Shown piece after piece: positions 1 to 64,000 of a stretch of 64,000 nucleotides of DNA. Location of the stretch: NCBI GenBank assembly GCA_005110385.1, contig DUDT01000013.1, forward strand, positions 1 through 64,000, given 5' to 3'. Made by a program: the position numbers and the translations under genes. The notes under the pieces are model-generated. The model was given only the letters and a program-made list of their open reading frames with translations. It ran no database searches and was not told where the DNA came from. Each line of letters opens with the position of its first letter. Positions within the stretch are counted from its first letter, which is position 1. The stretch is from Candidatus Melainabacteria bacterium. Lineage in GTDB: Bacteria; Cyanobacteriota; Vampirovibrionia; LMEP-6097.

Positions 1-246
1 CCTCATGATCCTCATGTACTCCGAGTACATTGCGGTCATTCGTCCTCCTCAGCCTTGAACTTGCACGATTGTGAGCAGTCCCATCTTTAAGCTGCTCGCA
101 ATCTCCAATTTCTGCGTTTTCGTCGCCCTCATGATCCTCATGTACTCCGAGTACATTGCGGTCATTCGTCCTCCTCAGCCTTGAACTTGCACGATTGTGA
201 GCAGTCCCATCTTTAAGCTGCTCGCAATCTCCAATTCCTACATTTT
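1..246 (-). repeat. Tandem array of the coding palindromic element in valS
   Basis: Period is 126 bp (42 codons): the block at 131 repeats the block at 5. Read in the valS frame it gives RASSRLRRTNDRNVLGVHEDHE, then GDENAEIGDCEQLKDGTAHN, then the unit again. One partial, one complete and at least one truncated unit are visible, and the array runs off the window. Arms at 193-208 and 67-82 (GATTGTGAGCAGTCCC) pair with GCTGCTCGCAATC at 91-103 and 217-229. Confidence 0.9.
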
Positions 247-2854
247 CTGATTTAATAATAAAACTACTTAAAGGCTTTTCGGGAGTGGGTTTATCTATGA
301 ATATATCTGAGCATTTAGCTATTCTTTTTATATAAGGGCGAATTTCAATTAAGGTAGAAATATCTGCTTCACTAGGATTAGAAATAAATAGCTTAATTTC
401 ATCACTCCAAGAGATATTTAAACTCTGCCTAGTATTTCTAATTTTAGAGATGATTTCAGTCGCTAATTTCATCGACCACGTAACATTTGCTTTTTCCTGA
501 GCAACTCCTATGCCCTTTGGTTCAGCAAATGCAGCTCCAAGAAAGGTTATCTGCCCTTTTTGATCTTCTGGGAATTTAGCAAAAGTCACATAGGGCTTGG
601 CTTTATACTCTTCAGTGAAATAGTCATTCTCTATTTCTGAAAAATCTACGATATGCATTAAGCTCTGCCAGATTTCCTCTGTCACGAATGGCATAAATGG
701 CTGTAAAGCTCTAACAGCAGAGGCTAAAACATAAAATAGCACCTGATTTTTAGTTTCTAAATTATCCTGTATTTTAGAAAACTCTATATACCAGTCACAG
801 AAACGAGTCCAAGTAAACTCAAAGATCTCCTCCTGAGCAGCACCTATATCATATTTAGTAAAATAAGTAGAGACAGTGCTTAAAACGTTTTCTAGTTCAT
901 AAATTATCCATCTATCAGCGAAAGTCATTGCATTTAAATTTAGCTCAGTAATAGGCTTAACCTTAAATTTCCCAGTACTTTTATAGCTAGGATCTTCAAC
1001 TAAATTCATACAAGTAAATTTCGCAGAGTTATAAAGCTTATTAGCAAAGCGTTTATATTTCTCCATCACCTCACATTCCCAATCTTTCACTTTAGGGTCT
1101 TCTTTACTTGGAAAGGATTTACCTGGGAAACGCACATCCTGACTAGAAAAAACCCCTACCTGTGCGTACCACATTCTAGAAGCATCAGCACCATAATTTC
1201 TAACTAGAAGTAATGGATCTATAGCATTACCTTTAGATTTACTCATCCTTTTACCATCTGGCGTCTGAACTACTGGGTGAATTAGCACTTTACTGAAAGC
1301 CTTTTCCTGCCTAAAGAATTCACTAGAGAATATCATTCTAGTTACCCAGAGATTAATAATTTCTCTTGCGGTAGCTAGAACAGTAGTCGGGTAGTACTTC
1401 TTCAGCACAGCTTCATCATCAGCCATACTAATAAACGGCCATAATGCACTGCTAAACCAAGTATCCAATACATCAGTTTCACCTTCGATAGGAATCTGAT
1501 GCCCCCACCATATCTGACGGCTAATACACCAGTCCTGAATATTCTCAAGCCACGCTTTAAAAGGCTCTTCGTATCTCTCGGGAATAAAATCAGTTCTCTT
1601 CGAATCAGGTAATTTTCTATCTGGATCTTTAGTAACTCTGTTTAAAGCCATTTCAGCAAGCTGCTTCATACTTAAATACCACTGATCACTTAAGGCTGGT
1701 TCTATTTCAGTATTACATCTATCATGCAGACTTTCAGTCCCTGTATATTCTGTAATCTTCACTAAAGCCTCGCTTAAAGCTAAAGCCTCCTCTACAGCAG
1801 TTCTTGCCTTATATCTATCAAGCCCTTGAAACTCAGTAGGCACTTCAGGAATATTTAAAAGCTCAGCTTTATCATTAAATATATTTAGCTCAGTAAGCCC
1901 ATGCCTTTTCCCGATAAGATTATCATTAAAATCATGAGCTGGAGTGACTTTCAAAGCTCCAGTTCCGAAATCTAATTTAACCTGTTCATCTAATATAACT
2001 GGAATAGCTTTATTAATAAATGGTATTAAAACCTTTACAGAATTAGGTTTAGATTTTATTTCATTAATTAGACTTGAATATCTTTCGTCATTTGGATTAA
2101 TAGCTACAGCCGTATCGCCGAACATAGTCTCTGGTCTAGTCGTCGCTACTATTAAGTACTGCTCGCAAACTCCAATTTCTGCGTTTTCGTCATCCTCATG
2201 CTCACCATAAGGCTTTTCTAATTTATATTTAATTTCATAGAGCTTTTTAGTTTTAGCAGATTCTTCTATCTCCAAGTCAGAAAGAGAAGTTAAACATTTA
2301 GGACACCAATTCGTTAAGCGTTTCCCTTTATATATATAGCCTTCTGCATGATACTTTTTAAAAGCAGCCAGCACCGCTTCTTGATACTGAGCATCCATAG
2401 TATAACGAGTGCGATCATAATCTGGACTAAAGCCGAGCCTCTTCATCTGCTCAAGAATCTGATTACCAGACTGTTCCTTCCAAGACTGAATTCTTTCAAG
2501 AAAAGCTTCTCTGCCTAAATCTTCCTTTCTAAGCTTCTCTTCACTCTTAAGTTTTTTTTCTACGACTAACTGCGTTCCGATACCAGCATGATCTGAACCT
2601 ATCTGCCAGTGAACATCATAGCCACGCATGCGATGATAACGAATTAATACATCCTGTATAGTTCCGCCCAAGGCATGCCCCATATGTAGCTCCCCAGTAA
2701 CATTAGGCGGTGGCAGGGCTATACTAAAAACTTCACGACCATTATTTAGGTCTTTATTTACTTGGAAGATTTTTTTATCTAACCAAACGGCTAACCATTT
2801 TTCTTCTGTTTCAGTGAAATCATAGCTGGCTTTAAAAGGAAGAGTAGTATTCAT
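1..2854 (-). CDS. valS: Valyl-tRNA synthetase, 3' end outside window, with in-frame repeat insertions
   Basis: Cytoplasmic class I enzyme that charges tRNA-Val and edits Thr-tRNA-Val. The frame is open from ATG 2854 to the window edge (about 951 codons). Visible motifs are ELHMGHALG (HIGH) near residue 50, a WCPKC zinc knuckle near residue 185, the editing-domain signature ATTRPETMFGDTAV near 235, WCISRQIWWGH near 445, DVLDTWFSSALWPF near 460 and RMSKSKGN (KMSKS) near 537. Oddities seen: a short foreign piece (HEDDENAEIGVCEQ) just before ATTRPETM; a tandem repeat array from about residue 870 replacing or extending the linker before the C-terminal coiled coil; and GHQIPIEGETDVLDTW, where most ValRS carry about 35 more residues. 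TACAAT lies 9 nt before the ATG with no Shine-Dalgarno. Identification is certain. Whether the insertions are tolerated is inferred from the intact frame. Confidence 0.95.
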   Translation of the reverse strand, partial: MNTTLPFKASYDFTETEEKWLAVWLDKKIFQVNKDLNNGREVFSIALPPPNVTGELHMGHALGGTIQDVLIRYHRMRGYDVHWQIGSDHAGIGTQLVVEKKLKSEEKLRKEDLGREAFLERIQSWKEQSGNQILEQMKRLGFSPDYDRTRYTMDAQYQEAVLAAFKKYHAEGYIYKGKRLTNWCPKCLTSLSDLEIEESAKTKKLYEIKYKLEKPYGEHEDDENAEIGVCEQYLIVATTRPETMFGDTAVAINPNDERYSSLINEIKSKPNSVKVLIPFINKAIPVILDEQVKLDFGTGALKVTPAHDFNDNLIGKRHGLTELNIFNDKAELLNIPEVPTEFQGLDRYKARTAVEEALALSEALVKITEYTGTESLHDRCNTEIEPALSDQWYLSMKQLAEMALNRVTKDPDRKLPDSKRTDFIPERYEEPFKAWLENIQDWCISRQIWWGHQIPIEGETDVLDTWFSSALWPFISMADDEAVLKKYYPTTVLATAREIINLWVTRMIFSSEFFRQEKAFSKVLIHPVVQTPDGKRMSKSKGNAIDPLLLVRNYGADASRMWYAQVGVFSSQDVRFPGKSFPSKEDPKVKDWECEVMEKYKRFANKLYNSAKFTCMNLVEDPSYKSTGKFKVKPITELNLNAMTFADRWIIYELENVLSTVSTYFTKYDIGAAQEEIFEFTWTRFCDWYIEFSKIQDNLETKNQVLFYVLASAVRALQPFMPFVTEEIWQSLMHIVDFSEIENDYFTEEYKAKPYVTFAKFPEDQKGQITFLGAAFAEPKGIGVAQEKANVTWSMKLATEIISKIRNTRQSLNISWSDEIKLFISNPSEADISTLIEIRPYIKRIAKCSDIFIDKPTPEKPLSSFIIKSENVGIGDCEQLKDGTAHNRASSRLRRTNDRNVLGVHEDHEGDENAEIGDCEQLKDGTAHNRASSRLRRTNDRNVLGVHEDHE
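2155..2206 (-). repeat. Partial palindromic element inside the ValRS editing domain
   Basis: About 45 bp match the right half of the element (GACGAAAACGCAGAAATTGG on the minus strand). It encodes HEDDENAEIGVCEQ immediately before the conserved YLIVATTRPETM strand of the CP1 editing domain. It is in frame, in the same frame and sense as every other coding copy. Confidence 0.85.
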
Positions 2855-2869
2855 TCGCTATTAATTGTA
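2855..2869 (-). promoter_or_regulatory. -10 box of valS, probable leaderless start
   Basis: TACAAT (minus strand, 2869-2864) ends 9 nt before the valS ATG. Transcription starting about 7 nt after the box would leave a leader of only a few nucleotides. No Shine-Dalgarno is visible. No convincing -35 was found. Confidence 0.45.
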
Positions 2870-2894
2870 CTAAATTAGTCTGAATGCTACACGT

Positions 2895-3026
2895 CTAGGG
2901 GTTCGTGTTTTCGTCGTTGTTAATTAGATATATCTTTTTATAAAAACAATACAATGCGAAAAGGATTGGAGATATCACCAAAGTTGCAAGAAAAATATTA
3001 TAGATAGTACTATTGATCATTATCAT
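2895..3026 (-). CDS. Small hydrophobic protein, 43 aa
   Basis: Starts MIMINSTIYNIFLATLVIS; residues about 7-28 form one membrane helix, followed by a basic-aromatic YKKIYL stretch and a tail NNDENTNP. AAGGA sits 7 nt before the ATG. The start lies one base after the stop of the upstream 56-aa gene (TAA-A-ATG), so the two are probably translationally coupled. The NNDENT tail is encoded by bases that faintly resemble the palindromic element (TTCGTGTTTTCGTCG on the plus strand), which may mark an old insertion at the 3' end. Family not recognised. Position and hydrophobicity would fit a small membrane peptide such as a type I toxin or a membrane-complex accessory protein, but that is speculation. 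Confidence 0.5.
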   Translation of the reverse strand: MIMINSTIYNIFLATLVISPILFALYCFYKKIYLINNDENTNP

Positions 3027-3027
3027 T

Positions 3028-3198
3028 TTATTTATCCTTAAGTGGAAGCTCCTCCAATATATCCAAAGCCCTTAAAATACATTCTATACCTAAATATAGA
3101 AAGAAGACACTTAGAAGAAAAGTTATGACGTTAAACTTATTTACGAGGCTATCCCAGTCTGTCAGTAAATTAAACAAAATAGAGCAACAAGGAGTCAT
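3028..3198 (-). CDS. Small membrane protein, 56 aa
   Basis: Starts MTPCCSILFNLLTDWDS. A membrane helix at about residues 23-40 (FNVITFLLSVFFLYLG) is followed by a charged amphipathic tail (ALDILEELPLKDK). GAGGAAAA directly precedes the ATG, a good Shine-Dalgarno. The same start context GAGGAAAAATGAC(T/C)CC recurs at small-membrane-protein genes near 44660 and 45485, so the two patches may share an origin. It is followed immediately by the 43-aa gene and lies just downstream of the decayed KAP NTPase on the same strand. No known family recognised. Confidence 0.55.
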   Translation of the reverse strand: MTPCCSILFNLLTDWDSLVNKFNVITFLLSVFFLYLGIECILRALDILEELPLKDK

Positions 3199-3295
3199 TT
3201 TTCCTCAAAATGTTTTTGATACATCAATTTTCAAATCTTTCCTACAGATTACTTTAACTGTGTTTTTAAATTACCTTTGGTTTTACAACCACAAA

Positions 3296-4905
3296 TCAAT
3301 TAAGCAAATTCGCTTCTGATAAGACTTCTAGACTTGTGGCGAAACCTCCTATCGGTATTAATTGATTGCTATTCATTGGAGTAACTATTGGCCTTAAATA
3401 CGAACCATTAAATATAGAAGTACATTTAAGTGTCAACTTCGAAGGAAGATCTCTTACTGCGTTCGCAGTATCAAAATTTCTATAGTGAAAACTTTGCTGT
3501 ATCTCTTGATTCAATAATTCACCGTTATTATAACTTAAGGGATTCTTATCAAAAGCCCTACGTATATTTCCTTGACAAGATGCTAGTAATAAAATACTTT
3601 TAAACAATTTTTTCTGATCTATAAATATTTGGTGAACTGGATCAAATTCATTGTCATTAGATGGTTTATCAAGATATTTAATAATTGCTGCTGTATTACC
3701 AAAAACAATAATTAAGAATTCAAACAATAATTTTGAACCATAAAGTCTCTCAATATCTCGAAAATTAATAATTTTATCTGCAATAGCACGCTCTAAAAAT
3801 GTAGATAAAAATCCTTTCAGAAGATTGAAGAGTGTATAGTTAAGATCAATGTTTTGACCACTATGTAAAATATAGATATCAATACCTTTATTCACTTTAT
3901 GGAAACATTCTAAAACACGATTCAACTTATTTTTAATAGTATTTTGGTTACTAAATTCAAAAATAGCCTTCGAGCAAAACTTATCAATATACCCATTAAA
4001 ATCTGTCTCCAAGCCATATTTATGATGAAAAATGCTTTGGATATTATCAATGTCGCAAACAAAAATCACTCTGTCAAATCCATATCTATCTGCAAGTTTT
4101 TTTCTTCCTCAGAATTAATATCTCTTTCACTCATCAGGTCCTCATCATGAGCGGAAACTCCAATCTCTGCATTTTCGTCATCCTCAGAATCCTGTAAGTG
4201 TGCACTAAAAATATTTAATAATCTAAAGATATGCCCTAGATCCATCCTGTCGAAATCATCTATAACTAAAACTAATTTTTCCTCTTTATTCTTTTCTTTT
4301 ATTCGCTCTGTTGCATTCTTAATAAAACGAGTTGCAGTATCTTCATGAAGCTTTTGCGCGGCTTCAATCTCTTTCAAGAAACTTCGGACATGCTCTTCTG
4401 GAGTAGGTTCCGTATTCTGTTCTTTAGGATCTTTTTCACTTAGCTCGATAAAATTATTTATTATTTGAGATATTTCAAGGTCTAGTGATGCCTCTAAACC
4501 AAAATTTAATCATATATTAACCGTTACTCCTCTCGTTAATTTGCTTGTGAGTTTCAGTAGTTTTTTCAAAACACCTTGCTCATTATTTCTTAAAGCTTTA
4601 AATTTATCCACAATACGCTTATAATCAGCAAGGATAACTTTTCCTTTAGGGAGTATCTTTAAAAGACTTCTCAGTAAATCAAATTTTACTAACTCAAAAA
4701 TATCTTCATTAGCACAGACTTGATAATTTACTGGATATAGGAATACTGCTTCATAAGGATCTGAGTCTTTCTTAAAAAACTTTTCAGAAAATAGGTTTTA
4801 CCAGCCCCAAACTTAGCAGAAAAAATCATTCTATGATTGTCTTCTAAATCAATAAAGCTTTTAAATATTGGACTTACCTCTTTTCGCTGCGTCCATGTTT
4901 TTACC
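3296..4905 (-). pseudogene. KAP-family P-loop NTPase, broken by frameshifts and a stop
   Basis: Pieces of one KAP-like ATPase can be read in order on the minus strand: Walker A SAKFGAGKT near 4800-4825; then YEAVFLYPVNYQVCANEDIF; Walker B KLVLVIDDFDRMD near 4255; then RVIFVCDIDNI, HHKYG and YIDKFCSKAIFEF (4069 to about 3960) running to a stop at 3296. The frame is lost near 4785 (one base missing after KTYFL), by TGA at 4510-4512, and by one base near 4068, after an element-derived insert (SEDDENAEIGVS). KAP NTPases are membrane-associated ATPases often linked to mobile elements and defence. The three lesions point to decay or to assembly error. The N-terminus is not certain. Confidence 0.75.
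4146..4188 (-). repeat. Partial palindromic element in the KAP NTPase relic
   Basis: The minus strand reads GATGACGAAAATGCAGAGAT, then TGGAGTTTCCGC, encoding DDENAEIGVS. This is the right half of the element in the usual coding frame, located between Walker B and the segment after it. Slightly diverged (ATCTCTGCATT instead of ATTTCTGCGTT), so probably older. Confidence 0.7.
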
Positions 4906-5047
4906 AAGTCTCACGAGCACGATCTAAAGACAGTTCTGGATCTGCTGCATCAGTATTTCGCAATTTTCCATCACTCACTTGCATTTTCAACTGGTGACAG
5001 AATGTCACCAGTTCGGAACCTTCCACTTTTAGCCTTTCTTTAAACAT
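4901..5047 (-). pseudogene. Short remnant, possibly phage antirepressor/DinD-like
   Basis: A 48-codon frame starting at ATG 5047, eleven bases after the hisG stop. Its middle part (LVTFCHQLKMQVSDGKLRNT followed by DAADPE) recalls the LKM..SDGK.R.TD.AD segment of Bro-N/DinD-type phage antirepressors, from memory of that family. It stops where the KAP relic begins in another frame. Treated as a gene fragment of uncertain origin; it could also be an unrelated N-terminal piece of the KAP gene. Confidence 0.3.
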
Positions 5048-5057
5048 AATCCCATAC

Positions 5058-5696
5058 TCACTCCCCCACAAGCCCAGCAAAAAACCCTTTATGAAACTCA
5101 AACGCCGTCGGGTTTGCAATTAGATGAGCAGTACAGTGCATAATCTTATGAATCGGCTCTAAGCCATTTTCTCTTAAAGTCTTTCCTGTAGCGACTAGAT
5201 CTATAATCACATCGGTAAGATCAGTAAGTGGAGCGAGTTCCACTGAACCATAGAGATTAATAATCTCAACTTCTAGCGCGCGCTGGTAAAAAAAATCTTT
5301 CGCTAAATTGGGAAAGGTCGTCGCGACACGCGTATAGCTAGGCAGTTCAGAAACACTTTTATACTTCCCCTGTACAGAGCAGACGCAGAGATCACAAGCC
5401 CCATATTTTAAGTCCTGAAGCTGATGCACCTTCGCTCTAGAATCTAAAATAACGTCTAGTCCTACTATGCCGAAGTCAGCAGCACCATGTTCTACATAAA
5501 CTGGCACATCATGCCCTCTTACCATAAGAAATTGAATGTCATAATCTTTAAAAGCTTCATTATGAATAGTACTGCGGCGAATTAATTTACGTTTCGCATC
5601 TTCACCATTTTCAATTTCAATACCAGCTTTACTAAAAAACTCTACAGCACCGTCTAGGAGAGCGCCTTTAGATAAGGCTATTTTCACTTGTTGCAT
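5058..5696 (-). CDS. hisG: ATP phosphoribosyltransferase, short form
   Basis: Catalyses the first step of histidine biosynthesis (ATP + PRPP to phosphoribosyl-ATP). 212 residues is the short HisG form, which lacks the C-terminal regulatory domain and needs HisZ. Starts MQQVKIALSKGALLDGAVEF and contains VRGHDVPVYVEHGAADFGIV and ITDLVATGKTLRENGL-type PRPP loop residues (here DLVATGKTLRENGLEP, about 166-181). Its start overlaps the end of hisZ by 13 bp, so the two are co-translated. This pairing is itself good support for both calls. Confidence 0.95.
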   Translation of the reverse strand: MQQVKIALSKGALLDGAVEFFSKAGIEIENGEDAKRKLIRRSTIHNEAFKDYDIQFLMVRGHDVPVYVEHGAADFGIVGLDVILDSRAKVHQLQDLKYGACDLCVCSVQGKYKSVSELPSYTRVATTFPNLAKDFFYQRALEVEIINLYGSVELAPLTDLTDVIIDLVATGKTLRENGLEPIHKIMHCTAHLIANPTAFEFHKGFFAGLVGE

Positions 5697-6781
5697 ATTA
5701 AAACATTCGCTCCTTTCTCAAATTCAAGCTGAGCCGCTTTATAAACATCCTGCCATTCTTTAGCAGTTGGAGAAAGCTTCTTCGGAAGTTTATCAGTAGA
5801 AAAATTATCTAAAAGATCTAAATTAGATAATGCGGAAATCAGCCTTTGCACATAAAAAGCGAAGCCTATCGCAGGCAGATCGATACCGAAGCTTGAATAT
5901 AGATTATCGTATCTACCACCCATAGCGATATCATTACCCTGCCCTTTAATTAACAGCTTGAAATGCAGTCCTGTATAGAGCTTTAGATCTGGACACTGAT
6001 ACGGGGCGAAAACTATTTTAGAAGACAGTTGAGCTAAACCCTTTAAGTGACTTAAATCCAACTCTAAATCCTTTTCAACTCGTTTTAGCTTCTCTTCATT
6101 CGAAATAGATAAGCTGATTTGCTCTCGGCTATAAAGACAGTTAAGGAAGCTTTCCTCAGTAGCTAGTTTTTCAAATGCGACAAATTCACCTTTAAGTAAA
6201 AGGTTATAAGCCTTAGTAATTAAATCATGACTAGAAGGAGCTTCTGAACTTATTACTGGGACAGGTTTATTAAATTTAGTAAATAAGCTATGCCAGATTT
6301 TAGCGTCGGTTATACAGATCTGATAATCACTTACGCCTAATTCCTCAATAGAATCTATCATCAATTGCAGTACTTCATAATCAGAAAAATTCTCTTCAGC
6401 TTTAGCACCGACATATTCTATGCCGACTTGCTGTATCTCTCTAGATTCATCAGTTGGAGTGCCTTTGTAACGATAGACCGAAGCGTTATAGTAAAGCTTC
6501 ACTGGAAACTGAAGTTCTTGAGCCCTGCCTGCTATCGCCTTAGCGATAGGCTGAGTCATCTCTGTTCTCAGAGCAAGAGTTTCACCATCTTTATCTAAAA
6601 ACGTAAAAGTTTTATCAGTAAATTTCTTATTCGCCCTATTTATAACATCTAAATCGACCAAACTCTGCACTACTATTGGTTCATACGACCATTTTTCATA
6701 AAGAGATACTAGCTTATTTTTTATAGCGAGCTGCTTTCTAACATCAGACGGCAGCCATGTTTTTAAACCTCTAAATACCAT
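5684..6781 (-). CDS. hisZ: ATP phosphoribosyltransferase regulatory subunit
   Basis: HisRS-like paralogue that binds short HisG and confers activity and histidine feedback; it does not charge tRNA. 365 residues. Class II synthetase-like motifs are visible: LRTEMTQPIAKAIAGR (about 91-107), YYNASVYRYKGTPTDESREI with the motif-2-like YR...R.REI pattern, and MGGRYDNLYSSFG plus LPAIGFAFYVQRL near 290-315. There is no C-terminal anticodon-binding domain of HisRS type. AGGAAA precedes the ATG. First gene of the hisZ-hisG pair. Confidence 0.92.
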   Translation of the reverse strand: MVFRGLKTWLPSDVRKQLAIKNKLVSLYEKWSYEPIVVQSLVDLDVINRANKKFTDKTFTFLDKDGETLALRTEMTQPIAKAIAGRAQELQFPVKLYYNASVYRYKGTPTDESREIQQVGIEYVGAKAEENFSDYEVLQLMIDSIEELGVSDYQICITDAKIWHSLFTKFNKPVPVISSEAPSSHDLITKAYNLLLKGEFVAFEKLATEESFLNCLYSREQISLSISNEEKLKRVEKDLELDLSHLKGLAQLSSKIVFAPYQCPDLKLYTGLHFKLLIKGQGNDIAMGGRYDNLYSSFGIDLPAIGFAFYVQRLISALSNLDLLDNFSTDKLPKKLSPTAKEWQDVYKAAQLEFEKGANVLICNK

Positions 6782-6835
6782 AAATAATTTCCTGTAAAAT
6801 CCACGCAGCGAAAGCTACATGAAACTAATTAACAT

Positions 6836-7726
6836 CTACTGTTTTTTCTTTGCCTGTGGCTGTAAGGTATTTTCAAGTAATTTATCTAAATTAACGAAAG
6901 TATTTCCTTTTAAACCAACAATTACTGGCACATCTGGATTATCTTCTATAGCATCTAAATACTCTAAATCAGCCACCATAGGGTTTGCCTGAATAGCACG
7001 TCCTTTAACTTCTACTTGTTTAGCGTTACCTTCACCTTGGATAATAGATATAAGCTTTTCTTTTAAAGCTATTTCCTTGCGTATATGAGCTAACTGAGCC
7101 TTCTGTAAAGCGATCTGCTTACTTTCTATCGCCTCTATATATTCTGGTGAAAATTCTATTCTTCTGATAAAAAGATCATTCAGCTTAAAACCTGATTCAG
7201 CAAAGGATCTAGATAAATATTCTTTAGCCTCACTAGAAACTATTTTCCTAGTATCTTCAGTATATAAAGCATCGGCTACATGCCTTGCGATAACTTCCTG
7301 CATCACTTTACCAGTTTTAGCTTTAAGCACTGGTGCATAATCAGTTCTGAGTTTCTGATAAACTTCTGGAGCCCTTTCCTGAATCATCTGAGTTAATAAA
7401 GACATCTCTATACCCACTATTTGACCATCACCAGTCTTAGCCACTATAGGATTCCCTAGGCGACCTGGATCCATAGCATCTTTGGTAAAAGTATAAGTAT
7501 TTATACGTGTATCAAAGACTATTAAACTCTGAATAAATGGTAATAAAAAGTGTAAACCTTCTCTTAAAGGCTTATCCTGAACACCACCTTTAATATTAAA
7601 GATGACACCAGTTCTGCCCACGTCAATAATTCGCATCGACTGTGAAAGCAGGGCTAAAATAGCAAAAGAAATCACTAAAAGCATTTCTTTTTTAATCTTC
7701 ACTCCAAATATATTCAATTCTTTCAT
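6836..7726 (-). CDS. SPFH/prohibitin-family membrane protein (HflC-like)
   Basis: 296 residues. One N-terminal membrane helix (EMLLVISFAILALLSQSM, about 13-32) is followed by a Band 7/SPFH domain beginning VGRTGVIFNIKGGVQDKPLREG, then a long charged helix (about 205-250, KQIALQKAQLAHIRKEIALK) typical of the oligomerising coiled coil. SPFH proteins form ring cages on the membrane and in other bacteria modulate the FtsH protease. It follows a second SPFH gene on the same strand (43 bp gap), the usual HflK/HflC arrangement, but neither copy is close enough by eye to assign as HflK or HflC. Confidence 0.85.
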   Translation of the reverse strand: MKELNIFGVKIKKEMLLVISFAILALLSQSMRIIDVGRTGVIFNIKGGVQDKPLREGLHFLLPFIQSLIVFDTRINTYTFTKDAMDPGRLGNPIVAKTGDGQIVGIEMSLLTQMIQERAPEVYQKLRTDYAPVLKAKTGKVMQEVIARHVADALYTEDTRKIVSSEAKEYLSRSFAESGFKLNDLFIRRIEFSPEYIEAIESKQIALQKAQLAHIRKEIALKEKLISIIQGEGNAKQVEVKGRAIQANPMVADLEYLDAIEDNPDVPVIVGLKGNTFVNLDKLLENTLQPQAKKKQ

Positions 7727-7768
7727 TTATAAACCTCGCACTTAGCTAGAAACATCTTCTCACAAGAA

Positions 7769-8656
7769 TTACAGATCATCGTTTATTATAAGTTTAGTTC
7801 TCTTACCAAGAACCTGCGCTTTCCTGTATTTAACATAGGAATTACCGAAACGATTTAATGCATCTACTTTTAATTTAATAGCTTCAGCCTCACCTTCAGC
7901 TCTCGTGATAACAGCATCTCTATCATTCTGCTTTTCAATAATAATATTATCCTTAGTATCCAATTCGATTCTTGCACGCTGCTTTTCTTCAATTGCACTC
8001 TGGTAAGCCTGAGAAAAAGTAACCTCATCTAAAAGGAATTCCGTAAGTACAATTTTATACTTTGCTAAATGCTTTTCTAATGCTTTAGAAATTTTATCAG
8101 CGATAACTCTTCTATCCTCACTATAAATAGCAGAAACAGTATAGCCTGCGATAACCTCTCTGACCATACTTCTGACGATTGGGTTAATTACTTTATTTAC
8201 ATATGAATTATAACTATCATTACCTATCTGCTGATGCACCCACCACAGCTGTTTAAAATCTGGTCTTGCCCTTACAGTAACGTCTACTGAAATATTCTGT
8301 CCATCAGAAGTTAAAGTATCTATAGAGTTACCAAGTATCTTGGCTCCATTTTTAGAACGCTCTGCTGAATTACTAAATATATAGCTAATCTCTCTTACGT
8401 TGTAGATAGTCGTCTGCTGCAGTATCGGTATTACGAACTGAATCCCTTCTTCTAGTACCCTCTGTTCCATACCTATAACTCGATTAAAAATCACAGCTCT
8501 CTGACCGGCGCCGACTAAAATAACCAGATTAGGTACTACAAAAAAAAGCCCAATAATAATAAAAATTTTGATTTTATGCTTAGCAAGGAAATCATCTGGA
8601 TCAAAGCGATTAGAATTATTTGAGCCGAAAAAGTCTGAAAAGTTGGGACTACTCAT
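7769..8656 (-). CDS. SPFH/prohibitin-family membrane protein (HflK-like)
   Basis: 295 residues from ATG 8656 (MSSPNFSDFFG). An upstream start at 8677 in the same frame is possible but lies across the TATTAT box at 8668-8673. A membrane helix at about 31-50 (IKIFIIIGLFFVVPNLVILV) is followed by a Band 7 domain (GAGQRAVIFNRVIGMEQRVL) and a C-terminal charged helix with AEGEAEAIKLK, a signature of the family. Likely forms a hetero-oligomeric membrane ring with the downstream SPFH protein. Divergent from gapA, with overlapping control regions. Confidence 0.85.
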   Translation of the reverse strand: MSSPNFSDFFGSNNSNRFDPDDFLAKHKIKIFIIIGLFFVVPNLVILVGAGQRAVIFNRVIGMEQRVLEEGIQFVIPILQQTTIYNVREISYIFSNSAERSKNGAKILGNSIDTLTSDGQNISVDVTVRARPDFKQLWWVHQQIGNDSYNSYVNKVINPIVRSMVREVIAGYTVSAIYSEDRRVIADKISKALEKHLAKYKIVLTEFLLDEVTFSQAYQSAIEEKQRARIELDTKDNIIIEKQNDRDAVITRAEGEAEAIKLKVDALNRFGNSYVKYRKAQVLGKRTKLIINDDL

Positions 8657-8690
8657 ATCAAAAAAGAATAATAGCACTAAAATTTATTGA

Positions 8691-8703
8691 TATAATCTTA
8701 TGC
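8691..8703 (+). promoter_or_regulatory. -10 box of gapA, probable leaderless start
   Basis: TATAAT at 8691-8696, then 7 nt, then the gapA ATG at 8704. Normal -10 to start-site spacing puts the RNA 5' end at or next to the A of ATG. No Shine-Dalgarno. On the other strand TATTAT (8673-8668) lies 11 nt before the SPFH gene start, so two promoters diverge within about 50 bp. Confidence 0.55.
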
Positions 8704-9732
8704 ATGACTAAAGTTAAAGTTGGTATTAATGGTTTTGGACGTATTGGGAGAAATGTTTTCCGCGTCCTGAATGAAAATTTTGTTGATCAAATAGACGTGC
8801 TCGTTATTAATGATCCTTTCTCCCCCCCAGAAGCTTCTGCACATTTAATTAAATTCGACAGTACTCTTGGTAGATTTAACGGCGAAGTAACTGCTGACGA
8901 AAACTCTATTACCGTAAATGGTAAAACCACTAAATTTTTAAAAGAGAAAGACTTAGCTGCTCTTAACTGGGCTAAGCACGGCGTAGATATAGTCCTAGAA
9001 TGTTCTGGTGTATTCACTGACGCAGAAAAAGCTAAAACACATTTAGCTGGTGGTGCTAAAAAAGTTCTTATCTCTGCTCCAGCGAAAAATGAAGATATTA
9101 CTATTGTTCTTGGCGTTAATGAAGATAAATATGATCCATCTAAGCATCACATCATCTCTAATGCCAGCTGCACTACTAACTGCTTAGCACCTTTTACTAA
9201 AGTTATAGATGATAATTTTAAAGTTCTAAGCGGCATGATGACTACTATTCACGCTTATACTTCAGATCAGAAATTATTAGATAACGCTCACTCAGATCCA
9301 AGAAGATCTAGAGCAGCAGCTGTATCTATGATCCCTACTACTACTGGTGCAGCGAAAGCTATTGGTTTAGTTCTTCCTCATTTAGCTGGTAAATTAAATG
9401 GCTATGCGATGAGAGTTCCTACTCCTAACGTATCTGTAGTAGACGTGGTCTTCACTTTAGAAAAATCAGTTACTAAAGAAGAAATAAATGCTGTACTTAA
9501 AAAAGCTGCTCAGACTAACCTTAAAGGTATTCTTGATTACACAGATGAGCCTCTAGTATCTATCGATTTTAAAGGTGATGCTCATTCATCTATCATTGAT
9601 GGCGATATGACTATGGTAGTAGCGGAGAAACAAGTTAAAATCCTTTCTTGGTACGATAATGAATACGGTTACTCTAACAGATTATGTGATTTAGCTGTAT
9701 TGGTGGGTAATAAGCTGCCAGTGGCTGTGTAG
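8704..9732 (+). CDS. gapA: Glyceraldehyde-3-phosphate dehydrogenase, type I
   Basis: NAD(P)-dependent glycolytic/gluconeogenic enzyme of the cytosol. 342 residues from ATG 8704 (MTKVKVGINGFGRIGRNVFR). Rossmann GxGxxG at 9-14, catalytic cysteine in SNASCTTNCLAP, and the C-terminal SWYDNEYGYSNR are all present. An upstream in-frame ATG at 8620 would lie inside the divergent gene and the promoter, so it is rejected. A strong terminator follows at 9765-9808. Whether it prefers NAD or NADP cannot be told by eye. Confidence 0.97.
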   Translation: MTKVKVGINGFGRIGRNVFRVLNENFVDQIDVLVINDPFSPPEASAHLIKFDSTLGRFNGEVTADENSITVNGKTTKFLKEKDLAALNWAKHGVDIVLECSGVFTDAEKAKTHLAGGAKKVLISAPAKNEDITIVLGVNEDKYDPSKHHIISNASCTTNCLAPFTKVIDDNFKVLSGMMTTIHAYTSDQKLLDNAHSDPRRSRAAAVSMIPTTTGAAKAIGLVLPHLAGKLNGYAMRVPTPNVSVVDVVFTLEKSVTKEEINAVLKKAAQTNLKGILDYTDEPLVSIDFKGDAHSSIIDGDMTMVVAEKQVKILSWYDNEYGYSNRLCDLAVLVGNKLPVAV

Positions 9733-9764
9733 TTTTTATAGAACTGTTTCTAAAAATTTCAATT

Positions 9765-9808
9765 AAAACAAAAAGTCCCTTAATTTTACTCAAGGGACTT
9801 TTTGTTTT
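9765..9808. terminator. Terminator after gapA
   Basis: Perfect 17-bp inverted repeat (AAAACAAAAAGTCCCTT and its complement) around a 10-nt loop, with T-runs on both sides. Could terminate in both directions, but only gapA faces it. Confidence 0.9.
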
Positions 9809-9889
9809 GAAAGAGGCTGAGTTATAAACTTAAATATTATTCCTCAAAAAGAGGCATAATATGAGCTATAAGGTAGTAATTTATAACTC

Positions 9890-10996
9890 ATGAAATGGAA
9901 CTGGCAGAAAAAAGATTGGCCTGATTTTAAGTATGACGCAAGTCTGCTAGAGAAGTACGAAGATGAATTTCTACATAAGTCTGGTATTTTCCTAGGCACC
10001 TTAAAACATATTCAGAATGAAGAGAAAATAGATTTAAAGATAGATATAATCTGCGAAGAAGCCTACAGAACATCTTTAATTGAAGGGGAGTTTTTAAATA
10101 GAGAGAGTATACAGTCGTCTATTAAAAGAAATTTTGGTATTTCAGTTACAGATATAAAAAAAATCCCCAATGCAGAAGCTGGACTCGCTGAAATGATGCT
10201 AGATCTATATGATAATTTTTCACACCCCATCTCTAAAAAAAGCCTTGGTAAGTGGAATTCTTTAATTCTTGATGGTATAAATTCTAAAATTAAAACTAGA
10301 TCATTTAGAAAGGATACAGAGCCGATGCAAGTTATTTCAGGTTCAGTATACAGACCTAAAATACATTTTGAAGCACCCCCCTCAGAAACTTTAGAGAATG
10401 AAATGAAAAACTTTATTCAGTGGTTTAATAATTCAAAACCGAATAACAAGCGTCCTTTGAAAACCTTAACTAGAGCTGGACTAGCTCATCTCTATTTCGT
10501 TTGCATACATCCATTTGATGATGGTAATGGACGAATAGCTAGAGCTCTTGCAGAGAAAGCTTTATCTCAAGGATTAGGTGAGGCTAGTTTAATATCATTA
10601 TCACAAGTGATAGAAAAGCATCGAAAGCAATACTATGCTATATTAGATGCCTCTAATCGAGATCTTGAGGTCACGGATTGGTTAGAATACTTCTCTAAAA
10701 CAACATTAGAAGCTTTAGAATTAAGCCAAAAATCTATAGAATTCTCTTTAAAAAAAGGGGAGTTTTACAGACTTTACGAAAACAAGCTAAACCTAAGGCA
10801 GGAAAAGGTTATCCACAGAATCTTCAAAGAAGGAATTCAAGGTTTTAAAGGCGGCTTAAGTGCAGAAAATTATATCTCTATTACTAAAACCTCTAGGGCT
10901 ACGGCTACTAGAGACTTGCAAGAATTAGTCGAAATGGGGGTTTTAGTTAAGACTGGTAATTTAAAAGGGACTCGTTATTATTTGAGTTTGGAGTGA
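9890..10996 (+). CDS. Fic-domain protein (probable AMPylase) with winged-helix C-terminus
   Basis: 368 residues. The Fic core has the catalytic loop HPFDDGNGRIARAL (about 204-217), expected to transfer AMP to a target hydroxyl. An inhibitory motif TSLIEGE (about 63-69, S/TxxxE[G/N]) lies N-terminal of the Fic core, so this is a class II Fic with built-in inhibition. The N-terminus (WNWQKKDWPDFKY) resembles the DUF4172 domain commonly seen in such proteins. The C-terminal 60 residues (TSRATATRDLQELVEMGVL) look like a winged helix. It stands alone between the gapA terminator and a transporter, with no adjacent antitoxin. Targets unknown; it may act on its own expression or on a host or self protein. 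Confidence 0.9.
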   Translation: MKWNWQKKDWPDFKYDASLLEKYEDEFLHKSGIFLGTLKHIQNEEKIDLKIDIICEEAYRTSLIEGEFLNRESIQSSIKRNFGISVTDIKKIPNAEAGLAEMMLDLYDNFSHPISKKSLGKWNSLILDGINSKIKTRSFRKDTEPMQVISGSVYRPKIHFEAPPSETLENEMKNFIQWFNNSKPNNKRPLKTLTRAGLAHLYFVCIHPFDDGNGRIARALAEKALSQGLGEASLISLSQVIEKHRKQYYAILDASNRDLEVTDWLEYFSKTTLEALELSQKSIEFSLKKGEFYRLYENKLNLRQEKVIHRIFKEGIQGFKGGLSAENYISITKTSRATATRDLQELVEMGVLVKTGNLKGTRYYLSLE

Positions 10997-11185
10997 ATTT
11001 TATTCAATTCCGTACGCACTGCGTGCAGAATTAAGTTGGAATATTAATTTTAATGTTCATTGTTGACCGCCCACATTACTCTATTCTTTATATAGCTTGA
11101 TATAGAACAGAAGAAAACTTAAAGCATAAAAAATAAGCTAATATCAAGCAATAAGAGACTGTAAAAATTTCACTAAAGCCCTAAC

Positions 11186-12094
11186 TTGATCCCAATTAAC
11201 ACCTTCTATCTAATCAGCATTATCGGCTGCCTCTGGGTCGCCTACGATTTCGTACGTAAAATATTACTGAAAAGAATAAAACCCTTACCTTTAGTCATTT
11301 TCCTGGAATTTGGTCAAGCAGTAATTTATCTCAGCTACGGCTATCTCTCTCAGCAACTAATTTATAGTCATGGATATATTTTCCCAGGCTTGATGACTGC
11401 TGGCTTCGCCTCACTAGGAACTTTCCTGCTAACTAAAGCCATCTCTATTTCGCCACTCAGCAGTGTCATTCCTTTCCTTTCTTTCCTGCCTTTTTTCACG
11501 GTAATATTCGGCAGCTTGATATTAAAGGAAAACCTTTCTCAGATTCAATTTTCAGGATTAATCCTTTTAGTTTTAGCCTCTTTTATAATTAATTATCAGG
11601 GTAAAAAAGTAAACTCTATTCTAGGATTATTTAAAACCCTCTACCAAGATCTCACTCACGAAAAGGGCTGCGTCCTAGTTATTATTACTTCTCTTCTCTG
11701 GGCTTTCGCTATACCCTTTGATAAGCTTGCTATGCAAGCTACGAACCCGATCTCTCACGCTCTTTATCACGCACTACTCTGCGGAACTATATTTAGCATA
11801 GCTCGTTTTTTTTCGAAGACCTGTCCTTGGGGCGATACTAAATTTTTCGCAGTAGAGTTGCAAGGCACCTACTGGTTTCTATTATTAGGTATAATAAACG
11901 CTTCATTTGCCATGGTGTTACAGTTTATGGCTTATCAAATTTCTTACATAGGTTTAGTGGAAGCTGGTAAGCGAGCAGTTTCCCTAGTCTCTAATTTATT
12001 TATCGGTGCTTTGATTTTTAAAGAGCCTGTAAATAAATTTAAATTTTTAGGCACTCTGCTAATTTTAATAGCTACTATTTTGATTTTAAATTAA
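11186..12094 (+). CDS. EamA/DMT-family transporter
   Basis: 302 residues with about ten hydrophobic segments and a two-fold internal repeat, typical of EamA drug/metabolite exporters. The end of the first half carries the family pattern PLSSVIPFLSFLPFFTVIFG and GSLILKENLSQIQFSGLILL; the second half matches it with GALIFKEPVNKFKFLGTLLI. The start used is TTG 11186 (IPINTFYLISIIGCLW is already the first helix); no Shine-Dalgarno is obvious. Substrate unknown. The DUF3748 gene follows 19 bp downstream, so they may be co-transcribed. Confidence 0.8.
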   Translation: MIPINTFYLISIIGCLWVAYDFVRKILLKRIKPLPLVIFLEFGQAVIYLSYGYLSQQLIYSHGYIFPGLMTAGFASLGTFLLTKAISISPLSSVIPFLSFLPFFTVIFGSLILKENLSQIQFSGLILLVLASFIINYQGKKVNSILGLFKTLYQDLTHEKGCVLVIITSLLWAFAIPFDKLAMQATNPISHALYHALLCGTIFSIARFFSKTCPWGDTKFFAVELQGTYWFLLLGIINASFAMVLQFMAYQISYIGLVEAGKRAVSLVSNLFIGALIFKEPVNKFKFLGTLLILIATILILN

Positions 12095-12113
12095 CAGCAC
12101 TTCATAAAAAACA

Positions 12114-13682
12114 ATGTACGAAATACCATTAACAAACGGAAAGCACGGTCACACCCTAAACGCCACACAAGTTTTCTCCCCAGATGGCAAATGGCTAGTC
12201 TTCGACACCCGCAATGATGACACTCATATAAGCCGTACTGAGAGCATCTGTAAGTTAAATATTGCAACTAAAGAAATTGTAGAGCTGTATAAAACTAAAA
12301 ATCAAAGTATGCATGGACCTGGGGTAGGGGCAGCAGCTTGGAACCCTGTTAATGACCAGATTATTTTCATTCACGGTCTTTTAAATTGTGATAAGGAAAA
12401 GCCCTACAGCTTGACTAGAAGGTTTGGAGCCATTACTGCAGGGAATCATGAGGCAGGCGAAAACGCAGAAATTGGAGTTCGGCAGCAGTGTTATCATGCG
12501 GAAGGAAGGAATATTCAAGAACCACTTACCAAAGGAGCTTTAAGAGGTGGAACCCATGCCCACACTTGGAGTGCTGATGGCAAGTGGATTAGCTTTACTT
12601 ATAACGATTATCTTATGGAATGTTTAGAAAAAACTTCTTCAAGTGAAAGAAAAGACTTGAGGACTATCGGCGTGATGAGGATGGTAGAGAATATTCATGA
12701 GGATCATGAGACAGGCGAAAACGCAGAAATTAGAGTTCGGTCAATAAACCTTAAAGGCACTGTTGCCGAACGTGCAAGTTCAAGGCTGAGGAGGACGAAT
12801 GACCGCAGTGTACTCAAGGTACATGAGGATCATGAGGACGACGAAAACGCAGAAATTGGAGTTCGGCAGCAGTGCCCTGCAGAGAATTTCAGAGGAACTT
12901 ACTTCGCGGTAGTCGCAGCTAAAGTTACAGAAAATCCTAAATTCGGCAGTGATGAAATAGAGCGAGCTTTCGATGAGTGCTGGCTAGGTAAAAACGGTTA
13001 CACGAAAGACGATAGCACTGTCCAGAATGGTTCACAGCAGACACGAGCCATAGCCTTTCAAGGAAATGTCCGTTCACTAGATGGAACTTTAGTTACAGAA
13101 GTTTTTATAGCAGATATTCCAAGTGATATAACTCAATCACTTACAGCTAAGCCACTGGAGGGGACCTTGGATACGAGACCTAATGTGCCAGCAGGTTTAA
13201 TGCAAAGAAGAATTACTTTTACTACAGAAAGAAAACACCCTGGGCTTCAAGGACCACGTTTCAGGTTGCGCAGTTCAGCAGACGGAAACCTTATTTATTT
13301 CCTTATGAAAGATGATAATGGTATCGTTCAAATCTACTCAGTAAGCAGTGCTAAAAATACTAAAAATACAATCACAAATCAGTCTCTTAAACAAATAACA
13401 AATTTCAAATACTCTGTTCAGTCACAATTCAATCTCAGCCCTGATGATAAATTTCTTTCAGTGGTGTCTAATAATCAGATATATTTAGTTAAAGCGCAAG
13501 ATGGTAGTACTACTAGCGTTAGCGAGAGATACAGCGAAAAAGAAGCGCCAATTAATGGCTTACACTGGAGTCCAGACGGTAAAAGCTTAATTTATAATCG
13601 CTATGTTCTCATCGAAAACGACTACTATATTCAAATTTTCAAAAGACTAATCAACGATAAAACCACCGAATCTCTGGATTAG
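12114..13682 (+). CDS. DUF3748 (YidR-like) propeller protein with three repeat-derived inserts
   Basis: 522 residues. Start and blocks HGHTLNATQVFSPDGKWLVF, SLTRRFGAIT, GGTHAHTWSADGKWISFTYN and FRGTYFAVVAAKVTENPKFG match the YidR/DUF3748 family, a predicted TolB-like beta-propeller whose function is not established. Three pieces of the palindromic element are translated in frame: about residues 110-127 (AGENAEIGVRQQC), 193-210 (HEDHETGENAEIRV) and 215-255 (full copy). All fall between conserved blocks, in loops. The 3' end overlaps miaA tail-to-tail by 32 bp. Family call fairly sure; biological role not inferable. Confidence 0.8.
   Translation: MYEIPLTNGKHGHTLNATQVFSPDGKWLVFDTRNDDTHISRTESICKLNIATKEIVELYKTKNQSMHGPGVGAAAWNPVNDQIIFIHGLLNCDKEKPYSLTRRFGAITAGNHEAGENAEIGVRQQCYHAEGRNIQEPLTKGALRGGTHAHTWSADGKWISFTYNDYLMECLEKTSSSERKDLRTIGVMRMVENIHEDHETGENAEIRVRSINLKGTVAERASSRLRRTNDRSVLKVHEDHEDDENAEIGVRQQCPAENFRGTYFAVVAAKVTENPKFGSDEIERAFDECWLGKNGYTKDDSTVQNGSQQTRAIAFQGNVRSLDGTLVTEVFIADIPSDITQSLTAKPLEGTLDTRPNVPAGLMQRRITFTTERKHPGLQGPRFRLRSSADGNLIYFLMKDDNGIVQIYSVSSAKNTKNTITNQSLKQITNFKYSVQSQFNLSPDDKFLSVVSNNQIYLVKAQDGSTTSVSERYSEKEAPINGLHWSPDGKSLIYNRYVLIENDYYIQIFKRLINDKTTESLD
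12447..12490 (+). repeat. Partial palindromic element, first insert in the DUF3748 gene
   Basis: About 44 bp: CATGAGGCAGGCGAAAACGC, then AGAAATTGGAGTTCGGCAGCAGTG. Right half of the element including its complete right arm, with the left arm missing. Encodes HEAGENAEIGVRQQC in the DUF3748 frame. Confidence 0.85.
12693..12740 (+). repeat. Partial palindromic element, second insert in the DUF3748 gene
   Basis: Core half CATGAGGATCATGAGACAGG followed by CGAAAACGCAGAAATTAGAG, encoding HEDHETGENAEIRV. It ends 16 bp before the full copy begins, so two insertions sit almost side by side. Confidence 0.85.
12756..12876 (+). repeat. Full-length palindromic element (121 bp), third insert in the DUF3748 gene
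   Basis: Left arm GGCACTGTTGCCGAAC (12756-12771) pairs with right arm GTTCGGCAGCAGTGCC (12861-12876), 15 of 16 positions Watson-Crick and one G-U. The core encodes AERASSRLRRTNDRSVLKVH and EDHEDDENAEIGVRQQC without a stop. Same length as the gltX copy, with different arm sequences. Confidence 0.92.
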
Positions 13683-14553
13683 CTCTAAACCAAGTCATCT
13701 GCCTCTTTGCATACCTTCTAGTTCTTAACTGTATTTGGTTTATAGCTTCATCTAGACTTAGAATCCCTGAAAGATAATCAGCGACCTCTCTATAACCGAT
13801 AGTGCTATCTATAGCCTTTACTCTGCCGTATTTATTAATTAAAGCCTTAACTTCATCAACCAAACCACACGTTATCATACGTAAAACCCTTGCATTGATT
13901 AGATCATAAAGATCTTCTCGCCTCTTAAAATCTAAACCTACGTAGAGAGAATCATAGCGAGGTTCTTGGCTTTTAGTTCTCAGCTCACTTAAAGGCTTTC
14001 CAGTCTTAATAACTAACTCTAAAGCTCTAATCACCCGTACTTTATTCTGAATATCTATTAAGGCTAAAGCACCTGAATCCTTTTCTTGAAGCATTAATAA
14101 CAGCTCGTCTAAAGATTTTTGATTAAGCTCATCTCTTAAAGCTTGATTAGTATTCACTGCAGGCATTTTTAAATTTTCTAAAGCAGCTTTAATATATAGA
14201 CCAGTACCACCCACTACTATAATTTTCCTTTCTAAATCTAGATTCCATATGTTTTTGACTACATTATCAAAATCTTTTTGATAATCACCAGCCGAATAAG
14301 CTTCTGTCATCGATTTAAGATTTAGCAAATGATGCCTTACTTTACTCAATTCATCTGAAGAAGGCTTAGCCGTACCTATATCCATTTCCTTAAAAATTAG
14401 GCGACTATCAGCATTAATAATCTCTGTCTTAAATTTTCCTGCAAGCTCTATAGCTATATCAGTTTTCCCAGTACAGGTAGGTCCAACAATTGTAATTAGC
14501 TTTTTTGAGCTAGTATCAATATAATTTAGAATTGAGTCTGTAATTAATGCCAT
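13651..14553 (-). CDS. miaA: tRNA dimethylallyltransferase
   Basis: Adds dimethylallyl to A37 of tRNAs reading UNN codons. 300 residues, usual length. Walker A-like GPTCTGKTDIA (24-34), NADSRLIFKEMDIGTAKPS (about 47-65), VVGGTGLYIKAAL (about 114-126) and the C-terminal RTRRYAKRQMTWFR are all characteristic. GGGAGG lies 11 nt before the ATG. The start is head-to-head with the 7TM-HD gene: ATG and CAT share the 7-bp sequence ATGCCAT. The 3' end overlaps the DUF3748 gene. Confidence 0.96.
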   Translation of the reverse strand: MALITDSILNYIDTSSKKLITIVGPTCTGKTDIAIELAGKFKTEIINADSRLIFKEMDIGTAKPSSDELSKVRHHLLNLKSMTEAYSAGDYQKDFDNVVKNIWNLDLERKIIVVGGTGLYIKAALENLKMPAVNTNQALRDELNQKSLDELLLMLQEKDSGALALIDIQNKVRVIRALELVIKTGKPLSELRTKSQEPRYDSLYVGLDFKRREDLYDLINARVLRMITCGLVDEVKALINKYGRVKAIDSTIGYREVADYLSGILSLDEAINQIQLRTRRYAKRQMTWFRANPEIRWFYR

Positions 14554-16823
14554 TAAAACAAAACCTCCCTAGCCTTTTTTTCAAAGTATTGATTATACTG
14601 CTTGGTTCATTAATTTTCACCTCACTAGTAGGTGTAAGATCTTGGTATAAGCCATTACTTTCAATAAAAGAAGTAAGCCCCGTAAGTGTAGTTTTAGAAA
14701 AAGGTGCAAGAGTTCTTGATGAAGTAGCCACAAACCAGCTTAAAGAAGAAACTAAGACTAAATCCATCTATAACCTTAACAATCAAGAGGTTTTAACTGT
14801 AGATGATACAGCAACCCAAAGAAGTCTAGAAGAGTTGAAGACTTATGTAAAAGTCATACAAGCAACATTAAGTGGACAAAAATCTTATGAGATGCCGATT
14901 ATAAACAGGATTGGTCTTCATATGCAGACAACTTTAATACAATTAAATGATCATAAGTTTAAAGAAATTCAAGCGTTCCTTGATGGTAATGCCTCTGCTG
15001 GTGAATTTATCAATTCAGATTATGAAAAAATAGTTCTTGCGATTAGTAATCTAAGTAGCTTTGAAAAAAATTACTTTTTAAAAGAGATAGAACATTTCCG
15101 CCTTGAATTTAAAAATGAAAAAAAAGTAATTAAAAATCTTGGTACCAATTTTTTCCTTGACCTACAAAAAATAACAGATAAGAAAGAATTTCTTTATAGA
15201 CTTTTCATCGTACAGAAAAAACTTTTAAATATAGGCATAGTAAATGGTCTCCCTAAATCCAAGATTACCAAAAATATAGAGATACTCTTTCCAAACTTAA
15301 AAGGCCTAGAACTTGATTTAACTAAAAAAATTATTCTTAGTACCACCAGCCCTAATATAAAAATAGACTGGAAAAAAGTTGAAGATCTTGAAAATCGAGC
15401 CCTAGCCTCAGTTTCAGATATTTACGTAAAATTACCGATAGGAACAGTTTTAGCTGAAAAAGGTAAAAAAATCTCAGAGAAAAACTATTACTATATGAAA
15501 AATTTAAACCTACTCAGACCAGAAGCTGACTGGAGTTTAGAAATAAAATATCTCTGCATCGTCTATATAGCCGTATTTTTAATGAGCCTGTATATTTTCT
15601 TAATAGAGAAGAGGAAATACAGTGTCCAACGACTCGCCATGATCTTCACAGTAGTACTTGGCTCTCAGGCAGTGATATCTGCTATTTCTTTATGGGGGAT
15701 AAATAAACTAGCGATAGTTCCCATTGCTCTAGTACCGATATTATTAACCGTCTTTTATCTACCTAAACTTGCTCTATTTAGTTCGCTACTAATGAACTTT
15801 TTCCTAATGTATAGCTTTGATTTGAATTTCTGGCAAGTTTTACCTCTTTTAGCTGGTTCTATTTATGCGATATATCTAACCAAACACTCTCATCAAAGAG
15901 AAGACTTAGCTAACGCTGGTACCAAAATTGCTCTCTGTCAGGGTTTAGTATTCTTATTCTCGGTCTTAATAGCTGTAAAGAACTTTAGTGTAAGTACAGT
16001 TCTTGTCATCACAGCATTATATGCTTTAAGTGGAATCCTCTCTGGGCTTATAGCTTTAGCTGTATTACCTTACCTAGAATTCACATTCAGGTTGTTAACA
16101 CCATTTCGCCTCTCTGAATTATCTAATCCGAATCAAACACTACTCAAGAAACTCAAAGAAGAAGCACCTGGTACTTATGAGCATTCTCTAAATGTCTCTC
16201 GATACGCCGAAGAAGCATCTAATGCTATAGGAGCTAATACTGAATTAATTAGAGTTGGATTGCTTTATCACGATATTGGTAAAACTTACAATCCCGACTA
16301 TTTTATAGAAAACAACCTCGGCAAACCTAATCCCCATACGACATTAGATGATCCTAAAAAATCAGCTGAAATAATTATCGCTCACGTACCAGAAGGAATT
16401 AAACTTGCTAAAAAACACAAATTACCAGAGGCCATTATCGACTTCATTCCTATGCACCAAGGAACTACTGTAACTAATTATTTCTACGTAAAAGCTTTAG
16501 AAAAATATGGGAAATCCAGTATCAATATAATGGATTTTAAATACCCAGGCCCCGTTCCTAACTCTAGAGAAGCTGGTATCGCGATGATTGCAGATTCTGC
16601 TGAAGCCGCATTGAAAAGTGAAAAAGAACTTAATAGTGAAAATGATGTTAGGGAAAAAATCTCTAAAATCATCAGTGCTAGAGTTAATGAAGGTGAACTT
16701 CGAAATTCTAATCTAAAACTAGAGGAATTAGAATTAATAAAAGATTCATTTGTAAAAGTTTGGAAAAGCAGAAATCATGACAGAATTAGATACCCTGAGC
16801 AAAGCAAGCCCCCTATTGATTGA
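14547..16823 (+). CDS. 7TM-HD phosphohydrolase (PgpH/YqfF-like)
   Basis: 758 residues. Signal-anchor helix at about 11-32, a long extracytoplasmic region (about 35-325, 7TMR-HDED type), seven hydrophobic segments (about 335-520), then a cytoplasmic HD domain: GTYEHSLNVSRYAEEA, LLYHDIGKTYNPDYF, IIAHVPEGIKLA and MHQGTT supply the metal-binding His/Asp residues. Homologues (PgpH) hydrolyse c-di-AMP, so a c-di-AMP phosphodiesterase role is likely but inferred. The start overlaps the miaA start, and the end overlaps the MBL hydrolase gene by 47 bp. Confidence 0.92.
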   Translation: MPLKQNLPSLFFKVLIILLGSLIFTSLVGVRSWYKPLLSIKEVSPVSVVLEKGARVLDEVATNQLKEETKTKSIYNLNNQEVLTVDDTATQRSLEELKTYVKVIQATLSGQKSYEMPIINRIGLHMQTTLIQLNDHKFKEIQAFLDGNASAGEFINSDYEKIVLAISNLSSFEKNYFLKEIEHFRLEFKNEKKVIKNLGTNFFLDLQKITDKKEFLYRLFIVQKKLLNIGIVNGLPKSKITKNIEILFPNLKGLELDLTKKIILSTTSPNIKIDWKKVEDLENRALASVSDIYVKLPIGTVLAEKGKKISEKNYYYMKNLNLLRPEADWSLEIKYLCIVYIAVFLMSLYIFLIEKRKYSVQRLAMIFTVVLGSQAVISAISLWGINKLAIVPIALVPILLTVFYLPKLALFSSLLMNFFLMYSFDLNFWQVLPLLAGSIYAIYLTKHSHQREDLANAGTKIALCQGLVFLFSVLIAVKNFSVSTVLVITALYALSGILSGLIALAVLPYLEFTFRLLTPFRLSELSNPNQTLLKKLKEEAPGTYEHSLNVSRYAEEASNAIGANTELIRVGLLYHDIGKTYNPDYFIENNLGKPNPHTTLDDPKKSAEIIIAHVPEGIKLAKKHKLPEAIIDFIPMHQGTTVTNYFYVKALEKYGKSSINIMDFKYPGPVPNSREAGIAMIADSAEAALKSEKELNSENDVREKISKIISARVNEGELRNSNLKLEELELIKDSFVKVWKSRNHDRIRYPEQSKPPID

Positions 16824-17445
16824 ACAGTTTGAGTTAGGCCCTATGGCTAATTACATCTATTTCATTGGTGATAAAGAAACTAAAGAAATAGTCGTAGTAG
16901 ATCCAGCTTGGGATGTGAATTTCATTCGTAATAAAGCTAAAGAAGCTGGCTTTAATATTAAAGGAGCTTTAATTACCCATGGTCATCCGGATCATACTAA
17001 CGGTATTAATAAACTTTTGGAAACTCACGATATCCCAGTCTATGTTTCAAAAGAAGAAGCTAGCTTTTATAAACCAATTGGAGAGAATATTGTCGAAGTT
17101 GATGCGACTTTTAATCTAGACATAGGGAATATTCATATAGATTTCTTACATACACCTGGTCACACACCTGGCTCTCAGTGTTTCCTAGTTCAAGGAAATT
17201 TAGTAGCTGGAGATACACTGTTTCTAGATGGCTGTGGCAGATGTGATCTGCCTGGTGGAGATGTCGAAACGATGTTCGATACTATCCATCATAAACTAAT
17301 GAAGTTACCAGACCACACCATGATATTTCCTGGTCATAACTATCATCACTTACATTGCGACGAACTATGTAATCAGAAAAAGACTAATCCATATATGCAA
17401 ATGGATAACCTACATGCCTTTATTAACAGAAGGTTACCAAGATAA
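16777..17445 (+). CDS. MBL-fold hydrolase (glyoxalase II-like)
   Basis: 222 residues. Metallo-beta-lactamase fold with [10 protein letters not shown] (metal ligands, about 68-77), [12 protein letters not shown] (about 127-138), [14 protein letters not shown] and FPGHNYHH near 188-195. The small size without the glyoxalase II C-terminal helical domain fits the YcbL/GloB-like group: hydrolysis of thioesters or similar small substrates in the cytosol. The start lies inside the end of the 7TM-HD gene; a later start at ATG 16843 would still keep the whole fold. Substrate unassigned. Confidence 0.85.
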
Positions 17446-17491
17446 AAGAATTTCAACAATCGTCTAATATTATCAGGGGCTGGCCACGTGA

Positions 17492-17504
17492 TAAAATAGC
17501 AGCC
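17492..17504 (+). promoter_or_regulatory. -10 box of cysD, probable leaderless start
   Basis: TAAAAT at 17492-17497, 7 nt, then ATG 17505. No Shine-Dalgarno in between. Same geometry as gapA and ycf23. Confidence 0.45.
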
Positions 17505-18428
17505 ATGCAGACTATGGAACCAAAAACTCTAAGCCACTTTGAGCAACTCGAAGCTGAAAGCATACATATCATCAGAGAAGTGGTCGCAGAATTTAAAAAC
17601 CCTGTAATGCTTTATTCGGTAGGTAAGGATTCATCAGTAATGCTACATCTAGCTCGTAAAGCCTTTTACCCAGCAGCTATTCCCTTCCCTTTAATGCATA
17701 TAGATACTGGCTATAAATTTAAGGAAATGTATGAATTTAGAGATTCTTTTGCTAAAGAATTAGGGGCGAGGTTAATCATTAATCGGAATGAAGAGGCTAT
17801 CGCAAATAATATGAATCCTTTTAAATATGGAACTACTACTTGCTGCGGTGCACTGAAAACTGGTGGTCTTTTAGACGGCTTAAATAAACATGGCTTTGAT
17901 GCTGCTTTTGGGGGAGCTCGCAGAGATGAAGAAAAATCTAGAGCGAAAGAAAGAGTCTACTCCTTTAGAGATGGATTCGGACAGTGGGATCCAAAGAATC
18001 AACGCCCTGAATTATGGAATATTTATAACGCAAGAATCAACCCTGGAGAAAATATTCGAGTATTTCCTCTATCTAACTGGACTGAGCTTGATGTATGGGA
18101 ATATATTAAACTTGAAAATATTCCAATAGTTCCTATTTATTACGCTCAAGAAAGAGAAGTGGTTATTCGTAATGGCATTATTATACCTGTAGATTATAGC
18201 CATGAATACTTAAAACCTCGTGCTGGTGAAGAGGTTAAAGTTTTAAAATGCAGATTTCGCTCTCTTGGCTGCATGCCTTGTACTGGAGCAATAGAATCAT
18301 CTGCAATTGACATAGATGGAATCATAAATGAAGCTAAAATAGCCAAGAAATCCGAGCGCGAGAATCGTGTCATAGACTTAGGTTCAGATAGCTCAATGGA
18401 AGATAAAAAGAAAGAAGGATATTTTTAA
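17505..18428 (+). CDS. cysD: Sulfate adenylyltransferase small subunit
   Basis: ATP pyrophosphatase (PP-loop) subunit of ATP sulfurylase, producing adenosine 5'-phosphosulfate from sulfate. 307 residues, the CysD length. PP-loop [18 protein letters not shown] (about 38-55), [33 protein letters not shown] and the C-terminal [17 protein letters not shown] and KKEGYF tail are typical of CysD rather than of PAPS reductase. CysD normally works with the GTPase CysN/NodQ, but no cysN is adjacent here: ycf23 follows. The partner must be elsewhere or absent. Confidence 0.93.
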
Positions 18429-18449
18429 GGACACCCTTTTCCCCTGTGA

Positions 18450-18461
18450 TATAATTTTTCC
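18450..18461 (+). promoter_or_regulatory. -10 box of ycf23, probable leaderless start
   Basis: TATAAT at 18450-18455, 6 nt (TTTTCC), then ATG 18462. No Shine-Dalgarno. Confidence 0.55.
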
Positions 18462-19256
18462 ATGCTAAGCCAAAAGAATTTTAGATACAACCTAATCAGA
18501 GAGTCACTTGAGACTAGATCATTCTTGAAGATAATCTCAGGTATAAATAATTTTGATAAAGAAAAAGTTTTAACAGTAGCTCGTGCTGTAAAAGCTGCTA
18601 ATGCTACAGCTATAGATATTTCAGCGAGAGAAGATATTATCATCGCAGTTAGAGAAATTTTAAAAGATACGGCTCTTGTAGTTTCATCAGTTAAAGTAGA
18701 AGAACTAAAAAGAGCTCAAGAACTTGGAGCTGACATACTTGAACTAGGTAATTTCGAAGCTCTTTATGAAGAAGGGGTTTATTTATCAGCCGCTGAAGTT
18801 CTTGCACTAGCTAAAGAACTTAGCGAAATTAAAATAGAAGGAACCTTACTCTCAGTAACTGTTCCAGGTCATTTAAATATTAATGAACAGGTTAAGCTAG
18901 CTGCAGATTTAGAAGACCTAGGAGTAGAGATTATTCAGACTGAAGGATCTTTACCGACAGACGCTAATAGCTCTAATACTCTTGGTGTTCTTCAGAAAGT
19001 CATGCTAACGCTTTCTAATACTATTGAGCTTAGTAAAAATCTTAAGAGGACCTTCATACTTACAGCTTCTGGTATAAGCCCAGATACAGCAGCTCTTGCT
19101 ATTACAGCTGGTGCCCATGGCATTGGAGTAGGTAAATACATCAATCGACTTGAATCAGAACTAGAAATGTTAGCTTCTATTAGACGTCTTCAAGAGTCAC
19201 TATCTATAACTCAGATCGAAAGAACTCTTCAAGAACAAGAACTGATCTTAAATTAA
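18462..19256 (+). CDS. DUF561/Ycf23-like TIM-barrel protein
   Basis: 264 residues. Reads as a (beta/alpha)8 protein: FLKIISGINNFDKEKVLTVA, ANATAIDISARED, GADILELGNFEALYEEG, LLSVTVPGHLNINEQVKLA, GVEIIQTEGSLP and TASGISPDTAALAITAGAHG with GIGVGKYINRLES at the end. This pattern matches Ycf23/DUF561, a family I know mainly from cyanobacteria and red-algal plastids, with no established function. It is one of the better lineage markers in the window. TATAAT is placed 6 nt from the ATG. Confidence 0.75.
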   Translation: MLSQKNFRYNLIRESLETRSFLKIISGINNFDKEKVLTVARAVKAANATAIDISAREDIIIAVREILKDTALVVSSVKVEELKRAQELGADILELGNFEALYEEGVYLSAAEVLALAKELSEIKIEGTLLSVTVPGHLNINEQVKLAADLEDLGVEIIQTEGSLPTDANSSNTLGVLQKVMLTLSNTIELSKNLKRTFILTASGISPDTAALAITAGAHGIGVGKYINRLESELEMLASIRRLQESLSITQIERTLQEQELILN

Positions 19257-19284
19257 TAAACCTAGCTTATAAAAGATACTAATT

Positions 19285-20427
19285 TTGCAGCCTTTAACGA
19301 CTAGGTACCTCAAACGAATTGACACCTATATATTTAGTGAATTCGTTTTACCTTTCTTAAGTGCAGGGGGTATTATAGCTGGAGTTTGGCTCGGAATAGA
19401 TCGATTTAAGCAAATATTCAAATTACTAGCTAGTGGTGATTACCCTTGGTACACTGGTTTTCTCATATTAGTTTTGGATATTCCAAAAATCGCCTTAAAT
19501 ATTTTACCGATCTGTATTTTACTTGCCTGCTTTCTTAGCTTCCAGAAACTCTCAATTCAAGCTGAGTTCACCGCGATGAAAGCTGCGGGAGCTAGCTACT
19601 TACGAATATTAAAGGCTGTTATGATCTTTGGTTTAATCGGTGTACTGAGTTGTTTTATCATAGCGGAGATTTTAATTCCTATAACTGCTCCCCTTAACGA
19701 TAATATTTTCAAATCCGCAAAAAAAAACAGGGAGACTAAAGAAATCAAAAGTTTCACTTACACTAAGCATTACCCGAATCAAGAAGTCCAACAAATATTT
19801 TATGTTAAATCAATTAAAGAAGACCTGCTTAGCAATTTAGTTATGGTTGATTTTAATCACAAAGGTTTAATTAATATACACCTTGCTAAAAATGCCAAGT
19901 GGGATGCAGAAGGACATGGCTGGAATTTAGAGAAAGGAAATTCTAGTTTTATTGATCGTGCAGCGATGGACGGAGATGAAGGTTTTAACCACATGGTCTC
20001 AAATTTTAAAACTAAATTTATAGAAAGTGAAACTAACCCTCTTAATTTAATTCATATTTATAAAAAAATACAGACTCTAAATGTTCTTGAAGTATGGGAA
20101 CTCATCAAGCTGCACGAAAAAAATAATATTGAAACTAGTGGTCTAAATTCCCTGAAAACTAATTTCCAGCAGCGTTTTGCATACCCATTTACAGCTCTGA
20201 TACTTGCTTTTATTGGTGCCCTTCTGGGCTTTAGCTCTAGAAGAGAATCACGTAACTGGAACTATATAACTCTTGGGCTAATAGTATTTTCTTTTTTTAT
20301 GTTCCAAGCTATTTTTACATCTTTTGGAGATTCTGGCAGGATGCCAGCTATACTTGCCATGTGGTTTCCAAATTTTCTATTATCACTAGTCGCCATCCTG
20401 ATTTCGTATTTTAAAACTACTAGATAA
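19285..20427 (+). CDS. LptF/LptG-family permease
   Basis: 380 residues. An N-terminal helix pair (YIFSEFVLPFLSAGGIIAGV), two more helices near 70-125, a large periplasmic domain of about 150 residues, and a C-terminal block of three helices starting RFAYPFTALILAFIGALLGF give the YjgP/YjgQ fold. LptF/LptG are the membrane subunits of the LPS exporter LptB2FG, implying a diderm envelope. Only one copy is present here, as in cyanobacteria, where a single LptF/G-like protein is usual. Start TTG 19285, 28 nt after the ycf23 stop. Confidence 0.88.
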   Translation: MQPLTTRYLKRIDTYIFSEFVLPFLSAGGIIAGVWLGIDRFKQIFKLLASGDYPWYTGFLILVLDIPKIALNILPICILLACFLSFQKLSIQAEFTAMKAAGASYLRILKAVMIFGLIGVLSCFIIAEILIPITAPLNDNIFKSAKKNRETKEIKSFTYTKHYPNQEVQQIFYVKSIKEDLLSNLVMVDFNHKGLINIHLAKNAKWDAEGHGWNLEKGNSSFIDRAAMDGDEGFNHMVSNFKTKFIESETNPLNLIHIYKKIQTLNVLEVWELIKLHEKNNIETSGLNSLKTNFQQRFAYPFTALILAFIGALLGFSSRRESRNWNYITLGLIVFSFFMFQAIFTSFGDSGRMPAILAMWFPNFLLSLVAILISYFKTTR

Positions 20428-20448
20428 ATCAATTGCTATCATAGACAG

Positions 20449-20483
20449 CAAAAATGCAGAAATTGAAGTTCGCAAGCAATGCC
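20449..20483 (+). repeat. Fragment of the palindromic element at the dnaG start
   Basis: AAAAATGCAGAAATTGAAGT followed by TCGCAAGCAATGCC matches the right end of the element (AAAACGCAGAAATTGGAGTTCGGCAGCAGTGCC) with a few changes. One change creates an ATG (20454) in frame with dnaG, so the element may have supplied an apparent upstream start. Confidence 0.65.
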
Positions 20484-20507
20484 ATTAAGGCTAAAATAGA
20501 TAATCTA

Positions 20508-22346
20508 ATGTCATCGCCAATCAATGAAATTAAAGAGAAAGCTGACATAGTAGAACTTATCGCTGATCATATCCCAGTGAAAAGAACTGGAGCTAGCTAT
20601 GTGGCCAAATGCCCTTTTCACAATGACACCAAACCTTCAATGCATATCAGCTCACAGAAAGGCATATATAAGTGCTTTGCCTGTGGTGCTGGAGGAGACG
20701 TTTTTAAGTTCTGGTCTGAATATCATAATAAGGATTTTTCTGAAACTCTAAAAGACTTAGCCTTAAAATATGGAGTAACTTTAAATCAGCATCCAGAGAA
20801 TGTCGGTAAACAAAAACTACAGAATGAATATTTACAAATTTATTCTGTAACAGCCGATTATTATCATGAAAAACTTTTAGGCGCTGAATCTGCTGAACTG
20901 TGTAGGAATTATCTCAGCGAAAGGCAGATAGATTTAAATACGATTAAGAATTTCAGGATCGGCTATTCACCGACATCTAAAGATGATTGGGGATTTTTAG
21001 TTAAGCACTTAACGGGAAAATTAAAAATCAGCGAAGAGGCGATTTTTAAGTCTGGGCTTGCTATTCATCATGAAAAATCAGGGAAATATTATGATCGCTT
21101 CAGAGATCGACTGATGATCCCCATTACTAATGAGAAGGATGACATTGTCGGCTTCGGGGCAAGGATTTTAGAAGATAAAGCAGATGTTCCTAAATATATT
21201 AATTCGCCTGAAACTGATATATATCATAAAGGTGATGAATTATTCGGTCTCTCACTTGCGAAGAAAGCTATTAAGGAAAAGGATTTCGTCATTTTAGTTG
21301 AAGGCTACTTCGATCAAATAGCCTTATATAAAGAGGGGTTTAAAAATACAGTCGCTAATCAGGGAACGGCACTCACCCCTAAACAAGCCAAGCTTTTACT
21401 AAAGTATTCTTCTAGTAAGAGCATTTATCTTTGCTTAGATAACGATAAGGCTGGTGAATTAGCCAAGGAAAGGGCTTTTGAAGTTATTATGCAAATCGCA
21501 GCTGAACTAAACCCTGAAATTAAAGTGATAGATTTACAAACAGCAAAAGATCCCGATGATTTTATAAAACTCTTTGGCACTAAGAATCTTGAGCTTGAAA
21601 TTCAAAATGCTAAATCATTTATCGACTATAAAACAGATAAATTAATAGCTGAATTTAAAAAAGAGGAATTTGGACCTAGAGAAAAAGCTAACTTTATTTC
21701 TAAAATGTCTCGCTTTCTATATTTTATTAATAATAAAATTGAATTAAACGCTTATATACAGAAACTAGCTGCAAGACTGGATCTCAGCAGTAATATCCTT
21801 GAAGAGCAGATCAGGAAAGAGTTTAAAAACCTGTCTAGGGAAGCTAATGCTAATCAGTCCTTCAGCACACAGAACCAAAATTCTAAAAAGCATTCTTCGA
21901 TCAACTCAGATCCATTAAGCAGATTTGATATAGAGCTTTTAGCTATTATGCTTGATGACAGAAGACTGCTAGAAGAGTTTATGGCAAATGAGTATAACTT
22001 AAATAAAGAAGAACACCAAATGATACTTTCAGCTTTAGTAGATGTAAGCTTTGAAAATCCCGATGATGACACGAATAGTAAATTTAAAAAACTTAAAAAT
22101 CATGAATCACTTGAAGACCTTAAGTACTCTAGTGATTTAGCTGAGATAGCCATGGAATTAGAATCTGATAAAAAGCAGTACTTAACTCGCTTTAATGAAA
22201 TAATTTCAGTTTTAAGAAAACAAAAATCAGAAATTCTCAAACGTAAACTAGATAAAGAATTACAAGAAGCAGAAAAAAATAGAGACGAAGAAAATATCCA
22301 GAGACTACTTAGAGAAATTCAGCAGCTTTTAAAAGAATCTTCCTAA
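20508..22346 (+). CDS. dnaG: DNA primase
   Basis: Synthesises RNA primers at the replication fork. From ATG 20508 ([20 protein letters not shown]) it is 612 residues. Zinc finger [12 protein letters not shown]...[15 protein letters not shown] (about 33-68), TOPRIM block [18 protein letters not shown] and [10 protein letters not shown], and a C-terminal helicase-binding region follow in order. A start at ATG 20454 adds 18 residues encoded mostly by element sequence; TAAAAT (20492-20497) just before 20508 favours the shorter protein. The 3' end overlaps rplT tail-to-tail by 4 bp. Confidence 0.95.
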
Positions 22347-22708
22347 GCAGCAACTGCGATAATAGCAGCTTTAGCCTTCTCTACTAATTTAGCAAAAGCG
22401 ATCTTATCATTAACAGCGATATCTGCAAGCATTTTTCTATTAATAATGATGTTAGCTTTACTTAAACCATTAATAAGCTGACTATAAGAAATGCCTAGCT
22501 CTCTTGCAGCAGCATTAATCCTCTGAATCCAAAGTCCTCTAAAATCTCTTTTTTTAAGCTTTCTACCGATGTAAGCCTTCTTAAGACCTTTCATCATAGA
22601 CTGCATAGCAGCAACGAAGATCTTACTTCTGCTACCAGCATAACCTTTGGTAAGTTTTAATACCTTCTTATGTTTTTTTCTATTTACGTTACCTCTTGTG
22701 ACTCTCAT
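22343..22708 (-). CDS. rplT: 50S ribosomal protein L20
   Basis: 121 residues, normal length. [31 protein letters not shown] and [20 protein letters not shown] are diagnostic. Binds 23S rRNA early in 50S assembly. Lies 46 bp downstream of rpmI, the conserved L35-L20 pair; infC, which often precedes them, is not here. Confidence 0.98.
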
Positions 22709-22754
22709 GACTTACCTCTTGAAAAATAAAATTCCTAAATTCTTTTACATAAAA

Positions 22755-22967
22755 CTATCTCGCGTACTTAGTATACGGGAACATAGACATAATTCTCTCC
22801 ATTTGAGATTCATGCACTTCGCCCTCTGGCTTTCTTAGACGTCTTTTATGTTTAGCAGACATACCTGTATTCAAATGGCTGATACCACCTTTCTTAAAAG
22901 TTAGCTTACCTGTGCCAGTTAACTTGAATCTTTTCTTTGCCGATTTATTAGTCTTACGCTTTGACAT
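22755..22967 (-). CDS. rpmI: 50S ribosomal protein L35
   Basis: 70 residues, strongly basic. KTNKSAKKRFKLTGTGKLTF and the C-terminal MFPYTKYAR fit L35. First gene of the rpmI-rplT pair. No autoregulatory L20-binding fold could be recognised in the short leader. Confidence 0.96.
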   Translation of the reverse strand: MSKRKTNKSAKKRFKLTGTGKLTFKKGGISHLNTGMSAKHKRRLRKPEGEVHESQMERIMSMFPYTKYAR

Positions 22968-23082
22968 ACTGAAAGTAAAATCTTAACAAGTTTTATAGAG
23001 AAAAGTCAGATAATTTATATTAAAACAATATTTAGGTCATATATATAATTTATTATTCTCATATCAACTCGGTACTACATAG

Positions 23083-23724
23083 ATGCCTCAACCAACAATC
23101 ATATTCAAACATTACTCTGATCTAGATTCCACTATGAACGAAGCCAAAAGGCTTATCAAAGAAAGTTCTGAATATAAATCAGGTTCGATAATCTGCATAA
23201 GTGCAGATTATCAGTCACAGGGACGCGGTCAGCATGGTAAAAGCTGGGCATCGCCACGTGAAGCTGGTCTCTATGTATCTTTAGTCAGCGATCTTAAAAC
23301 TCCAGCAGAGAACTCATCGATATTGGCGACTGAACTCTGTATTAGATCATTAGAAGAAGGTCTAAAGCGAGTTTCGCAGCAGTCTTTAAAAGAAAGCGCT
23401 GAAAAAGCGGTTATAGAAGTATCTCCAGAATTTAAACTAAAACCACTTAACGACATATACGTTAATAACTGCAAGCTAGCTGGAATACTCCTAGAAAGAT
23501 TTGTTTTTAAAGATACTGAATACCATACAGTAGGCATAGGTATTAATCTTTATAAAAGTAGTTATCAGTTAAAAGAAAGTTCTCTTGAGATACCGAAGGC
23601 AATGCCTATCAGCCTAGAAGAGATTACTAGCATTAACATCACTCAGAACTTAGCAAAATCCTTATTACATGACTTATCTGAAAACTTTTCAAAATACTTT
23701 TATTTATCCACACAAGAATATTAA
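23083..23724 (+). CDS. birA: Biotin-protein ligase, single-domain
   Basis: 213 residues. Biotinyl-AMP-forming ligase acting on carboxyl-carrier proteins. DSTMNEAKRLI, ADYQSQGRGQHGKSWASPR (GRGRxGRxW-type loop, about 46-64), LNDIYVNNCKLAGILLERF and HTVGIGINL fit the BirA catalytic domain. The usual KWPND motif reads KPLND here, losing the tryptophan. No N-terminal HTH, so it is not a repressor. No substrate gene (accB, pycB) is adjacent. Confidence 0.88.
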   Translation: MPQPTIIFKHYSDLDSTMNEAKRLIKESSEYKSGSIICISADYQSQGRGQHGKSWASPREAGLYVSLVSDLKTPAENSSILATELCIRSLEEGLKRVSQQSLKESAEKAVIEVSPEFKLKPLNDIYVNNCKLAGILLERFVFKDTEYHTVGIGINLYKSSYQLKESSLEIPKAMPISLEEITSINITQNLAKSLLHDLSENFSKYFYLSTQEY

Positions 23725-23791
23725 TGTTTCATTTATAAAAAATACAAGAATTATTTTTGAAAGCATTTTATAATTTAAACTCGATCTGAGA

Positions 23792-23868
23792 CGGGACATG
23801 GCTCAGCTTGGTAGAGCGCTTCGCTTGGGACGAAGAGGTCGCAGGTTCAAATCCTGCTGTCCCGACCA
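23792..23868 (+). tRNA. tRNA-Pro (UGG)
   Basis: A full cloverleaf can be drawn: acceptor CGGGACA with TGTCCCG, D-stem GCTC/GAGC, anticodon stem CTTCG/CGAAG with loop CTTGGGA (anticodon TGG), T-arm GCAGG TTCAAAT CCTGC, discriminator A and an encoded CCA. A TATAAT at 23769-23774 lies a suitable distance upstream. Confidence 0.97.
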
Positions 23869-23889
23869 TTTTTATTAATTAAAACGAAC

Positions 23890-25233
23890 TCAGGCAGCAA
23901 ACGACAGTTCAGCAAAGCGAATCTCTGGTGCAAAAAAGTCTCCTGAGTTAGATGACTTTATCTCAGAGCCAATAAGCATAATATCTTTCAGCATCTGATA
24001 AAAATTACCCTTTACCGTAGTCTCTTTAAAACTAAACTGTTTAGCCCCATCCTCTAAAACATAGCCAGCGACACCGAAAGAGAAATCTCCCGAAATTAAA
24101 TTAGCACCAGAATGAAGACCATCTAGTCTTGTGATATAGAGAAGTCGTCCTTTATAAAGCTCTGCAGGCAAGCTCAAACCAGCAGCGATTTCTGGCTGAT
24201 GCAGCTGCACATCTAAAGATGACTTAGGACTTCTTTTAGCATGGCCAGAGCTTTTAGTTCCAAAAAAATTAGCCGTATATGAATTATAGATACCATCAAT
24301 AAAATATCCATTTTCAATAAGAGTATGATTAGATGTAGCCACTCCCTCATCATCAATTAAAACACGCCCCAGTCCATAAGCAGCTCTAGGTCTATCGTAG
24401 ACACTCAGTAAAGGTGAGGCTATCAAAGAATTTCGCTGTTTCCATAATGGATTAAGTTCTTTACGAGCAGCTTCTGAAGAAAAAATCACACTAAAAGTAT
24501 GAAACATCTCTTCAAAAGTTTCAGGATTAAAAACCACGTCATAGCGTCCATTACTTAATGGCCCAGCATCGAGCATAGCTAAACTTTCTTCATAAACTTT
24601 TTTAGCCATTTCACGAGGATTAATTTCATTTAAATTCGGATAGCTATAACTAATATAATCAAAAGCCTGCTTATTTTCATGCTCAAGTAAACATGAACTA
24701 GTGGCTCTTACTTGCTTGCGCGATAGCTGAGATTTTACGCCTTTAGAATTCCTTATAAAAGTCCTTGCATTAGAAAATGCTAAACCATTATAGGGAACAG
24801 ATTTTACTCGATCAGATAAACTAAAAACTTCATTTTCTAATTCTCTAGCTAAAGCTAATTTTTCTTCTATCGTAATACCTAATTCTTGATTGAATTCTAC
24901 ATTATCATCTATTACATTAATAGTTTCTAGAGCTAAAAGCTGCTTGGGATTAGGATTAGAAAACTTAAGAGTTAACATAGCCTGCTCACAGACAGCCTTT
25001 AAAGATTCCGAGTCTAGGGCTTCCGTATAGCTCATTCCCACTTTTCCATCTAAAAATAATCTAAGCCCAAGTACTTGATTCTGAGTAACTTTCTGCTCTA
25101 AAACTTTTCCTTTATCGTGGGAATAAATTTCAGAATTAGAATCTTTCATCAGCACTTCATAATCATTCACGCCAAGCTGCTTACAATTAGCAAGGATTTC
25201 TTCCAAAACTAAATCTACTTTTCTATCAGTCAT
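23890..25233 (-). CDS. pmbA: TldE/PmbA subunit of the TldD-TldE protease
   Basis: 447 residues. Partner of TldD in a metalloprotease that degrades unfolded or small peptides and matures peptide natural products in several bacteria. The C-terminal half carries YDRPRAAYGLGRVLIDDEGV and GDFSFGVAGYVLEDG, typical of PmbA; it lacks the HExxxH site, as expected of the TldE subunit. Its start abuts the tldD stop (shared base at 25233), so they are translated as a unit. Confidence 0.93.
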   Translation of the reverse strand: MTDRKVDLVLEEILANCKQLGVNDYEVLMKDSNSEIYSHDKGKVLEQKVTQNQVLGLRLFLDGKVGMSYTEALDSESLKAVCEQAMLTLKFSNPNPKQLLALETINVIDDNVEFNQELGITIEEKLALARELENEVFSLSDRVKSVPYNGLAFSNARTFIRNSKGVKSQLSRKQVRATSSCLLEHENKQAFDYISYSYPNLNEINPREMAKKVYEESLAMLDAGPLSNGRYDVVFNPETFEEMFHTFSVIFSSEAARKELNPLWKQRNSLIASPLLSVYDRPRAAYGLGRVLIDDEGVATSNHTLIENGYFIDGIYNSYTANFFGTKSSGHAKRSPKSSLDVQLHQPEIAAGLSLPAELYKGRLLYITRLDGLHSGANLISGDFSFGVAGYVLEDGAKQFSFKETTVKGNFYQMLKDIMLIGSEIKSSNSGDFFAPEIRFAELSFAA

Positions 25234-26621
25234 TACGAAAGCTCCCCACCTACTAATATCTCATCAACTTTAAGAGGCGGCTGTCCTACAGTCACTGGAA
25301 CAGAACCACTGACCGAACCGCACATTCCAGCTGCGAGTTCTAATTCTTTACCGACCATGGAAATTCTCTGTAATATTTCAGGGCCAGTACCGATTAAAGT
25401 CGCTCCCTTAACGGGCCTAGTCAGTTTACCATTTTCGATTAAATAACCACTATTCACAGCGAAATTAAACTCACCGGTACCAGGAATCACACTACCACCA
25501 CCGAGACTCTCAGCGTAGAGACCATAATCTATAGAAGAAATTAATTCATCTCGAGAAAAATTACCTGGGCAAATAAAAGTATTACGCATGCGCGATGCTG
25601 GTGCATAACGATAGCTTTCACGTCTAGCAGAGGCACTCAGTGGATACTGAGTTTTTAAATGCCCGACATAATCGACTAGAAAATTTTTTAAAACCCCATT
25701 TACAATTAAATCAGTACGCTTGGTTTGACGCCCCTCATCATCGATTCCAATGCTGCCCCACTTATCAGCAATGGTTCCATCATCTACCGCAGTAACTGCT
25801 GAATTTGCGATCTGCTGATTCATCTTATCCCAAAAAACACTAGAACGCCTTTGGACACTAGTAGTCTCTAAAAGATGCCCGCAGGCTTCATGAAAAATAA
25901 CACCACCAAAAGCATTTTCTAAAATAACTGGCATTTTCCCAGCTGGGCAGGGTATCGCAGAAAGCTTTCTTAATGCTCTTGAAACGACTTTCTCTCCAAG
26001 ACTCTTAGAATCTAACTGACGGATAAAATCCATATCCATAGTAGCTCCAGGAGCTTCATAAGCATCCTCTCTTAAATTACCGTCCTCGGCGATAGCAGTT
26101 ACGCTGAGGCGAATATAATTACGAGTATCAGAAATATTTAAACCTTCTGAATTATAAATCTGCACTTCCTGCCTGCTTTGTGCGAGATTTAAATTTACCT
26201 GAATAAGCTTCTCACTCAAAGAACGCATCTGCCTATCCATACTTAATAAAAATTCGATTTTTTCTTGCCAGTCTTCATTCTTTAAACCAGAGCTTAAATC
26301 ACTCCCCAAAAGGGTTTTAGTAAATGGCAATGCAAGCTTTTCTTTAGAGGGATTAGCAGTAGACTTAAGATTAGAAACTATTTTTAACAGCTCTAACTCA
26401 TCTAAAGTACTTGCTGTACCGTAATAAACTTCAGAACCATAAATCAGGCGTATACCTAAACCAAAATCTATACCAGAGTTAATCGAATCTAGCTGCTTAG
26501 AAGCCTGCTTAAAAGTTAAATGATTTTTTCTTTCTATAAAAATATCACAGAAATCAGCTCCTTGCCTCAACGCATGGTTAATAAGATTCTCTGCGATTTT
26601 AGGATCTAAAAGAGGTTCCAT
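25233..26621 (-). CDS. tldD: TldD, catalytic subunit of the TldD-TldE protease
   Basis: 462 residues. Zinc motif FHEACGHLLE (HExxxH, about 243-248) is present, with DDEGRQTKRTDLIVNGVLKN and ASARRESYRYAPASRMRNTF downstream, all TldD signatures. TATAAT lies 13 nt before the ATG. Forms a heterodimer with the overlapping PmbA. No peptide-precursor gene is recognisable next to it, so a general proteolytic role is the default. Confidence 0.94.
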   Translation of the reverse strand: MEPLLDPKIAENLINHALRQGADFCDIFIERKNHLTFKQASKQLDSINSGIDFGLGIRLIYGSEVYYGTASTLDELELLKIVSNLKSTANPSKEKLALPFTKTLLGSDLSSGLKNEDWQEKIEFLLSMDRQMRSLSEKLIQVNLNLAQSRQEVQIYNSEGLNISDTRNYIRLSVTAIAEDGNLREDAYEAPGATMDMDFIRQLDSKSLGEKVVSRALRKLSAIPCPAGKMPVILENAFGGVIFHEACGHLLETTSVQRRSSVFWDKMNQQIANSAVTAVDDGTIADKWGSIGIDDEGRQTKRTDLIVNGVLKNFLVDYVGHLKTQYPLSASARRESYRYAPASRMRNTFICPGNFSRDELISSIDYGLYAESLGGGSVIPGTGEFNFAVNSGYLIENGKLTRPVKGATLIGTGPEILQRISMVGKELELAAGMCGSVSGSVPVTVGQPPLKVDEILVGGELS

Positions 26622-26721
26622 AAGTCTTAATCATATTATAGAACGCATCCCCTCCCTCCATTAATTGTATTGTGGCAAGCTCCCAAAATTAAGAAACAGC
26701 AGTTCCACTTTTATTCATGTT

Positions 26722-29622
26722 TTAAACTATCATTCCATGACGCATAGTGTTCTCAGTTACAGTCTTCTCTTCTAAAAACTGTAATAGATAATTTGAGCCA
26801 CCTGCCTTGTAGCCGATGCTAGAAAGTTTAGTACCCCCAAAAGCCTGCCTGCTAACTATCGCCCCCGTGCAAGCTTGATTTATATATAGATTACCTACCT
26901 TAAAATGCTCTTTAGCATAATCAATATTTTCAGGGCTTCTTGAGAAAACAGCTCCAGTGAGACCATATTTAGAATCATTTGCAAGGTCAATGGCAGAGTT
27001 AAAATCATCCACGGCAAACAGACAAAGAATCGGTGCGAAAATTTCATCCTGAGCCAAAGCACTACGCGGAGAAACGTTTTCAACGATTACTGGAGAAGCT
27101 TTAAAAGAATCTCTATCCATCACGCAATTCCCAAACAAAATCAAAGCCTCACGTTTAGCTAAATTGAAATATGTCTCAAATTTTTTAAAAGCCTTCTCAT
27201 TGATCAAAGAGGTCATATCAGACTCAGCTAAATAAGCAGGTCCTACATTAATGGCTCCCACCGCAGCTACTAATCTCTCCTTGACTTTTTCATAAATACT
27301 ACTAACTAAAACTAATCTCGAACAAGCCGAACACTTCTGACCTGAAAAAGAAAATGCAGATTTTAAAACAGCTGGAATTAACTGATCAAGATCAGCAGTT
27401 TCATCTGCAACGATAGCGTTTTTACCACCCATCTCAGCGATTAATTTTTTCTTTAAATGGGGATGCTCATTTAAACTCTTATTAATCTGCATACCTGTTT
27501 CACAAGACCCCGTAAAAGTAATAAGATTAATATCTTTATGGCGAGCAAGTTCTGCACCTATTTCAGTCCCCGAACCCAATAGCAACTGAGTCACAGATTC
27601 AGCGTATTTAGTATCTTTAAAAGGAAAAGAATCACGAATAATCTTATTTAAATCGGTAACGAGTTTATATGCGATGGCTGGTGCTTCCTCAGAAGGCTTA
27701 ATAATAACTGTATTCCCGGCAAGTAAAGCAGCTGAAGTCATCCCAAGTAATATAGCTAAAGGGAAATTCCAAGGAGAAATCACAGCAGTTACCCCTAAAG
27801 CCTTATAGAAATTAGTGTTCGCTTCACCAGGTAGAGACCTTAATTTATTCTCTGAAAATAAGCTCTCAGCTTGCTCCGCATAATAATATATAAAATCAAT
27901 AGCCTCTGATAATTCGGCATTAGCCTCATCCCAAGTCTTAGCCACCTCTAAAACCAGGAGAGCCGCATAATCTTGCCGCTTTCGCTCCAAGAGCCTTGCA
28001 AAAGCTTTCATGATATTAATTCTTCTCTGCGCAGGTAAATGTGACCACCACATAAAAGCTTGTTTAGAACTATTAACTGCAAAATTCACATCACTAGTTT
28101 CAGCAGCATGAGCATAAGCCACCACTTGACTTTTCTGAGAAGGATTAATCGAAGTGAAAGTCTTTCTTAAAAGAATATCCTTCCCATTTATAATAGGATA
28201 AACCTCTAATGGACGCTGCTTTATCTGCTTTATAAGTTGCTCAACAGCAAACTGCATTTCAAAACGCGTGCGGAGCTTAGAAAAATCTAGGAGTGGCGAA
28301 TTCGTAAATTCTTTACTAGTATATTCAGACAACTTATTTAATGAAGCGTCCGTCAATACAGGCTTAGATATAAGCTTATCTAGATTATCATCACTGAAAC
28401 TTTGAAACAAGAATGAATCATTTGCAGTATTCTCTAAAAGCCTTCTCACTAAATACGCCATGCCTTCTACCAAATCACCACAAGGAAGATAAACTCTCAC
28501 GCCATAAGAACGCTCACTCAAGAATAATTTCATATGATCTAGCATTCCATAAAGGAACTGAAACTCATATCTATCTTTATCTACTTTATATAGCTTCGCA
28601 AGCTCCATTGTTACAGCAATAGAGCGAATATTATGACTAGCTACAGCAGGGAAAATATATTTATTATTTTTAAACAGTAATTCTAGTAAATCTTCATAGT
28701 TTTTATCAGTCTCTGCCTTTCTTTCATAAACTGGAATATTCCAATTATTCTGAATTGCGACTGCTCTTTCATAGTCCCAATAGGCACCTTTAACCAATCT
28801 AATTTTTAAAGAAACTTTTCTCTTTTGCGAAAATTCTATAAAAGAAATTAAATCGCTTCTACTTTCCTTTAAATACGCTTGTATAACGACTCCCGCACCA
28901 GACCAGTTTTTAAATTCTTCAGTTAATAAAAGTTCTTTTACCGTATCAAAAAATAATGTTTTAGTATCGTAATGCTCGCTATCTATAGTTATTTCAGAGC
29001 CATTATCCAAAGCAGCGCGGAAAATTTTTGCTAAATTATCTTTTAACGTTTTTTTGTTTAGCTCATAGGCACTAGCTTTCATCTGCGGGCAGAGACTTGA
29101 TAGCTTAACAGACAAGGCAATACCCGGCTTGGTTTCAAGCAAGTCCAAGTATGTTTCTAAATATTTTTCTGACTCTTCTTGACTAATAGCAAGCTCGCCG
29201 AGAATATCTAAAGTACAATCAAGCCCAGAAAAGCGAAGCTCTTCTATTTTCTTAGATAATTGTTGCTCATCATTATCAACAATAAAATTCTTAGCGAGAG
29301 ACTTAACGCCGAATCTAGTGAAATGATCTACCAGTGAAGCTCCTAGTGGCAAACGAGTCCCGAGATAAACCAAATCACCAAGAAATAAATCCTCTTCCCT
29401 CATGTATTCCAAAAGATACTTAGCTACCATTTCAGGTGTCTTCAAACTTGGGTATAAATCAACAAACTTAAATAACTGTTTTTGCAAACGTGGGTTTTTA
29501 GAAGAGAATATAAGAACCTGCTGACTCCACCAAGATGAATCCAAGAGCTTGATTTTCTTAAGCTCTTCTTTATGAAATTCTAATAATTCTTTAGCTTTTA
29601 AATAAACTGGGTCCAAGTCCAC
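26722..29622 (-). CDS. putA: Bifunctional proline dehydrogenase / P5C dehydrogenase
   Basis: 966 residues, two catalytic domains. The N-terminal FAD barrel (about 60-430; LRLVKGAYWDYERAVAIQNN, YEFQFLYGMLD and VRVYLPCGDLVEGMAYLVRR) oxidises proline to P5C and passes electrons to quinone. The C-terminal aldehyde dehydrogenase (about 450-960; ISPWNFPLAI, LITFTGSCETG, IAEMGGKNA, catalytic Cys in FSFSGQKCSACSR) yields glutamate. No N-terminal DNA-binding domain, so no autoregulation of the E. coli type. The GTG start is preceded by TATAAT 6 nt upstream and a -35-like TTGATT, making it another probable leaderless gene. Confidence 0.96.
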   Translation of the reverse strand: MDLDPVYLKAKELLEFHKEELKKIKLLDSSWWSQQVLIFSSKNPRLQKQLFKFVDLYPSLKTPEMVAKYLLEYMREEDLFLGDLVYLGTRLPLGASLVDHFTRFGVKSLAKNFIVDNDEQQLSKKIEELRFSGLDCTLDILGELAISQEESEKYLETYLDLLETKPGIALSVKLSSLCPQMKASAYELNKKTLKDNLAKIFRAALDNGSEITIDSEHYDTKTLFFDTVKELLLTEEFKNWSGAGVVIQAYLKESRSDLISFIEFSQKRKVSLKIRLVKGAYWDYERAVAIQNNWNIPVYERKAETDKNYEDLLELLFKNNKYIFPAVASHNIRSIAVTMELAKLYKVDKDRYEFQFLYGMLDHMKLFLSERSYGVRVYLPCGDLVEGMAYLVRRLLENTANDSFLFQSFSDDNLDKLISKPVLTDASLNKLSEYTSKEFTNSPLLDFSKLRTRFEMQFAVEQLIKQIKQRPLEVYPIINGKDILLRKTFTSINPSQKSQVVAYAHAAETSDVNFAVNSSKQAFMWWSHLPAQRRINIMKAFARLLERKRQDYAALLVLEVAKTWDEANAELSEAIDFIYYYAEQAESLFSENKLRSLPGEANTNFYKALGVTAVISPWNFPLAILLGMTSAALLAGNTVIIKPSEEAPAIAYKLVTDLNKIIRDSFPFKDTKYAESVTQLLLGSGTEIGAELARHKDINLITFTGSCETGMQINKSLNEHPHLKKKLIAEMGGKNAIVADETADLDQLIPAVLKSAFSFSGQKCSACSRLVLVSSIYEKVKERLVAAVGAINVGPAYLAESDMTSLINEKAFKKFETYFNLAKREALILFGNCVMDRDSFKASPVIVENVSPRSALAQDEIFAPILCLFAVDDFNSAIDLANDSKYGLTGAVFSRSPENIDYAKEHFKVGNLYINQACTGAIVSRQAFGGTKLSSIGYKAGGSNYLLQFLEEKTVTENTMRHGMIV

Positions 29623-29657
29623 AACTGTATTATAAGCTGACTATGCTATCAAATCAA
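29623..29657 (-). promoter_or_regulatory. putA promoter giving a leaderless GTG start
   Basis: On the minus strand TTGATT (29657-29652), a 17-nt spacer, TATAAT (29634-29629), 6 nt, then GTG 29622. The best-formed promoter of this type in the window. It lies inside the last codons of the upstream YaaR-like gene. Confidence 0.65.
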
Positions 29658-30153
29658 CCAGCATACCCTCAACTAAATCCAAAGATGCTGCAACCTTTAA
29701 CTCGCCTGATTGATCTTTAAAATAATCTTTCGCCATTTGATCCAATTCTTCATCCACGATTTTAATTCTTTCAAAAAAACCATCTTCCGAATTTTCCCCT
29801 TCATAAGCCTTATCTTTAATATCTGTTAAAAAAGAATGTACGGCTGTCAGATAATCAGTCATAACTCCTGGTGTAAAATATTTTTTCACCGCCGAGCCTA
29901 GTTTTTTAATATCAGCAAGCTGATTTCTAAAATCTTCAGTTTTTAAATTCTTTAATTTATCTGCGTTTAATTGATGAGCTATAAACCCTTCAAAATTAAC
30001 TTGTTGGGTATTGTTAATTAACTGAGTATTAATAGATTTAGCATTAACTTTAGGACTACTAGGAGTACCTAATTTATCCGCTAAATTACCAAGGCCAGCC
30101 CTAATGCCTAAATCATTTCCCGCATTAGTAGAGCTTAGCGCATTCAAGACCAT
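29641..30153 (-). CDS. YaaR-like (DUF327) protein
   Basis: 171 residues at most; ATG 30153 is preferred over GTG 30156. The first 60 residues are low in structure. The rest is helical and acidic/basic: FRNQLADIKKLGSAVKKYFT, YLTAVHSFLTDIKDKAY, IVDEELDQMAKDYFKDQ, ending ASLDLVEGMLVDLIA. The closing pattern (K/AxLDxxxGLLxDLxA) and length recall DUF327/YaaR, whose role is unclear. TATTTT lies 5 nt before the ATG, with no real Shine-Dalgarno. Family match moderate. Confidence 0.6.
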   Translation of the reverse strand: MVLNALSSTNAGNDLGIRAGLGNLADKLGTPSSPKVNAKSINTQLINNTQQVNFEGFIAHQLNADKLKNLKTEDFRNQLADIKKLGSAVKKYFTPGVMTDYLTAVHSFLTDIKDKAYEGENSEDGFFERIKIVDEELDQMAKDYFKDQSGELKVAASLDLVEGMLVDLIA

Positions 30154-30241
30154 CACCTAAAATATCCCCCAAACTAACTAAAATTTACTAGATAAAAAAG
30201 ACTATATTTTGCTATTATCTATAAGTTCAGGAAATCAAGAC

Positions 30242-30823
30242 ATGGCTACAGAACTTAAAATTGAAAAGCGTAAAGAAAATAGTAAACCAAGAGCTCTTAG
30301 GAGAGAAGGCTTAATTCCAGCTACGATTTACGGGCCAGAATTAGAGAATGCTATTGACATCCAAGTAAACAGTAAGGATTTTAAAAAAGTAAGTTTTAAA
30401 GACTATAAACATTTAATCGAACTTAAAGATGATGAAACTTTATATGAAACTCTAATTCGTAATATACAGAAAGATTTCGTCACTGGTGAAATCTTAAATA
30501 TTGAATTTTACAAAGTCAAGAGCGGTAATAAGCTTAATACGAAAGTAGCCTTAAGATTTGTTGGTGATTCACCCGCAGCTAAAATGGGTTGTGACATCGT
30601 GACTCAGTTCACTGAAATGAACGTCAGATGCTTACCAAGAGACATTCCAGAAGATTTTGAAGTGGATATTTCTGTTTTAAAAAAACCTGCGGATATGATT
30701 AATTTTGGGGATCTAAATTTAGGTGATAAATTAGAACTTTTAGACCCGATTGGTGAAATTATCGTTAAAGTTGTAGCGAAGAGAGGAGCTATAACTGAAG
30801 GTGCTACTGAAGCTCAAAAGTAA
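30242..30823 (+). CDS. rplY: 50S ribosomal protein L25/Ctc
   Basis: 193 residues from ATG 30242 (MATELKIEKRKENSKPRALR). Two-domain (Ctc/TL5) form: an N-terminal L25 domain binding 5S rRNA (REGLIPATIYGPELENAIDI) and a C-terminal beta domain (LNTKVALRFVGDSPAAKMGC, followed by PRDIPEDFEVDI). AGGAAA is 9 nt before the ATG; a start at 30209 would be unusual for the family. Confidence 0.93.
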   Translation: MATELKIEKRKENSKPRALRREGLIPATIYGPELENAIDIQVNSKDFKKVSFKDYKHLIELKDDETLYETLIRNIQKDFVTGEILNIEFYKVKSGNKLNTKVALRFVGDSPAAKMGCDIVTQFTEMNVRCLPRDIPEDFEVDISVLKKPADMINFGDLNLGDKLELLDPIGEIIVKVVAKRGAITEGATEAQK

Positions 30824-30830
30824 TCAAGGG

Positions 30831-30890
30831 GCGTATAGCGGAACTCCAATTTCTGCGTTTTCGTCGTCCACATGATCCTCATGTAAGCTT
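30831..30890 (-). repeat. Palindromic element copy between rplY and rluD
   Basis: The minus strand reads CATGAGGATCATGTGGACGACGAAAACGCAGAAATTGGAGTTCCGC in the element's right half. Flanks GCGTATAGC and GCTATTAGT can pair weakly. Intergenic; it lies between convergent genes and may contribute to termination. Confidence 0.8.
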
Positions 30891-30894
30891 GCTA

Positions 30895-31860
30895 TTAGTG
30901 TAGATTTTCTTCGAGAAAGCTTAGGGAAGTTTTAAAATCTTCCGCGAGATCTATTTCAAATTTAAATCTTTCCTCTGTAATAGGATGAGTAAACTCTAAC
31001 TTATATGAATGCAAAAGCGGTCTATATGCTTTTAGTTTATTTTTCTCTATACCGTAAACAGCATCACCAATAATGGGATGCTTTATATAATTCATATGAA
31101 CACGAATCTGATGAGTTCTACCTGTGTCTAATTTACATTCAAGCAGTGTAAAAGGATCTTGAGAAGCTTTATACCTATATCTCTTTAATAACTGCCAGTT
31201 GGTCTTCGCATATCTAGCGTGTTCTAACGTTTCAAAAGTCCGCATTCTTTTTCTATCATTAGGATCACGCCCAATGGGTTTAATCACCGAGCCGCTAGTT
31301 TCTTTTAAGTTTCCTAACACTAAAGCCTGATAATATCTTTCTACTTCCCGACTCTTAATCTGTTCTGCTAAGCGCCTATGGGCTAAATCATTTTTACAAG
31401 CAAGCATCAAACCAGTGGTATCTTTATCAAGACGGTGTACTATACCAGGTCTTAAAACACCATTAATTTGGGATAGACTATCCTTGCAGTGGTACAAAAG
31501 AGCATTTACTAAAGTACCATTCACAGTATTAGCAGAGGGATGCACCACTAAACCAGCCTGCTTATTTAAAACTAAAAGATACTCATCTTCAAAGATAATA
31601 TCCAAAGGAATAGCCTCTGGCAATATATCTAAAATCCTTGGCGGTGGCAGATTAATAGATATCGCATCGCTGTTCTTAACTTTATGAGAAGCCTTTACGG
31701 ACTTAGCGTTCAGTAAAATCTTTCCACCGTCAATTAAAGTCCCAATAAAGGATCTAGTTAAATTGAGCGATTCGAGCCCAGCTAAATAAACATCAAGCCT
31801 AACAGCTACAGATAATTCTGAAACTATTATATTTATCTGATTATCAAGACTGTTAGACAT
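30895..31860 (-). CDS. rluD: Large-subunit pseudouridine synthase RluD-like
   Basis: 321 residues. An S4 RNA-binding domain (about 15-80, RSFIGTLIDGGKILLN) is followed by the RluA-family catalytic domain with RPGIVHRLDKDTTGLMLACK (catalytic Asp about residue 145) and LDTGRTHQIRVHMNYIKHPI. Expected to modify 23S rRNA helix 69 uridines; exact target assigned by family only. The stop is next to the intergenic palindromic element. Confidence 0.9.
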   Translation of the reverse strand: MSNSLDNQINIIVSELSVAVRLDVYLAGLESLNLTRSFIGTLIDGGKILLNAKSVKASHKVKNSDAISINLPPPRILDILPEAIPLDIIFEDEYLLVLNKQAGLVVHPSANTVNGTLVNALLYHCKDSLSQINGVLRPGIVHRLDKDTTGLMLACKNDLAHRRLAEQIKSREVERYYQALVLGNLKETSGSVIKPIGRDPNDRKRMRTFETLEHARYAKTNWQLLKRYRYKASQDPFTLLECKLDTGRTHQIRVHMNYIKHPIIGDAVYGIEKNKLKAYRPLLHSYKLEFTHPITEERFKFEIDLAEDFKTSLSFLEENLH

Positions 31861-31959
31861 CCACTAGCAAGCTGATTCTAGCATTTCATATAAACCCAGC
31901 ACTAACAAATCTTCACTTCACTCGAAGAATGATTATCTCAATACTAAAATTTCTAAAAA

Positions 31960-32334
31960 TTATTTAGATCCTAATACACTTTCTAGATCGGAAATTAAAT
32001 TATCAAAAGCCAAATATGCCGTCGAACTTTCCTCGTAATTCTGAGAGTGCCTTATGGAATCATATCCAGCAGAAGTAAGCATAGCGTTTAAGGACACATC
32101 TCGCTTAAACTTACTCATATCTCTTAGAGCTTTTAACTCACTGCGCCTAGCCAACACCTCATCTTTATTCTCAGAACGAACAGCTTCACTAAAAAAATTA
32201 ATCAATCGGTCTCTCTCCTCTCGAGATAAGCCTTCTCTAAAATCCTCAGTATTTATAAACCCGAACTCGTCTGACTCAGAATCATAAGGAATTCCTTGAT
32301 ATTGATTTATGGAAGAATTATAAACGTAAACCAT
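31960..32334 (-). CDS. Uncharacterised acidic protein, 124 aa
   Basis: Soluble, charged, largely helical after residue 30 (LSREERDRLINFFSEAVRSE, EVLARRSELKALRDMSKFKR). No signal peptide, membrane helix or recognised motif. Composition and codon use resemble the neighbours, and the frame has a clear ATG, so it is probably a real gene. Stands alone between rluD and rpmE. Confidence 0.5.
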   Translation of the reverse strand: MVYVYNSSINQYQGIPYDSESDEFGFINTEDFREGLSREERDRLINFFSEAVRSENKDEVLARRSELKALRDMSKFKRDVSLNAMLTSAGYDSIRHSQNYEESSTAYLAFDNLISDLESVLGSK

Positions 32335-32424
32335 AAGGAAACAGCTCTTAGGCTTATGGATATCAAAAAAAAATAAAGGCTAAGTTAAGAAAAAATCAGC
32401 AGATTATAAGTAAGTCAAGAAAAT

Positions 32425-32637
32425 CTATTGAGCGACTTTTTTCTTTGCGTATTTCTTAGTAAATGTATCTATTCTACCAGCAGCATCTATAATCTTATTA
32501 GTACCTGCGTAAAAAGGATGACAGTTACTACAAACTTCAACCCTTAGAGATGGTTCAGTAGACTCCACTAAAAACTCAGCACCACAGGTACAAGTAGCAA
32601 CGATAACATGGGTCTCTGGGTGTATGTTTTGCTTCAT
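32425..32637 (-). CDS. rpmE: 50S ribosomal protein L31, zinc form
   Basis: 70 residues. MKQNIHPETHVIVATCTCGA, then VEVCSNCHPFYAGTNKIIDA and AGRIDTFTKKY. The four-cysteine zinc set (CTC and CSNC) marks the C+ form. TAAAAT lies 10 nt before the ATG. Confidence 0.97.
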   Translation of the reverse strand: MKQNIHPETHVIVATCTCGAEFLVESTEPSLRVEVCSNCHPFYAGTNKIIDAAGRIDTFTKKYAKKKVAQ

Positions 32638-32682
32638 AGGACTTTAGATTTTAACACGCAAATATACTAAACTCAATTAGTT

Positions 32683-33006
32683 TTATTTTTCATTAAGGAA
32701 GTTCTTGGCTAAAGATTTATATTTCTCTACCTGCTGTAAAAGCTTTTTATTTAAGTTTATAGAAGCTTCTGCTTCTTTATAAAGCTGATCTAACTCTAGC
32801 TCAAGATCTTTTATGCGATTGTGATTCTTCTCATTTTCAAACTGTAAATTCTTGACTGATATTTCAAGAAACTCAATATTTCTTGAATGTTTTGCAAAGC
32901 CGGGGTCATCTTTAAGCTCCGTAATGAATCTAGTCGTGTCTTCATAAGAAGAAGAAAAGAGGCCAGAAAAACCACTCAAGTCATCAAAATCATCACCAAT
33001 TTTCAC
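32683..33006 (-). CDS. Small coiled-coil protein, 107 aa
   Basis: An N-terminal 30 residues rich in D/S/F (GDDFDDLSGFSGLFSSSYED) precede a heptad-patterned helix from about 45 to 105 (NIEFLEISVKNLQFENEKNH and LELELDQLYKEAE). Divergent from another coiled-coil gene 75 bp away. A structural or scaffolding role for the pair is plausible from shape only; no family recognised. Confidence 0.55.
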   Translation of the reverse strand: MKIGDDFDDLSGFSGLFSSSYEDTTRFITELKDDPGFAKHSRNIEFLEISVKNLQFENEKNHNRIKDLELELDQLYKEAEASINLNKKLLQQVEKYKSLAKNFLNEK

Positions 33007-33067
33007 TATTTCAGAATCTTAACAAATTTAAGCTAGTAGTTTTCTTGCTAAATATTAAGAGATCAAT

Positions 33068-33081
33068 TAAAATTTCTGAGT
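33068..33081 (+). promoter_or_regulatory. -10 box 8 nt before the coiled-coil gene at 33082
   Basis: TAAAAT at 33068-33073, then TTCTGAGT and ATG. No Shine-Dalgarno; fits the leaderless pattern. Confidence 0.4.
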
Positions 33082-33921
33082 ATGACTCTTGAAGATCACA
33101 ACAGCAGCCAGCTTTATTTATCCAATGAAGCCCAAGAAAGTAAAGAAATATTCTCAAGCCTTTTGGGTGATATTAAATCGGAGCTTAAAGTTTTAGCCGA
33201 GAAACAGGAACATAAAGTTTCTCCGGAATTTAGTGCCTTAATGGATGGTTATGTTATCAAAGCCAATGAGAGTGAGACGTTAAGAGTTAAGTATCAACAT
33301 GTGGAAAATCACTATGAAGAACTTAAACTAGAGCTAAAAACACAGAAAGCACAAAATCGCCAACTCGGTTCTGACCTCGATTCAGTGCGTGAAGCATTGA
33401 AACTGTCTGAATTAGAGCTATCTAAATTCAAAAGAGATTTCGATCACACTAGACAAGACTTTCAAGACAAATCTGATTCTTTACAAAATGAGAAAGAAGC
33501 CTTACTCAGAAAAATAAAAGATTTAATGACTTGGAAAGAGACAACTGAGCAACTTTGTAATGACATGAAAGCAGAGCTTGTTGAATATAATCACAAAATC
33601 AAGCAACTTCAACAAGAAAATTTAATCGAAAAACAGACAGCTGAAAGAAGCCTCAGAGAGGATCAAAAAATCATTCAAGAACTCAAAGAGCAGCTTGAAC
33701 TCAGAGAGAGAGAAGCTAGTTACAAAAATGCACTTATCGAACAGCTTGTTAGACAGACCGCCCAAGCTAATGGTCATAGCTCAATCAACGATATCAATAG
33801 TGTTTTAAAAGGGATGGGCAATTTCCCGTCCGCAAATGCCAATCCAGAAAGCACTTATGGCAATAACGGTGACGATGACGAGACTACTAAAAAATTCAAA
33901 TGGGGAGCTTTCAGGCTTTAA
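33082..33921 (+). CDS. Long coiled-coil protein, 279 aa
   Basis: Residues about 55-235 are an almost unbroken heptad pattern (for example ELKLELKTQKAQNRQLGSDL and KQTAERSLREDQKIIQELKE). The C-terminus is polar with an acidic run (NNGDDDETTKKFKWGAF). No signal peptide or membrane helix. Precedes the amidase gene by 9 bp, so the two are probably co-transcribed, suggesting a cell-wall or division-related scaffold. That is inference from context only. Confidence 0.65.
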   Translation: MTLEDHNSSQLYLSNEAQESKEIFSSLLGDIKSELKVLAEKQEHKVSPEFSALMDGYVIKANESETLRVKYQHVENHYEELKLELKTQKAQNRQLGSDLDSVREALKLSELELSKFKRDFDHTRQDFQDKSDSLQNEKEALLRKIKDLMTWKETTEQLCNDMKAELVEYNHKIKQLQQENLIEKQTAERSLREDQKIIQELKEQLELREREASYKNALIEQLVRQTAQANGHSSINDINSVLKGMGNFPSANANPESTYGNNGDDDETTKKFKWGAFRL

Positions 33922-33930
33922 ATTCATGGC

Positions 33931-35067
33931 TTGCCAATGCTAGTCTATCCTCCAGAAGGACATGATACTGATAGTAAGAGAATTTTTGTGCTTGGCTCTG
34001 CTAAGTCGTTTTGTTTAATAAACGATTCTAATATTAGGCTTGAAGGAAATGGTAATTTCTGCAAATTAATCCAACTTAAGCTTGGTGAAAATAAAATAAA
34101 AATCAATATAGACGGCAACTCCCTTACTCGCACTATTTATGCTTTCCCTAATCCTAATAAAAATCCAAGCCCTATAGCTTATGCTCGCCCTTACCAAGCT
34201 TTTAGCAAAGGCATAAAGCTAGACAATATCTTACAGAGCATCTTAATAAGTAATAAAGATATTGCCATCCCATTGAACTCACTCCCAGACTACACACTAG
34301 AAAAAATTAACGCTTATAACTACAGATTGAATTTAAGTATTGTCGAACAAGATTTAGACTGGATTCACTATTCAGATTTAAATCCTGAAATAAAAATAGA
34401 AAAAATCTCAGATACGGTCTTTGATATTAGATTTCAAAAGCCCGTAAGCAAGTACAAAATTCTATTTAATAACCATGTTTTCAAGATATCTTTTACCTTT
34501 AAAGTAAAGCCTTTTCTCATTTGCATAGACCCTGGCCACGGCGGCTCTCAATTTGGAGCTATCTCCCCGAAAGGCATATTTGAAAAAGATTTAAATTTAA
34601 GCCTAGCTATAAAACTGGCAGCAGAATTAAATCATCAAGGAGTAAAAACCATACTTACTCGGAATCATGATATGGAGAAGAGTTTAAGTGAACGTGTAAA
34701 GATCTCTAAGAAAAATAATTGCAATTTATTTATTTCCCTACACCATAACGCGCTGCCAGACGGCAGAGATCCAAATAAAGAAAGTGGTTTCTCCTGTCAT
34801 TATTTCCATGAACATAGCTTTGAGCTCGCCAAGTTTATTTCCCTTAAACTAAAAGCCGCATCTTTACAGCATTTTGCTGGAATTTATAAACAAAATCTTC
34901 ACGTACTTAGAGAAAACCCTGATACCCCAAGTGTTTTAATCGAGCTTGGGTATCTTATTCATCCACTAGAGTCAGATTTGCTCTGCAAAAAAAGCTTTCA
35001 AACTAAAACTGCTCGAATATTAGCTAAGGCGTTGTTAGAATTCCATAGAAGTCAAAATTTTCAATGA
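33931..35067 (+). CDS. N-acetylmuramoyl-L-alanine amidase (Amidase_3)
   Basis: 378 residues. The C-terminal zinc amidase domain (about 190-375) has ICIDPGHGGSQFGAISPKG (His ligand), FEKDLNLSLAIKLA (Glu ligand), FISLHHNALPDGRDP and VLIELGYLIHP (catalytic Glu). The N-terminal 180 residues are beta-rich, like an AMIN-type envelope-targeting region, but there is no clear signal peptide, which is odd for an enzyme that must act outside the cytoplasm. Start TTG 33931 or ATG 33937. Cleaves peptide stems from glycan strands, usually in daughter-cell separation. Confidence 0.85.
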   Translation: MPMLVYPPEGHDTDSKRIFVLGSAKSFCLINDSNIRLEGNGNFCKLIQLKLGENKIKINIDGNSLTRTIYAFPNPNKNPSPIAYARPYQAFSKGIKLDNILQSILISNKDIAIPLNSLPDYTLEKINAYNYRLNLSIVEQDLDWIHYSDLNPEIKIEKISDTVFDIRFQKPVSKYKILFNNHVFKISFTFKVKPFLICIDPGHGGSQFGAISPKGIFEKDLNLSLAIKLAAELNHQGVKTILTRNHDMEKSLSERVKISKKNNCNLFISLHHNALPDGRDPNKESGFSCHYFHEHSFELAKFISLKLKAASLQHFAGIYKQNLHVLRENPDTPSVLIELGYLIHPLESDLLCKKSFQTKTARILAKALLEFHRSQNFQ

Positions 35068-35164
35068 ATCATCAATTAATGCTTTAAAAACATAAAATCT
35101 TCACTATTAAATAAAAAAACGTTTAAGTCACTAGCGTATTGTAAAATAGTAATAATATATCATC

Positions 35165-36673
35165 ATGTCAGCTTATTTCGATGCACTAATCATCGGTTCA
35201 GGTATTGCAGGGCTTAATCTTGCAAGGAAGCTTGCACAAGCAGGGCAGACAGTTTTTGTATGCTCAAAAGAAGCAGTAACAGAGGGTTCTAGTAAATATG
35301 CACAAGGCGGTGTAGCTGTAGTTAGTCCTTGGAACCCAGAAGATAAACTTGAAAGTCACATCCAAGATACTTTAAGTGCTGGAAAAGGTCTATGTGATTC
35401 TAAAATAGTGGAAGCTGTTCTAAGTAATGCTTGGGAGCGAGTAGAGGAATTTATTGGTTTAGGAGTTAAATTTGATAAAGATTTTTACCTAGAAGGATCT
35501 CACAGCTTTAAAAGGGTTTTACATGTAGCTGATGCCACTGGCAGGGCGTTATTAAAGCCATTATTAGATAATGTCTCTTGTAATCTTAATATAGCGATTT
35601 CCCAAGGAACTGAAGCTATTTCACTTTTAAAAAACGGTGATGAAGTAGTCGGAGCTAGACTAAAGACTGTTTCTGGAGAACTTTTTGACATAAACGCAGC
35701 TCAAACTATTTTAGCCACTGGTGGCTTTGCCTCTCTATATAAAGATCACACTACGCCTCGTATTTTAACAGGAGACGGTCTTGCACTTGCTTATGCTGCC
35801 GGAGCAGCCCTAGAAAACCTAGAATTCATACAGTTTCACCCCACCGTTTTTTTTAATGGCTCTAAGCCATTTTTAATTTCAGAAGTCGTAAGAGGAGCTG
35901 GAGCTGTACTTAAAAACATTTTCAAACAGAGCTTTATGGAAGCCTATGATATTAAAGCTGAACTGGCGACAAGGGACATAGTCAGTAGGGCAATAGCCGA
36001 AGAAATGAAAAAGACTGAAGCTGATTATGTCTATTTAGACATGACTTACTGGTCTAAAAAAGATTTAGAGGAGAAATTCCCAAATATTTACCATCACTGC
36101 GAGTTAAGTGGTTACGATCTTAGCCAAGACCTTCTGCCTGTACGCCCCGCAGCTCACTACTGCATCGGAGGTATCAAGACTGATATTCATGGCAGAACTA
36201 ATGTAAAAGGCCTTTATGCTATCGGTGAATGTGCCTATACTGGCTTACATGGAGCTAATCGACTAGCGAGTAATTCATTACTCGAGTGCATAGTAATGCC
36301 AGAGTTTTTAGCTAATTCCATTCTAGGTACCGAATTTACTAAATCTAATAGACCAGGAGAACCCTGCGAAGATGTAAATGCTGCGCTAAGCTACAGTGAA
36401 ATCAATGCTGAAGAAGAAAACCTGAAAAATATTCAAAACATTATGACCAAAGGTCTTGGCATCGAAAGAAATGCAAATGAATTAAAAAGCTGCTTGAATG
36501 ATCTAAAAAACTGCACTGAAGCAAGTAAAGCAAGAGTGGTCGCGGAATTAGCCTTCGAATCTGCTCTTAAGCGTGAAGAAAGTAGAGGCTGTCATTTTCG
36601 CAGTGATTTTCCTAAAGCTAATTCAAAATATATAAACAATACCCTAATTCAGAAATCATTAAAAACCCACTGA
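35165..36673 (+). CDS. nadB: L-aspartate oxidase
   Basis: FAD enzyme converting aspartate to iminoaspartate for NAD synthesis. 502 residues. FAD-binding ALIIGSGIAGLNLARKLAQA at the N-terminus, SSKYAQGGVAVV (about 40-51), QFHPTVFF, and GANRLASNSLLECIV, which distinguishes NadB from SdhA. A C-terminal capping helical domain with SRGCHFRSDFP follows. nadA and nadC are not adjacent. The upstream region contains TAAAAT and TAATAT stretches but no Shine-Dalgarno. Confidence 0.94.
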   Translation: MSAYFDALIIGSGIAGLNLARKLAQAGQTVFVCSKEAVTEGSSKYAQGGVAVVSPWNPEDKLESHIQDTLSAGKGLCDSKIVEAVLSNAWERVEEFIGLGVKFDKDFYLEGSHSFKRVLHVADATGRALLKPLLDNVSCNLNIAISQGTEAISLLKNGDEVVGARLKTVSGELFDINAAQTILATGGFASLYKDHTTPRILTGDGLALAYAAGAALENLEFIQFHPTVFFNGSKPFLISEVVRGAGAVLKNIFKQSFMEAYDIKAELATRDIVSRAIAEEMKKTEADYVYLDMTYWSKKDLEEKFPNIYHHCELSGYDLSQDLLPVRPAAHYCIGGIKTDIHGRTNVKGLYAIGECAYTGLHGANRLASNSLLECIVMPEFLANSILGTEFTKSNRPGEPCEDVNAALSYSEINAEEENLKNIQNIMTKGLGIERNANELKSCLNDLKNCTEASKARVVAELAFESALKREESRGCHFRSDFPKANSKYINNTLIQKSLKTH

Positions 36674-36711
36674 TTATCAACTAGTTCACGCTAAAATATA
36701 ACGCAGAGATT

Positions 36712-38325
36712 ATGCCCTTAAACGCCTTTCCTAAAGTAAAAACCAGAATAGCACCTAGCCCAACAGGTAATCTTCACTTAGGTACCGTCAGAACAGCTCT
36801 CTATAACGTGCTTTTCGCTAAAAAGCACCAAGGTGAATTTTTCTTTAGACTTGAAGATACTGATAGACAAAGAAGTGAAGAACAGTTTACTCAAGAAATC
36901 TTAGAAGGTTTTAAATGGTTAAATATCTCTTGGGATAAGCCAGGAGGACGTGTAACCGAACGAACAAGTTCAAGGCTAAGGAGGACGAATGACCGCAGTG
37001 TACTGGGTGTACATGAGGATCATAAGGACGACGAAAACGCAGAAATTGGAGTTCCGTTACACGCCCCAGAAACTCTCATAGGCTTAGGTGAAGATGGGAT
37101 AGTCAGACAATCCCTCAGAGAAGCTGTGCATAACAGTTATATAGAAAGATTAATTAACGAGGGTAAAGCTTATAGATGCTTTGCGACAGTAGAAGAATTA
37201 GACGCTATGCGTGAAGCTCAGAAAGCTCGTAAAGAGATAGAAAAATATGATAATCGCTCAAGAGCTATTTCCAAAGATGATTCAGAAAAATTATTTAGAG
37301 AAGGTAAACCATATGTTGTTAGATTAAATCTAGGTGAAGATCACGTGATCACTTGGCTGGATTTAATCAGGGGTGAAGTATCCATTAATACTAAAGATCT
37401 AGGTGGAGACCCAGTTATTCAGAAATCTACAGGGCAGGTTCTCTATAATTTTGCAGTAGTGATAGATGACTATGAAATGCAGATCTCACATATCCTGAGA
37501 GGAGAAGATCATATAAGTAACACAGCGAAACAGATCGCTATTTATGAAGCTTTAGATTTTCCTATTCCCGAATTCGGTCACCTGCCTTTAATTTTCACGA
37601 AAGATAAACAGAAGCTCTCTAAACGTAAACATGGTGATATCGCTTCAGTTAAGACTTATCAAGCACAAGGCTATTTAGCAGAGGCACTAGTGAACTATCT
37701 TTTGGGCACTAGTTATAATTCAGCGAAATATGGTGAAATATTTACTATCCCTGAAGCTGCTGAAGATTTCGAAATAACTAGTGTTAGTAAAAGCCCGGCT
37801 ATCTATGATATTCAAAAATTAAACTGGTATAACCGTGACTACATAAGTAAACTAAACTACCAAGAAATATTAACTTATGTTTCGAGATTTTCAAAATTCG
37901 ATTTGGAAAATAGCTCTCTGTTCAATTCATCTCAAATCCAGTCAATAATTGAATCTACTAAAGAAAGTCTTGATAAATTTGAACAGATAGATGAACATAT
38001 TAACTATTTTTTTGAAGATTTTAAACTTAATGATATTACTTTAGTTACGATCGCCGAAGAAGGTAAAGAAGTTATCCATGAATTCATATCCCTTATCGAA
38101 AGTGGTTCTCTAGATTTTACTGATCAAAATTCAATTAAAAATGGTATTAATGCTATTGGTGCAAAATTAAACCTCAAAGGCAAAAAACTATTTTTCCCAA
38201 TTCGTGTAGCCATTAGTGCAAAAACTAGTGGGCCTGAACTAGGATTTATCGCAGTACTTTTAGGTAAAGAGAAGATCGTCGAAAGATTAAATTTAGCCTT
38301 ACTAGAAACCTCACACAGACACTAA
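36712..38325 (+). CDS. gltX: Glutamyl-tRNA synthetase with a full in-frame repeat insert
   Basis: 537 residues. Class I motifs APSPTGNLHLGTVRTAL (HIGH-like, 14-30), LEDTDRQRSEEQF, LRGEDHISNTAKQIAIYEAL and KLSKRKHGD (KMSKS) are intact, as is the C-terminal anticodon domain. A 121-bp palindromic element is translated at about residues 79-118 (RVTERTSSRLRRTNDRSVLG then VHEDHKDDENAEIGV). This is exactly where GluRS normally has the WDEGPDVGGPYGPYRQS loop, after which VRQSLREAVHNSYIERL resumes. First gene of gltX-asd-dapA-rnj, with asd starting one base after its stop. Confidence 0.95.
   Translation: MPLNAFPKVKTRIAPSPTGNLHLGTVRTALYNVLFAKKHQGEFFFRLEDTDRQRSEEQFTQEILEGFKWLNISWDKPGGRVTERTSSRLRRTNDRSVLGVHEDHKDDENAEIGVPLHAPETLIGLGEDGIVRQSLREAVHNSYIERLINEGKAYRCFATVEELDAMREAQKARKEIEKYDNRSRAISKDDSEKLFREGKPYVVRLNLGEDHVITWLDLIRGEVSINTKDLGGDPVIQKSTGQVLYNFAVVIDDYEMQISHILRGEDHISNTAKQIAIYEALDFPIPEFGHLPLIFTKDKQKLSKRKHGDIASVKTYQAQGYLAEALVNYLLGTSYNSAKYGEIFTIPEAAEDFEITSVSKSPAIYDIQKLNWYNRDYISKLNYQEILTYVSRFSKFDLENSSLFNSSQIQSIIESTKESLDKFEQIDEHINYFFEDFKLNDITLVTIAEEGKEVIHEFISLIESGSLDFTDQNSIKNGINAIGAKLNLKGKKLFFPIRVAISAKTSGPELGFIAVLLGKEKIVERLNLALLETSHRH
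36946..37066 (+). repeat. Full-length palindromic element (121 bp) inside gltX
   Basis: Left arm GGACGTGTAACCGAAC (36946-36961) pairs at 14 of 16 positions with right arm GTTCCGTTACACGCCC (37051-37066). The core differs from the DUF3748 copy at few positions, but the arms are different and have changed together. No stop in the gltX frame. Confidence 0.93.
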
Positions 38326-38326
38326 T

Positions 38327-39349
38327 ATGAACAATAAAAAATATAACGTAGCGATACTAGGAGCCACAGGTAATGTCGGTAGGCTTTTATTAGATATTTT
38401 AATCAAAAGAGATTTCCCTTTTAATCAGCTCAAACTATTAGCTAGCGAAAGATCTGCTGGCACAGTCATTCAAGACCGCAATGGCATAGATTACACTGTT
38501 GAAGCCGTCAATTCCAATTCTTTTGCTGGAATCGACATAGTACTTGCATCTGCTGGATCTTCTATTAGTAAGCAATTTTCAGAAGATATAGTAAAAGCTG
38601 GTGCTGTTTTAATAGATAATTCGAGTGCCTTTAGAATGGATGAAAATGTGCCACTCGTAGTACCAGAAGTTAATCCTGAAGCTTTAAAACTACATCAAGG
38701 AATTATCGCTAATCCTAACTGTTCTACAGCTCCACTGGTCTGTGTCTTAAAACCACTACAGGATTACTACGGCATCGAAAGAGTAGTAGTAAGTACTTAT
38801 CAAAGCATCTCTGGTGCTGGAAAAGCAGCCATGGAAGAGTTGATAGAGACTACACAGAAGGCTATTAATAAAGAACCTTTTGAAAATATAACTATCAATC
38901 AAAAACTTGCCTTTAATTTAATTCCTCAAATAGATGTTTTTTTAGATAACGGTTACACCAAAGAAGAAATGAAAGTGATCCTAGAGAGCAGAAAAATCCT
39001 AGAATTACCAGAACTTAAAATCACTTGCACCGCAGTCAGAGTCCCCGTTTTAATATGCCACAGCGAAAGCATTAATATAGAACTCAAGAAAAGCTCTGAT
39101 ACAAAGGAGTTTAAAGAAGTTATTTCTAAAAACCCTAATATAAAAGTCATTGATAGTCCTGATGAGAAAATTTATCCTATGCCGATATTAGCTCAGGGTA
39201 AAGATTCTACTTTTGTCGGTAGGATTAGAAAAGACGAAAGTAGAGAAAATACTTTTAATATTTGGTTAGTCTCTGATAATTTACGTAAAGGTGCTGCCTT
39301 AAATACAGTACAAATCGCAGAATCCATGATAAAACAAGGTATAATATAA
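38327..39349 (+). CDS. asd: Aspartate-semialdehyde dehydrogenase
   Basis: NADPH-dependent step from aspartyl phosphate to the semialdehyde, the branch point to lysine/diaminopimelate and threonine. 340 residues. VAILGATGNVGRLLLDIL (Rossmann), LVVPEVNPEAL, NPNCSTAPLVCVL (catalytic Cys about 130) and STYQSISGAGKAAMEEL are typical. One base after gltX; dapA follows by 32 bp, an obvious functional pair. TATAAT near its 3' end (39342-39347) may serve dapA. Confidence 0.95.
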   Translation: MNNKKYNVAILGATGNVGRLLLDILIKRDFPFNQLKLLASERSAGTVIQDRNGIDYTVEAVNSNSFAGIDIVLASAGSSISKQFSEDIVKAGAVLIDNSSAFRMDENVPLVVPEVNPEALKLHQGIIANPNCSTAPLVCVLKPLQDYYGIERVVVSTYQSISGAGKAAMEELIETTQKAINKEPFENITINQKLAFNLIPQIDVFLDNGYTKEEMKVILESRKILELPELKITCTAVRVPVLICHSESINIELKKSSDTKEFKEVISKNPNIKVIDSPDEKIYPMPILAQGKDSTFVGRIRKDESRENTFNIWLVSDNLRKGAALNTVQIAESMIKQGII

Positions 39350-39381
39350 GAATTCAGGTTTTATAAAGTAGACTTAAGTTA

Positions 39382-40302
39382 ATGATTAATTTCGGCTCAC
39401 TAATTACAGCAATGGTAACTCCCTTTAAGGAAGATGATATTAATCGCATAGATTATATCGCTGCTGAAAACATAATCGCACACTTAGTAAAGACTGGTAC
39501 TGATTCGATAATCATCTCTGGTACTACTGGTGAAAGACCGACGCTCACGCATCAAGAGGAAGAAGATTTTCTTGATTTCACTTTAAAAAAAGTAAAGGAA
39601 CTTAATCAAGGCACTAGAGTTATCTTCGGAGCTGGTTCTAACTGTACAAGAACAGCTATTCACTCTGCTAAACGAGCAGAGGAGCTTGGCGCAGATGGCA
39701 TACTACTCGTAGTACCTTATTACAATAAGCCTAACCAAGAGGGTCTTATTAAACATTTTAACGAAATATCCTCTAGCACTTCTTTGCCCATTATTCTTTA
39801 TAATGTTCCAGCAAGGTCAGTAGTGAGCCTCACCGCAGAATCAATTATTGAATTAGTTTCTAATAATCCTAATATCGTTGCACTGAAGGAAGCTAGCAGT
39901 AATTTCGATTTAATCAGCACTATAAGACAGAAGTTTTCTTCTAACGCTTTAAAGATTTATTCAGGTGAAGACACTTTAATTTTACCGATGATGAGCATAG
40001 GCGCAGATGGCATTATATCCGTCTGTTCGCATGTAGTCGGCAAGCAGATGAAAGATATGATACTAGCTTTCCAAAGCGGGAATAATGAACTAGCTAAGCG
40101 AATTCATTTAAGAATTTTCCCTGTAATGAAAGCGATATTCTCAGATACTAATCCGATTGGCATTAAAGCTGCATTAGCTGGCATAGAGCTGTGTTCAGCA
40201 GAGTTAAGAAGCCCGATGGTTTCTTTACCTAAAGAAAAACAGCTCGAGTATAGTAAATTAATTAAAGAAGTTTTAGAAGTAGCAGAGGCAGATTTAGTCT
40301 GA
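39382..40302 (+). CDS. dapA: 4-hydroxy-tetrahydrodipicolinate synthase
   Basis: Condenses aspartate semialdehyde with pyruvate, the first lysine/DAP step. 306 residues, TIM barrel. SGTTGERPTLTHQEEEDF (about 44-61), ILYNVPARS (about 136-144) and the Schiff-base lysine in VALKEASSN (about 164-172) are all present. Its stop TGA overlaps a CTG in the next gene frame (CTGA), which may be how RNase J is started. Confidence 0.95.
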   Translation: MINFGSLITAMVTPFKEDDINRIDYIAAENIIAHLVKTGTDSIIISGTTGERPTLTHQEEEDFLDFTLKKVKELNQGTRVIFGAGSNCTRTAIHSAKRAEELGADGILLVVPYYNKPNQEGLIKHFNEISSSTSLPIILYNVPARSVVSLTAESIIELVSNNPNIVALKEASSNFDLISTIRQKFSSNALKIYSGEDTLILPMMSIGADGIISVCSHVVGKQMKDMILAFQSGNNELAKRIHLRIFPVMKAIFSDTNPIGIKAALAGIELCSAELRSPMVSLPKEKQLEYSKLIKEVLEVAEADLV

Positions 40303-42131
40303 GTAAAATAACCAACCAAACAAGAAGAATTCTTAAATCTAGCAGCGGTGAAATCAAGACCGTTACTAAGACGATTAAGCACGACTCTAGTCAAATAACT
40401 TATGATCCAAGCAAAAAAGTAAAAGTAATTGCCCTTGGTGGTTTATTTGAAATCGGAAAAAATACTTGGATCTTTGAATGTGGTGACGATATTATGCTTG
40501 TCGATGCTGGACTCGCCTTCCCGACAGCAAGCATGATAGGAGTAGATATAGTACTTCCTAAAATTAATTATTTAGTCGCTAACAAAGATCGCATCAGAGG
40601 CATGATAGTGACCCATGGTCATGAAGATCATATTGGCGGTATAGTACCGATGCTTAGGGAAATTAATATTCCGATTATTTATGCACCTGGTCTAGCTTAT
40701 GCTTTAATTCAAAGTAAACTCAAAGAAGCGAATATACTACACCAAAAGATGGTCTGGACTAAAGCTAGAGATAGAGTACAGATTGGTCAACATTTTTCAG
40801 TTCAATATATAAGAAATAATCATAGTATCGCAGATAGCTACTGCCTAATCATCGATACACCAGCAGGCAGAATCGTACATAGTGGTGATTTTAAATTCGA
40901 CCACAGCCCAGTAGAGAACCAGTATTTCGACATTCGCAGCTTAGCTGCGGCTGGAGAGTCTGGCGTAGACCTGCTTATAAGCGATAGCACCAATGCAGAA
41001 AGAGCTGGCTATACACCATCAGAAAAAGCTGTTATACCTAAGCTTAAAGAAATGATCTTTAATTCTAAAAAGAAATTATTTATCACGACCTTTGCAAGCC
41101 AAGTAAGTCGTGTGAAAATCGTCTTACAGCTTGCTCTGCAAGCTAATAAGAAAGTAACCATATTTGGTAGATCGATGGTTAACCTCGCTAATATCTCTAA
41201 GGAACTGGGTTTCATTTCCATACCTGATAATTTCATAATCAAGCAAGAAGAAGTTAATAAAATCCCTCCAGAAGATCTAGTTATCTTGACGACAGGCAGT
41301 CAGGGAGAGCAGTTCGCAGCCCTTTCTCGTATCGCCCGTAATGAGCATAAATACGTAAAAATACAAGCTGGAGATCAAGTGCTGATAAGTGCTTCACCCA
41401 TACCAGGTAATGAAAAATCTGTTAACCATCTAATAGATAGTTTATTTGCTCGCGGTGCTGATGTTATCTATGGACTAGGCCAAACTATTCATGTCTCTGG
41501 CCACGCTAGCCAAGAAGAACAGAAAATGCTTTTAAATCTCTGCAAACCAGTTAACTTTATGCCTTGTCACGGTGAATATCGAATGCTGCTTAAGCATGGT
41601 GAAACTGGGATGAAATGCGGAGTTAATCCAGACAATATTTTCGTACTTGACAACGGCGATATTCTTGAGATGCAGGATGGTAAATGTTCTATTAAAGAGA
41701 GAGTCGATTCTGGTATAGTTCTGGTCGATAACGACAATGTCGGCAGGCTGGATGAGGACATCATCCTAGAAAGAAAAATGATCTTAAGTGATGGTTTTAT
41801 ATTAATCGTTGTTAACATTAACGCTTACGGTCAGTACAGCGCTGAGCCTAAATTAAATACCAAGGGTATACTGCTACCGCTTGGTTTTAATGAAAAAAGC
41901 TTTAAAAAAGAACTGATCAGCTTAACTCACGAAGCACTTGAAAGCATTATAGATAAAGAAAAGCCATCTTCTATAGACAATTTAGATAAGTTTTCACTAA
42001 AACTACAGAGCATTATTTCTTCTAAAATTTATAATTTCCTTGATAATAGAACTCGTAGATATCCACTGCTTGAAGTTGTGGTTTTAGGTAATCATGGTGC
42101 GGTAAAACCCGTAGTCGCTGGTTTAAACTAG
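40299..42131 (+). CDS. rnj: Ribonuclease J, probable non-AUG start
   Basis: MBL/beta-CASP ribonuclease for mRNA turnover and rRNA maturation. THGHEDHIGG, HSGDFKFDHSP, DSTNAERAGYT, TTGSQGEQFAAL and HVSGHASQEEQ identify it. The first ATG (40494) lies after VKVIALGGLFEIGKNTWIFE, the conserved first strands that every RNase J has, so it cannot be the true start. Upstream to the in-frame stop at 40263 there is no ATG, GTG or TTG. CTG 40299 overlaps the dapA stop (CTGA) and has AGAGG 10 nt before it, giving 610 residues; ATT 40329 is another option. Function sure, start inferred. Confidence 0.9.
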   Translation: MSKITNQTRRILKSSSGEIKTVTKTIKHDSSQITYDPSKKVKVIALGGLFEIGKNTWIFECGDDIMLVDAGLAFPTASMIGVDIVLPKINYLVANKDRIRGMIVTHGHEDHIGGIVPMLREINIPIIYAPGLAYALIQSKLKEANILHQKMVWTKARDRVQIGQHFSVQYIRNNHSIADSYCLIIDTPAGRIVHSGDFKFDHSPVENQYFDIRSLAAAGESGVDLLISDSTNAERAGYTPSEKAVIPKLKEMIFNSKKKLFITTFASQVSRVKIVLQLALQANKKVTIFGRSMVNLANISKELGFISIPDNFIIKQEEVNKIPPEDLVILTTGSQGEQFAALSRIARNEHKYVKIQAGDQVLISASPIPGNEKSVNHLIDSLFARGADVIYGLGQTIHVSGHASQEEQKMLLNLCKPVNFMPCHGEYRMLLKHGETGMKCGVNPDNIFVLDNGDILEMQDGKCSIKERVDSGIVLVDNDNVGRLDEDIILERKMILSDGFILIVVNINAYGQYSAEPKLNTKGILLPLGFNEKSFKKELISLTHEALESIIDKEKPSSIDNLDKFSLKLQSIISSKIYNFLDNRTRRYPLLEVVVLGNHGAVKPVVAGLN

Positions 42132-42189
42132 GGGACTGCCCGCAAACTCCAATTTCTGCGTTTTCCTTGTTCGTTTGTGAGCAGTCCCC
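42131..42189 (+). repeat. Short form of the palindromic element after rnj
   Basis: Arms GGGGACTGCCCGCAAAC (42131-42147) and GTTTGTGAGCAGTCCCC (42173-42189) pair 15 of 17, the two exceptions being G-U type. The 25-nt loop keeps only TCCAATTTCTGCGTTTTC of the core (minus-sense element). Probably doubles as an RNA hairpin or terminator behind rnj. Confidence 0.85.
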
Positions 42190-42240
42190 TTCGGGTACTA
42201 TTACCGAACTTCAATTTCTGCGTTCAGTCATAATACCGTG
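42190..42240 (+). repeat. Second short element copy, adjacent
   Basis: CGGGTACTATTACCGAAC, then TTCAATTTCTGCGTTCAG, then CATAATACCGTG. Same miniature layout with yet another arm sequence; the arms pair imperfectly. Directly upstream of the fba promoter region (TAAAAT, then GAGGAG). Confidence 0.65.
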
Positions 42241-42270
42241 CTAAAATTAGGCTTTTGAGGAGTAAAACTA

Positions 42271-43308
42271 ATGCCTGTAGCTAACTATAAACAATACGTT
42301 GAAATGCTCGATAGAGCTAAAAAAGATAAATACGCATATCCTGCGGTAAATATAACTTCACTTGCCACTATCAGTGCGACTTTAAAAGCTTTTGCTGATG
42401 CTAAGTCTGATGGTATCATCCAAGTTTCCACTGGTGGAGCTGAATTCGCTTCAGGTCTAGCACAAAAAAATATGGTTTTAGGAGCAACAGTGCTTGCTGA
42501 AGCTATTCATACTTTAGCTGAAAAATATGATATTTTAGTCGCTATCCACACTGACCACTGTCAGCCAGGGAAAGTAGATTCTTTCTTAAAGCCACTTATC
42601 GCAAAAACAGCAGAGAGAAGGGCTAAAGGCTTACCTAATCTATTTAACTCTCATATGTTTGATGGTTCTGAACTTTCGACTAAAGAGAACATCGCTATCG
42701 CTAAAGAACTTATTAAACTCTGTAACGATAACGAAATTATTTTAGAAGTAGAAACTGGTGTAGTCGGCGGCGAAGAAGATGGAGTGGATAACTCTGGTCA
42801 TTCTAATGAAAAGCTTTATACGACACCAGAAGACATGCTTTACGTTTGGGAAGAATTAAGCCCGATTAACGAAAGATTTATGCTAGCTGCTACTTTCGGA
42901 AACGTGCATGGTGTCTATAAACCAGGTAACGTAAAACTTACACCTAGCATCCTTAAAGAAGGTCAGGCTGCGGTTAAAGCTAAATTTGGGAAAGAACACC
43001 TATTAGTATTTCATGGTGGCTCTGGTTCTGATTTAAGTGATATTCACGAAACTTTAGAATATGGCGTTATTAAAATGAACATAGACACTGATACTCAGTA
43101 TGCTTTCACTAGACCTATAGTGGAGCATATGTTTAAAAACTATGATGGCGTTCTTAAAATCGAAGGCGAAGTAGGTAATAAAAAAGTTTATGATCCAAGA
43201 TCTTACTTGAAGAAAGCTGAAGAAGGCATGGCTGCGAGAATTAGCCAAGCTTGTGCAGATCTTAAATCTTCTGGTAAATCAATTTATAAATCTTTAGTTA
43301 CGGCTTAG
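42271..43308 (+). CDS. fba: Class II fructose-bisphosphate aldolase
   Basis: Zinc aldolase of glycolysis/gluconeogenesis. 345 residues, type A (yeast/E. coli FbaA-like). Zinc ligands in AIHTDHCQPGKVDSFLKP, then SHMFDGSELSTKENIAIAKE, EVETGVVGGEEDGVDNSG, FGNVHGVYKPGNVKL, VFHGGSGSD and VIKMNIDTDTQYAFTRP are diagnostic. GAGGAG 8 nt before ATG, an ordinary Shine-Dalgarno, in contrast to gapA. An 11-bp inverted repeat follows at 43334-43375. Confidence 0.97.
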   Translation: MPVANYKQYVEMLDRAKKDKYAYPAVNITSLATISATLKAFADAKSDGIIQVSTGGAEFASGLAQKNMVLGATVLAEAIHTLAEKYDILVAIHTDHCQPGKVDSFLKPLIAKTAERRAKGLPNLFNSHMFDGSELSTKENIAIAKELIKLCNDNEIILEVETGVVGGEEDGVDNSGHSNEKLYTTPEDMLYVWEELSPINERFMLAATFGNVHGVYKPGNVKLTPSILKEGQAAVKAKFGKEHLLVFHGGSGSDLSDIHETLEYGVIKMNIDTDTQYAFTRPIVEHMFKNYDGVLKIEGEVGNKKVYDPRSYLKKAEEGMAARISQACADLKSSGKSIYKSLVTA

Positions 43309-43333
43309 TTTTTAAATTATTAAAAAATAATAC

Positions 43334-43375
43334 AAAATCACCTTGAAATGTGTTAATATATTTTAAGGTGATTTT
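43334..43375 (+). promoter_or_regulatory. Inverted repeat covering the Shine-Dalgarno of the next gene
   Basis: AAAATCACCTT (43334-43344) and AAGGTGATTTT (43365-43375) are perfect complements around a 20-nt AT-rich loop. AAGGTG is the Shine-Dalgarno of the gene starting at 43379, so the hairpin would hide it. It could equally be the fba terminator, since the descending arm ends in TTTT. Confidence 0.6.
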
Positions 43376-43378
43376 ATT

Positions 43379-43843
43379 ATGGGTTTCAATCCGCTCTTAG
43401 ATATGGCAATGAAATTTTTAGGCAATACTGCTCCTCAGGGAGCAGCAACTGGACAGAGGACAGTGGCAGAACAAAAGCCAGAAACACCTCTTGAACAGGT
43501 TAATCTTGCCGTTCGTGGAACAAATCCACAAGAGCTAACTCAATTACATGCAGCAGAAAAGCAAGCAGTGACTACCCGAGCTATAACACCTGAAATTATA
43601 GACAATGGGGGAGCAGGACATTTAACGTTAAATAAACAATCAAATCAAGATAGCCCCGCAATTAAACTAGAAATTTCTCACACAACTGTAGAGAATTTAA
43701 AGCCTATACTTTTGGCTTTCACAGATCTAGTTAAAAATCTTTTACCTGAATTAGTAGCCACCGCTAAGCCCGTGTTACAAGCTTTATCCCAAGCAAGTTC
43801 TAATCCAGCAAACACAGCAAGTACTGCTGCAAACACAGCTTAG
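43379..43843 (+). CDS. Uncharacterised Ala/Gln/Thr-rich protein, 154 aa
   Basis: Starts MGFNPLLDMAMKFLGNTAPQ. Middle part polar, one amphipathic helix near 105-130 (VENLKPILLAFTDLVKNLLP), tail of Ala/Ser/Asn/Thr repeats (SSNPANTASTAANTA). No signal peptide or family recognised. The composition resembles the low-complexity peptides at 45070 and 45900. Its ribosome-binding site is in a hairpin, so translation may be conditional. Confidence 0.6.
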   Translation: MGFNPLLDMAMKFLGNTAPQGAATGQRTVAEQKPETPLEQVNLAVRGTNPQELTQLHAAEKQAVTTRAITPEIIDNGGAGHLTLNKQSNQDSPAIKLEISHTTVENLKPILLAFTDLVKNLLPELVATAKPVLQALSQASSNPANTASTAANTA

Positions 43844-43927
43844 TAAAGCGTTTGCTTTTAAGTTAAATAGGCAAAGTAAAATTAATCCAGAGCTCCATTT
43901 TCCTTCATTCTTGGTGACCATCTATCT

Positions 43928-44227
43928 TTGAAGAAAAATGACCCCTTAAAATTTCAGAAAAAATTCAGCATACTCATATTTGTGCCAGATTATAAAAAAG
44001 TCAATGAATATCGTATTGAAATTATTAAGTCACTAGGTTTCTGGCTTATAAGCCCGACTGGTTTAGTGGTTTATATGTTTTTATTTGATGATACTAAATT
44101 ATTTCAAGAAATGAATTTAATAAAAGGCATGATAGCTTTACTGCTACTAGTTTCTGGGATAAAATGCTTAGATAAAGCTTATGAAATAAATAAAGAGCTT
44201 GATAAAGAGGAAAGCTACAATGTCTAA
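43928..44227 (+). CDS. Small two-helix membrane protein, 99 aa
   Basis: TTG start at 43928 (MKKNDPLKFQKKFSILIFVP). Two hydrophobic segments (about 35-55, LGFWLISPTGLVVYMFLF; about 65-80, KGMIALLLLVSG) and a charged tail. The first bases contain a 24-bp stretch (43933-43956) identical to 52981-53004 upstream of the secretion-like module. The last 8 bp overlap the next small gene. Family unknown; first of a run of tiny membrane-protein genes. Confidence 0.5.
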   Translation: MKKNDPLKFQKKFSILIFVPDYKKVNEYRIEIIKSLGFWLISPTGLVVYMFLFDDTKLFQEMNLIKGMIALLLLVSGIKCLDKAYEINKELDKEESYNV

Positions 44228-44360
44228 AACACTGCTCATAGAGATACAACAAGCGTCACTAGTACTTTTCAATGTTGCATGCCTCTACATTGGCATTCAC
44301 TGGGTTCTTTTCAGAGATCGTTCCAAGGATAAAAAAACTAAAAAAATTACACAGTCATAA
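44220..44360 (+). CDS. Tiny membrane protein, 46 aa (copy 1)
   Basis: MSKTLLIEIQQASLVLFNVA followed by CLYIGIHWVLF and a basic tail RDRSKDKKTKKITQS. GAGGAAAG precedes the ATG. Paralogue of the 59-aa product at 44731: identical for about 22 residues, then a two-base difference puts the two in different frames. A decayed third copy begins at 45560 and stops after seven codons. Confidence 0.5.
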   Translation: MSKTLLIEIQQASLVLFNVACLYIGIHWVLFRDRSKDKKTKKITQS

Positions 44361-44484
44361 TATTAAAAACTTTCTTGGAAAATCTTTTACGATAATAGGT
44401 CTAATCTTCGGGTTCTTATTTGCTTATGGAGGTTACATAATGCTTTTAATGAGTTACCATAAAATAAGACGCTGGGAGGATTAG
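44272..44484 (+). CDS. Alternative-frame membrane ORF overlapping copy 1, 70 aa at most
   Basis: Shares the frame of the second half of the 44731 product (TLAFTGFFSEIVPRIKKLKK against TPAFTGFFSETAPRKKLKN), then continues into one clear membrane helix (FTIIGLIFGFLFAYGGYIML) and ends RRWED. Most likely the 3' part of an originally longer gene, separated from the MSKTLL start by an indel. ATG 44272 itself has no Shine-Dalgarno. Confidence 0.35.
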   Translation: MLHASTLAFTGFFSEIVPRIKKLKKLHSHNIKNFLGKSFTIIGLIFGFLFAYGGYIMLLMSYHKIRRWED

Positions 44485-44487
44485 AAT

Positions 44488-44667
44488 ATGGCTTGGGATT
44501 ATTTTTTTACTATGTCGGCTATTACAGTCCTATTTTTTCTTTTAATTTATCGCTTGCATTATGGGTTTTATAAAATTGATTTAGAATGTGGTGATAAAAA
44601 TGCAGTAAAGCCCACATTAGCAGAGGTTTTTCTTGGGATTAGAAAAAAGAAGTCTGAGGAAAAATGA
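44488..44667 (+). CDS. Small membrane protein, 59 aa
   Basis: MAWDYFFTMSAITVLFFLLI then YRLHYGFYKIDLECGD and a basic tail (GIRKKKSEEK). One N-terminal membrane helix (about 8-24). GGGAGGA 10 nt before ATG. The stop TGA overlaps ATGACC, which opens a 16-codon frame of the type MTPFFMFIYW. Most of this gene is repeated at 45346-45495 without its start. Function unknown. Confidence 0.55.
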   Translation: MAWDYFFTMSAITVLFFLLIYRLHYGFYKIDLECGDKNAVKPTLAEVFLGIRKKKSEEK

Positions 44668-44840
44668 CCCCGTTTTTTATGTTCATTTATTGGAGAACAA
44701 TCTGCTGTAGGTGATCAGAGAAGAACTGCAATGTCTAAAACACTACTCATAGAGCTACAACAAGCTTCACTGGTACTTTTCAACGTCGCATGCCTCTACA
44801 CCCCCGCATTCACTGGGTTCTTTTCAGAGACCGCTCCAAG
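44519..44840 (+). repeat. Direct repeat, left copy
   Basis: About 320 bp matching 45346-45667 with scattered differences (CTATTACAGTCCTATTTTTT through CTTTTCAGAGA). Covers the 59-aa gene and the start of the MSKTLL gene. Spacing between copies is about 827-829 bp. Confidence 0.85.
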
Positions 44841-44910
44841 GAAAAAACTAAAAAACTTAAACAGCCTTAATACCATTCTGGAAAATTCTGTTGAGTCACT
44901 AAAACTCTGA
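44731..44910 (+). CDS. Small protein, 59 aa (MSKTLL family, copy 2)
   Basis: MSKTLLIELQQASLVLFNVA then CLYTPAFTGFFSETAPRKKL and a polar tail ending ESLKL. GAGAAG 8 nt before ATG. N-terminal half amphipathic to hydrophobic. The frame after LY differs from copy 1 (five C against TTG at the junction), so the two proteins have unrelated C-termini. Unknown role. Confidence 0.5.
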   Translation: MSKTLLIELQQASLVLFNVACLYTPAFTGFFSETAPRKKLKNLNSLNTILENSVESLKL

Positions 44911-45069
44911 ACCAAGTTCAAGAACACGAATTCCGCACCATAGACTATAAAAGCTGCATTTTACTTAAAAAAATTATGAGCAAAAATTTTACATTTATTT
45001 CCACATTTGTTAATATTTTAAATATAAGTTAAGTACACAAGTATAAATTAATTGAGGAGAAAATAGATT

Positions 45070-45309
45070 ATGGCACCAAAGATACTTGGTCCAAGGGATC
45101 GACTTACGTACCTTAGAATGGGTGCTAATGAAGGTCATACTCCACAAATGGGTGCTAATGAAGGTCATACTCCACAAGCTGACTCAAATCAGCCCTGGAA
45201 CTTTCGTCCACAAGCTTATATAGAAGAGAATGAACCTAATGAGCAAGTGGGTTCATCAAGCAGACAATTAGGAGTAGCTTTAGCAACTAATCCAGAGCAA
45301 CTTAGTTAA
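45070..45309 (+). CDS. Small repeat-containing protein, 79 aa
   Basis: Hydrophilic, with a perfect tandem 10-residue repeat MGANEGHTPQ (30 bp, 45118-45177). No signal peptide or membrane helix. GAGGAG 10 nt before ATG. About 80 bp upstream (TTTGTTAATATTTTAAATAT through GAGGAGAAAATAGATT) closely match the leader of the 45900 gene, although the proteins are unrelated. Possibly an exchangeable peptide behind a duplicated promoter. Function unknown. Confidence 0.55.
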   Translation: MAPKILGPRDRLTYLRMGANEGHTPQMGANEGHTPQADSNQPWNFRPQAYIEENEPNEQVGSSSRQLGVALATNPEQLS

Positions 45310-45345
45310 TTCTCAGCCCTATTTTTCTTCATTCTCGGCAGGCAT

Positions 45346-45667
45346 CTATTACAGTCCTATTTTTTCTTTTAATTTATCGCTTGCATTATGGATTTTATAA
45401 AATCGATTTAGAATGTGGCGATAAAAATGCAGTAAAGCCCACATTAGCAGAGGTTTTTCTTGGGATTAGGAAAAAGAAGTCTGAGGAAAAATGACTCCAT
45501 TCTTTATGTTCATTTATTGGAGAACAATCTGTTGTAGGTGATCAGAGACGAAAGCTGCAATGTCTAAAACACTACTCATATAGATACAACAAGCTTCCCT
45601 AGCGCTTTTTAATGTCGCATACCTCTAAATCCCGACATTCACTAGGTTCTTTTCCGAAATTAGGACT
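45346..45667 (+). pseudogene. Decayed second copy of the small membrane genes
   Basis: Matches 44519-44840. The start and first codons of the 59-aa gene are missing. The MSKTLL gene copy reads ATG 45560, SKTLLI, then TAG. No other frame restores it. Between 45310 and 45900 nothing else coding is visible; the last 80 bp are the duplicated leader of the 45900 gene. Confidence 0.75.
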
Positions 45668-45899
45668 ACACAAGGGATATGAAAAAATTTCCAGATCAAA
45701 ATGGTATTTTGATATTAAGTCTGAAAACTCTAAACCAAGTTCAGAAACATGAATTCTGCACTGTAAACGATAGCAGTTAAAATTTAATTGAAAAATATTT
45801 TTTTCGAACAAAAAAACTTTACTTATATTTTTATATTTGTTAATATCTTAAATATAAGTTAAGTACGTAAGTACAAATCAATCAAGGAGAAAATAAATT

Positions 45900-46049
45900 A
45901 TGGTATCATGTAGACCCGCATCATTCACAGCAGCTCCAGCAGCAGTAGCAGCAGCTCCAGTAGCAGCAGCTCCAGTAGCAGCAGCTCCAGTAGCAGCAGC
46001 TCCAGCTGTTGAAAATAGACCAGCAGCAGCAGCTTTAGCAGCTAAATAA
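45900..46049 (+). CDS. Ala/Pro-rich repeat peptide, 49 aa
   Basis: MVSCRPASFTAAPAAVAAAP, then PVAAA repeated in 15-bp units and a tail ENRPAAAALAAK. AAGGAG 10 nt before ATG. The upstream 80 bp duplicate those of the 45070 gene. Too short for family assignment; the repeats would let the length vary by slippage. A strong terminator follows at 46114, supporting real transcription. Confidence 0.5.
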   Translation: MVSCRPASFTAAPAAVAAAPVAAAPVAAAPVAAAPAVENRPAAAALAAK

Positions 46050-46113
46050 TCGCAGAAATTTCTAATTCCCTGCAACGGTGCATAAAACAACTTAGTAACC
46101 CTAAGCTTAAATA

Positions 46114-46160
46114 ACTAGAAAGAGAAAACCCCGCCACAAGCGGGGTTTTCTCTTTCTAGT
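46114..46160. terminator. Strong bidirectional-looking terminator
   Basis: Perfect 21-bp stem ACTAGAAAGAGAAAACCCCG(C) with its complement around the loop CACAA. GC core next to A/T runs on both strands. Ends the small-peptide region. Confidence 0.92.
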
Positions 46161-46176
46161 CTAAATCAGTAAAAAG

Positions 46177-46241
46177 CACTGTTGCCGAACTTTAATTTCT
46201 GCATTTTCGCCCAGCCTTGAACTTGCATATTCGGCAACAGT
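46177..46241 (-). repeat. Short form of the palindromic element, intergenic
   Basis: ACTGTTGCCGAA (46178-46189) and TTCGGCAACAGT (46230-46241) form a perfect 12-bp stem. The loop keeps both ends of the core (AATTTCTGCATTTTCGCC and CAGCCTTGAACTTGCA), with the middle deleted. The arms are the same as those of the full copy in the DUF3748 gene. Confidence 0.88.
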
Positions 46242-46297
46242 AAAAATCCCCTAAAGTCTAAATCATGCTTCGCTAAATTTTAAGCTTAGAGCTGTGA

Positions 46298-46501
46298 GTC
46301 CCACAATTTTTAGATAATAAAAAATATTTACTAAATTTTACTGAATACCCTTGGTTTAAAAATGCCTCAGGTGAAGAAATATTAAACGTTAAACTCTTAA
46401 ACTCCCATCACCTTTACTAGGAATCCTTAGACATCGACCTAGAGCTGGATTTGATTAAAAACCCTGCTAGTTATCCACTTTCATTTAAGAATGTGGTTTA
46501 A
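46298..46501 (+). pseudogene. DUF2442-like relic with an internal stop
   Basis: Frame reads NFTEYPWFKNASGEEILNVK, LLNSHHLY, then TAG, then ESLDIDLELDLIKNPASYPL and a final stop. The pattern (PWFK..., N.xLLxxHHLYWxxLDxDL, NPxxYPL) resembles the C-terminal half of DUF2442-type proteins, small partners often found in toxin-antitoxin-like pairs, from memory of the family. A TGG to TAG change would explain the stop. No start codon upstream. The 46.05-46.51 kb gap otherwise holds only the terminator and the short repeat. Confidence 0.45.
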
Positions 46502-46513
46502 TATGCATCCAAT

Positions 46514-47332
46514 CTAGTACGTATCTATCATCGCCCCAGCAGCGATTAAAACCTGTCCGCTTACATAACTAGATAAATCTGAAGCGAAGAAAAGTGCTAT
46601 GTTAGCGATATCCTGAGGCTTACCCATACCTTCTTTACGCTGAAGTCCAGTCTGAGAGTAAAGCACCTGAATCATCTGCATCTGCTGTTCTGGGATACCT
46701 AGCTTAGGATCATCTGAGGGAGCGGTAGTTAACCTAGTTTCAATAAAACCAGGTGCTATAGAATTACATCTGATATTAAACCTAGCCCATTCCTTAGCTA
46801 CAGTGCGAGTTATACCATTAATACCAGCTTTAGCAGCAGCATAATTAATCTGCCCAGCGTTTCCTTTCACCCCAGAAGTAGATGAAATATTAATAATAGA
46901 TCTAGTAGCGGCTACGCCTTCATCTTTAGCCTTATCACGCATAGCTGGGACGCTTGCCTGAATCATGTTATAAGTGCCTTTAAGATTTACATCTATAACG
47001 AAGTTCCATTCATCAGCTGTCATCTTATGAATTACCGCATCTCTAGTGATTCCAGCGATATTGGCTAAAATATCTACTCCACTTGGAGAAAATTCTAAAG
47101 CCTTGCTAAAGACATCTTTACAGTCACTCTCTTTGGTTATATTCGCCGTTTTATAAACAGCTTTGTAACCCTTTACTGTAAGCTCTTCTAAAACTTCTTT
47201 CAGCGGAGCCTCATCTATATCGACTAGAACTAAATTCGCACCATGCTCAGCATACAGAAGTGCCGTGGCCTTACCGATACCCCTTCCGGCACCAGTTACT
47301 ACTGCTGTCTTATTTTCTAAAAGCTTAGTCAT
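46514..47332 (-). CDS. fabG: 3-oxoacyl-[ACP] reductase-type SDR
   Basis: 272 residues. NADPH Rossmann motif VVTGAGRGIGKATALLYAEH, NIAGI (NAG-like), catalytic Ser in INISSTSGVKGNAGQ and YAAAK. GQVLIAAGAMI near the end corresponds to the usual GQVLxVDGG. A FabG-like role in fatty-acid elongation is likely, but the insert EGVAATRSI and the long C-terminal loop leave another SDR alcohol dehydrogenase possible. Single gene, divergent from sdhA. Confidence 0.8.
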   Translation of the reverse strand: MTKLLENKTAVVTGAGRGIGKATALLYAEHGANLVLVDIDEAPLKEVLEELTVKGYKAVYKTANITKESDCKDVFSKALEFSPSGVDILANIAGITRDAVIHKMTADEWNFVIDVNLKGTYNMIQASVPAMRDKAKDEGVAATRSIINISSTSGVKGNAGQINYAAAKAGINGITRTVAKEWARFNIRCNSIAPGFIETRLTTAPSDDPKLGIPEQQMQMIQVLYSQTGLQRKEGMGKPQDIANIALFFASDLSSYVSGQVLIAAGAMIDTY

Positions 47333-47403
47333 AATGACATAATACCCAGAAAAGCTGATATCTTCTACTAGCTTTAGACAATACTGTTAAAATGAAGACT
47401 GGG

Positions 47404-47417
47404 TAAAATTTTATTGT
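47404..47417 (+). promoter_or_regulatory. -10 box of sdhA, probable leaderless start
   Basis: TAAAAT at 47404-47409, 8 nt (TTTATTGT), then ATG 47418. No Shine-Dalgarno. Confidence 0.45.
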
Positions 47418-49166
47418 ATGTCTAAAGTAGATCAAAAAATTGTAGTAGTTGGTGGTGGACTCGGAGGCTTAGCTGCTGTACTAAATGCAGTGCAGAAAGG
47501 AGCTAGTGTGGATTTAATATCCATAGTCCCAGTAAAACGTTCTCACTCAGCATGTGCCCAAGGTGGTATCAATGCTGCTAAAAACATCAAAGGTGAAGGC
47601 GATAGCGTAGAGAAGCATGCTTTTGACACAGTTTATGGTGGTGATTTCTTAGCGAATCAAGGTCCTATAGTGAGAATGTGTAAGGCTGCACCAAGTGTAA
47701 TTGATCTGTTCGATAGATTCGGAGTAATGTTTAACAGAACTCCAGAAGGACATTTAGATTTCAGAAGATTTGGTGGAACGCTTTATCACAGAACTGCTTT
47801 CGCTGGAGCTACTACTGGTCAGCAGCTACTTTATTCTCTAGATGAGCAAGTAAGAAGATTCGAAGCGCAAGGAAAAGTTACTAAATACGAAGGCTGGGAA
47901 ATGCTTTCTAATATTATCGATGATAACGGTATCTGTAGGGGCATAGTCGCTCAAAACCTAGATACCATGGAGCTTAGGGCCTTTAAAGCGAACGCTGTTA
48001 TTATAGCTACTGGTGGACCAGGGAACGTCTTCGGCAGATCGACTAACGGCACTATTAATAATGGTATTGCAGCTTCTACTTCATTTAAACAAGGCGTAAA
48101 ATATGCGAACGGGGAGTTTATTCAAGTACACCCGACTGCGATACCCGGCTCTGATAAAGATAGATTAATGTCAGAATCCGCTCGTGGTGAAGGTGGTAGA
48201 ATTTGGACTTGGAAAAATGGTGAGAAATGGTATTTCCTTGAAGAAAAATATCCTAAATATGGGAACTTAGTCCCACGTGATATAGCGACTAGAGAAATTT
48301 TCGATGTAGTCCATAAACAAGGTCTAGGAGTACATGGTAGACCATTTGTCTATTTAGACTTAACTCATAAAACGCGTGAAGAATTAGATAAGAAACTAGG
48401 CGGTATTCTAGAGATTTATGAGAAATTTAAAGGTGTCGATCCACGTGAAGTTCCGATGGAAGTTTTCCCTTCAGTGCATTACAGTATGGGCGGTCTGTGG
48501 GTAGATAATGAAAAACAGATGACTAATATACCCGGTCTTTTTGCTGCTGGAGAGTGTGAATATCAGTATCATGGAGCGAACAGGTTGGGAGCGAACAGCT
48601 TACTATCTTGTACCTTTGGTGGTCTGGAAGCTGGTCTTGCCGTATTAGATTACATTAACGGACTAGAAAAATCCTATACTGATATAGATGAAAGTATTTT
48701 TAATAGACAGTTAGAAGCAGAGCAGTCCTTAATTAATAAATTAACGAATCAGTCTGGTAAAGAGAATGCAAGAGCAATTCATATTGATCTTGGAAACATG
48801 ATGACTAAGCATGTAACCGTAGTAAGGTACGATAAAGATTTATCAGATACGCTAGAAGGCATTAAAGGCTTAAGAGATAAATTTAAACAGGTCCAAATCC
48901 CAGATACTAGTAAATGGGCAAACCAAAGTTTATTTTATATGAGAGAACTTCATCACATGTTTGATCTTGCTGAAGTTATCACTAAAAGTGCTCTTCTCAG
49001 AAAAGAATCTCGTGGAGCTCACTATAAGCCAGAATATCCTGATCGCAATGATAGTGATTGGTTAAAAACGACTATCGCTAGTTATAAAAATGGGGAAGTA
49101 GATATTTCTTATGAGCCAGTTGATACCTCGCATTTTGAGCCTATTTTAAGAAATTACTCTAAATAA
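47418..49166 (+). CDS. sdhA: Succinate dehydrogenase/fumarate reductase flavoprotein subunit
   Basis: 582 residues. FAD motif IVVVGGGLGGLAAVLNAVQK, SHSACAQGGINAAKN (FAD-linking His in RSHSACAQGG), QVHPTAIPGSD, SESARGEGGRIW, PRDIATREIF and HYSMGGLWVD are typical of SdhA/FrdA of the B. subtilis/epsilonproteobacterial type. The iron-sulfur (sdhB) and cytochrome b (sdhC) genes are not next to it, which is unusual; hisA follows. Direction of the reaction (SDH or FRD) cannot be decided. Confidence 0.93.
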   Translation: MSKVDQKIVVVGGGLGGLAAVLNAVQKGASVDLISIVPVKRSHSACAQGGINAAKNIKGEGDSVEKHAFDTVYGGDFLANQGPIVRMCKAAPSVIDLFDRFGVMFNRTPEGHLDFRRFGGTLYHRTAFAGATTGQQLLYSLDEQVRRFEAQGKVTKYEGWEMLSNIIDDNGICRGIVAQNLDTMELRAFKANAVIIATGGPGNVFGRSTNGTINNGIAASTSFKQGVKYANGEFIQVHPTAIPGSDKDRLMSESARGEGGRIWTWKNGEKWYFLEEKYPKYGNLVPRDIATREIFDVVHKQGLGVHGRPFVYLDLTHKTREELDKKLGGILEIYEKFKGVDPREVPMEVFPSVHYSMGGLWVDNEKQMTNIPGLFAAGECEYQYHGANRLGANSLLSCTFGGLEAGLAVLDYINGLEKSYTDIDESIFNRQLEAEQSLINKLTNQSGKENARAIHIDLGNMMTKHVTVVRYDKDLSDTLEGIKGLRDKFKQVQIPDTSKWANQSLFYMRELHHMFDLAEVITKSALLRKESRGAHYKPEYPDRNDSDWLKTTIASYKNGEVDISYEPVDTSHFEPILRNYSK

Positions 49167-49210
49167 TTCACAGATTTAAATACAACTAAAACTCCATTTC
49201 ACGAAAAGGC

Positions 49211-49223
49211 TATAATCATGAAG
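49211..49223 (+). promoter_or_regulatory. -10 box at the hisA start
   Basis: TATAAT at 49211-49216 ends one base before ATG 49218 and exactly 7 nt before an in-frame GTG at 49224. With normal start-site spacing the ATG would not be transcribed and the GTG would be the leaderless start. Confidence 0.45.
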
Positions 49224-50021
49224 GTGAACCGCGAAGAAGATAAGATCAGAGTTAACACCAGTTCAGTCCAGAAGGATAAATTTGCTGTGTTTCCAGCTAT
49301 AGATATTCTTGAAGGTAACTGTGTAAGGCTTTATCAGGGTGATTTCAATGATGAGACTATTTATAATAAAGATCCTGCGTTCGTCGCAAGAAAATTAGAA
49401 TCAGAGGGTGCGAAATATTTACACGTAGTAGACTTAGATGGTGCTAAATCTGGCATGCTGCGCAATCTAGCTTTAATTAAAAATTTAGTCTCTTCTGTTA
49501 ATCTATATATTCAAGTAGGCGGTGGAATCCGTGATCTAAATATCGCAGAACAAATTTTAAATGCTGGTGTAAATAGAATCATTATTGGCAGCGCTATAGT
49601 AAAAAATCCTCAAATGGTAAAAGATGCTCTTAAGCATTTTGGTCCAGATAAAGTAGTAGTTGGTCTGGATTGTCGTGATGGTTATTTAGCTATTAATGGC
49701 TGGCAAGAAAACTCTAAAATTAAAGCTATAGACATAGCTAAAGAATATAAAGAAACTTATGGTCTTAAGACTGTTATCTACACTGATATTCATAGGGATG
49801 GTACTCTTAGAGGTCCTAATATAACAGAATTAGTTGAATTCATGACTGCTACAGGAATTGACACGATTGCCAGTGGTGGAATTTCTGGTCTTGATGATAT
49901 TAAATTATTAATTAATCACCTTAATGAGAATCAACCACTAAGAGGTGTAGTAGTTGGTAAAGCCCTTTATGCAAAAAAAATCCAGCCAAGTGCATTGTTT
50001 AACTTGAATGTTGGTGCTTAA
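49218..50021 (+). CDS. hisA: ProFAR isomerase
   Basis: Phosphoribosylformimino-AICAR ribotide isomerase of histidine biosynthesis. 267 residues. TIM-barrel half-repeats: VFPAIDILEGNCVRLYQGDF (catalytic Asp), VVDLDGAKSGMLRN, IQVGGGIRDLNIAEQILNAG, VVGLDCRDGYLAINGWQE, YTDIHRDGTLRGPN (second catalytic Asp) and ASGGISGLDDI. About 25 extra polar residues precede the first strand, unlike most HisA; GTG 49224 is a likely true start (see the -10 box entry). ribF starts directly after the stop. Confidence 0.95.
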   Translation: MKVNREEDKIRVNTSSVQKDKFAVFPAIDILEGNCVRLYQGDFNDETIYNKDPAFVARKLESEGAKYLHVVDLDGAKSGMLRNLALIKNLVSSVNLYIQVGGGIRDLNIAEQILNAGVNRIIIGSAIVKNPQMVKDALKHFGPDKVVVGLDCRDGYLAINGWQENSKIKAIDIAKEYKETYGLKTVIYTDIHRDGTLRGPNITELVEFMTATGIDTIASGGISGLDDIKLLINHLNENQPLRGVVVGKALYAKKIQPSALFNLNVGA

Positions 50022-51038
50022 TTGAAACTATTTAACTTAAAACATGATCAGGAATTTTCTTTTAAAGAAACAGAAATTCTACACAGCCCTCAGGAATTAC
50101 TTTTCTCAGCTTCATCTGTAGCACTAGGGATATTTGATGGAGTACATCTTGGACATCAAAGCATTATCAAAGCAGCTCAGCAAGAAGCTTTAGACAGAGG
50201 TTTAAAGTCAGTGATTTTAACTTTTGAAAATCACCCTCGTTCACTCACTATAAACAACAGCCCAAGCCTAATTACTGATTTTCAGACTCGCTTAAAACTC
50301 TTCAAAGAACTTAGTATAGACTATGTTTTAGCAATAAAATTCTCATTAGAGATTATGAACATGAGCCCAGATGAATATCTCAGAAACTACCTTCTAGCCA
50401 TTCTAAACGCGAAAAGTGTTTCAGTAGGATATGATCATCATTTTGGTAAAAATCGCAGCGGCAATGTAGAGTTTTTAAAAGAATTCTGTAAAGAGAATGA
50501 TCTGTCTTTGACTATTAAAGAAGCTTTTAAAATAGATGGTGATCTAGTGAGCAGCTCTAGGATTCGCGAACAGCTTATTGAAGGTAATATTCGAGAAGCT
50601 AATAAATTACTGGGCCGAAATTTTACATTAAGGGGCACTGTTATTCATGGAGATGGCAGAGGTAAAGAATTAGGCTTCCCTACTGCTAATTTAAAAATAT
50701 TAGATGAATTAATTAAACCTAAACCTGGAGTGTATTTAGCTACAGCTAAAGTAATATCAAAAAATAGATATCACTGCTTAATAAATATCGGCTATAGACC
50801 GACTTTCGGCGACAAACAAGAATTAAGTATCGAAGCTCATTTATTAGATTTCAGTGGGAATCTTTACAATACTGAATTAGAATTAGAATTTATAGATAAA
50901 ATCCGTGACGAAAAGAAATTTTCATCGAAAGAAGAATTAATTAAACAGATAAAAGAAGATATTAATTCTGCTAAAAAAATTTGGTACCCCCAAGGGAATT
51001 CGAATCCCTGTTGTTCGGATGAAAACCGAATGTCCTAG
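50022..51038 (+). CDS. ribF: Riboflavin kinase / FMN adenylyltransferase
   Basis: 338 residues, bifunctional FAD synthesis. The N-terminal adenylyltransferase has VALGIFDGVHLGHQSIIKAA and VSVGYDHHFGKNRSGN; the C-terminal kinase domain starts GRNFTLRGTVIHGDGRGKEL and GFPTANL and ends near EELIKQIKEDINSAKKIWYP. TTG start right after the hisA stop. The last about 18 codons (from YPQGNSNPCC) are antisense to tRNA-Glu, so the natural C-terminus is either extended across the tRNA gene or the gene has lost its own stop. Confidence 0.94.
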   Translation: MKLFNLKHDQEFSFKETEILHSPQELLFSASSVALGIFDGVHLGHQSIIKAAQQEALDRGLKSVILTFENHPRSLTINNSPSLITDFQTRLKLFKELSIDYVLAIKFSLEIMNMSPDEYLRNYLLAILNAKSVSVGYDHHFGKNRSGNVEFLKEFCKENDLSLTIKEAFKIDGDLVSSSRIREQLIEGNIREANKLLGRNFTLRGTVIHGDGRGKELGFPTANLKILDELIKPKPGVYLATAKVISKNRYHCLINIGYRPTFGDKQELSIEAHLLDFSGNLYNTELELEFIDKIRDEKKFSSKEELIKQIKEDINSAKKIWYPQGNSNPCCSDENRMS

Positions 51039-51057
51039 GCCTCTAGACGATGGGGGC
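50982..51057 (-). tRNA. tRNA-Glu (UUC)
   Basis: Minus-strand cloverleaf: GCCCCCA acceptor (first pair G-U), D-arm TCGTCTAGAGGCCTAGGA, anticodon stem-loop ATTCGG TTTTCAT CCGAA-like with TTC, T-arm CAGGGATTCGAATTCCCTT and encoded CCA. Overlaps the 3' end of ribF tail-to-tail over 57 bp. TAAAAT on the minus strand near 51078-51073 may be its -10 box. Confidence 0.95.
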
Positions 51058-51274
51058 ACATGAACTTAAATAATTTTAGTGTAAGGGACTTATTATTTGC
51101 AATAAGAATTTCTATTTTTTAATCTTAAATCAAGAATTCAAGAGATAGATTTAAGCACAGAGCTTAAAAATTAAAGGCACTGAATCAACTCTGAAATAGA
51201 CTAGCATAAAGGTCTTTACAAAAGTTTTAACAGTGCTAACACGGTACTTTGTGTTAAAATTTATCAGGAAATTC

Positions 51275-51358
51275 ATGAAGGCTCTTAGAATTTTATATCT
51301 AGGAGTTACTGTGAAAAGGAGAAAAAATGGATCAGAAAGAATTAGGACTACTAGGTAA
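51275..51358 (+). other. Possible 27-codon leader ORF overlapping the rplC start
   Basis: CAGGAA 5 nt before ATG 51275; reads MKALRILYLGVTVKRRKNGS and RIRTTR, stopping 32 bp inside rplC in another frame. Upstream, TAACAC and GTGTTA around 51236-51256 can pair next to TAAAAT (51255-51260). May couple translation to rplC or be accidental. The rest of 51058-51326 shows nothing I can name. Confidence 0.25.
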
Positions 51359-52007
51359 GAAGCTTGGTATGACTCAGATATTCGACGACAAAGGTCTTGT
51401 CGTAGCGGTTACAGCTATACTAATCGCAGAAAATGTTATTACGGAAGTAAAAACTAAAGAAAAGCACGGCTACTCATCAGTTCAGTTAGCTGCTTTTAAA
51501 ACTAAAGAGAAAGCTTTAAATAAGCCTACTTTAGGTCAATTTAAAACTAAAAATCTAGAGGCTTTTAGAAAATTAATCGAAGTTAGAACTTCGGAAGATG
51601 CTTCAGACCTTAAAGTGGGTGATGAAGTTAATGCTGAAGAGTTTTTTAAAGATTTAGAAAAAGTAGATATCACTGGAACATCTATCGGTAAAGGTTTCCA
51701 AGGTTTCGTTAAAGCTCATAATGGACGTATCGGAAGAAAGTCTCATGGTTCTAAATCTAAAAGACAGATAGGTTCCCTAGGTGCAGGTACTACTCCGGGT
51801 AGAGTTCTTCCTGGTAAGAGAATGCCTACTATGCTTGGTAATGAAACAGTTACTACTCAGAAAGTTAAAGTAGTTTCTTATTCACCAGAAACTAAAGTTC
51901 TTCTAGTTAAAGGACCAGTACCTGGTAAACCTGGCGCTCAGCTTAAAATTAAAGCTTATGGTATTAAAGCTTGGAACTTTAAAAATAAAGCATTAGCAGC
52001 TAAATAA
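51327..52007 (+). CDS. rplC: 50S ribosomal protein L3
   Basis: 226 residues. GLLGKKLGMTQIFDDKGLVV at the N-terminus, GKGFQGFVKAHNGRIGRKSH and GSLGAGTTPGRVLPGKRMP in the central loop that reaches the peptidyl-transferase centre. AAGGAGAAAAAATG is a strong Shine-Dalgarno. It is not followed by rplD-rplW-rplB as in the standard S10 operon; a solute-binding protein gene overlaps its stop (TAATG). Confidence 0.98.
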   Translation: MDQKELGLLGKKLGMTQIFDDKGLVVAVTAILIAENVITEVKTKEKHGYSSVQLAAFKTKEKALNKPTLGQFKTKNLEAFRKLIEVRTSEDASDLKVGDEVNAEEFFKDLEKVDITGTSIGKGFQGFVKAHNGRIGRKSHGSKSKRQIGSLGAGTTPGRVLPGKRMPTMLGNETVTTQKVKVVSYSPETKVLLVKGPVPGKPGAQLKIKAYGIKAWNFKNKALAAK

Positions 52008-52930
52008 TGATGAGAGGACTAATTTCTAAAATCCTTACGATAAATCTCTTTATCGTTTTTATTCTAGTTAGTTCGTCCTGTAATATAAACAATCAAGCAA
52101 ATAGCTCATCTGAAATCAGGATGGGCTATTTACTTAATATCACCCATGCAGTACCAATGGTACTTTTAGAAGAGTCTAGCTTTAAAGATAGAATAAAACC
52201 TTATCATTTTAGTGCAGGTGGTTATCTTTTAAATAACCTCTTAACGAAGAATCTTGATTTAGCTTTTATCGGTCCCGGTCCTTATCTAACTGCTATAGAT
52301 AAGGGTTTTAAACTAAAATTACTTGGAGCTTATGCCTATGGTGCAAATGTGTTCGTACTCAGCCAAGATATTCTCAACCAAAGCAAAGATCAAATTAAAA
52401 ACCTTAAAATAGCAATTCCTCAATTTGGTAATACTCAAGATCTTCTGGCCAAGCTTTATTTGAAAGATTTAGCTCAAGATTTTTATGCTATCTCTCCAGC
52501 TGAGCTAGAGTTCGCTTTTCATAATAAATCTATAGATGCCACACTAGTAACTGAACCCTGGGGTTCTATGTTATTAAATAAAGGTTATGTAGATGGTGCT
52601 AAAATTTTTCCCAATAAACTTAAACAAATTAATCAATACCCCACCACGCTTTTAGTAGTACGTGAAGATTACTATGAGGCTAACAAAGAGCTAGTAGATG
52701 AGTTTACTAAAGAGTCTATAAATATTTTACGAAAACTCTCTGCAACCAAAAATCATAAAAGCTTAGCTCCTTTAATTCAAAAGCATTTTAAAAATAAAGT
52801 AAAAAAAGATATTCCGCTAGAATCTATAGAAGCTAATTTAAAGACTATCGTATTTAATGAAAATAACAATTTAGATTTTTTCTTAAAGCAGCTCGAACGA
52901 GCGGCTTATAAAGCTCATTATCTGAAATAA
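52007..52930 (+). CDS. SsuA/NMT1-like substrate-binding lipoprotein
   Basis: 307 residues. Signal sequence with hydrophobic LTINLFIVFILVSSSCNINN; the cysteine at about 25 is the likely lipidation site, though SSSC is a weak lipobox. The mature part fits the NitT/TauT ABC-binding fold: RMGYLLNITHAVPMVLLEES, LDLAFIGPGPYLTAIDKGF, AIPQFGNTQDLLAKLYLKD and LVTEPWGSMLLNKGYVDGAK. Permease and ATPase genes are not adjacent. It starts on the rplC stop (TAATG), so it is probably co-expressed with a ribosomal protein, which is odd. Ligand unknown. Confidence 0.82.
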   Translation: MMRGLISKILTINLFIVFILVSSSCNINNQANSSSEIRMGYLLNITHAVPMVLLEESSFKDRIKPYHFSAGGYLLNNLLTKNLDLAFIGPGPYLTAIDKGFKLKLLGAYAYGANVFVLSQDILNQSKDQIKNLKIAIPQFGNTQDLLAKLYLKDLAQDFYAISPAELEFAFHNKSIDATLVTEPWGSMLLNKGYVDGAKIFPNKLKQINQYPTTLLVVREDYYEANKELVDEFTKESINILRKLSATKNHKSLAPLIQKHFKNKVKKDIPLESIEANLKTIVFNENNNLDFFLKQLERAAYKAHYLK

Positions 52931-52980
52931 GAATTAAAAAAGATACTAATTTTAGAATTTCATCAGATATTATTTTTGGG

Positions 52981-53004
52981 GAAAAATGACCCCTTAAAAT
53001 TTCA
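52981..53004 (+). repeat. 24-bp direct repeat of 43933-43956
   Basis: GAAAAATGACCCCTTAAAAT TTCA is identical at both places, one upstream of the secretion-like module and one at the start of the small-membrane-gene patch. Its GAAAAATGACCCC part also resembles the starts of the tiny genes at 3198 and 44663. Confidence 0.7.
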
Positions 53005-53030
53005 TATTCATAAAGAGCAAAATATCTTTT

Positions 53031-53552
53031 ATGGATGCATACGTAGAAGAAGACGCCGTATATTTCGCCACTAGAGATAAAATAGCCTTCGCAAAATATT
53101 CACCCTTAATAAGAAACAGAATCGAAAGCGGCTGCATAAAAGCTTCTCAACAGATAACACCCCCTAAGCAGAAAATTACAGCTTCACTAAAGAGATATCA
53201 TGCAGCTGAGCATAAAGTCTATAACTGCTTTATGCGGAAAACGGCTAAATGCTCAGCTGATATTAGCAAAAAAGACCTACAGGATTTAATCCCAAATATG
53301 GCTGAAGCCAAGGCGAGCAGTAGCTTTTCACTTTTCTGCGGCAGCACTCAGGCTTACTTATTAATTATTAGTATGAGCTTACTCATAGTCTTAAATCTTT
53401 TCCTTAATAGCATTTTAAGTATTTGCCTAAGCTTGGGTTTAGGAATACTCAGCATATACTTCATTCAGAAAAATTTTTTTTTAGAAGAGCCTAGTGAAAA
53501 GGAGCTAAAACTTGCACTTAGAGCTTTAAACGAATTATTAAAAGGAGAATAA
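53031..53552 (+). CDS. Membrane protein with a DUF1385-like motif, 173 aa
   Basis: Contains SLKRYHAAEHKVYNCFMRKT (about 57-76), recalling the YHGAEHK(V/T)I motif of DUF1385/YqhQ proteins, and a cysteine-containing FSLFCGSTQAYLLII where that family has RCGTSFLL. One long hydrophobic block (about 108-148, two helices) follows. Much shorter than YqhQ (about 300 aa). It is 4 bp upstream of the next gene of the module. Association with the secretion-like genes is by position only. Confidence 0.5.
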   Translation: MDAYVEEDAVYFATRDKIAFAKYSPLIRNRIESGCIKASQQITPPKQKITASLKRYHAAEHKVYNCFMRKTAKCSADISKKDLQDLIPNMAEAKASSSFSLFCGSTQAYLLIISMSLLIVLNLFLNSILSICLSLGLGILSIYFIQKNFFLEEPSEKELKLALRALNELLKGE

Positions 53553-53555
53553 ATC

Positions 53556-54008
53556 ATGCAAATCAGCACAATTAGTATTAGTACCATAAGCTACATCGGC
53601 ATTCATTACCTGAGCCATAAACTCACTCATAGATATTTTGATCGAATAAAAGTATTAAAAAGTCCGAGTATTAATATCATTTCAAACCCTATTTTTAAAG
53701 CAAAAGCTCACGACTATAGCATCTTAACTTCAGTCGGCACTACAGTTTTTGCGATATTTTTAATCCAAATATTACCTATGCTTTTTAAAATCATTAAAGA
53801 TCTCGCTTCGGACTTTAATGTCTCAGTAGTTTTCTCAGACTCTTACCTAAACTCCGGTGTTTTAGATAGTTTCGAGCGTTTTTCAGCTCTTATAGCTCAG
53901 GCAGCTGAATTATTACAGCAAATATCACCCTTAATAGCAATTTTCATCGGTGGCTATAACCTATTAAGTAACTTATCTCGCGGCATGGCTGCTATAAAGA
54001 TCAAATAA
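53556..54008 (+). CDS. Membrane protein, possible VirB2/TrbC-like subunit, 150 aa
   Basis: Two hydrophobic helices (about 66-88, TSVGTTVFAIFLIQILPMLF; about 123-140, QISPLIAIFIGGYNLLSNL) separated by a polar loop. AAAGGAGAATAA precedes ATG, a strong Shine-Dalgarno. Position directly before a VirB3/VirB4-like gene and the two-helix layout fit a VirB2/TrbC pilin or an equivalent membrane subunit. Sequence similarity is not recognisable, and the N-terminus is not a typical signal peptide. Confidence 0.4.
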   Translation: MQISTISISTISYIGIHYLSHKLTHRYFDRIKVLKSPSINIISNPIFKAKAHDYSILTSVGTTVFAIFLIQILPMLFKIIKDLASDFNVSVVFSDSYLNSGVLDSFERFSALIAQAAELLQQISPLIAIFIGGYNLLSNLSRGMAAIKIK

Positions 54009-54035
54009 AATTCAGTAAATATCAAAATAATTCAG

Positions 54036-56186
54036 ATGATAAAAAAATACTTTGCTTTAAAAAAAGATATAGAAGTCTTTAGTGGACTAAGTTTAAAAGA
54101 AATTTCATTAGGAACTCTATTTCTAAGCTTATATCTTTATTTAATACAGCTACTTCAAATACAGATAGATAGTCCACTTGCTATATGGATTCTAAGTAGC
54201 TTTACTTTTATCTGGATTTGCTATCGCAGTACTAAACTGAATCTTAGCGAAAGTCATTTCTTTATAAAATATATAAGCTATGCACTATTAGTTAAACCTA
54301 AAAACCAATCAGAATCTTGCTTAAACAGCATGCATGAGAAAATCAATTACTTATTTAAAATTCCTAAAAAAGTAAAATCCTACAGTAAAAGCTACCGAAT
54401 CAAAAAGTTAATTAATTACTCTACAGCAAGTAAACTGGAAGCAGATCAATTAAAGCTTCTCTGGCAAAGGCTTCTAGAAAATACACTAACGTATCGAAAT
54501 TCTAAAACTGAAATTAAATTCAGAATCTTTATCAATGCAGAAGATGTCAAAGAGACTGATATGACCAAAAATAGGCATTCTCAAAATGAAGAGAAAATAT
54601 TTCACCCATATAGATTTTTAGAAATCGAGGTAAACAGTAATGCGAAGAAGACTTTAGAACAAGTAGAATATCATCTAGAACTCTTCAGTAGCGCAAACAA
54701 CCTTGATCTAGAAATCATTTCAGATACTGAAAAAACCAATAAAAATAACTTCAAAGAAAGAATTAATTATATTAAAAGTAATGAATATATTAAATGCCTT
54801 TCCCTAAAAGATCTTGAGCTTGAAAGTGCTAACTTCGAAGCATTAAATAATTTTCTAAAGAACCTAAACTGCACTAGTGAATTATGTATCATTTTATGGG
54901 AGCGAAATTTAAATCGAGAGAAATCTATAATTAGCCATAAGGTAAACTTTCTAGAAAGTTTTACTAAAGCAGCACTGAGCAATAAAAGCCACTTAAATTC
55001 CCTAAAATCACTCTACCAAGAGATCTATGATAATAGTTTCATTGCAGATTTACAAATCATACTCAAGTTATACAGCTCTAGTAAAGAAACTCTAGAAAAA
55101 AATATCCTAAAAATAGCTACTAGCCAGTCATTATTTAGTTTTAACGAAGCTAAATATTTACAGCGACAATTCTATACAGAAGAACTGACGAAACTCCCAT
55201 TTTTAATAACATCTAAAGACTTAAGTCACTTAAATCCATTTATAGAAGATAGAACATGTATGGAGAACGGAGCATTAATTGGCTATAAGCTAGATGATAA
55301 ATCCTTAGTATATTTCACACCTGAAAATACTAAATTCTGCAATAATAAGTCTATTAATTTCATAGGTGACTCTGGCTCGGGAAAGTCACTTGCTGTAAAG
55401 CTTTTAATTAAAAGATGCTTTAACCCTAAAGCTAAATTTATTATTTTAGATAGTACTTTACTTGGCTGGGAATTTTTTACTGCTTATATGGGCGGGGAAA
55501 TTTATAATTCCCCCGAATCATTTAATAACTTATTACTGTTTAAAAAAAATATAAGCTTAGTTAATTTTCATAGCATTGAGAAGAATAAAGCTCAGACAAA
55601 TATGTACCTAGAAAACATTTTCTTACAAATAGAAAATGCAGTAGGGGAGCTAGATAGCACTATTTATTTAGTGATAGACGAAGCTTGGAAATTAATTTAC
55701 GAAGAAGAGAACCTTATTAGTAAAAAGCTTATCAGCAAATTAGCACGCACTGGCAGAGCTATGAATTTAGGCTTATGGACCATATCTCAGAAGCCTTCAG
55801 ATTTAACTCGTGATATACACTCCTCTGCTGCAAGTAGTTTCATTTTCCAATGTAAAGAAAATACTGATAAAGCAGAACTAAATAGCCACTTAAATCTTAA
55901 TGAGCGGGAACTTAGGCTACTAGAGTCGCAGGAGATTAAAGATAGAGGAACAGCTCTACTAAAAACCTCTAAATTCTCTGGTTTAATTAAATTTAAAGCA
56001 GATGAGGATGAACTATTTTTAACGAATTCTAGTGCAGAGGTAGTTAGGGAAAGGCAGTTAATCTTTAATGAAATTAAAGCAGCTAATCTAAAAAATTCTA
56101 ACTACAAGGAAAATATAGAAGATATGAGTATCGCAAGATACACCCTGAAAAAAATGCAGGAAAAAATATATGGTACTAAAATATAA
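54036..56186 (+). CDS. VirB4/TrbE-like secretion ATPase with VirB3-like N-terminus
   Basis: 716 residues. The N-terminal about 70 residues hold two membrane helices (LGTLFLSLYLYLIQLL and LAIWILSSFTFIWICY) as in VirB3, apparently fused. The C-terminal ATPase has Walker A FIGDSGSGKSLAVKL (about 444-458), Walker B IYLVIDEAWKLIY (about 545-557) and RTGRAMNLGLWTISQKP. VirB4 powers substrate transfer and pilus assembly in type IV secretion. Shorter than most VirB4, with an unusually diverged middle. The 3' end overlaps the next gene by 17 bp. Confidence 0.82.
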   Translation: MIKKYFALKKDIEVFSGLSLKEISLGTLFLSLYLYLIQLLQIQIDSPLAIWILSSFTFIWICYRSTKLNLSESHFFIKYISYALLVKPKNQSESCLNSMHEKINYLFKIPKKVKSYSKSYRIKKLINYSTASKLEADQLKLLWQRLLENTLTYRNSKTEIKFRIFINAEDVKETDMTKNRHSQNEEKIFHPYRFLEIEVNSNAKKTLEQVEYHLELFSSANNLDLEIISDTEKTNKNNFKERINYIKSNEYIKCLSLKDLELESANFEALNNFLKNLNCTSELCIILWERNLNREKSIISHKVNFLESFTKAALSNKSHLNSLKSLYQEIYDNSFIADLQIILKLYSSSKETLEKNILKIATSQSLFSFNEAKYLQRQFYTEELTKLPFLITSKDLSHLNPFIEDRTCMENGALIGYKLDDKSLVYFTPENTKFCNNKSINFIGDSGSGKSLAVKLLIKRCFNPKAKFIILDSTLLGWEFFTAYMGGEIYNSPESFNNLLLFKKNISLVNFHSIEKNKAQTNMYLENIFLQIENAVGELDSTIYLVIDEAWKLIYEEENLISKKLISKLARTGRAMNLGLWTISQKPSDLTRDIHSSAASSFIFQCKENTDKAELNSHLNLNERELRLLESQEIKDRGTALLKTSKFSGLIKFKADEDELFLTNSSAEVVRERQLIFNEIKAANLKNSNYKENIEDMSIARYTLKKMQEKIYGTKI

Positions 56187-56769
56187 CTCTTTAAAATATT
56201 TACTTAAAATACTTTACCTACCCTCGATAGTAAAAATATTATTGACTGCAATCGCCTTTCTATTCATATCTCTAGCTTTAGCGACTTGTGAAATTTATCA
56301 CTGCAAGAAGCTTTTAAATAGCAAGAATCGAGTTTTTATTGATAATAGTATTTTCAGAAACAACGAAAATTCTAAGAATACTACAGCTAAAGCAGCTCTA
56401 ATGACTGGTGAAAATAATAATTTCAGTATAAAAAACTTCACGCAAGTGTATCTATCTAAGCTGTTTTCAAAGGATATTAATGACAAGCAAGAACAATCTC
56501 AATGGTTAAAAGAAAATACTGAAGAGACTTTTTTCACCCAATATTTAATGCAAGAAATAGATACTCGCAGTCAAAACAAGATTAAGAGCGAATTTCAAAT
56601 AAATAAAATATACACAGAAAATATAGATAGTATTTTAGTAAAAGTTATCTGTTTCGGAAAAGAAACTTTCACTGATTTAGAAAGCTCTGCACGTAATTTA
56701 ATCATAGAGATACTTATAAACACTGAAACTCACAGATTAGAGAAAATCTTATCCATAAAAGAAAATTAA
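56170..56769 (+). CDS. Bitopic membrane protein, possible VirB8/TraE-like, 199 aa
   Basis: A short cytoplasmic N-terminus, one membrane helix (about 18-41, SIVKILLTAIAFLFISLALA) and about 155 extracytoplasmic residues ending in alternating beta-like segments (DSILVKVICFGKETFTD, NLIIEILINTETHRLEKIL). This topology and size match VirB8/TraE, the NTF2-like bridge of type IV secretion, and its place after virB4 agrees. No sequence motif proves it. Overlaps virB4 and is one base before the next gene. Confidence 0.45.
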   Translation: MVLKYNSLKYLLKILYLPSIVKILLTAIAFLFISLALATCEIYHCKKLLNSKNRVFIDNSIFRNNENSKNTTAKAALMTGENNNFSIKNFTQVYLSKLFSKDINDKQEQSQWLKENTEETFFTQYLMQEIDTRSQNKIKSEFQINKIYTENIDSILVKVICFGKETFTDLESSARNLIIEILINTETHRLEKILSIKEN

Positions 56770-56770
56770 A

Positions 56771-57949
56771 ATGCGAATATTTCCCCTAGTTTTATTTTTA
56801 CTTATAAGTACTCCCAGTCATGCCTTTAGGCTTGGTGATATTATCAGAATCGCTGATAGTCAAGCAAATAAATATCCAGAAATAGATAATCGTCGCATCT
56901 ATTTTCATACAGGTAGCAGTCCCCTAGCACCCTTAGAGACGCCTGATGATTTTATTTTAAGATCTACCGAACTTAGTAAACAGACTATCGAGAGAACTTT
57001 TACCTTAGGTGCTGCAAATAAAATCATCGGTCTAGCTGATGGCATAATCAATGTCAAATATCAAGTACAAGATGGCGTTAATAACGCTCTCAAAGATACT
57101 TTCACTGGTTTTTTTGAATATCAAAGGCGTAAAACTAGTGAGGAGATTTTAAATAGTAATTTACAGGCACATCTTGACTGTATAAATTTTCTAAATGAGG
57201 ATTTAATGAATAGCTCAACTGATACTAATTTAATGATAATTCTAGAGAAAATAATGAAAACACCACTTGCAGAGAACACTTTCTCATTTCTGCAAAAAAT
57301 TATTCTTTTACTATTAATACTTTCAAGTATGTTTAAAATTCTAGATATAGCTTTTTTCAAAAGTAGCCCTAAAACAGCTCACCAAGAGACTAATGAATTT
57401 AAAAACCTTTTCAGCAGCTTATTTTTAACAATAAGCTTATTAATAATGCTAGATAGTATCTGGGACTTTATTTTCAAAGGTTTTAGCTTGATAAATAATG
57501 GATTTAACAGCCTACTTAATAATGAATCATTAAGTTTTTCTCTCTTTCATAATCATGAAACACTGCTAATTGAAAGCTGGACAGCGATATTAAATGATTA
57601 TGGTTATTTCCCAGGTTTGATATTAGCTTTCATTGACAGTATTTCACAATTTATATTCATCATAAGCCTTCTTGGCAGCATCATTTTAGTTATTTTCGCT
57701 AAAGTGTTTTCACCAGTATTTCTCCTAAATAACCTAGATAAGAATCCCTTTAGTATTTTCTCTTACAGCCTGAGAATTCTTTTAGGAATAAGCCTTTTAC
57801 CATTTGGCTTTAACTTTCTCTATAAAATTCTCTCCGAATTTAGCTTTAATAATCTAAGTTATTTTATTTACGTATGTTTTTCTATACTCAGTTTACTTTT
57901 ATTAAGTGTTATTCAGATATTTTTTATATTCAGGTTAAAAAAGCAGTAA
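56771..57949 (+). CDS. Polytopic membrane protein with signal peptide, VirB6/TrbL-like
   Basis: 392 residues. Signal peptide MRIFPLVLFLLISTPSHAF with a probable cut after SHA. Residues 25-165 are extracytoplasmic; then five or six hydrophobic helices (about 170-190, 215-235, 280-310, 325-360, 365-390). A periplasmic domain followed by a helical membrane region is the VirB6/TrbL layout. The stop TAA runs into TAAAAT, a potential -10 box for the kinase-like gene (8 nt before its ATG). Confidence 0.5.
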   Translation: MRIFPLVLFLLISTPSHAFRLGDIIRIADSQANKYPEIDNRRIYFHTGSSPLAPLETPDDFILRSTELSKQTIERTFTLGAANKIIGLADGIINVKYQVQDGVNNALKDTFTGFFEYQRRKTSEEILNSNLQAHLDCINFLNEDLMNSSTDTNLMIILEKIMKTPLAENTFSFLQKIILLLLILSSMFKILDIAFFKSSPKTAHQETNEFKNLFSSLFLTISLLIMLDSIWDFIFKGFSLINNGFNSLLNNESLSFSLFHNHETLLIESWTAILNDYGYFPGLILAFIDSISQFIFIISLLGSIILVIFAKVFSPVFLLNNLDKNPFSIFSYSLRILLGISLLPFGFNFLYKILSEFSFNNLSYFIYVCFSILSLLLLSVIQIFFIFRLKKQ

Positions 57950-57960
57950 AATCAAAAAAA

Positions 57961-59304
57961 ATGAAAGCTAAAAAACTTAACAAAGAACAGCTTCATAAGC
58001 TCCTTGTACTAACAAGTTCATATCTGCATGACTCAGCAAATCTATTCAGCTTAGCAAACAGTTCATTAAAAGATATTAGTAAAAAGCTCTCAAAAGAAGG
58101 AAAAGCTGTTCTTAGCAGCGAAGAGCTTAATGATTTAAACCATTTAATAAGCTTCTTAAAAGGCAGTGAGTATCATTTTAGAGAAATATTTACAGAGATA
58201 CAGAATTCACAAAATAGTACTCAGACAGAGTTTCATAATTATTCCAAATCAATTATAGACTTGAAAGATCTAATAGAGCTTGAATTGATGGAGATTTTCA
58301 CTTTAAAAAGAGTTAAAACCGAAGATAATATATACCAAAATAATGCCTTGATATACGGAAATTTTTCTTTAATAGCTAAAGCGGTTTTTAACTTAATAGA
58401 AAATGCTCTAAAACACAGTTCTGGACAAGTAAAAATCAGCTTAGATGACTCTAAAGATTACTGGAAGCTGAAAATACTATCATTGGAAAACAGTTTTAAC
58501 CTAGACCTAGAAAAATCATTTAAGAATCTAGATCCTAAAACCTCTGGGCATGGCTTAAAATCGGTATCCGAGATACTTAAATATAATGATATAGAACTTG
58601 ATATAAGCTCCCTACTTAATCAAGGAACTGTGATCAGCTTATTTTTCCCTAAATATCAAGAGCCTAAAAAAGAAATAAACAACATCACTAAAATTCGGAG
58701 TAATATAAATCTTAAAAATTCACTTATTCTACTTAGTCTAATTATTCTGCTTTTTCTAACAAATATATTTAAGACTGAACTGGAAATTCAACAGCAAATA
58801 AATCAATCAGCAAGATCCAAACTCTCTCACAAAGAAGAAATATTACTAAAAAATTTTAAACATGTCATAGATAACAATTCTGATTATTTAGCTAACTATG
58901 AATCTCTAAATAAAATTATCCTCAACAACAAACAACAACTAACTAGTAAAGAAGATTTAAACTCGGCAGCAGTATTACTGAAAAAAATTATCCTTAAAGA
59001 AAAATTTCTTAAATTTAATAATACCAAGCTAGAAGCATCTCAAATAGAAACTTTAAAAGAATTCAGCCATAATATAGACAATCTCTATGAATTAGATTAT
59101 TTTTTAGCTGACCAATATAAAATATATGGCGATTTTAAAAATCAATGCCTACACGAATTCAAAGCTTTTTATAAACAGCTTCTGAGCTGGGCTGTACCAA
59201 ACCTAGAGAGAAAGATTTTAGAAACTGGAGATATAGAATTAAGCTTGAGATTATTAATAATCAAGAAACTACCCCTGAAAGACTCTCCAAGCCAAGCACT
59301 TTAA
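57961..59304 (+). CDS. Histidine-kinase-like protein with C-terminal membrane anchor
   Basis: 447 residues from ATG 57961 (MKAKKLNKEQLHKLLVLTSS). DHp-like helices with a candidate phospho-acceptor in SSYLHDSANLFSLAN (His about 23), then a HATPase-like domain: N-box FNLIENALKHSSGQVKIS and G-box KTSGHGLKSVSEIL; the usual DxGxG (G1) box is missing. A single membrane helix (about 260-278, SLILLSLIILLFLTNIF) follows, and then 165 residues presumably outside. The order kinase-membrane-sensor is reversed from normal. Encoded at the end of the secretion-like module; the 3' end overlaps thrC tail-to-tail by 44 bp. No response regulator adjacent. Confidence 0.6.
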   Translation: MKAKKLNKEQLHKLLVLTSSYLHDSANLFSLANSSLKDISKKLSKEGKAVLSSEELNDLNHLISFLKGSEYHFREIFTEIQNSQNSTQTEFHNYSKSIIDLKDLIELELMEIFTLKRVKTEDNIYQNNALIYGNFSLIAKAVFNLIENALKHSSGQVKISLDDSKDYWKLKILSLENSFNLDLEKSFKNLDPKTSGHGLKSVSEILKYNDIELDISSLLNQGTVISLFFPKYQEPKKEINNITKIRSNINLKNSLILLSLIILLFLTNIFKTELEIQQQINQSARSKLSHKEEILLKNFKHVIDNNSDYLANYESLNKIILNNKQQLTSKEDLNSAAVLLKKIILKEKFLKFNNTKLEASQIETLKEFSHNIDNLYELDYFLADQYKIYGDFKNQCLHEFKAFYKQLLSWAVPNLERKILETGDIELSLRLLIIKKLPLKDSPSQAL

Positions 59305-60358
59305 TAATTTCAGCAGCATCAGCGGGATAAGTCTCATTTTCATCCATATCTACTTCTTTAATCGCCGTAGAAGGGTCTTTCAAGCCATTACCAGTGAGTA
59401 TACAGACCACAGTCGAATTCTCTTGTACTAGCCCTTGCTTAGCAGCTTTTAAAAGACCAGCGACTCCAGTCGCAGAAGAGGGCTCGCAGGCTATACCATC
59501 CATTTGATGCAAGAGTTTATAAGCATCTAATATCTCACGATCTGTAACCGAATCAATATGACCATTAGACTCACTTAAAGCCCTATTAGCCTGCTCCCAG
59601 CTCGCTGGATTACCAATACGAATAGCGGTAGCTATAGTTTCTGGTTTATCAAAAACTCGTTTATTTACTATAGGTGAAGCCCCTTCTGCCTGAAAGCCAT
59701 ACATATGAGGTGTTTTCTGATTCTCTGGAACATACTCTTGAAAACCTTTCCAGTATGCTGTTATATTACCCGCATTACCTACAGGCAAAAAAAGATAGTC
59801 CGGACTTTCGCCAAGCTCATCTACTATCTCAAAAGCTCCAGTCTTCTGCCCCTCAATACGATAAGGGTTTAATGAATTAACAAGTTCAATAGGATAATTC
59901 TCAGATAGAGATTTTACTATATTTAAAGCATCATCAAAATTACCCCTAACTTGAATAACCTTAGAACCATAGATCATCGCCTGTGAGAGCTTTCCAAGTG
60001 CAACATAGCCTGCTGGAATAATGACAAAAGATTCCATTTCATAGCCCATAGCTCTTACTCTTGAAGCATAGGCAGCAGCAGCAGCACTAGTGTTACCAGT
60101 ACTTGCACAGATAATTTTTTTAGCCCCTTTCTCTACAGCCTTCGATACAGCCATAGTCATACCTCTATCCTTGAAAGATCCAGATGGATTAAGTCCCTCT
60201 ATTTTACAAAAAACTTTTAAACCCTTAACGCCTGTAAGCTTAGCGACATTCATCGCTTCCACAAGTGGCGTACGCCCCTCACAGAGACTAACGATCGGCG
60301 TAGCATCCGTCACTGGTAAATATTTTTTATATCTATGAATAATCCCTTGATAATGCAT
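59261..60358 (-). CDS. thrC: Threonine synthase
   Basis: PLP enzyme converting O-phosphohomoserine to threonine. 365 residues. LCEGRTPLVEA, PLP lysine in LNPSGSFKDRGMTMAV (about 60-75), ICASTGNTSAAAAAYASR, VNSLNPYRIEGQKTGAFEI, LPVGNAGNITAYWKG and EPSSATGVAGL fit the short plant/cyanobacterial-like type. Third gene of the run hypothetical-mqnC-thrC on the minus strand (44 bp after mqnC). Confidence 0.95.
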   Translation of the reverse strand: MHYQGIIHRYKKYLPVTDATPIVSLCEGRTPLVEAMNVAKLTGVKGLKVFCKIEGLNPSGSFKDRGMTMAVSKAVEKGAKKIICASTGNTSAAAAAYASRVRAMGYEMESFVIIPAGYVALGKLSQAMIYGSKVIQVRGNFDDALNIVKSLSENYPIELVNSLNPYRIEGQKTGAFEIVDELGESPDYLFLPVGNAGNITAYWKGFQEYVPENQKTPHMYGFQAEGASPIVNKRVFDKPETIATAIRIGNPASWEQANRALSESNGHIDSVTDREILDAYKLLHQMDGIACEPSSATGVAGLLKAAKQGLVQENSTVVCILTGNGLKDPSTAIKEVDMDENETYPADAAEIIKVLGLESLSGVVS

Positions 60359-60402
60359 AATTTAGTGATTCAAAGTATAAATCTTATCATTAATAAAAAG
60401 AC

Positions 60403-61596
60403 TTAAAAATTCACTAAATTATATTGAGTATCTCTCTGTGCAGCCTTGCGTCCGCAAGCTTCAATAAAATATTCCATTTGCTGAACTGAGGTTCTATATG
60501 TCGTATTAGCAGCAGAGACGACATTCTCCTCCATCATATTTCCACCTAAATCATTACAGCCAAAATTTAAAGAAAGCTGACCGATTTCATGACCTTGCGT
60601 CACCCAGCTAGCTTGGAAATTCTTAAAATTATCTAAAAATATCCGAGAAACAGCAAGCGAACGCAAATATTCTTCACCAGATGAATCTTTATTATATTTA
60701 GGTAATTTCCCGTCACGCTCATAAGCATTCATTATCTTCCCAAGTGGTGTATCTCCACGCTGAAAATTCCAAAGTACAAAGGCTGTAAAACCATTAGTCC
60801 TGTCTTGTAAATCACGTAAGGCTTTTAAATGTTCAACTCTGTCTTCATAAGTCTCCACATGACCATACATCATAGTCGCAGATGATTTAAAACCTATACT
60901 ATGAGCGACTTCCATTATATCTAGCCAACGCTGTGAATTAATCTTTTTAGGAGCAATAATCAACCTCACTCTCTCCGTAAGGATTTCAGCACCAGCGCCT
61001 GGTAAAGAGTCCATTCCAGCCTCCTTTAAAGCTAAAAGAACTATCTTAATTTCTTCTAAACTAGGTTCTTTAATATCAGCAATTTTAGTGCCATCCCCGT
61101 AAGCAAAAACAGAAGTGAAGTATTTCTCTGCAATATGATTAATCTCTGATGGACTCAGAGCATGCAATGTTACAGAAGGAAAATCCCTTTTAATATTAAT
61201 AAACAGCTCTTGATAATAATCCAAACCTAGTTCTGGATTATGACCTCCCTGCAAAAGGATCTCCGTACCATTTATAGCAACAAGTTCTGCAATCTTAGGT
61301 TTTATTTGTGTCTCATAATCTAATGTATAAGCTGGATTAGATTTATCATCGACACCAGGATAAGTATAAAATGCACAAAAGCTACAACTCGCTGTGCAAA
61401 CATTACTGTAATTAATATTACGCTGCACTACATAAGTCACAGCTTCATTATCAGGGTGAAGCTTTCGGCGTTTTTCATTAGCTACGTAAGCCAATTCCAA
61501 GAGATCAGCATTCTCAAAAAGCTCAAGAGCTTCTTCTGAAGTGACTCGCTGCCCTTTTAGAGCTTTATTTAATATAGGGTTTGACGTTAAAAGCAT
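60403..61596 (-). CDS. mqnC: Cyclic dehypoxanthinyl futalosine synthase
   Basis: Radical SAM enzyme of the futalosine route to menaquinone. 397 residues. The 4Fe-4S motif CTASCSFCAFY (Cys about 68, 72, 75) follows INYSNV. ILLQGGHNPELGLDYYQELF, LHALSPSEI, MDSLPGAGAEILTERVRLII, MYGHVETYEDRVEHLKAL and QRGDTPLG distinguish MqnC from MqnE and CofG/H. mqnA, mqnD and mqnE are not nearby. Indicates menaquinone-based electron transport, consistent with sdhA and putA. Confidence 0.95.
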   Translation of the reverse strand: MLLTSNPILNKALKGQRVTSEEALELFENADLLELAYVANEKRRKLHPDNEAVTYVVQRNINYSNVCTASCSFCAFYTYPGVDDKSNPAYTLDYETQIKPKIAELVAINGTEILLQGGHNPELGLDYYQELFINIKRDFPSVTLHALSPSEINHIAEKYFTSVFAYGDGTKIADIKEPSLEEIKIVLLALKEAGMDSLPGAGAEILTERVRLIIAPKKINSQRWLDIMEVAHSIGFKSSATMMYGHVETYEDRVEHLKALRDLQDRTNGFTAFVLWNFQRGDTPLGKIMNAYERDGKLPKYNKDSSGEEYLRSLAVSRIFLDNFKNFQASWVTQGHEIGQLSLNFGCNDLGGNMMEENVVSAANTTYRTSVQQMEYFIEACGRKAAQRDTQYNLVNF

Positions 61597-61610
61597 GAGC
61601 TAATTACATT

Positions 61611-62489
61611 TTAGCTCAGTTTAGCAGCCTTATCCTTCTGTGCCTGAAGATACATGGAATATAATAAATTACCAGTCTCAGAAATAGTCGCAGAAAGGTT
61701 ACCGGTTAAATTCCGTGCATCATCGTTCCCCTCTAACCATGGCGAGAATGAATTCACCAAACTATCCAAGAAAAATGCGGCACCCATCTTCTTAATAAAT
61801 TTATCCTTACCATTAATAACTTTATCCGCATCAGCTACCATACCTACGACAGACCTAGACCAGCGAATTAATTTATGTATGAATAAATTAAGCTTTTCAC
61901 CTCTACCAAAAACCATGCCATAAAAGAATGGCAAAGAAAACCCTGGAACCACAGTTAATCTTGAAAAATGCTTAAATTTATCTTTACCAGCCTGAATCTC
62001 CCTTAAAGAGTGCTTCATCATAGTTTTCATATTCTTAAAAATAGAAGACAAATGATCCATTCGATTCCGAGACTGTGTTTTATGCTCCTCTACGTCAGGA
62101 TTCTCTTGAAAAAACTCACGAGTCTGCTTATCAAGAGAATTATAAGCAGCTAAAAGTCCAGTAAAAAAAGGTAAATTAGAGACGTGTCCAGCAAGCATCT
62201 TCATCATTGGACTTAGCTCTGCTATTCCACGCCAAAAATTCTCTGGTTCTGCCAGCTTTTTAATTGCATTTAAAGCTAGAGGTATTGGACTTAGATATTT
62301 AGAATAAGTACTCGCTATATTTACGACCAAATCCTTATGAATACTAAGCATTGGGATATCTCTACCTGAAAGCCCAGAACCAGATGCAGTCGCAGCAGCT
62401 ATATGCGACGTCGCTCCAAAAGCTGCAAGCCCAAATTTGGCTTTATTAATAAACGGTTCCGCCGCCGATAGTGTAGCGCTGAGTTTCAT
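61611..62489 (-). CDS. Uncharacterised protein, 292 aa
   Basis: Mostly helical and basic, with moderately hydrophobic stretches (about 15-45, FGLAAFGATSHIAAATASGS; about 100-115, LPFFTGLLAAYNSL; about 178-192, VVPGFSLPFFYGMVFG). No signal peptide motif, no conserved residues I can name. Lies 14 bp upstream of mqnC on the same strand, so probably co-transcribed. Function unknown. Confidence 0.6.
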   Translation of the reverse strand: MKLSATLSAAEPFINKAKFGLAAFGATSHIAAATASGSGLSGRDIPMLSIHKDLVVNIASTYSKYLSPIPLALNAIKKLAEPENFWRGIAELSPMMKMLAGHVSNLPFFTGLLAAYNSLDKQTREFFQENPDVEEHKTQSRNRMDHLSSIFKNMKTMMKHSLREIQAGKDKFKHFSRLTVVPGFSLPFFYGMVFGRGEKLNLFIHKLIRWSRSVVGMVADADKVINGKDKFIKKMGAAFFLDSLVNSFSPWLEGNDDARNLTGNLSATISETGNLLYSMYLQAQKDKAAKLS

Positions 62490-62613
62490 TAATTTAAGAC
62501 ATTATTCGCCCATTATGTCTTAACATTTTAGCAAATTGGTATTACACTTAACATAAAATCTAATAACTAATTAACTCTTAAGCCATAAGTTATATACTAA
62601 GCATACTGAACAC

Positions 62614-64000
62614 ATGCTCAACAGAATATCTCATATCAGCTTATTTTTATTACCCTTAGTCATACTACTCTCAAATAGCTGCTCACGAATTAATAAAGCT
62701 CCTGTAGATAGCTTAAATATTGGCAGTTTTGGTAATGACCAAAAATTGGTCGCAGCTTTATCTAAAAGTTTTCAAATCCAAAATAAAACAAAGATCAATT
62801 TATTAGCAATTCATCCTAAACAGGCAGAAGAATTTCTTAAAAAAAACAAAGTTGACTTGTATATTGGCACTATAGATAAATACTCTTCAGACATTTTTGA
62901 ACAACAATTAATTGCGAAGTCAGTCCTTGCACCTGTAGTTAACAATCAAAACATTATTGAAACTATTTCAAAAGAAAATCTAAAACAAATATTTCAAAAA
63001 CAGCTAACTAACTGGCAAACTTTAAATGGTTCTGAGAAAAAAATTCTCTCCATCCGCAATGATGATTTCTATACCAAGTCTTCTTTAATGAATGAATTTA
63101 AAGTCTCACAGATTAAAGCTTATTCCAATGCAGCTAAAGATCTTGATATTTTAAAATCAATCGAAAAACATCCAAATGCACTGGGCATAATAGATTTTCA
63201 AAATTCTAATAATAAAACTAAGATCATCAAAATTGATAATATCGATTTTAATCAAGAAAACTTCAATATAGGTTACATCTCTTTAAAAAGAAATATTTAT
63301 GTATACAACGTCAAAGACAGTCAAAATCACTGGAATCAAAGCATAAAAAGTTTCAAAGATTTTTCAGTGAGTAAAACTGCCCAAAATCTAATCTCTCGCT
63401 TAAAGCTAGCTCCACTAAGTGCAGCCGAATTGCAACTTATAAAAAAAGAAATTCAATCTATTAAGATAGGAGTTGGTTTACCCTTGAGCAGTGTTAGTAA
63501 CGAACTATACTTATCACACCTAAATTCCATTCAGTCTGTAGCCAATAAATTTAACAGAAATCGTGGTAAAAATGATCCCAAGATCGAATTAATAGTCTGT
63601 GACGATAAGGGAGAAATTTCCTCGGGCATAGAATGTGCCAAACTTTTTGTCAAAGAAGAAGTTAAAGCCGTTATCGGCCACATCAATTCAGAACTCAGTA
63701 TAGAAAACTCTAAAATCTATCTTAAGAACAACATTATTCAAATATCCCCCTGCACAACACATCCATGGTTTACAAAACGAGCAGAAAATAATGGAACTCT
63801 TTTCAGAATTATGTCAATTGATAAACTTCAAGCTGAAGTCATCGCAGAGGCAGTTTCTAAATTAAGTCACACTAAAAATTCCATAAAAATACTCTTACTC
63901 GACAATGGCAGACTATTTAGTAGCAATTTGGTATCCCAAATCAAAGCAAATATACTAGAGCTTAGTCAAGACAAAAAAATTAAAATCGAACAGCAGTCAC
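62614..64000 (+). CDS. Lipoprotein with two periplasmic-binding folds, 3' end outside window
   Basis: Open from ATG 62614 to the window end (462 codons). Signal peptide MLNRISHISLFLLPLVILLS with the lipid-site Cys in SNSCSR. Residues about 33-265 look like a PstS-type binding fold (ISKENLKQIFQKQLTNWQTL is the ITxxQIxxIFxGxITNW motif; then DDFYTKSSLMNEF). From about 287 a second domain resembles LivJ-type Peripla_BP_6 (IKIGVGLPLSSVSNELYLSH, ELIVCDDKGEISSGIECAKL, FVKEEVKAVIGHINSELSIE). A fusion of the two folds is unusual; it may be a ligand sensor with a downstream output domain. No neighbours known on the 3' side. Confidence 0.65.
   Translation, partial: MLNRISHISLFLLPLVILLSNSCSRINKAPVDSLNIGSFGNDQKLVAALSKSFQIQNKTKINLLAIHPKQAEEFLKKNKVDLYIGTIDKYSSDIFEQQLIAKSVLAPVVNNQNIIETISKENLKQIFQKQLTNWQTLNGSEKKILSIRNDDFYTKSSLMNEFKVSQIKAYSNAAKDLDILKSIEKHPNALGIIDFQNSNNKTKIIKIDNIDFNQENFNIGYISLKRNIYVYNVKDSQNHWNQSIKSFKDFSVSKTAQNLISRLKLAPLSAAELQLIKKEIQSIKIGVGLPLSSVSNELYLSHLNSIQSVANKFNRNRGKNDPKIELIVCDDKGEISSGIECAKLFVKEEVKAVIGHINSELSIENSKIYLKNNIIQISPCTTHPWFTKRAENNGTLFRIMSIDKLQAEVIAEAVSKLSHTKNSIKILLLDNGRLFSSNLVSQIKANILELSQDKKIKIEQQS

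Follow-up and report, generated by a model that had tools for sequence, protein, structure and literature searches.

The window considered here is a stretch of 64,000 nucleotides from a Candidatus Melainabacteria genome assembled as 1.91 Mb in 25 contigs, and its position 1 is base 1 of contig C13. It begins within a gene: a minus-strand reading frame at 2..2854, open at the contig edge, encodes valyl-tRNA synthetase (ValRS, gene valS), as identified by its Pfam domains (tRNA-synt_1 and Anticodon_1) and its best PDB match (ValRS, 1gax), and its closest named relative is the ValRS of a Candidatus Melainabacteria MAG. Two 126-bp units at 1-247 make up by far the strongest tandem array within the window (Tandem Repeats Finder period 126, 2.0 copies, 97% match, score 473). 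The units are 98% identical to each other and in register, each contributing 42 codons without a stop on the minus strand, and the ValRS frame stays open across both, so that the original observation of a protein-coding 126-bp tandem array in ValRS holds. The unit cut by the contig edge (1..126, peptide LKDGTAHNRASSRLRRTNDRNVLGVHEDHE...) adjoins the neighbouring in-register unit (127..247), a full copy of the element as delimited by the HMM occupying 83-208, and a lone 3' module on the same strand (210..247, reading GIGDCEQ) precedes the first unit in the coding direction and is the source of the direct repeats that flank each unit. A second, truncated copy of the element (2155..2208, minus strand, peptide EHEDDENAEIGVCEQ) lies in the editing-domain region of valS, where 36 bp are absent from the sister species G001.

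The remaining codons of valS are found on contig C18 (L009:1810-2313). The last 236 bases of C18 (111078-111313) are 100% identical to window 1..236, a repeat node, strand unspecified, that joins the two contigs, and on C18 the frame runs on across the second junction and along the C-terminal arm to the valS stop, reading two units and then DDENAEIGDCEQ-SQEIFFHIPLQGLADIDKL (DDENAEIGDCEQ-SQEIFFHIPLQGLADIDKLKTNLEDKL)...EELNSL-stop. A match of the last 63 residues to the ValRS tRNA-binding arm is weak and falls below the cutoff (20.9 bits vs 25.9); the sister species carry an almost identical arm. With both arm and stop present on C18, the arm is kept, set apart from the anticodon-binding domain by the array; the position originally proposed for the array is thereby supported, and a stop just beyond the edge that would remove the arm is excluded.

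How many units the array contains can be approached through the overlap itself. Joined on it, C18 and C13 give at least two full units and one partial module. The 236 bases equal 126 + 110, start directly after a T/C variant of the unit and end directly before unique flank, and the longest exact repeat at an offset of 126 would be 110 bases long with two units, 236 with three and 362 with four. Overlaps at other contig ends of this genome measure 127, 130, 159, 162, 196 and, for one pair, 69 bases, as would be expected of a graph assembler with K = 127. With this K, two units would have been assembled through, while three or more would collapse to a node of 236 bases, as they would at any K from 111 to 236. 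From these contig overlaps in a fragmented assembly, rather than from a direct count, we infer that the valS array of the source genome has three or more units. The 127-base overlaps elsewhere and the 236-base node likewise make it unlikely that the array is a single unit doubled by the assembler.

The same site differs between sister species, all of the genomes compared being fragmented assemblies. In G001 it holds one unit (SEN-AGIGDCEQ-LKDGTAHNRASSRLRRTNDRSVLQVHEDHEDNENAGIGDCEQ-SQEMFF), in G002 none (SFTANNRNREIFFHIPLQ), and it is also empty in G006 and other family members with a complete C-terminus. A motif scan gave nothing in 80 ValRS loci and ten of their genomes, and the motif, as a strict pattern, did not occur in the rest of the phylum sample. 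Units of the source genome are 97-100% alike, against 94% identity between the G001 copy and the window array; the valS duplication therefore probably postdates the species split. With 0, 1 and at least 2 units in three sister species, the suggestion that unit number can change is supported between species. Conceptual translation gives the peptide expected inside the ValRS spacer, for example TNDRNVLGVHEDHE. AlphaFold, run on an alignment in which the homologues were truncated, assigned the array region a pLDDT of about 35 and no secondary structure, and the anticodon-binding domain a pLDDT mostly above 90, a prediction consistent with a flexible, unstructured spacer beside a confidently predicted domain.

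The valS unit belongs to a dispersed family. With the unit as seed, an HMM found 114 hits in 302 kb of sequence drawn mostly from around matches, and the source genome carries at least 57 copies. Forty-nine full copies align almost without gaps, and between the 5' arm and the 3' arm complementary to it lies a near-invariant core (TTCAAGGCTGAGGAGGACGAATGACCGCAGTGTACT-NNNN-GTACATGAGGATCATGAGGACGACGAAAACGCAGAAATTGGAG); the arm sequences vary between copies while their pairing persists. All 14 pairs of the outer stem have compensatory changes on both sides, 95.7% of the outer-stem cells are paired compared with 77.6% after shuffling and 27-51% in slid controls, and stem covariation is 0.473 against 0.148. 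This strong covariation substantiates the palindromic nature first ascribed to the element from the valS copies. The inner hairpin has a hypervariable loop, with about 80 extra bases in some copies; this long-loop form, which includes AAGCTTGATTTATCAAGCTT, is seen in the G001:C22 insertion opposite window 22342, in L163/L235 and in L015:4341-4622, and one orthologous site has the short loop in G000 and the long loop in G002. Conserved-sequence terminal inverted repeats, a trait of MITEs, were not found at the ends of the element, whose arms conserve pairing and not sequence, and cmscan against Rfam returned no meaningful match.

Further copies are scattered over the window. A full in-frame copy lies in the glutamyl-tRNA synthetase gene (36951..37057, plus strand) and is present in G001 with compensatory stem changes; partial copies lie in a 147-aa open frame (4149..4193, minus) and outside ORFs (30840..30888, minus). 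Two short derivatives have lost the middle and kept the complementary arms, one at 42130..42170 (minus), where the locus is 59 bp longer in G001, and one outside ORFs at 46174..46211 (minus). A clean candidate for a target-site duplication was seen at one partial copy (20444..20485, plus), where the insertion, 55 bp that G001 lacks, has ATAGA at either end; the junctions of full copies are too diverged to read. We also note two perfect tandem repeats unrelated to the element, a 15-bp repeat (CAGTAGCAGCAGCTC) present 4.2 times at 45943-46005 and a 30-bp repeat present twice at 45117-45177.

Gain and loss of single units extends well beyond valS. Differences of exactly 126 bp occur at seven other orthologous sites (L014, L021, L011, L015, L016 and two in the window gene at 12108-13679), several of which have the 3' module in one species and the module plus a unit in the other, the state expected from recombination between direct repeats flanking a unit. 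The window gene, of DUF3748/PD40 type, presents this state in both directions: at 12443..12496 (plus) the source genome has the module and G001 the module plus the 126-bp unit, and at 12692..12878 (plus) the source genome has the module plus the full unit and G001 the module only. Over about 94 kb of synteny with G001, the majority of element sites differ in length or presence. Length differences inside genes are multiples of three (36, 126, 126, 171, 153, 126 and 27), and several of those outside long ORFs are not (55, 65, 59 and 233). Nor is the valS array unique, since the genus has two-unit arrays at other loci too, inside contigs. Those with 123-126 bp spacing (G000 L012 and L014; G002 L175:1564-1811 and 3948-4195; G001 L197/L253) lie mostly within long ORFs, of photolyase-like, dihydroorotate dehydrogenase B Fe-S subunit, tRNA pseudouridine synthase and AAA/DUF4143 proteins.

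The relation of the element to reading frames is strongly one-sided. Within ORFs of at least 200 aa, all 49 full copies and 50 of the 51 partial copies are sense in one shared frame and none is antisense, and no long-ORF host has a stop in the element frame. The hosts include GlyRS beta, GluRS, GMP synthase, tRNA pseudouridine synthase and Sua5, and further a RadA-like protein, DabA, an AcrB-type pump and AAA/DUF4143 proteins. Many of these enzymes retain the peptide pattern RxSSRLRRTNDRSVLxVHEDHEDDENAEI, for which the PDB holds no match. One antisense frame of the element is also open and yet goes unused in long ORFs, so plain tolerance alone does not explain the bias, which may reflect selection against the antisense peptide or a role at the RNA level. 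In shorter, mostly chance ORFs, full copies are sense in 24 cases and antisense in 22.

Relatives are found at two greater distances. Of 60 genomes searched with a covariance model of the element, R1, every one of the nine from the GTDB family (G000-G008) was hit, two from a second family (G015 and G025) gave weak hits, and the other 49 gave none. Most of the copies examined outside the genus are not spanned by a long ORF; two in G006 are. The apical motif AGTKTAC-N5-GTAMATGAGCATTTT (AGTKTAC-N5-GTAMATGAG) occurs in 17 of 185 gammaproteobacterial genomes, in up to 75 copies, and also in Pseudomonas and Halomonas plasmid records; a reversed control pattern gave 0. These gammaproteobacterial repeats have the same apical sequence and fold, variable 5-nt loops, ACAAGGC ... 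AACGC flanks and long paired arms, longer than those of the Melainabacteria element. Most of the repeats were selected by the apical motif for training a second covariance model, R2, built from 13 gammaproteobacterial repeats only (alignment A4); ACAAGGC and AACGC, which played no part in that selection, are common to them and to the Melainabacteria elements. R2 recognised Melainabacteria elements with E values from 1e-12 to 1e-18, the full-length matches being L019 and L018 in the source genome (2e-12) and L255 (3e-15) and L256 (4e-18) in G004, and gave nothing in the unrelated control loci searched alongside. Among phages and plasmids no full match to the unit was found; there was a weak hit of 40 bases to Escherichia phage Goslar (E 3e-3).

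None of 12 gammaproteobacterial loci examined has an intact host gene translated across the repeat. Two candidates for such in-frame cases, with gene names assigned by eye, were rejected: at L332 a stop stands directly before the element, and the ORF at L334 extends upstream from a YifB-like start. At L332 the repeat directly precedes a ThiL-like ORF that is apparently cut at its N-terminus. In the gammaproteobacterial genome G432 there are 75 exact copies of the apical motif, nearly all among those listed with the loop ACGCA and several near contig starts, which looks like a recent burst.

The ERIC/IRU repeats of enterobacteria are imperfect palindromes similar in size to the Melainabacteria element. 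The E. coli copy examined (L335) is intergenic and similar in its apical stem, GA internal loop and TAC-loop-GTA hairpin, and by eye ERIC and the gammaproteobacterial repeats share GACAAG...AACGCAG and the GA-flanked TAC-loop-GTA hairpin. That copy was matched neither by the nhmmer family model nor by R2; we therefore treat the likeness to the element as a resemblance only, homology being unsupported, and a very distant kinship between ERIC and the gammaproteobacterial repeats as possible.

In habit, the Rickettsia palindromic elements are closest (PMC10969869, PMC3767692, PMC3733652). These are described as 100-150 bp long, present in many copies and inserted in frame in unrelated protein genes with the frame left intact (Ogata et al., 2000, 2002, as cited in PMC10969869 and PMC3767692). 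The Melainabacteria element is likewise a palindrome of about 100-150 bp in many copies with in-frame insertions in unrelated protein genes. It differs in its phylum (Vampirovibrionia, not Rickettsiales), tandem arrays, single reading frame, hypervariable loop and freely covarying arms, and in having relatives among the dispersed repeats of Gammaproteobacteria. PARCEL coding repeats are also palindromic, tandem and protein-coding, but their units are described as 25 amphipathic residues in ORFs without assigned function (PMC2996958), whereas ours are 42 residues in housekeeping enzymes; it is by description that the two are set apart. REP elements share the dispersed palindromic form and the occasional intragenic location; they are 20-40 bp long with GTAG or CGTC tags, and GTAG REPs are linked to a Y1 transposase (PMC3733652), which was not found in G000, G001 or G002 (G000 and G002 being incomplete). 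The open-access literature searched, with subscription papers mostly outside it, holds no description of such elements in Melainabacteria or of the apical motif.

We consider it probable that the valS array is a locally amplified, translated and tolerated copy of a dispersed, non-autonomous hairpin repeat, whose units are added and removed via its own direct repeats. Let us assume that such a repeat, with one long open sense frame in its core, dispersed through the genome, and that one copy inserted into the valS linker that connects the anticodon-binding domain with the C-terminal arm. The unit length being a multiple of three and the sense frame lacking a stop, the insert would be read as a charged, unstructured spacer of 42 residues, which ValRS presumably tolerates. 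If this copy then acquired direct repeats of its own 3' module on both sides, recombination or perhaps slippage between the flanking modules would add or remove exactly one 126-bp unit. Such a scenario would account for the single unit of G001 and for the two or more, probably at least three, of the source genome, the change having presumably gone towards more units. As for what moved the repeat in the first place, a reverse transcriptase, like the Y1 transposase, was not found in the three genomes of the genus, two of them incomplete, which makes both enzymes unlikely movers.

The alternative that we take most seriously, though we think it unlikely, is that the element is kept for a role in RNA, as an mRNA hairpin bound or cleaved by a host factor, with translation only a permissive side condition. 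This would explain the sense-only orientation in every long ORF and the conservation of structure with free arm sequence. It is favoured by the full covariation of the outer stem and by an apical core and fold held in common with dispersed repeats of another phylum. Orthologous cores also differ at 1.85% of sites compared with 6.0% in the flanks, but this figure is biased toward consensus-like copies, since those compared were the top hits to the consensus, and it should be taken as a hint only. The synteny comparison, which is free of that bias, has most sites turning over between sister species and so does not suggest a site-specific function, and the sense-frame excess is absent outside long ORFs.

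It seems a good deal less probable that the peptide itself is selected, as a charged 42-residue spacer useful to ValRS and the other hosts for tethering, regulation or localisation, with more units giving more effect. The single reading frame and the recurrence of the peptide pattern in many enzymes would fit, but the host proteins are unrelated, G002 and other relatives lack the insert at this valS site, many copies are truncated to varying lengths, and the peptide matches nothing in the PDB and is predicted to be unstructured. A false duplication at a contig end, or a false join of C18 to C13, is suggested by the position of the array exactly at two contig ends and is nonetheless very improbable, since each contig has two units with its own unique flank and its own variants of the unit, joining them yields a complete in-frame ValRS that shares its second junction with G001, and other two-unit arrays lie inside contigs. 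Equally hard to credit is removal of the insert before the protein is made, by self-splicing RNA or translational bypass, leaving the array silent: a compact, structured RNA whose core is conserved and whose ends pair does recall a small intron or bypass element, but splicing would need neither an open frame nor length differences in multiples of three, both of which the in-gene copies have and the latter of which several copies outside long ORFs lack, and Rfam gave no match.

The reading of the array as a tolerated, translated hairpin repeat extends, with somewhat less assurance, to the family as a whole. We rather favour the view that it belongs to a structured dispersed repeat superfamily present in two phyla and absent from Rfam, which in one Melainabacteria genus has become a translated, genome-wide insert, sense-only and in one frame, with a covarying stem and a hypervariable loop, its 126-bp units being gained and lost inside essential enzymes. 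Translated palindromic repeats have so far been described chiefly from Rickettsia and Wolbachia, and the Melainabacteria element is apparently an independent case in another phylum. The sister species offer empty, single-unit and multi-unit versions of one site in an essential enzyme, alongside many other orthologous gain and loss events and the gammaproteobacterial relatives, some of them in culturable genera (Pseudomonas and Halomonas), and with these in hand the origin of the element, its insertion and the change in unit number are directly testable. The case shows a route by which new segments may enter essential proteins.

Follow-up and report, generated by a model that had tools for sequence, protein, structure and literature searches.

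An in-frame 121-bp palindrome in gltX of an uncultured Caenarcaniphilales bacterium belongs to a multi-copy family of structured elements

The glutamyl-tRNA synthetase gene (gltX) of Candidatus Caenarcaniphilales bacterium (Melainabacteria/Vampirovibrionia), an uncultured, non-photosynthetic relative of the Cyanobacteria, carries an in-frame insertion of a 121-bp palindrome that recurs, in full copies and in fragments, in unrelated genes and intergenic regions of the same genome. The data presented here show that the gltX segment is an insertion, that it belongs to a multi-copy family with a 5-bp target duplication, that the genic copies obey a strict frame rule, and that the fold of the element is supported by structural covariation. 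We consider the element very likely to be a non-autonomous, MITE-like coding palindrome that works much as the Rickettsia palindromic elements (RPEs) do and represents a distinct family; its translation, its tolerance by host proteins, its mobilization in trans and the role of its fold are inferred.

Results

Insertion in gltX. The gltX gene occupies positions 36712-38325 on the + strand of the window (i.e., the whole 64-kb stretch of DNA that was analyzed) and encodes a protein of 537 aa; its reading frame is open, and its product scores 495 bits against the NCBIfam model gltX_bact (cut-off 290). It is the only tRNA-synt_1c gene found in the genome, a draft assembly of 25 contigs that is 88.5% complete. 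The full-length palindrome lies at 36946-37066 (+), exactly where an initial annotation made from sequence alone had placed it, in frame, and supplies GltX residues about 79-119 (GRVTERTSSRLRRTNDRSVLGVHEDHKDDENAEIGVPLHA). The 16-nt arms (36946-36961 and 37051-37066, both +; GGACGTGTAACCGAAC / GTTCCGTTACACGCCC) pair with each other, as had also been proposed, and the left arm varies in sequence among copies with complementarity retained. An 88-nt core (36966-37053, +), about 95% identical among paralogous copies, includes an apical hairpin with a variable loop (36998-37014, +; GTGTAC/GTACAT) that covaries with TGCAC/GTGCA and TGTAT/ATACA forms. The folding of the gltX copy was equalled by 1 of 200 shuffles (z -3.1). 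The element is flanked by an imperfect 5-bp repeat, CAGGA on the left (36941-36945) and CAGAA on the right (37067-37071); in the gltX of Cyanobacteria bacterium REEB446 the corresponding flanks are CAGAA and GAGAA, which we read as a decayed 5-bp duplication.

Comparison with relatives established that the segment was gained. GltX of REEB446 (92% identical) carries the element at the same codon, and in GltX of Candidatus Caenarcaniphilales RE-15aug16-7 (also 92% identical) 93 nt of the element are gone, in frame, with both arm stubs kept. The distant GltX proteins L033 (57%) and L034 (55%) lack the element; their loops at the insert site are short (WDGDMVRQS in L034), as is that of 6b1p, the top-scoring solved GltX chain. 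The residues of the insert are therefore an addition and do not take the place of the long WDEGP...YRQS loop found in other bacteria, and the proposal in the initial annotation that it replaces a WDEGPDVGGPYGPYRQS-type loop failed. The estimate of about 40 residues from the insert held, with about a dozen further lineage-specific residues (HAPETLIGLGE) coming next. Either of two observations would have refuted the insertion of a tolerated element, namely the same residues as an ancestral loop outside the genus or a second gltX; neither was made, with the proviso that the search for a second gene or another tRNA-synt_1c gene was limited to an 88.5% complete genome. Tolerance by an essential enzyme is thus supported, in that gltX is apparently single-copy with its frame open, though translation and tolerance remain inferred, without experimental proof. 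The suggestion of a surface loop has only weak support from a low-confidence structure prediction; in the AlphaFold model, which rests on only 7 sequences (mean pLDDT 63), pLDDT is <50 over residues 80-121, and the insert is likely, on this prediction, to form a disordered surface loop.

Copy number and anatomy of the family. A 22-nt core pattern matched the genome 72 times, as compared to 0 matches for a reversed control, and profile searches identified 57 full copies in this genome, at least 26 in REEB446 and at least 25 in RE-15aug16-7; the source genome also contains many fragments. A full copy has a core of 88 nt between a left end of 20 nt and a right end of 13 nt, and is 121 bp long in 103 of 108 copies. 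Among paralogous copies the core is about 95% identical, compared to 59% for the arms and 43% for the apical loop; among orthologous copies arms and loop are 95% and 91% identical, respectively, and therefore provide stable fingerprints of each insertion. The arms fall into classes (GGGCGTGTAGCCGAAC, GGCACTGTTGCCGAAC, GGGACTGCTCGCAAAC, and GAGACCGCTGCACAAC), each of which retains complementarity. Perfect 5-mer terminal repeats flank 25 of 103 full copies (1.2 by shuffling) and 5-mers matching at 4 of 5 positions flank another 22 (4.6 by shuffling); no longer perfect repeats were found at the termini of these copies, and the target duplication is also seen in G004. Element plus duplication amount to 121 + 5 = 126 bp, or 42 codons, and tandem copies have a period of 126 bp. 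The element thus meets the MITE criteria of being short and multi-copy with terminal inverted repeats and no gene of its own, as well as that of a target-site duplication of fixed length (5 bp).

Two further features of the copies were observed. At loci of the source genome, 22 of 54 full copies have a 3'-end fragment immediately before them and oriented alike, again with the 126-bp period. A longer variant, in which an extension, GTAATTTCCAGCGATGCC...CAAGCTTGATTTATCAAGCTTACATG, takes the place of the apical hairpin and which is still in frame in genes, occurs at L081 (2016-2216), L085 (1978-2178), L097, and L106, and in REEB446 at L117 and L133.

The window itself contains about 14 copies or fragments, including a few weak ones. 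At its start, a copy truncated by the contig start (1-82, -) stands in tandem with a second full copy (88-208, -) that is in frame in valS; the contig thus begins within a tandem element array (1-208), and assembly breaks may therefore hide more copies. A 3'-end fragment (GEHEDDENAEIGVCEQ) is also in frame in valS (2157-2207, -), and another is in frame in a short ORF (4149-4194, -). A DUF3748/PD40 gene contains, in frame, a 3'-end fragment (12443-12489, +) and a full copy (12756-12876, +), the latter with a further in-frame 3'-end fragment directly ahead of it (12693-12741, +). Intergenic copies include a 3'-end fragment (30831-30888, -) and two mini copies with internal deletions (42132-42188, -, with both arms present, and 46175-46244, -).

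Frame rule and host genes. All 47 genic full copies, scored as lying within long ORFs of the three genomes, are read on the + strand of the element, start at a codon boundary, and use frame 0. Of the five remaining frames, the other two on the + strand and two on the - strand are hardly ever open; the fifth, - frame 0, is open in 34 of 47 genic and 42 of 61 intergenic copies, and is used by none of the genic full copies counted. Codirectional intergenic copies show no such bias (7 with transcription, 14 against), and the rule therefore reflects what proteins tolerate rather than the mode of insertion. If genic insertion were harmless, a coding fraction of 0.89 and a single usable frame out of six would give a genic-to-intergenic ratio of about 1.3; the observed ratio is 47:61, a count that includes interspecies orthologues and does not score as genic any ORF disrupted by a copy. 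We infer that copies in frame are tolerated almost as often as intergenic ones.

The host genes encode conserved enzymes. Full copies are found in gltX, valS, glyS, trmD, and tsaC/Sua5, and in a CCA-type tRNA nucleotidyltransferase gene, as well as in murQ, a pepA-type peptidase, photolyase (two in tandem), PhoX, YlqF, a penicillin-binding transpeptidase, HPPK-acetyltransferase, and an RND transporter, and more. Fragments are found in argS, truA, queE, pyrK, cysN, and hemD-like genes. Several inserts sit at domain borders (e.g., between the two Sua5 domains and, in GlyS, between the synthetase domain and the DALR domain). The trmD-like genes L013 and L235, from two genera, carry the element at neighboring sites in opposite orientations, suggesting independent insertions into the same loop.

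Encoded peptide and decay of copies. The 5' half of the element encodes a basic peptide (RTSSRLRRTNDR) and the 3' half an acidic one (HEDHEDDENAEIGV). The core varies to a similar extent at all three codon positions (0.041, 0.063, and 0.048), with no codon-position pattern; it is therefore the nucleotides that are conserved, not the peptide. Solo fragments, which were counted only in fetched loci picked by left-core and arm patterns, retain only the 3' end in 62 cases and only the 5' end in 14, an excess strongest in genes (38 vs. 4 genic fragments in the + frame); 38 of 42 solo 3'-end fragments in genes keep the frame of the element. Duplications flanking the truncation points of 5'-truncated copies did not exceed chance (1 found, 1.7 expected), which argues against simple target-primed insertion, and one 5'-truncated site is full length in REEB446. 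We read the truncation as erosion that favors loss of the basic half; 5' truncation could still have a replicative cause.

Wider structured family. Structured homologues span the organism's own family, three further families of its class, and one family of another class. Of 382 genomes in the class, 15 were matched by a first covariance model, derived for the most part from this genus and G006: all nine from the taxonomic family, four from family f8, and two from f9. A second model extended the range to G010 (family f3) and to three genomes of one family outside the class. Two relatives contain 60 and 83 matches. Across 59 diverse copies, 91% of cells pair and 37 of 41 pairs show two-sided changes, with a covariation score of 0.684 (0.178 when shuffled, and no higher than 0.116 for slid controls); because the alignment had been fitted to a related structure, the score is somewhat inflated. 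G-U outnumbers A-C on the + strand (61:11 in the inner stems, 69:14 in the arms), and the + strand folds better than the - strand in 95 of 96 copies; the + strand is therefore the strand whose fold is kept. Isolated pairs that RNAalifold placed in the purine-rich loops of this genus were not trusted. The core of this genus is stop-free in frame 0 on both strands. Outside the genus, homologues are mostly intergenic, with only 4 of 66 sampled copies inside long ORFs, and it is therefore mainly in this genus that the palindromes are coding.

Rfam gave no match at E up to 1 for the gltX copy or up to 0.5 for 16 loci from several families, the literature searched contained no description of the element, and plasmid and phage collections gave no match. 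The initial annotation's inference of an undescribed family of coding palindromes is thus supported. Viral contigs did not contain one exact core pattern; a looser pattern was found in two. Structured homologues were observed in two contigs classed as viral, L263 (7546-7671, 2805-2921, and 1483-1605) and L264 (7769-7889), and L268 (1352-1474), from a record titled Candidatus Nealsonbacteria, gave a clear covariance-model match (73.6 bits); these isolated matches could reflect mis-binning or capture. In G015 and G025, from another family, homologous palindromes have longer arms ending in AGACCTCTTGCATG, ends that are common to several other short palindromes of about 140-490 bp, and appear to be flanked by TA rather than by a 5-bp repeat.

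Discussion

In the model that we favor, the element inserted into gltX before the split of the three sampled species of the genus, with a 5-bp target duplication, such that 126 bp (42 codons) were gained without a frame shift. One orientation and frame of the element is stop-free and encodes a hydrophilic, probably disordered peptide with a basic and then an acidic half, which would be translated through as an extra loop in an enzyme that apparently still works, likewise in dozens of other genes. The + strand folds into a rod whose purine-rich internal loops are conserved, and it is this fold, and not the peptide, that the wider family keeps, probably as the target of an unknown mobilizing enzyme or as the feature that renders the element harmless in transcripts. 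With its inverted ends, fixed 5-bp duplication and lack of a gene, the element has the anatomy of those MITEs that a DDE-type enzyme mobilizes in trans. Against this model, arm sequences are so variable that recognition of the ends by sequence alone is hard to envision, which suggests recognition by shape or by the conserved core. In addition, nearly all sites in the three-genome comparisons are old shared sites with remnants rather than clean empty sites. A search of the source genome and G015, confined to end patterns and DDE_Tnp_1, revealed neither a transposase nor a longer element whose ends match; the arm pattern retrieved mostly truncated right ends and no autonomous partner in the source genome, and the end pattern of G015 and G025 retrieved only short palindromes of about 140-490 bp. 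The DDE_Tnp_1 loci examined as a possible autonomous partner had different ends.

Among the alternatives, movement via an RNA intermediate (by target-primed reverse transcription or a similar process), instead of as a MITE cut by a transposase, survives best, even if we regard it as unlikely. Conservation of the fold on the + strand only and the 62 to 14 excess of 5'-truncated copies would fit; by contrast, the 5'-truncated copies lack target duplications beyond chance, at least one of them has a full-length counterpart in a sister species, and the excess peaks in genes, as fits decay under selection against the basic half. There is little to recommend a second alternative, in which the element is removed from the mRNA by self-splicing or excision, or bypassed by the ribosome, so that no peptide appears in the protein. 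While the + strand has strong structure, conserved internal loops and a G-U bias, removal would not require a single open frame and orientation, with which 47 of 47 copies comply; furthermore, truncated fragments unable to fold still keep the frame, and the partial loss in RE-15aug16-7 (93 nt) is a multiple of three. Selection on the peptide itself, as a domesticated tail or loop with a cellular function, is similarly improbable; HEDHEDDENAEIGV recurs in many proteins and 3'-end fragments are preferentially retained in genes (38 vs. 4), but intergenic copies have the same core, variation shows no pattern by codon position, host genes are unrelated and insertion sites differ, and relatives keep the fold, often without an open frame. 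An ancestral or lineage-specific GltX loop that merely looks palindromic can be dismissed almost entirely, for although two species share the element at the same place, the 121 nt recur as 57 full copies in unrelated genes and intergenic regions, and the segment is absent from L033, L034, and solved GltX chains. A decaying gltX or a binning artefact, conceivable in a draft assembly, is virtually ruled out by the same insertion, with the frame kept, in a separate assembly and by the strong match to gltX_bact of the only gltX found.

The non-autonomous, MITE-like coding palindrome that we thus prefer resembles several known systems. RPEs and the Wolbachia palindromic element are palindromes of 100-150 bp, genic and intergenic, that are translated in frame in unrelated conserved genes (PMC2229807, PMC10969869), and a guanylate kinase carrying an RPE is active (cited in PMC2229807). 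Our element shares with RPEs the size (121 bp, within a range of about 105-150 bp), the long stem-loop formed by pairing arms, and in-frame insertion of a conserved peptide into unrelated protein genes. It differs from them and from the Wolbachia element in its host, a member of the Caenarcaniphilales in another phylum, in its strict use of one frame and strand in 47 of 47 genic full copies, in its clear 5-bp duplication (entered as '?' for RPEs in PMC2229807), and in having a structured core conserved across families, exchangeable arms, and homologues that are mostly intergenic. Given the differences in host, duplication, and core, we do not claim RPE membership; the likeness is by analogy, without direct comparison to RPE sequences. 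ERIC, NEMIS/Correia, YPAL, and RUP are also short, palindromic, and present in many copies, with target duplications, a stable RNA fold, and some in-frame fusions, and ERIC, NEMIS, and RUP have TA at their termini (PMC2229807). By contrast, the duplications in this genus are 5 bp and not TA, YPAL duplications range from 3 to 26 bp, and, unlike these bacterial MITEs, our element has several classes of arms around one core and no parent element that we could find. PARCEL, like our element, is palindromic DNA coding for a repeated peptide (PMC2996958), but forms tandem domains, mainly in membrane proteins, whereas our element is dispersed, mostly in single or double copies and mostly in soluble enzymes.

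A bolder reading, which is possible at this point, is that these palindromes belong to an undescribed class of mobile element, defined by a folded single strand in the shape of a rod whose purine-rich loops are conserved, and present in at least two classes of Cyanobacteriota, perhaps beyond. The folded RNA or single-stranded DNA would itself be moved by dedicated machinery, and in one genus a version free of stops would have arisen and given rise to in-frame inserts in well over a hundred genes. Palindromes of the coding type, known from Rickettsia and Wolbachia, are now found in a distant phylum, densely, in many housekeeping enzymes and under a strict frame rule. The family thus serves as a natural experiment in which the tolerance and erosion of 40-residue inserts by proteins can be followed, and a fold conserved across bacterial families, combined with exchangeable arms, makes the mode of movement of such elements testable.

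What the first reader, a model, noticed from the sequence alone, without database searches (positions are those of the whole stretch)
40299..40496. RNase J has no canonical start codon for its conserved N-terminus
The frame encoding VKVIALGGLFEIGKN, essential to the MBL fold, is open back to 40266 but has no ATG, GTG or TTG before 40494. A CTG overlaps the dapA stop (CTGA) with AGAGG 10 nt upstream. Likely a CTG start with translational coupling, or another non-AUG codon (ATT 40329), which could hold down synthesis of a global RNase.
Basis: partly seen in the sequence, partly recalled or inferred. Interest (0 to 1): 0.7.

Follow-up and report, generated by a model that had tools for sequence, protein, structure and literature searches.

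The report
RNase J gene starting with CTG
In a genus of non-photosynthetic cyanobacteria (Candidatus Caenarcaniphilales) the gene for the RNA-degrading enzyme RNase J begins, in three independent genomes, at a CTG codon tucked into the stop codon of the gene before it, where the nearest other genus has an ordinary ATG; such starts are very rare and usually keep a protein scarce.

Summary
The RNase J frame (40266-42131) has no ATG, GTG or TTG before 40494, and CTG 40299-40301 overlaps the dapA stop by 4 nt (CTGA), with AGAGG 10 nt upstream. Two other species of the genus (REEB446, RE-15aug16-7; about 93% DNA identity over dapA-rnj) carry the identical junction, so it is not a sequencing error. 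The nearest other genus has ATG exactly where this one has CTG, and the following residues match (LSKITNQTRRILKSSSGE / MSKLTNQTRRILKSSSGE), with differences mostly at third codon positions. This places the start at the CTG and excludes ATT 40329 and ATG 40494. In that genus dapA and rnj lie 58 nt apart; here they overlap, so a deletion probably created the junction. The geometry is the known -4 overlap of termination-reinitiation, but coupling and low RNase J output are inferred, not shown. Beyond the finding: in this genus scpA (ATT), lptB (ATA), a deaminase-like gene (ATC/ATT) and infC (ATT) also lack canonical starts; scpA and lptB have canonical starts in other genera. The CTG may be one case of a wider near-cognate-start habit, 4 of about 230 genes checked. 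A new, well-supported member of a known rare kind.

The parts
40299..42131 (+). rnj, RNase J, 610 aa, inferred CTG start, stop TAG
   Evidence: TIGR00649 544.7 bits against cut-off 400; aligns with solved RNase J1 6k6s and 3zq4; ATG at the aligned position in G006
40299..40301 (+). CTG start codon of rnj
   Evidence: identical in three species
40299..40302 (+). CTGA, 4-nt stop/start overlap of dapA and rnj
40284..40288 (+). AGAGG, Shine-Dalgarno-like, 10 nt before CTG (inside dapA)
   Evidence: GAGG matched to the 16S 3' end
39382..40302 (+). dapA, 4-hydroxy-tetrahydrodipicolinate synthase
   Evidence: TIGR00674 310.6 bits; dapA lies just upstream of rnj in 29 of 30 class loci, the other being at a contig end
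38327..39349 (+). asd, aspartate-semialdehyde dehydrogenase, upstream gene of the run
42271..43308 (+). fructose-bisphosphate aldolase-like gene downstream; its position after rnj is conserved in the family
   Evidence: positional conservation; name from reading the sequence, not from a family search
40246..40344 (+). 99-nt stretch identical in all three genus members, spanning the junction; the longest in dapA-rnj
   Evidence: 32 invariant codons, permutation P 0.004
40494..40496 (+). first canonical start triplet (ATG) in the rnj frame; rejected as start

Best explanation
rnj is translated from CTG 40299, read by the ordinary initiator tRNA as formyl-methionine, giving (M)SKITNQTRRILKSSSGE... 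Shown by comparison: the position of the start and its persistence in three species. Inferred: ribosomes finishing dapA at the overlapping TGA reinitiate on the CTG with help from GAGG 10 nt upstream; the codon is weak, so RNase J is made at a small fraction of DapA and is sensitive to IF3. Inferred: the overlap arose when about 55-60 nt of spacer still present in the sister genus was lost, followed by, or together with, the change of ATG (or TTG) to CTG.
For: The same CTGAGTAAAATAACC junction, without any ATG/GTG/TTG, in G001 and G002 at about 92.6% and 93.4% DNA identity. ATG at the aligned codon in G006, with codons 2-21 differing at 4/0/11 first/second/third positions. No match in the rnj frame upstream of CTG between the genera. 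All solved RNase J align from about residue 30-41 of this frame, well before ATG 40494 at residue 66. Other family genera have ATG near the aligned position. The 4-nt overlap is the commonest coupled arrangement (PMC10666635). In E. coli a GAGG 9 nt upstream raised reinitiation more than threefold and extra IF3 lowered reinitiation about threefold (PMC2268962). CUG gives 0.86% of AUG output and makes up 0.024% of bacterial initiation codons (figures quoted in PMC11497404). The start region is less structured than shuffled sequence, z +1.35. Initiator tRNA anticodon stem (GGG-CTCATAA-CCC) and an IF3 gene are present.
Against: No protein or ribosome data exist. Coupling and output are not measured. 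SD-like matches of 4 nt occur at 14% of random coding positions in this genome, so GAGG alone is weak. ATA 40308, three codons downstream, can hardly be separated from CTG by comparison alone, though it has no SD-like match and the G006 ATG aligns with CTG.
Confidence: 0.85

Rival explanations
1. The CTG start is real but has no regulatory role: it is a tolerated by-product of a deletion, in a genus that generally accepts near-cognate starts. RNase J level is simply what the coupled ribosomes provide. (This rival concerns the purpose of the CTG, not its use, so its confidence is not exclusive of the main explanation.)
For: Other genes of the genus also lack canonical starts: scpA ATT, lptB ATA, deaminase-like ATC/ATT. 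The spacer of the sister genus is missing here.
Against: The junction is unchanged in three species, within the longest invariant stretch of the two genes. Any change of the C at 40299 would restore ATG, GTG or TTG and be silent in dapA (GTC to GTA, GTG or GTT, all Val; from the sequence), so keeping C suggests it is not simply neutral. With only three related species this is weak.
Confidence: 0.4
2. Another near-cognate codon downstream (ATA 40308, ATT 40329 or ATC 40353) is the real start.
For: They are in frame and of start-capable type.
Against: Codons 2-21 after CTG are conserved as protein with G006, which needs translation from CTG or within about three codons of it; no SD-like match before ATA 40308 or ATT 40329.
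Confidence: 0.07
3. RNase J is made as a DapA fusion by -1 frameshifting before the dapA stop.
For: The frames overlap for about 36 nt before the stop.
Against: No X XXY YYZ slippery heptamer in the overlap; in G006 the genes are separated by 58 nt, with a TAG at the end of dapA.
Confidence: 0.03
4. Sequencing or assembly error at position 40299.
For: One base separates CTG from ATG.
Against: Same base in three separate assemblies of three species.
Confidence: 0.01
5. A short protein starting at ATG 40494 is the product.
For: It is the first canonical start.
Against: It would drop the first strands of the metallo-beta-lactamase fold that all solved RNase J contain and 65 residues that are 82% identical to G006.
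Confidence: 0.02

Closest known systems
infC (IF3) with AUU/AUC/AUA start, autoregulated by IF3 (E. coli, Streptomyces, S. aureus; PMC5472188, PMC13009471)
   Same: Conserved near-cognate start that limits translation; this genus also has an infC without a canonical start, ATT being the likely start
   Different: rnj uses CTG, overlaps an upstream stop codon, and no autoregulation is known
E. coli pcnB with AUU start (Binns and Masters 2002, cited in PMC13009471)
   Same: A gene of RNA metabolism kept low by an inefficient start codon
   Different: Poly(A) polymerase rather than RNase J; AUU rather than CTG
Streptomyces sigR with GTC start, repressed by IF3 (PMC5472188)
   Same: Rare non-canonical start conserved only within one genus, canonical in relatives; part of a coupled gene pair
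   Different: In sigR the odd start is on the upstream gene of the coupled pair; here it is on the downstream gene
ATGA-type 4-nt overlaps with termination-reinitiation (PMC10666635, PMC2268962)
   Same: Same 4-nt geometry
   Different: C in place of A, so the weakest of the four NTG starts is used

Membership tests
RNase J family (TIGR00649) | Score above curated cut-off over the full profile | tested here: met
   544.7 bits, cut-off 400, profile 1-541 of 546
RNase J family (TIGR00649) | Metal-binding HxHxDH motif | tested here: met
   THGHEDHIGG in the translation
Genes with near-cognate (non ATG/GTG/TTG) start | Conserved coding sequence begins at a near-cognate codon with no canonical start available | tested here: met
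Genes with near-cognate (non ATG/GTG/TTG) start | The codon is kept between species | tested here: met
   three species of the genus; ATG in the sister genus
Genes with near-cognate start repressed by IF3 | Output rises when IF3 discrimination is impaired | not testable with these tools
   needs an experiment
Termination-reinitiation gene pairs | 4-nt or 1-nt overlap | tested here: met
   CTGA 40299-40302
Termination-reinitiation gene pairs | Translation of the second gene depends on the first | not testable with these tools
   needs a reporter

The most novel reading that the evidence does not exclude
This genus of Caenarcaniphilales uses near-cognate start codons (CTG, ATT, ATC, ATA) in an unusually large share of genes, about 4 of some 230 tested plus infC. 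These form an IF3-sensitive set that includes the global nuclease RNase J, a chromosome condensation protein (ScpA) and an LPS-export-type ATPase (LptB), so that the level of IF3 would tune all of them together.
Probability: 0.25. Interest if true: 0.75.

Novelty: new member of a known kind. Interest (0 to 1): 0.5.

Why it matters
Gene finders usually assume ATG, GTG or TTG, so this RNase J would be called 65 residues short and lacking part of its catalytic fold. A CTG start kept between species in a central RNA-decay enzyme is a clean natural case for asking how such starts are used, whether overlap with a stop codon rescues a poor start, and whether some lineages tolerate near-cognate starts far more than E. 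coli.

Tried and rejected
Sequencing error (three assemblies agree); ATT 40329 and ATG 40494 as start (conserved residues upstream); frameshift fusion (no slippery site, separate genes in G006); an RNA structure at the start (folds worse than shuffles); a promoter or terminator at the junction (consensus matches fewer than in shuffles); an altered initiator tRNA (the anticodon stem is normal). In the orthologue scan several apparent cases were set aside: open frames lying on rRNA, antisense shadows, a truncated ATPase gene (L112) and L078:1378, where no convincing start was seen. For scpA, lptB and the deaminase-like gene the exact start codon was chosen partly by its SD-like motif, so SD presence there is not independent evidence.

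Full report
What is there. The window belongs to a genus of Candidatus Caenarcaniphilales (Cyanobacteriota; relatives named). RNase J lies in a run asd-dapA-rnj-aldolase. Its frame is open from 40266 to 42131, and the first ATG/GTG/TTG is ATG 40494. CTG 40299-40301 lies on the dapA stop (4-nt overlap CTGA), and AGAGG stands ten bases upstream. The 16S gene ends in CCTCC.

Where translation begins. Nine genomes of the family were searched. The two other members of the genus, G001 (REEB446) and G002 (RE-15aug16-7), differ from the window at about 7% of bases over dapA-rnj, yet have the same CTGAGTAAAATAACC and no canonical start. In the nearest other genus, G006, an ATG stands exactly at the CTG. 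From the next codon on the proteins match (SKITNQTRRILKSSSGE against SKLTNQTRRILKSSSGE), and codons 2-21 differ at 4, 0 and 11 first, second and third positions. Upstream of the CTG the frames do not match. The start is therefore the CTG or within about three codons of it. A start at 40494 would cut off part of the fold present in all solved RNase J.

How it arose. dapA lies just upstream of rnj in 29 of the 30 loci examined; the remaining locus ends before it. G006 has 58 bases between dapA and rnj; both genera share AGATTTAGT at the dapA end, and the spacer after it is missing here. Loss of the spacer, with a change of the first base of the start codon, gives the present junction. The order of events is not known, and G006 is a relative, not the ancestor.

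How it probably works (inferred). The 4-nt overlap is the commonest geometry for termination-reinitiation, and reinitiation falls off steeply with distance (PMC10666635). In an E. coli coupled reporter a GAGG nine bases upstream raised reinitiation more than threefold, and extra IF3 lowered it about threefold (PMC2268962). CUG is reported to give 0.86% of AUG output and to make up 0.024% of bacterial initiation codons (PMC11497404). IF3 represses such starts, as in infC and sigR (PMC5472188). Non-canonical AUU/AUA starts gave about 10% of AUG output in S. aureus reporters, rising to 30% in one case (PMC13009471). A coupled but weak start would thus give RNase J at a small, IF3-sensitive fraction of DapA. 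The 99 bases 40246-40344 are identical in all three species, the longest such stretch of the two genes (permutation P 0.004 on codons; uneven mutation rates are not controlled). Any change of the C at 40299 would restore a canonical start and be silent in dapA (GTC, Val), so its persistence hints at selection, though three related species are few. No stable RNA structure is predicted there.

Wider pattern. Open frames of 849 kb of this genome were compared with 1.46 Mb of G006 (257 pairs). Besides rnj, three genes have conserved N-termini without a canonical start: scpA (AGAGGA then ATT), lptB (TAAGG then ATA) and a deaminase-like gene (GAGGA then ATC). G001 has ATT in scpA, ATA in lptB and ATT in the deaminase-like gene. 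scpA and lptB have canonical starts in the other genera. infC has no canonical start in G000, G001 and G006, as is known in other bacteria. That is 4 near-cognate against 227 canonical starts in this sample. G006 has one such case in the sample (L050, likely ATA). The initiator tRNA stem is normal. There is no matched control from another lineage, so an excess is suggested, not proven.

Verdict. Coupling, low output and IF3 control are plausible and testable. The kind is known but rare; the RNase J case and the cluster of near-cognate starts in one genus were not met in the papers searched, which is a limited search of open-access text.

Noticed in passing
L070, - strand open frame at 7885 (reverse-complement coordinates); G001 L165: scpA has no canonical start before its conserved N-terminus; AGAGGA followed by ATT in both species; TTG or ATG in other genera.
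   Followed up: partly
L070, - strand open frame at 14480 (reverse-complement coordinates); G001 L172: lptB lacks a canonical start; TAAGG, 8 nt, ATA in G000; ATA kept in G001; canonical starts available in all other genera.
   Followed up: partly
L114 about 11555 (+); G001 L191: Cytidine-deaminase-like gene (name from motifs, no NCBIfam match) with ATC start here and ATT in G001, GAGGA kept upstream.
   Followed up: partly
L182, L183, L184 (infC): infC has no canonical start in G000, G001 and G006; likely ATT (G000, G001) and ATC (G006), as known from other bacteria.
   Followed up: partly
L050, - strand open frame at 11186 (reverse-complement coordinates), genome G006: Glutamine-amidotransferase-like gene of the sister genus seems to start at ATA after AGGGGGA; ATG in the window's genome.
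   Followed up: no
L182/L183 IF3 C-terminus (MTGKSMIIF): IF3 of this genus has K where the other family members have R (MTGRS and similar); from memory this may correspond to E. coli R168. Only a lead.
   Followed up: no
G000 whole genome: Only one RNase J found, while G001 and most relatives that have RNase J carry two; the genome is 88.5% complete, so absence is not certain.
   Followed up: no
L112, - strand open frame at 4069 (reverse-complement coordinates): ATPase gene seems truncated by an upstream stop compared with G006.
   Followed up: no
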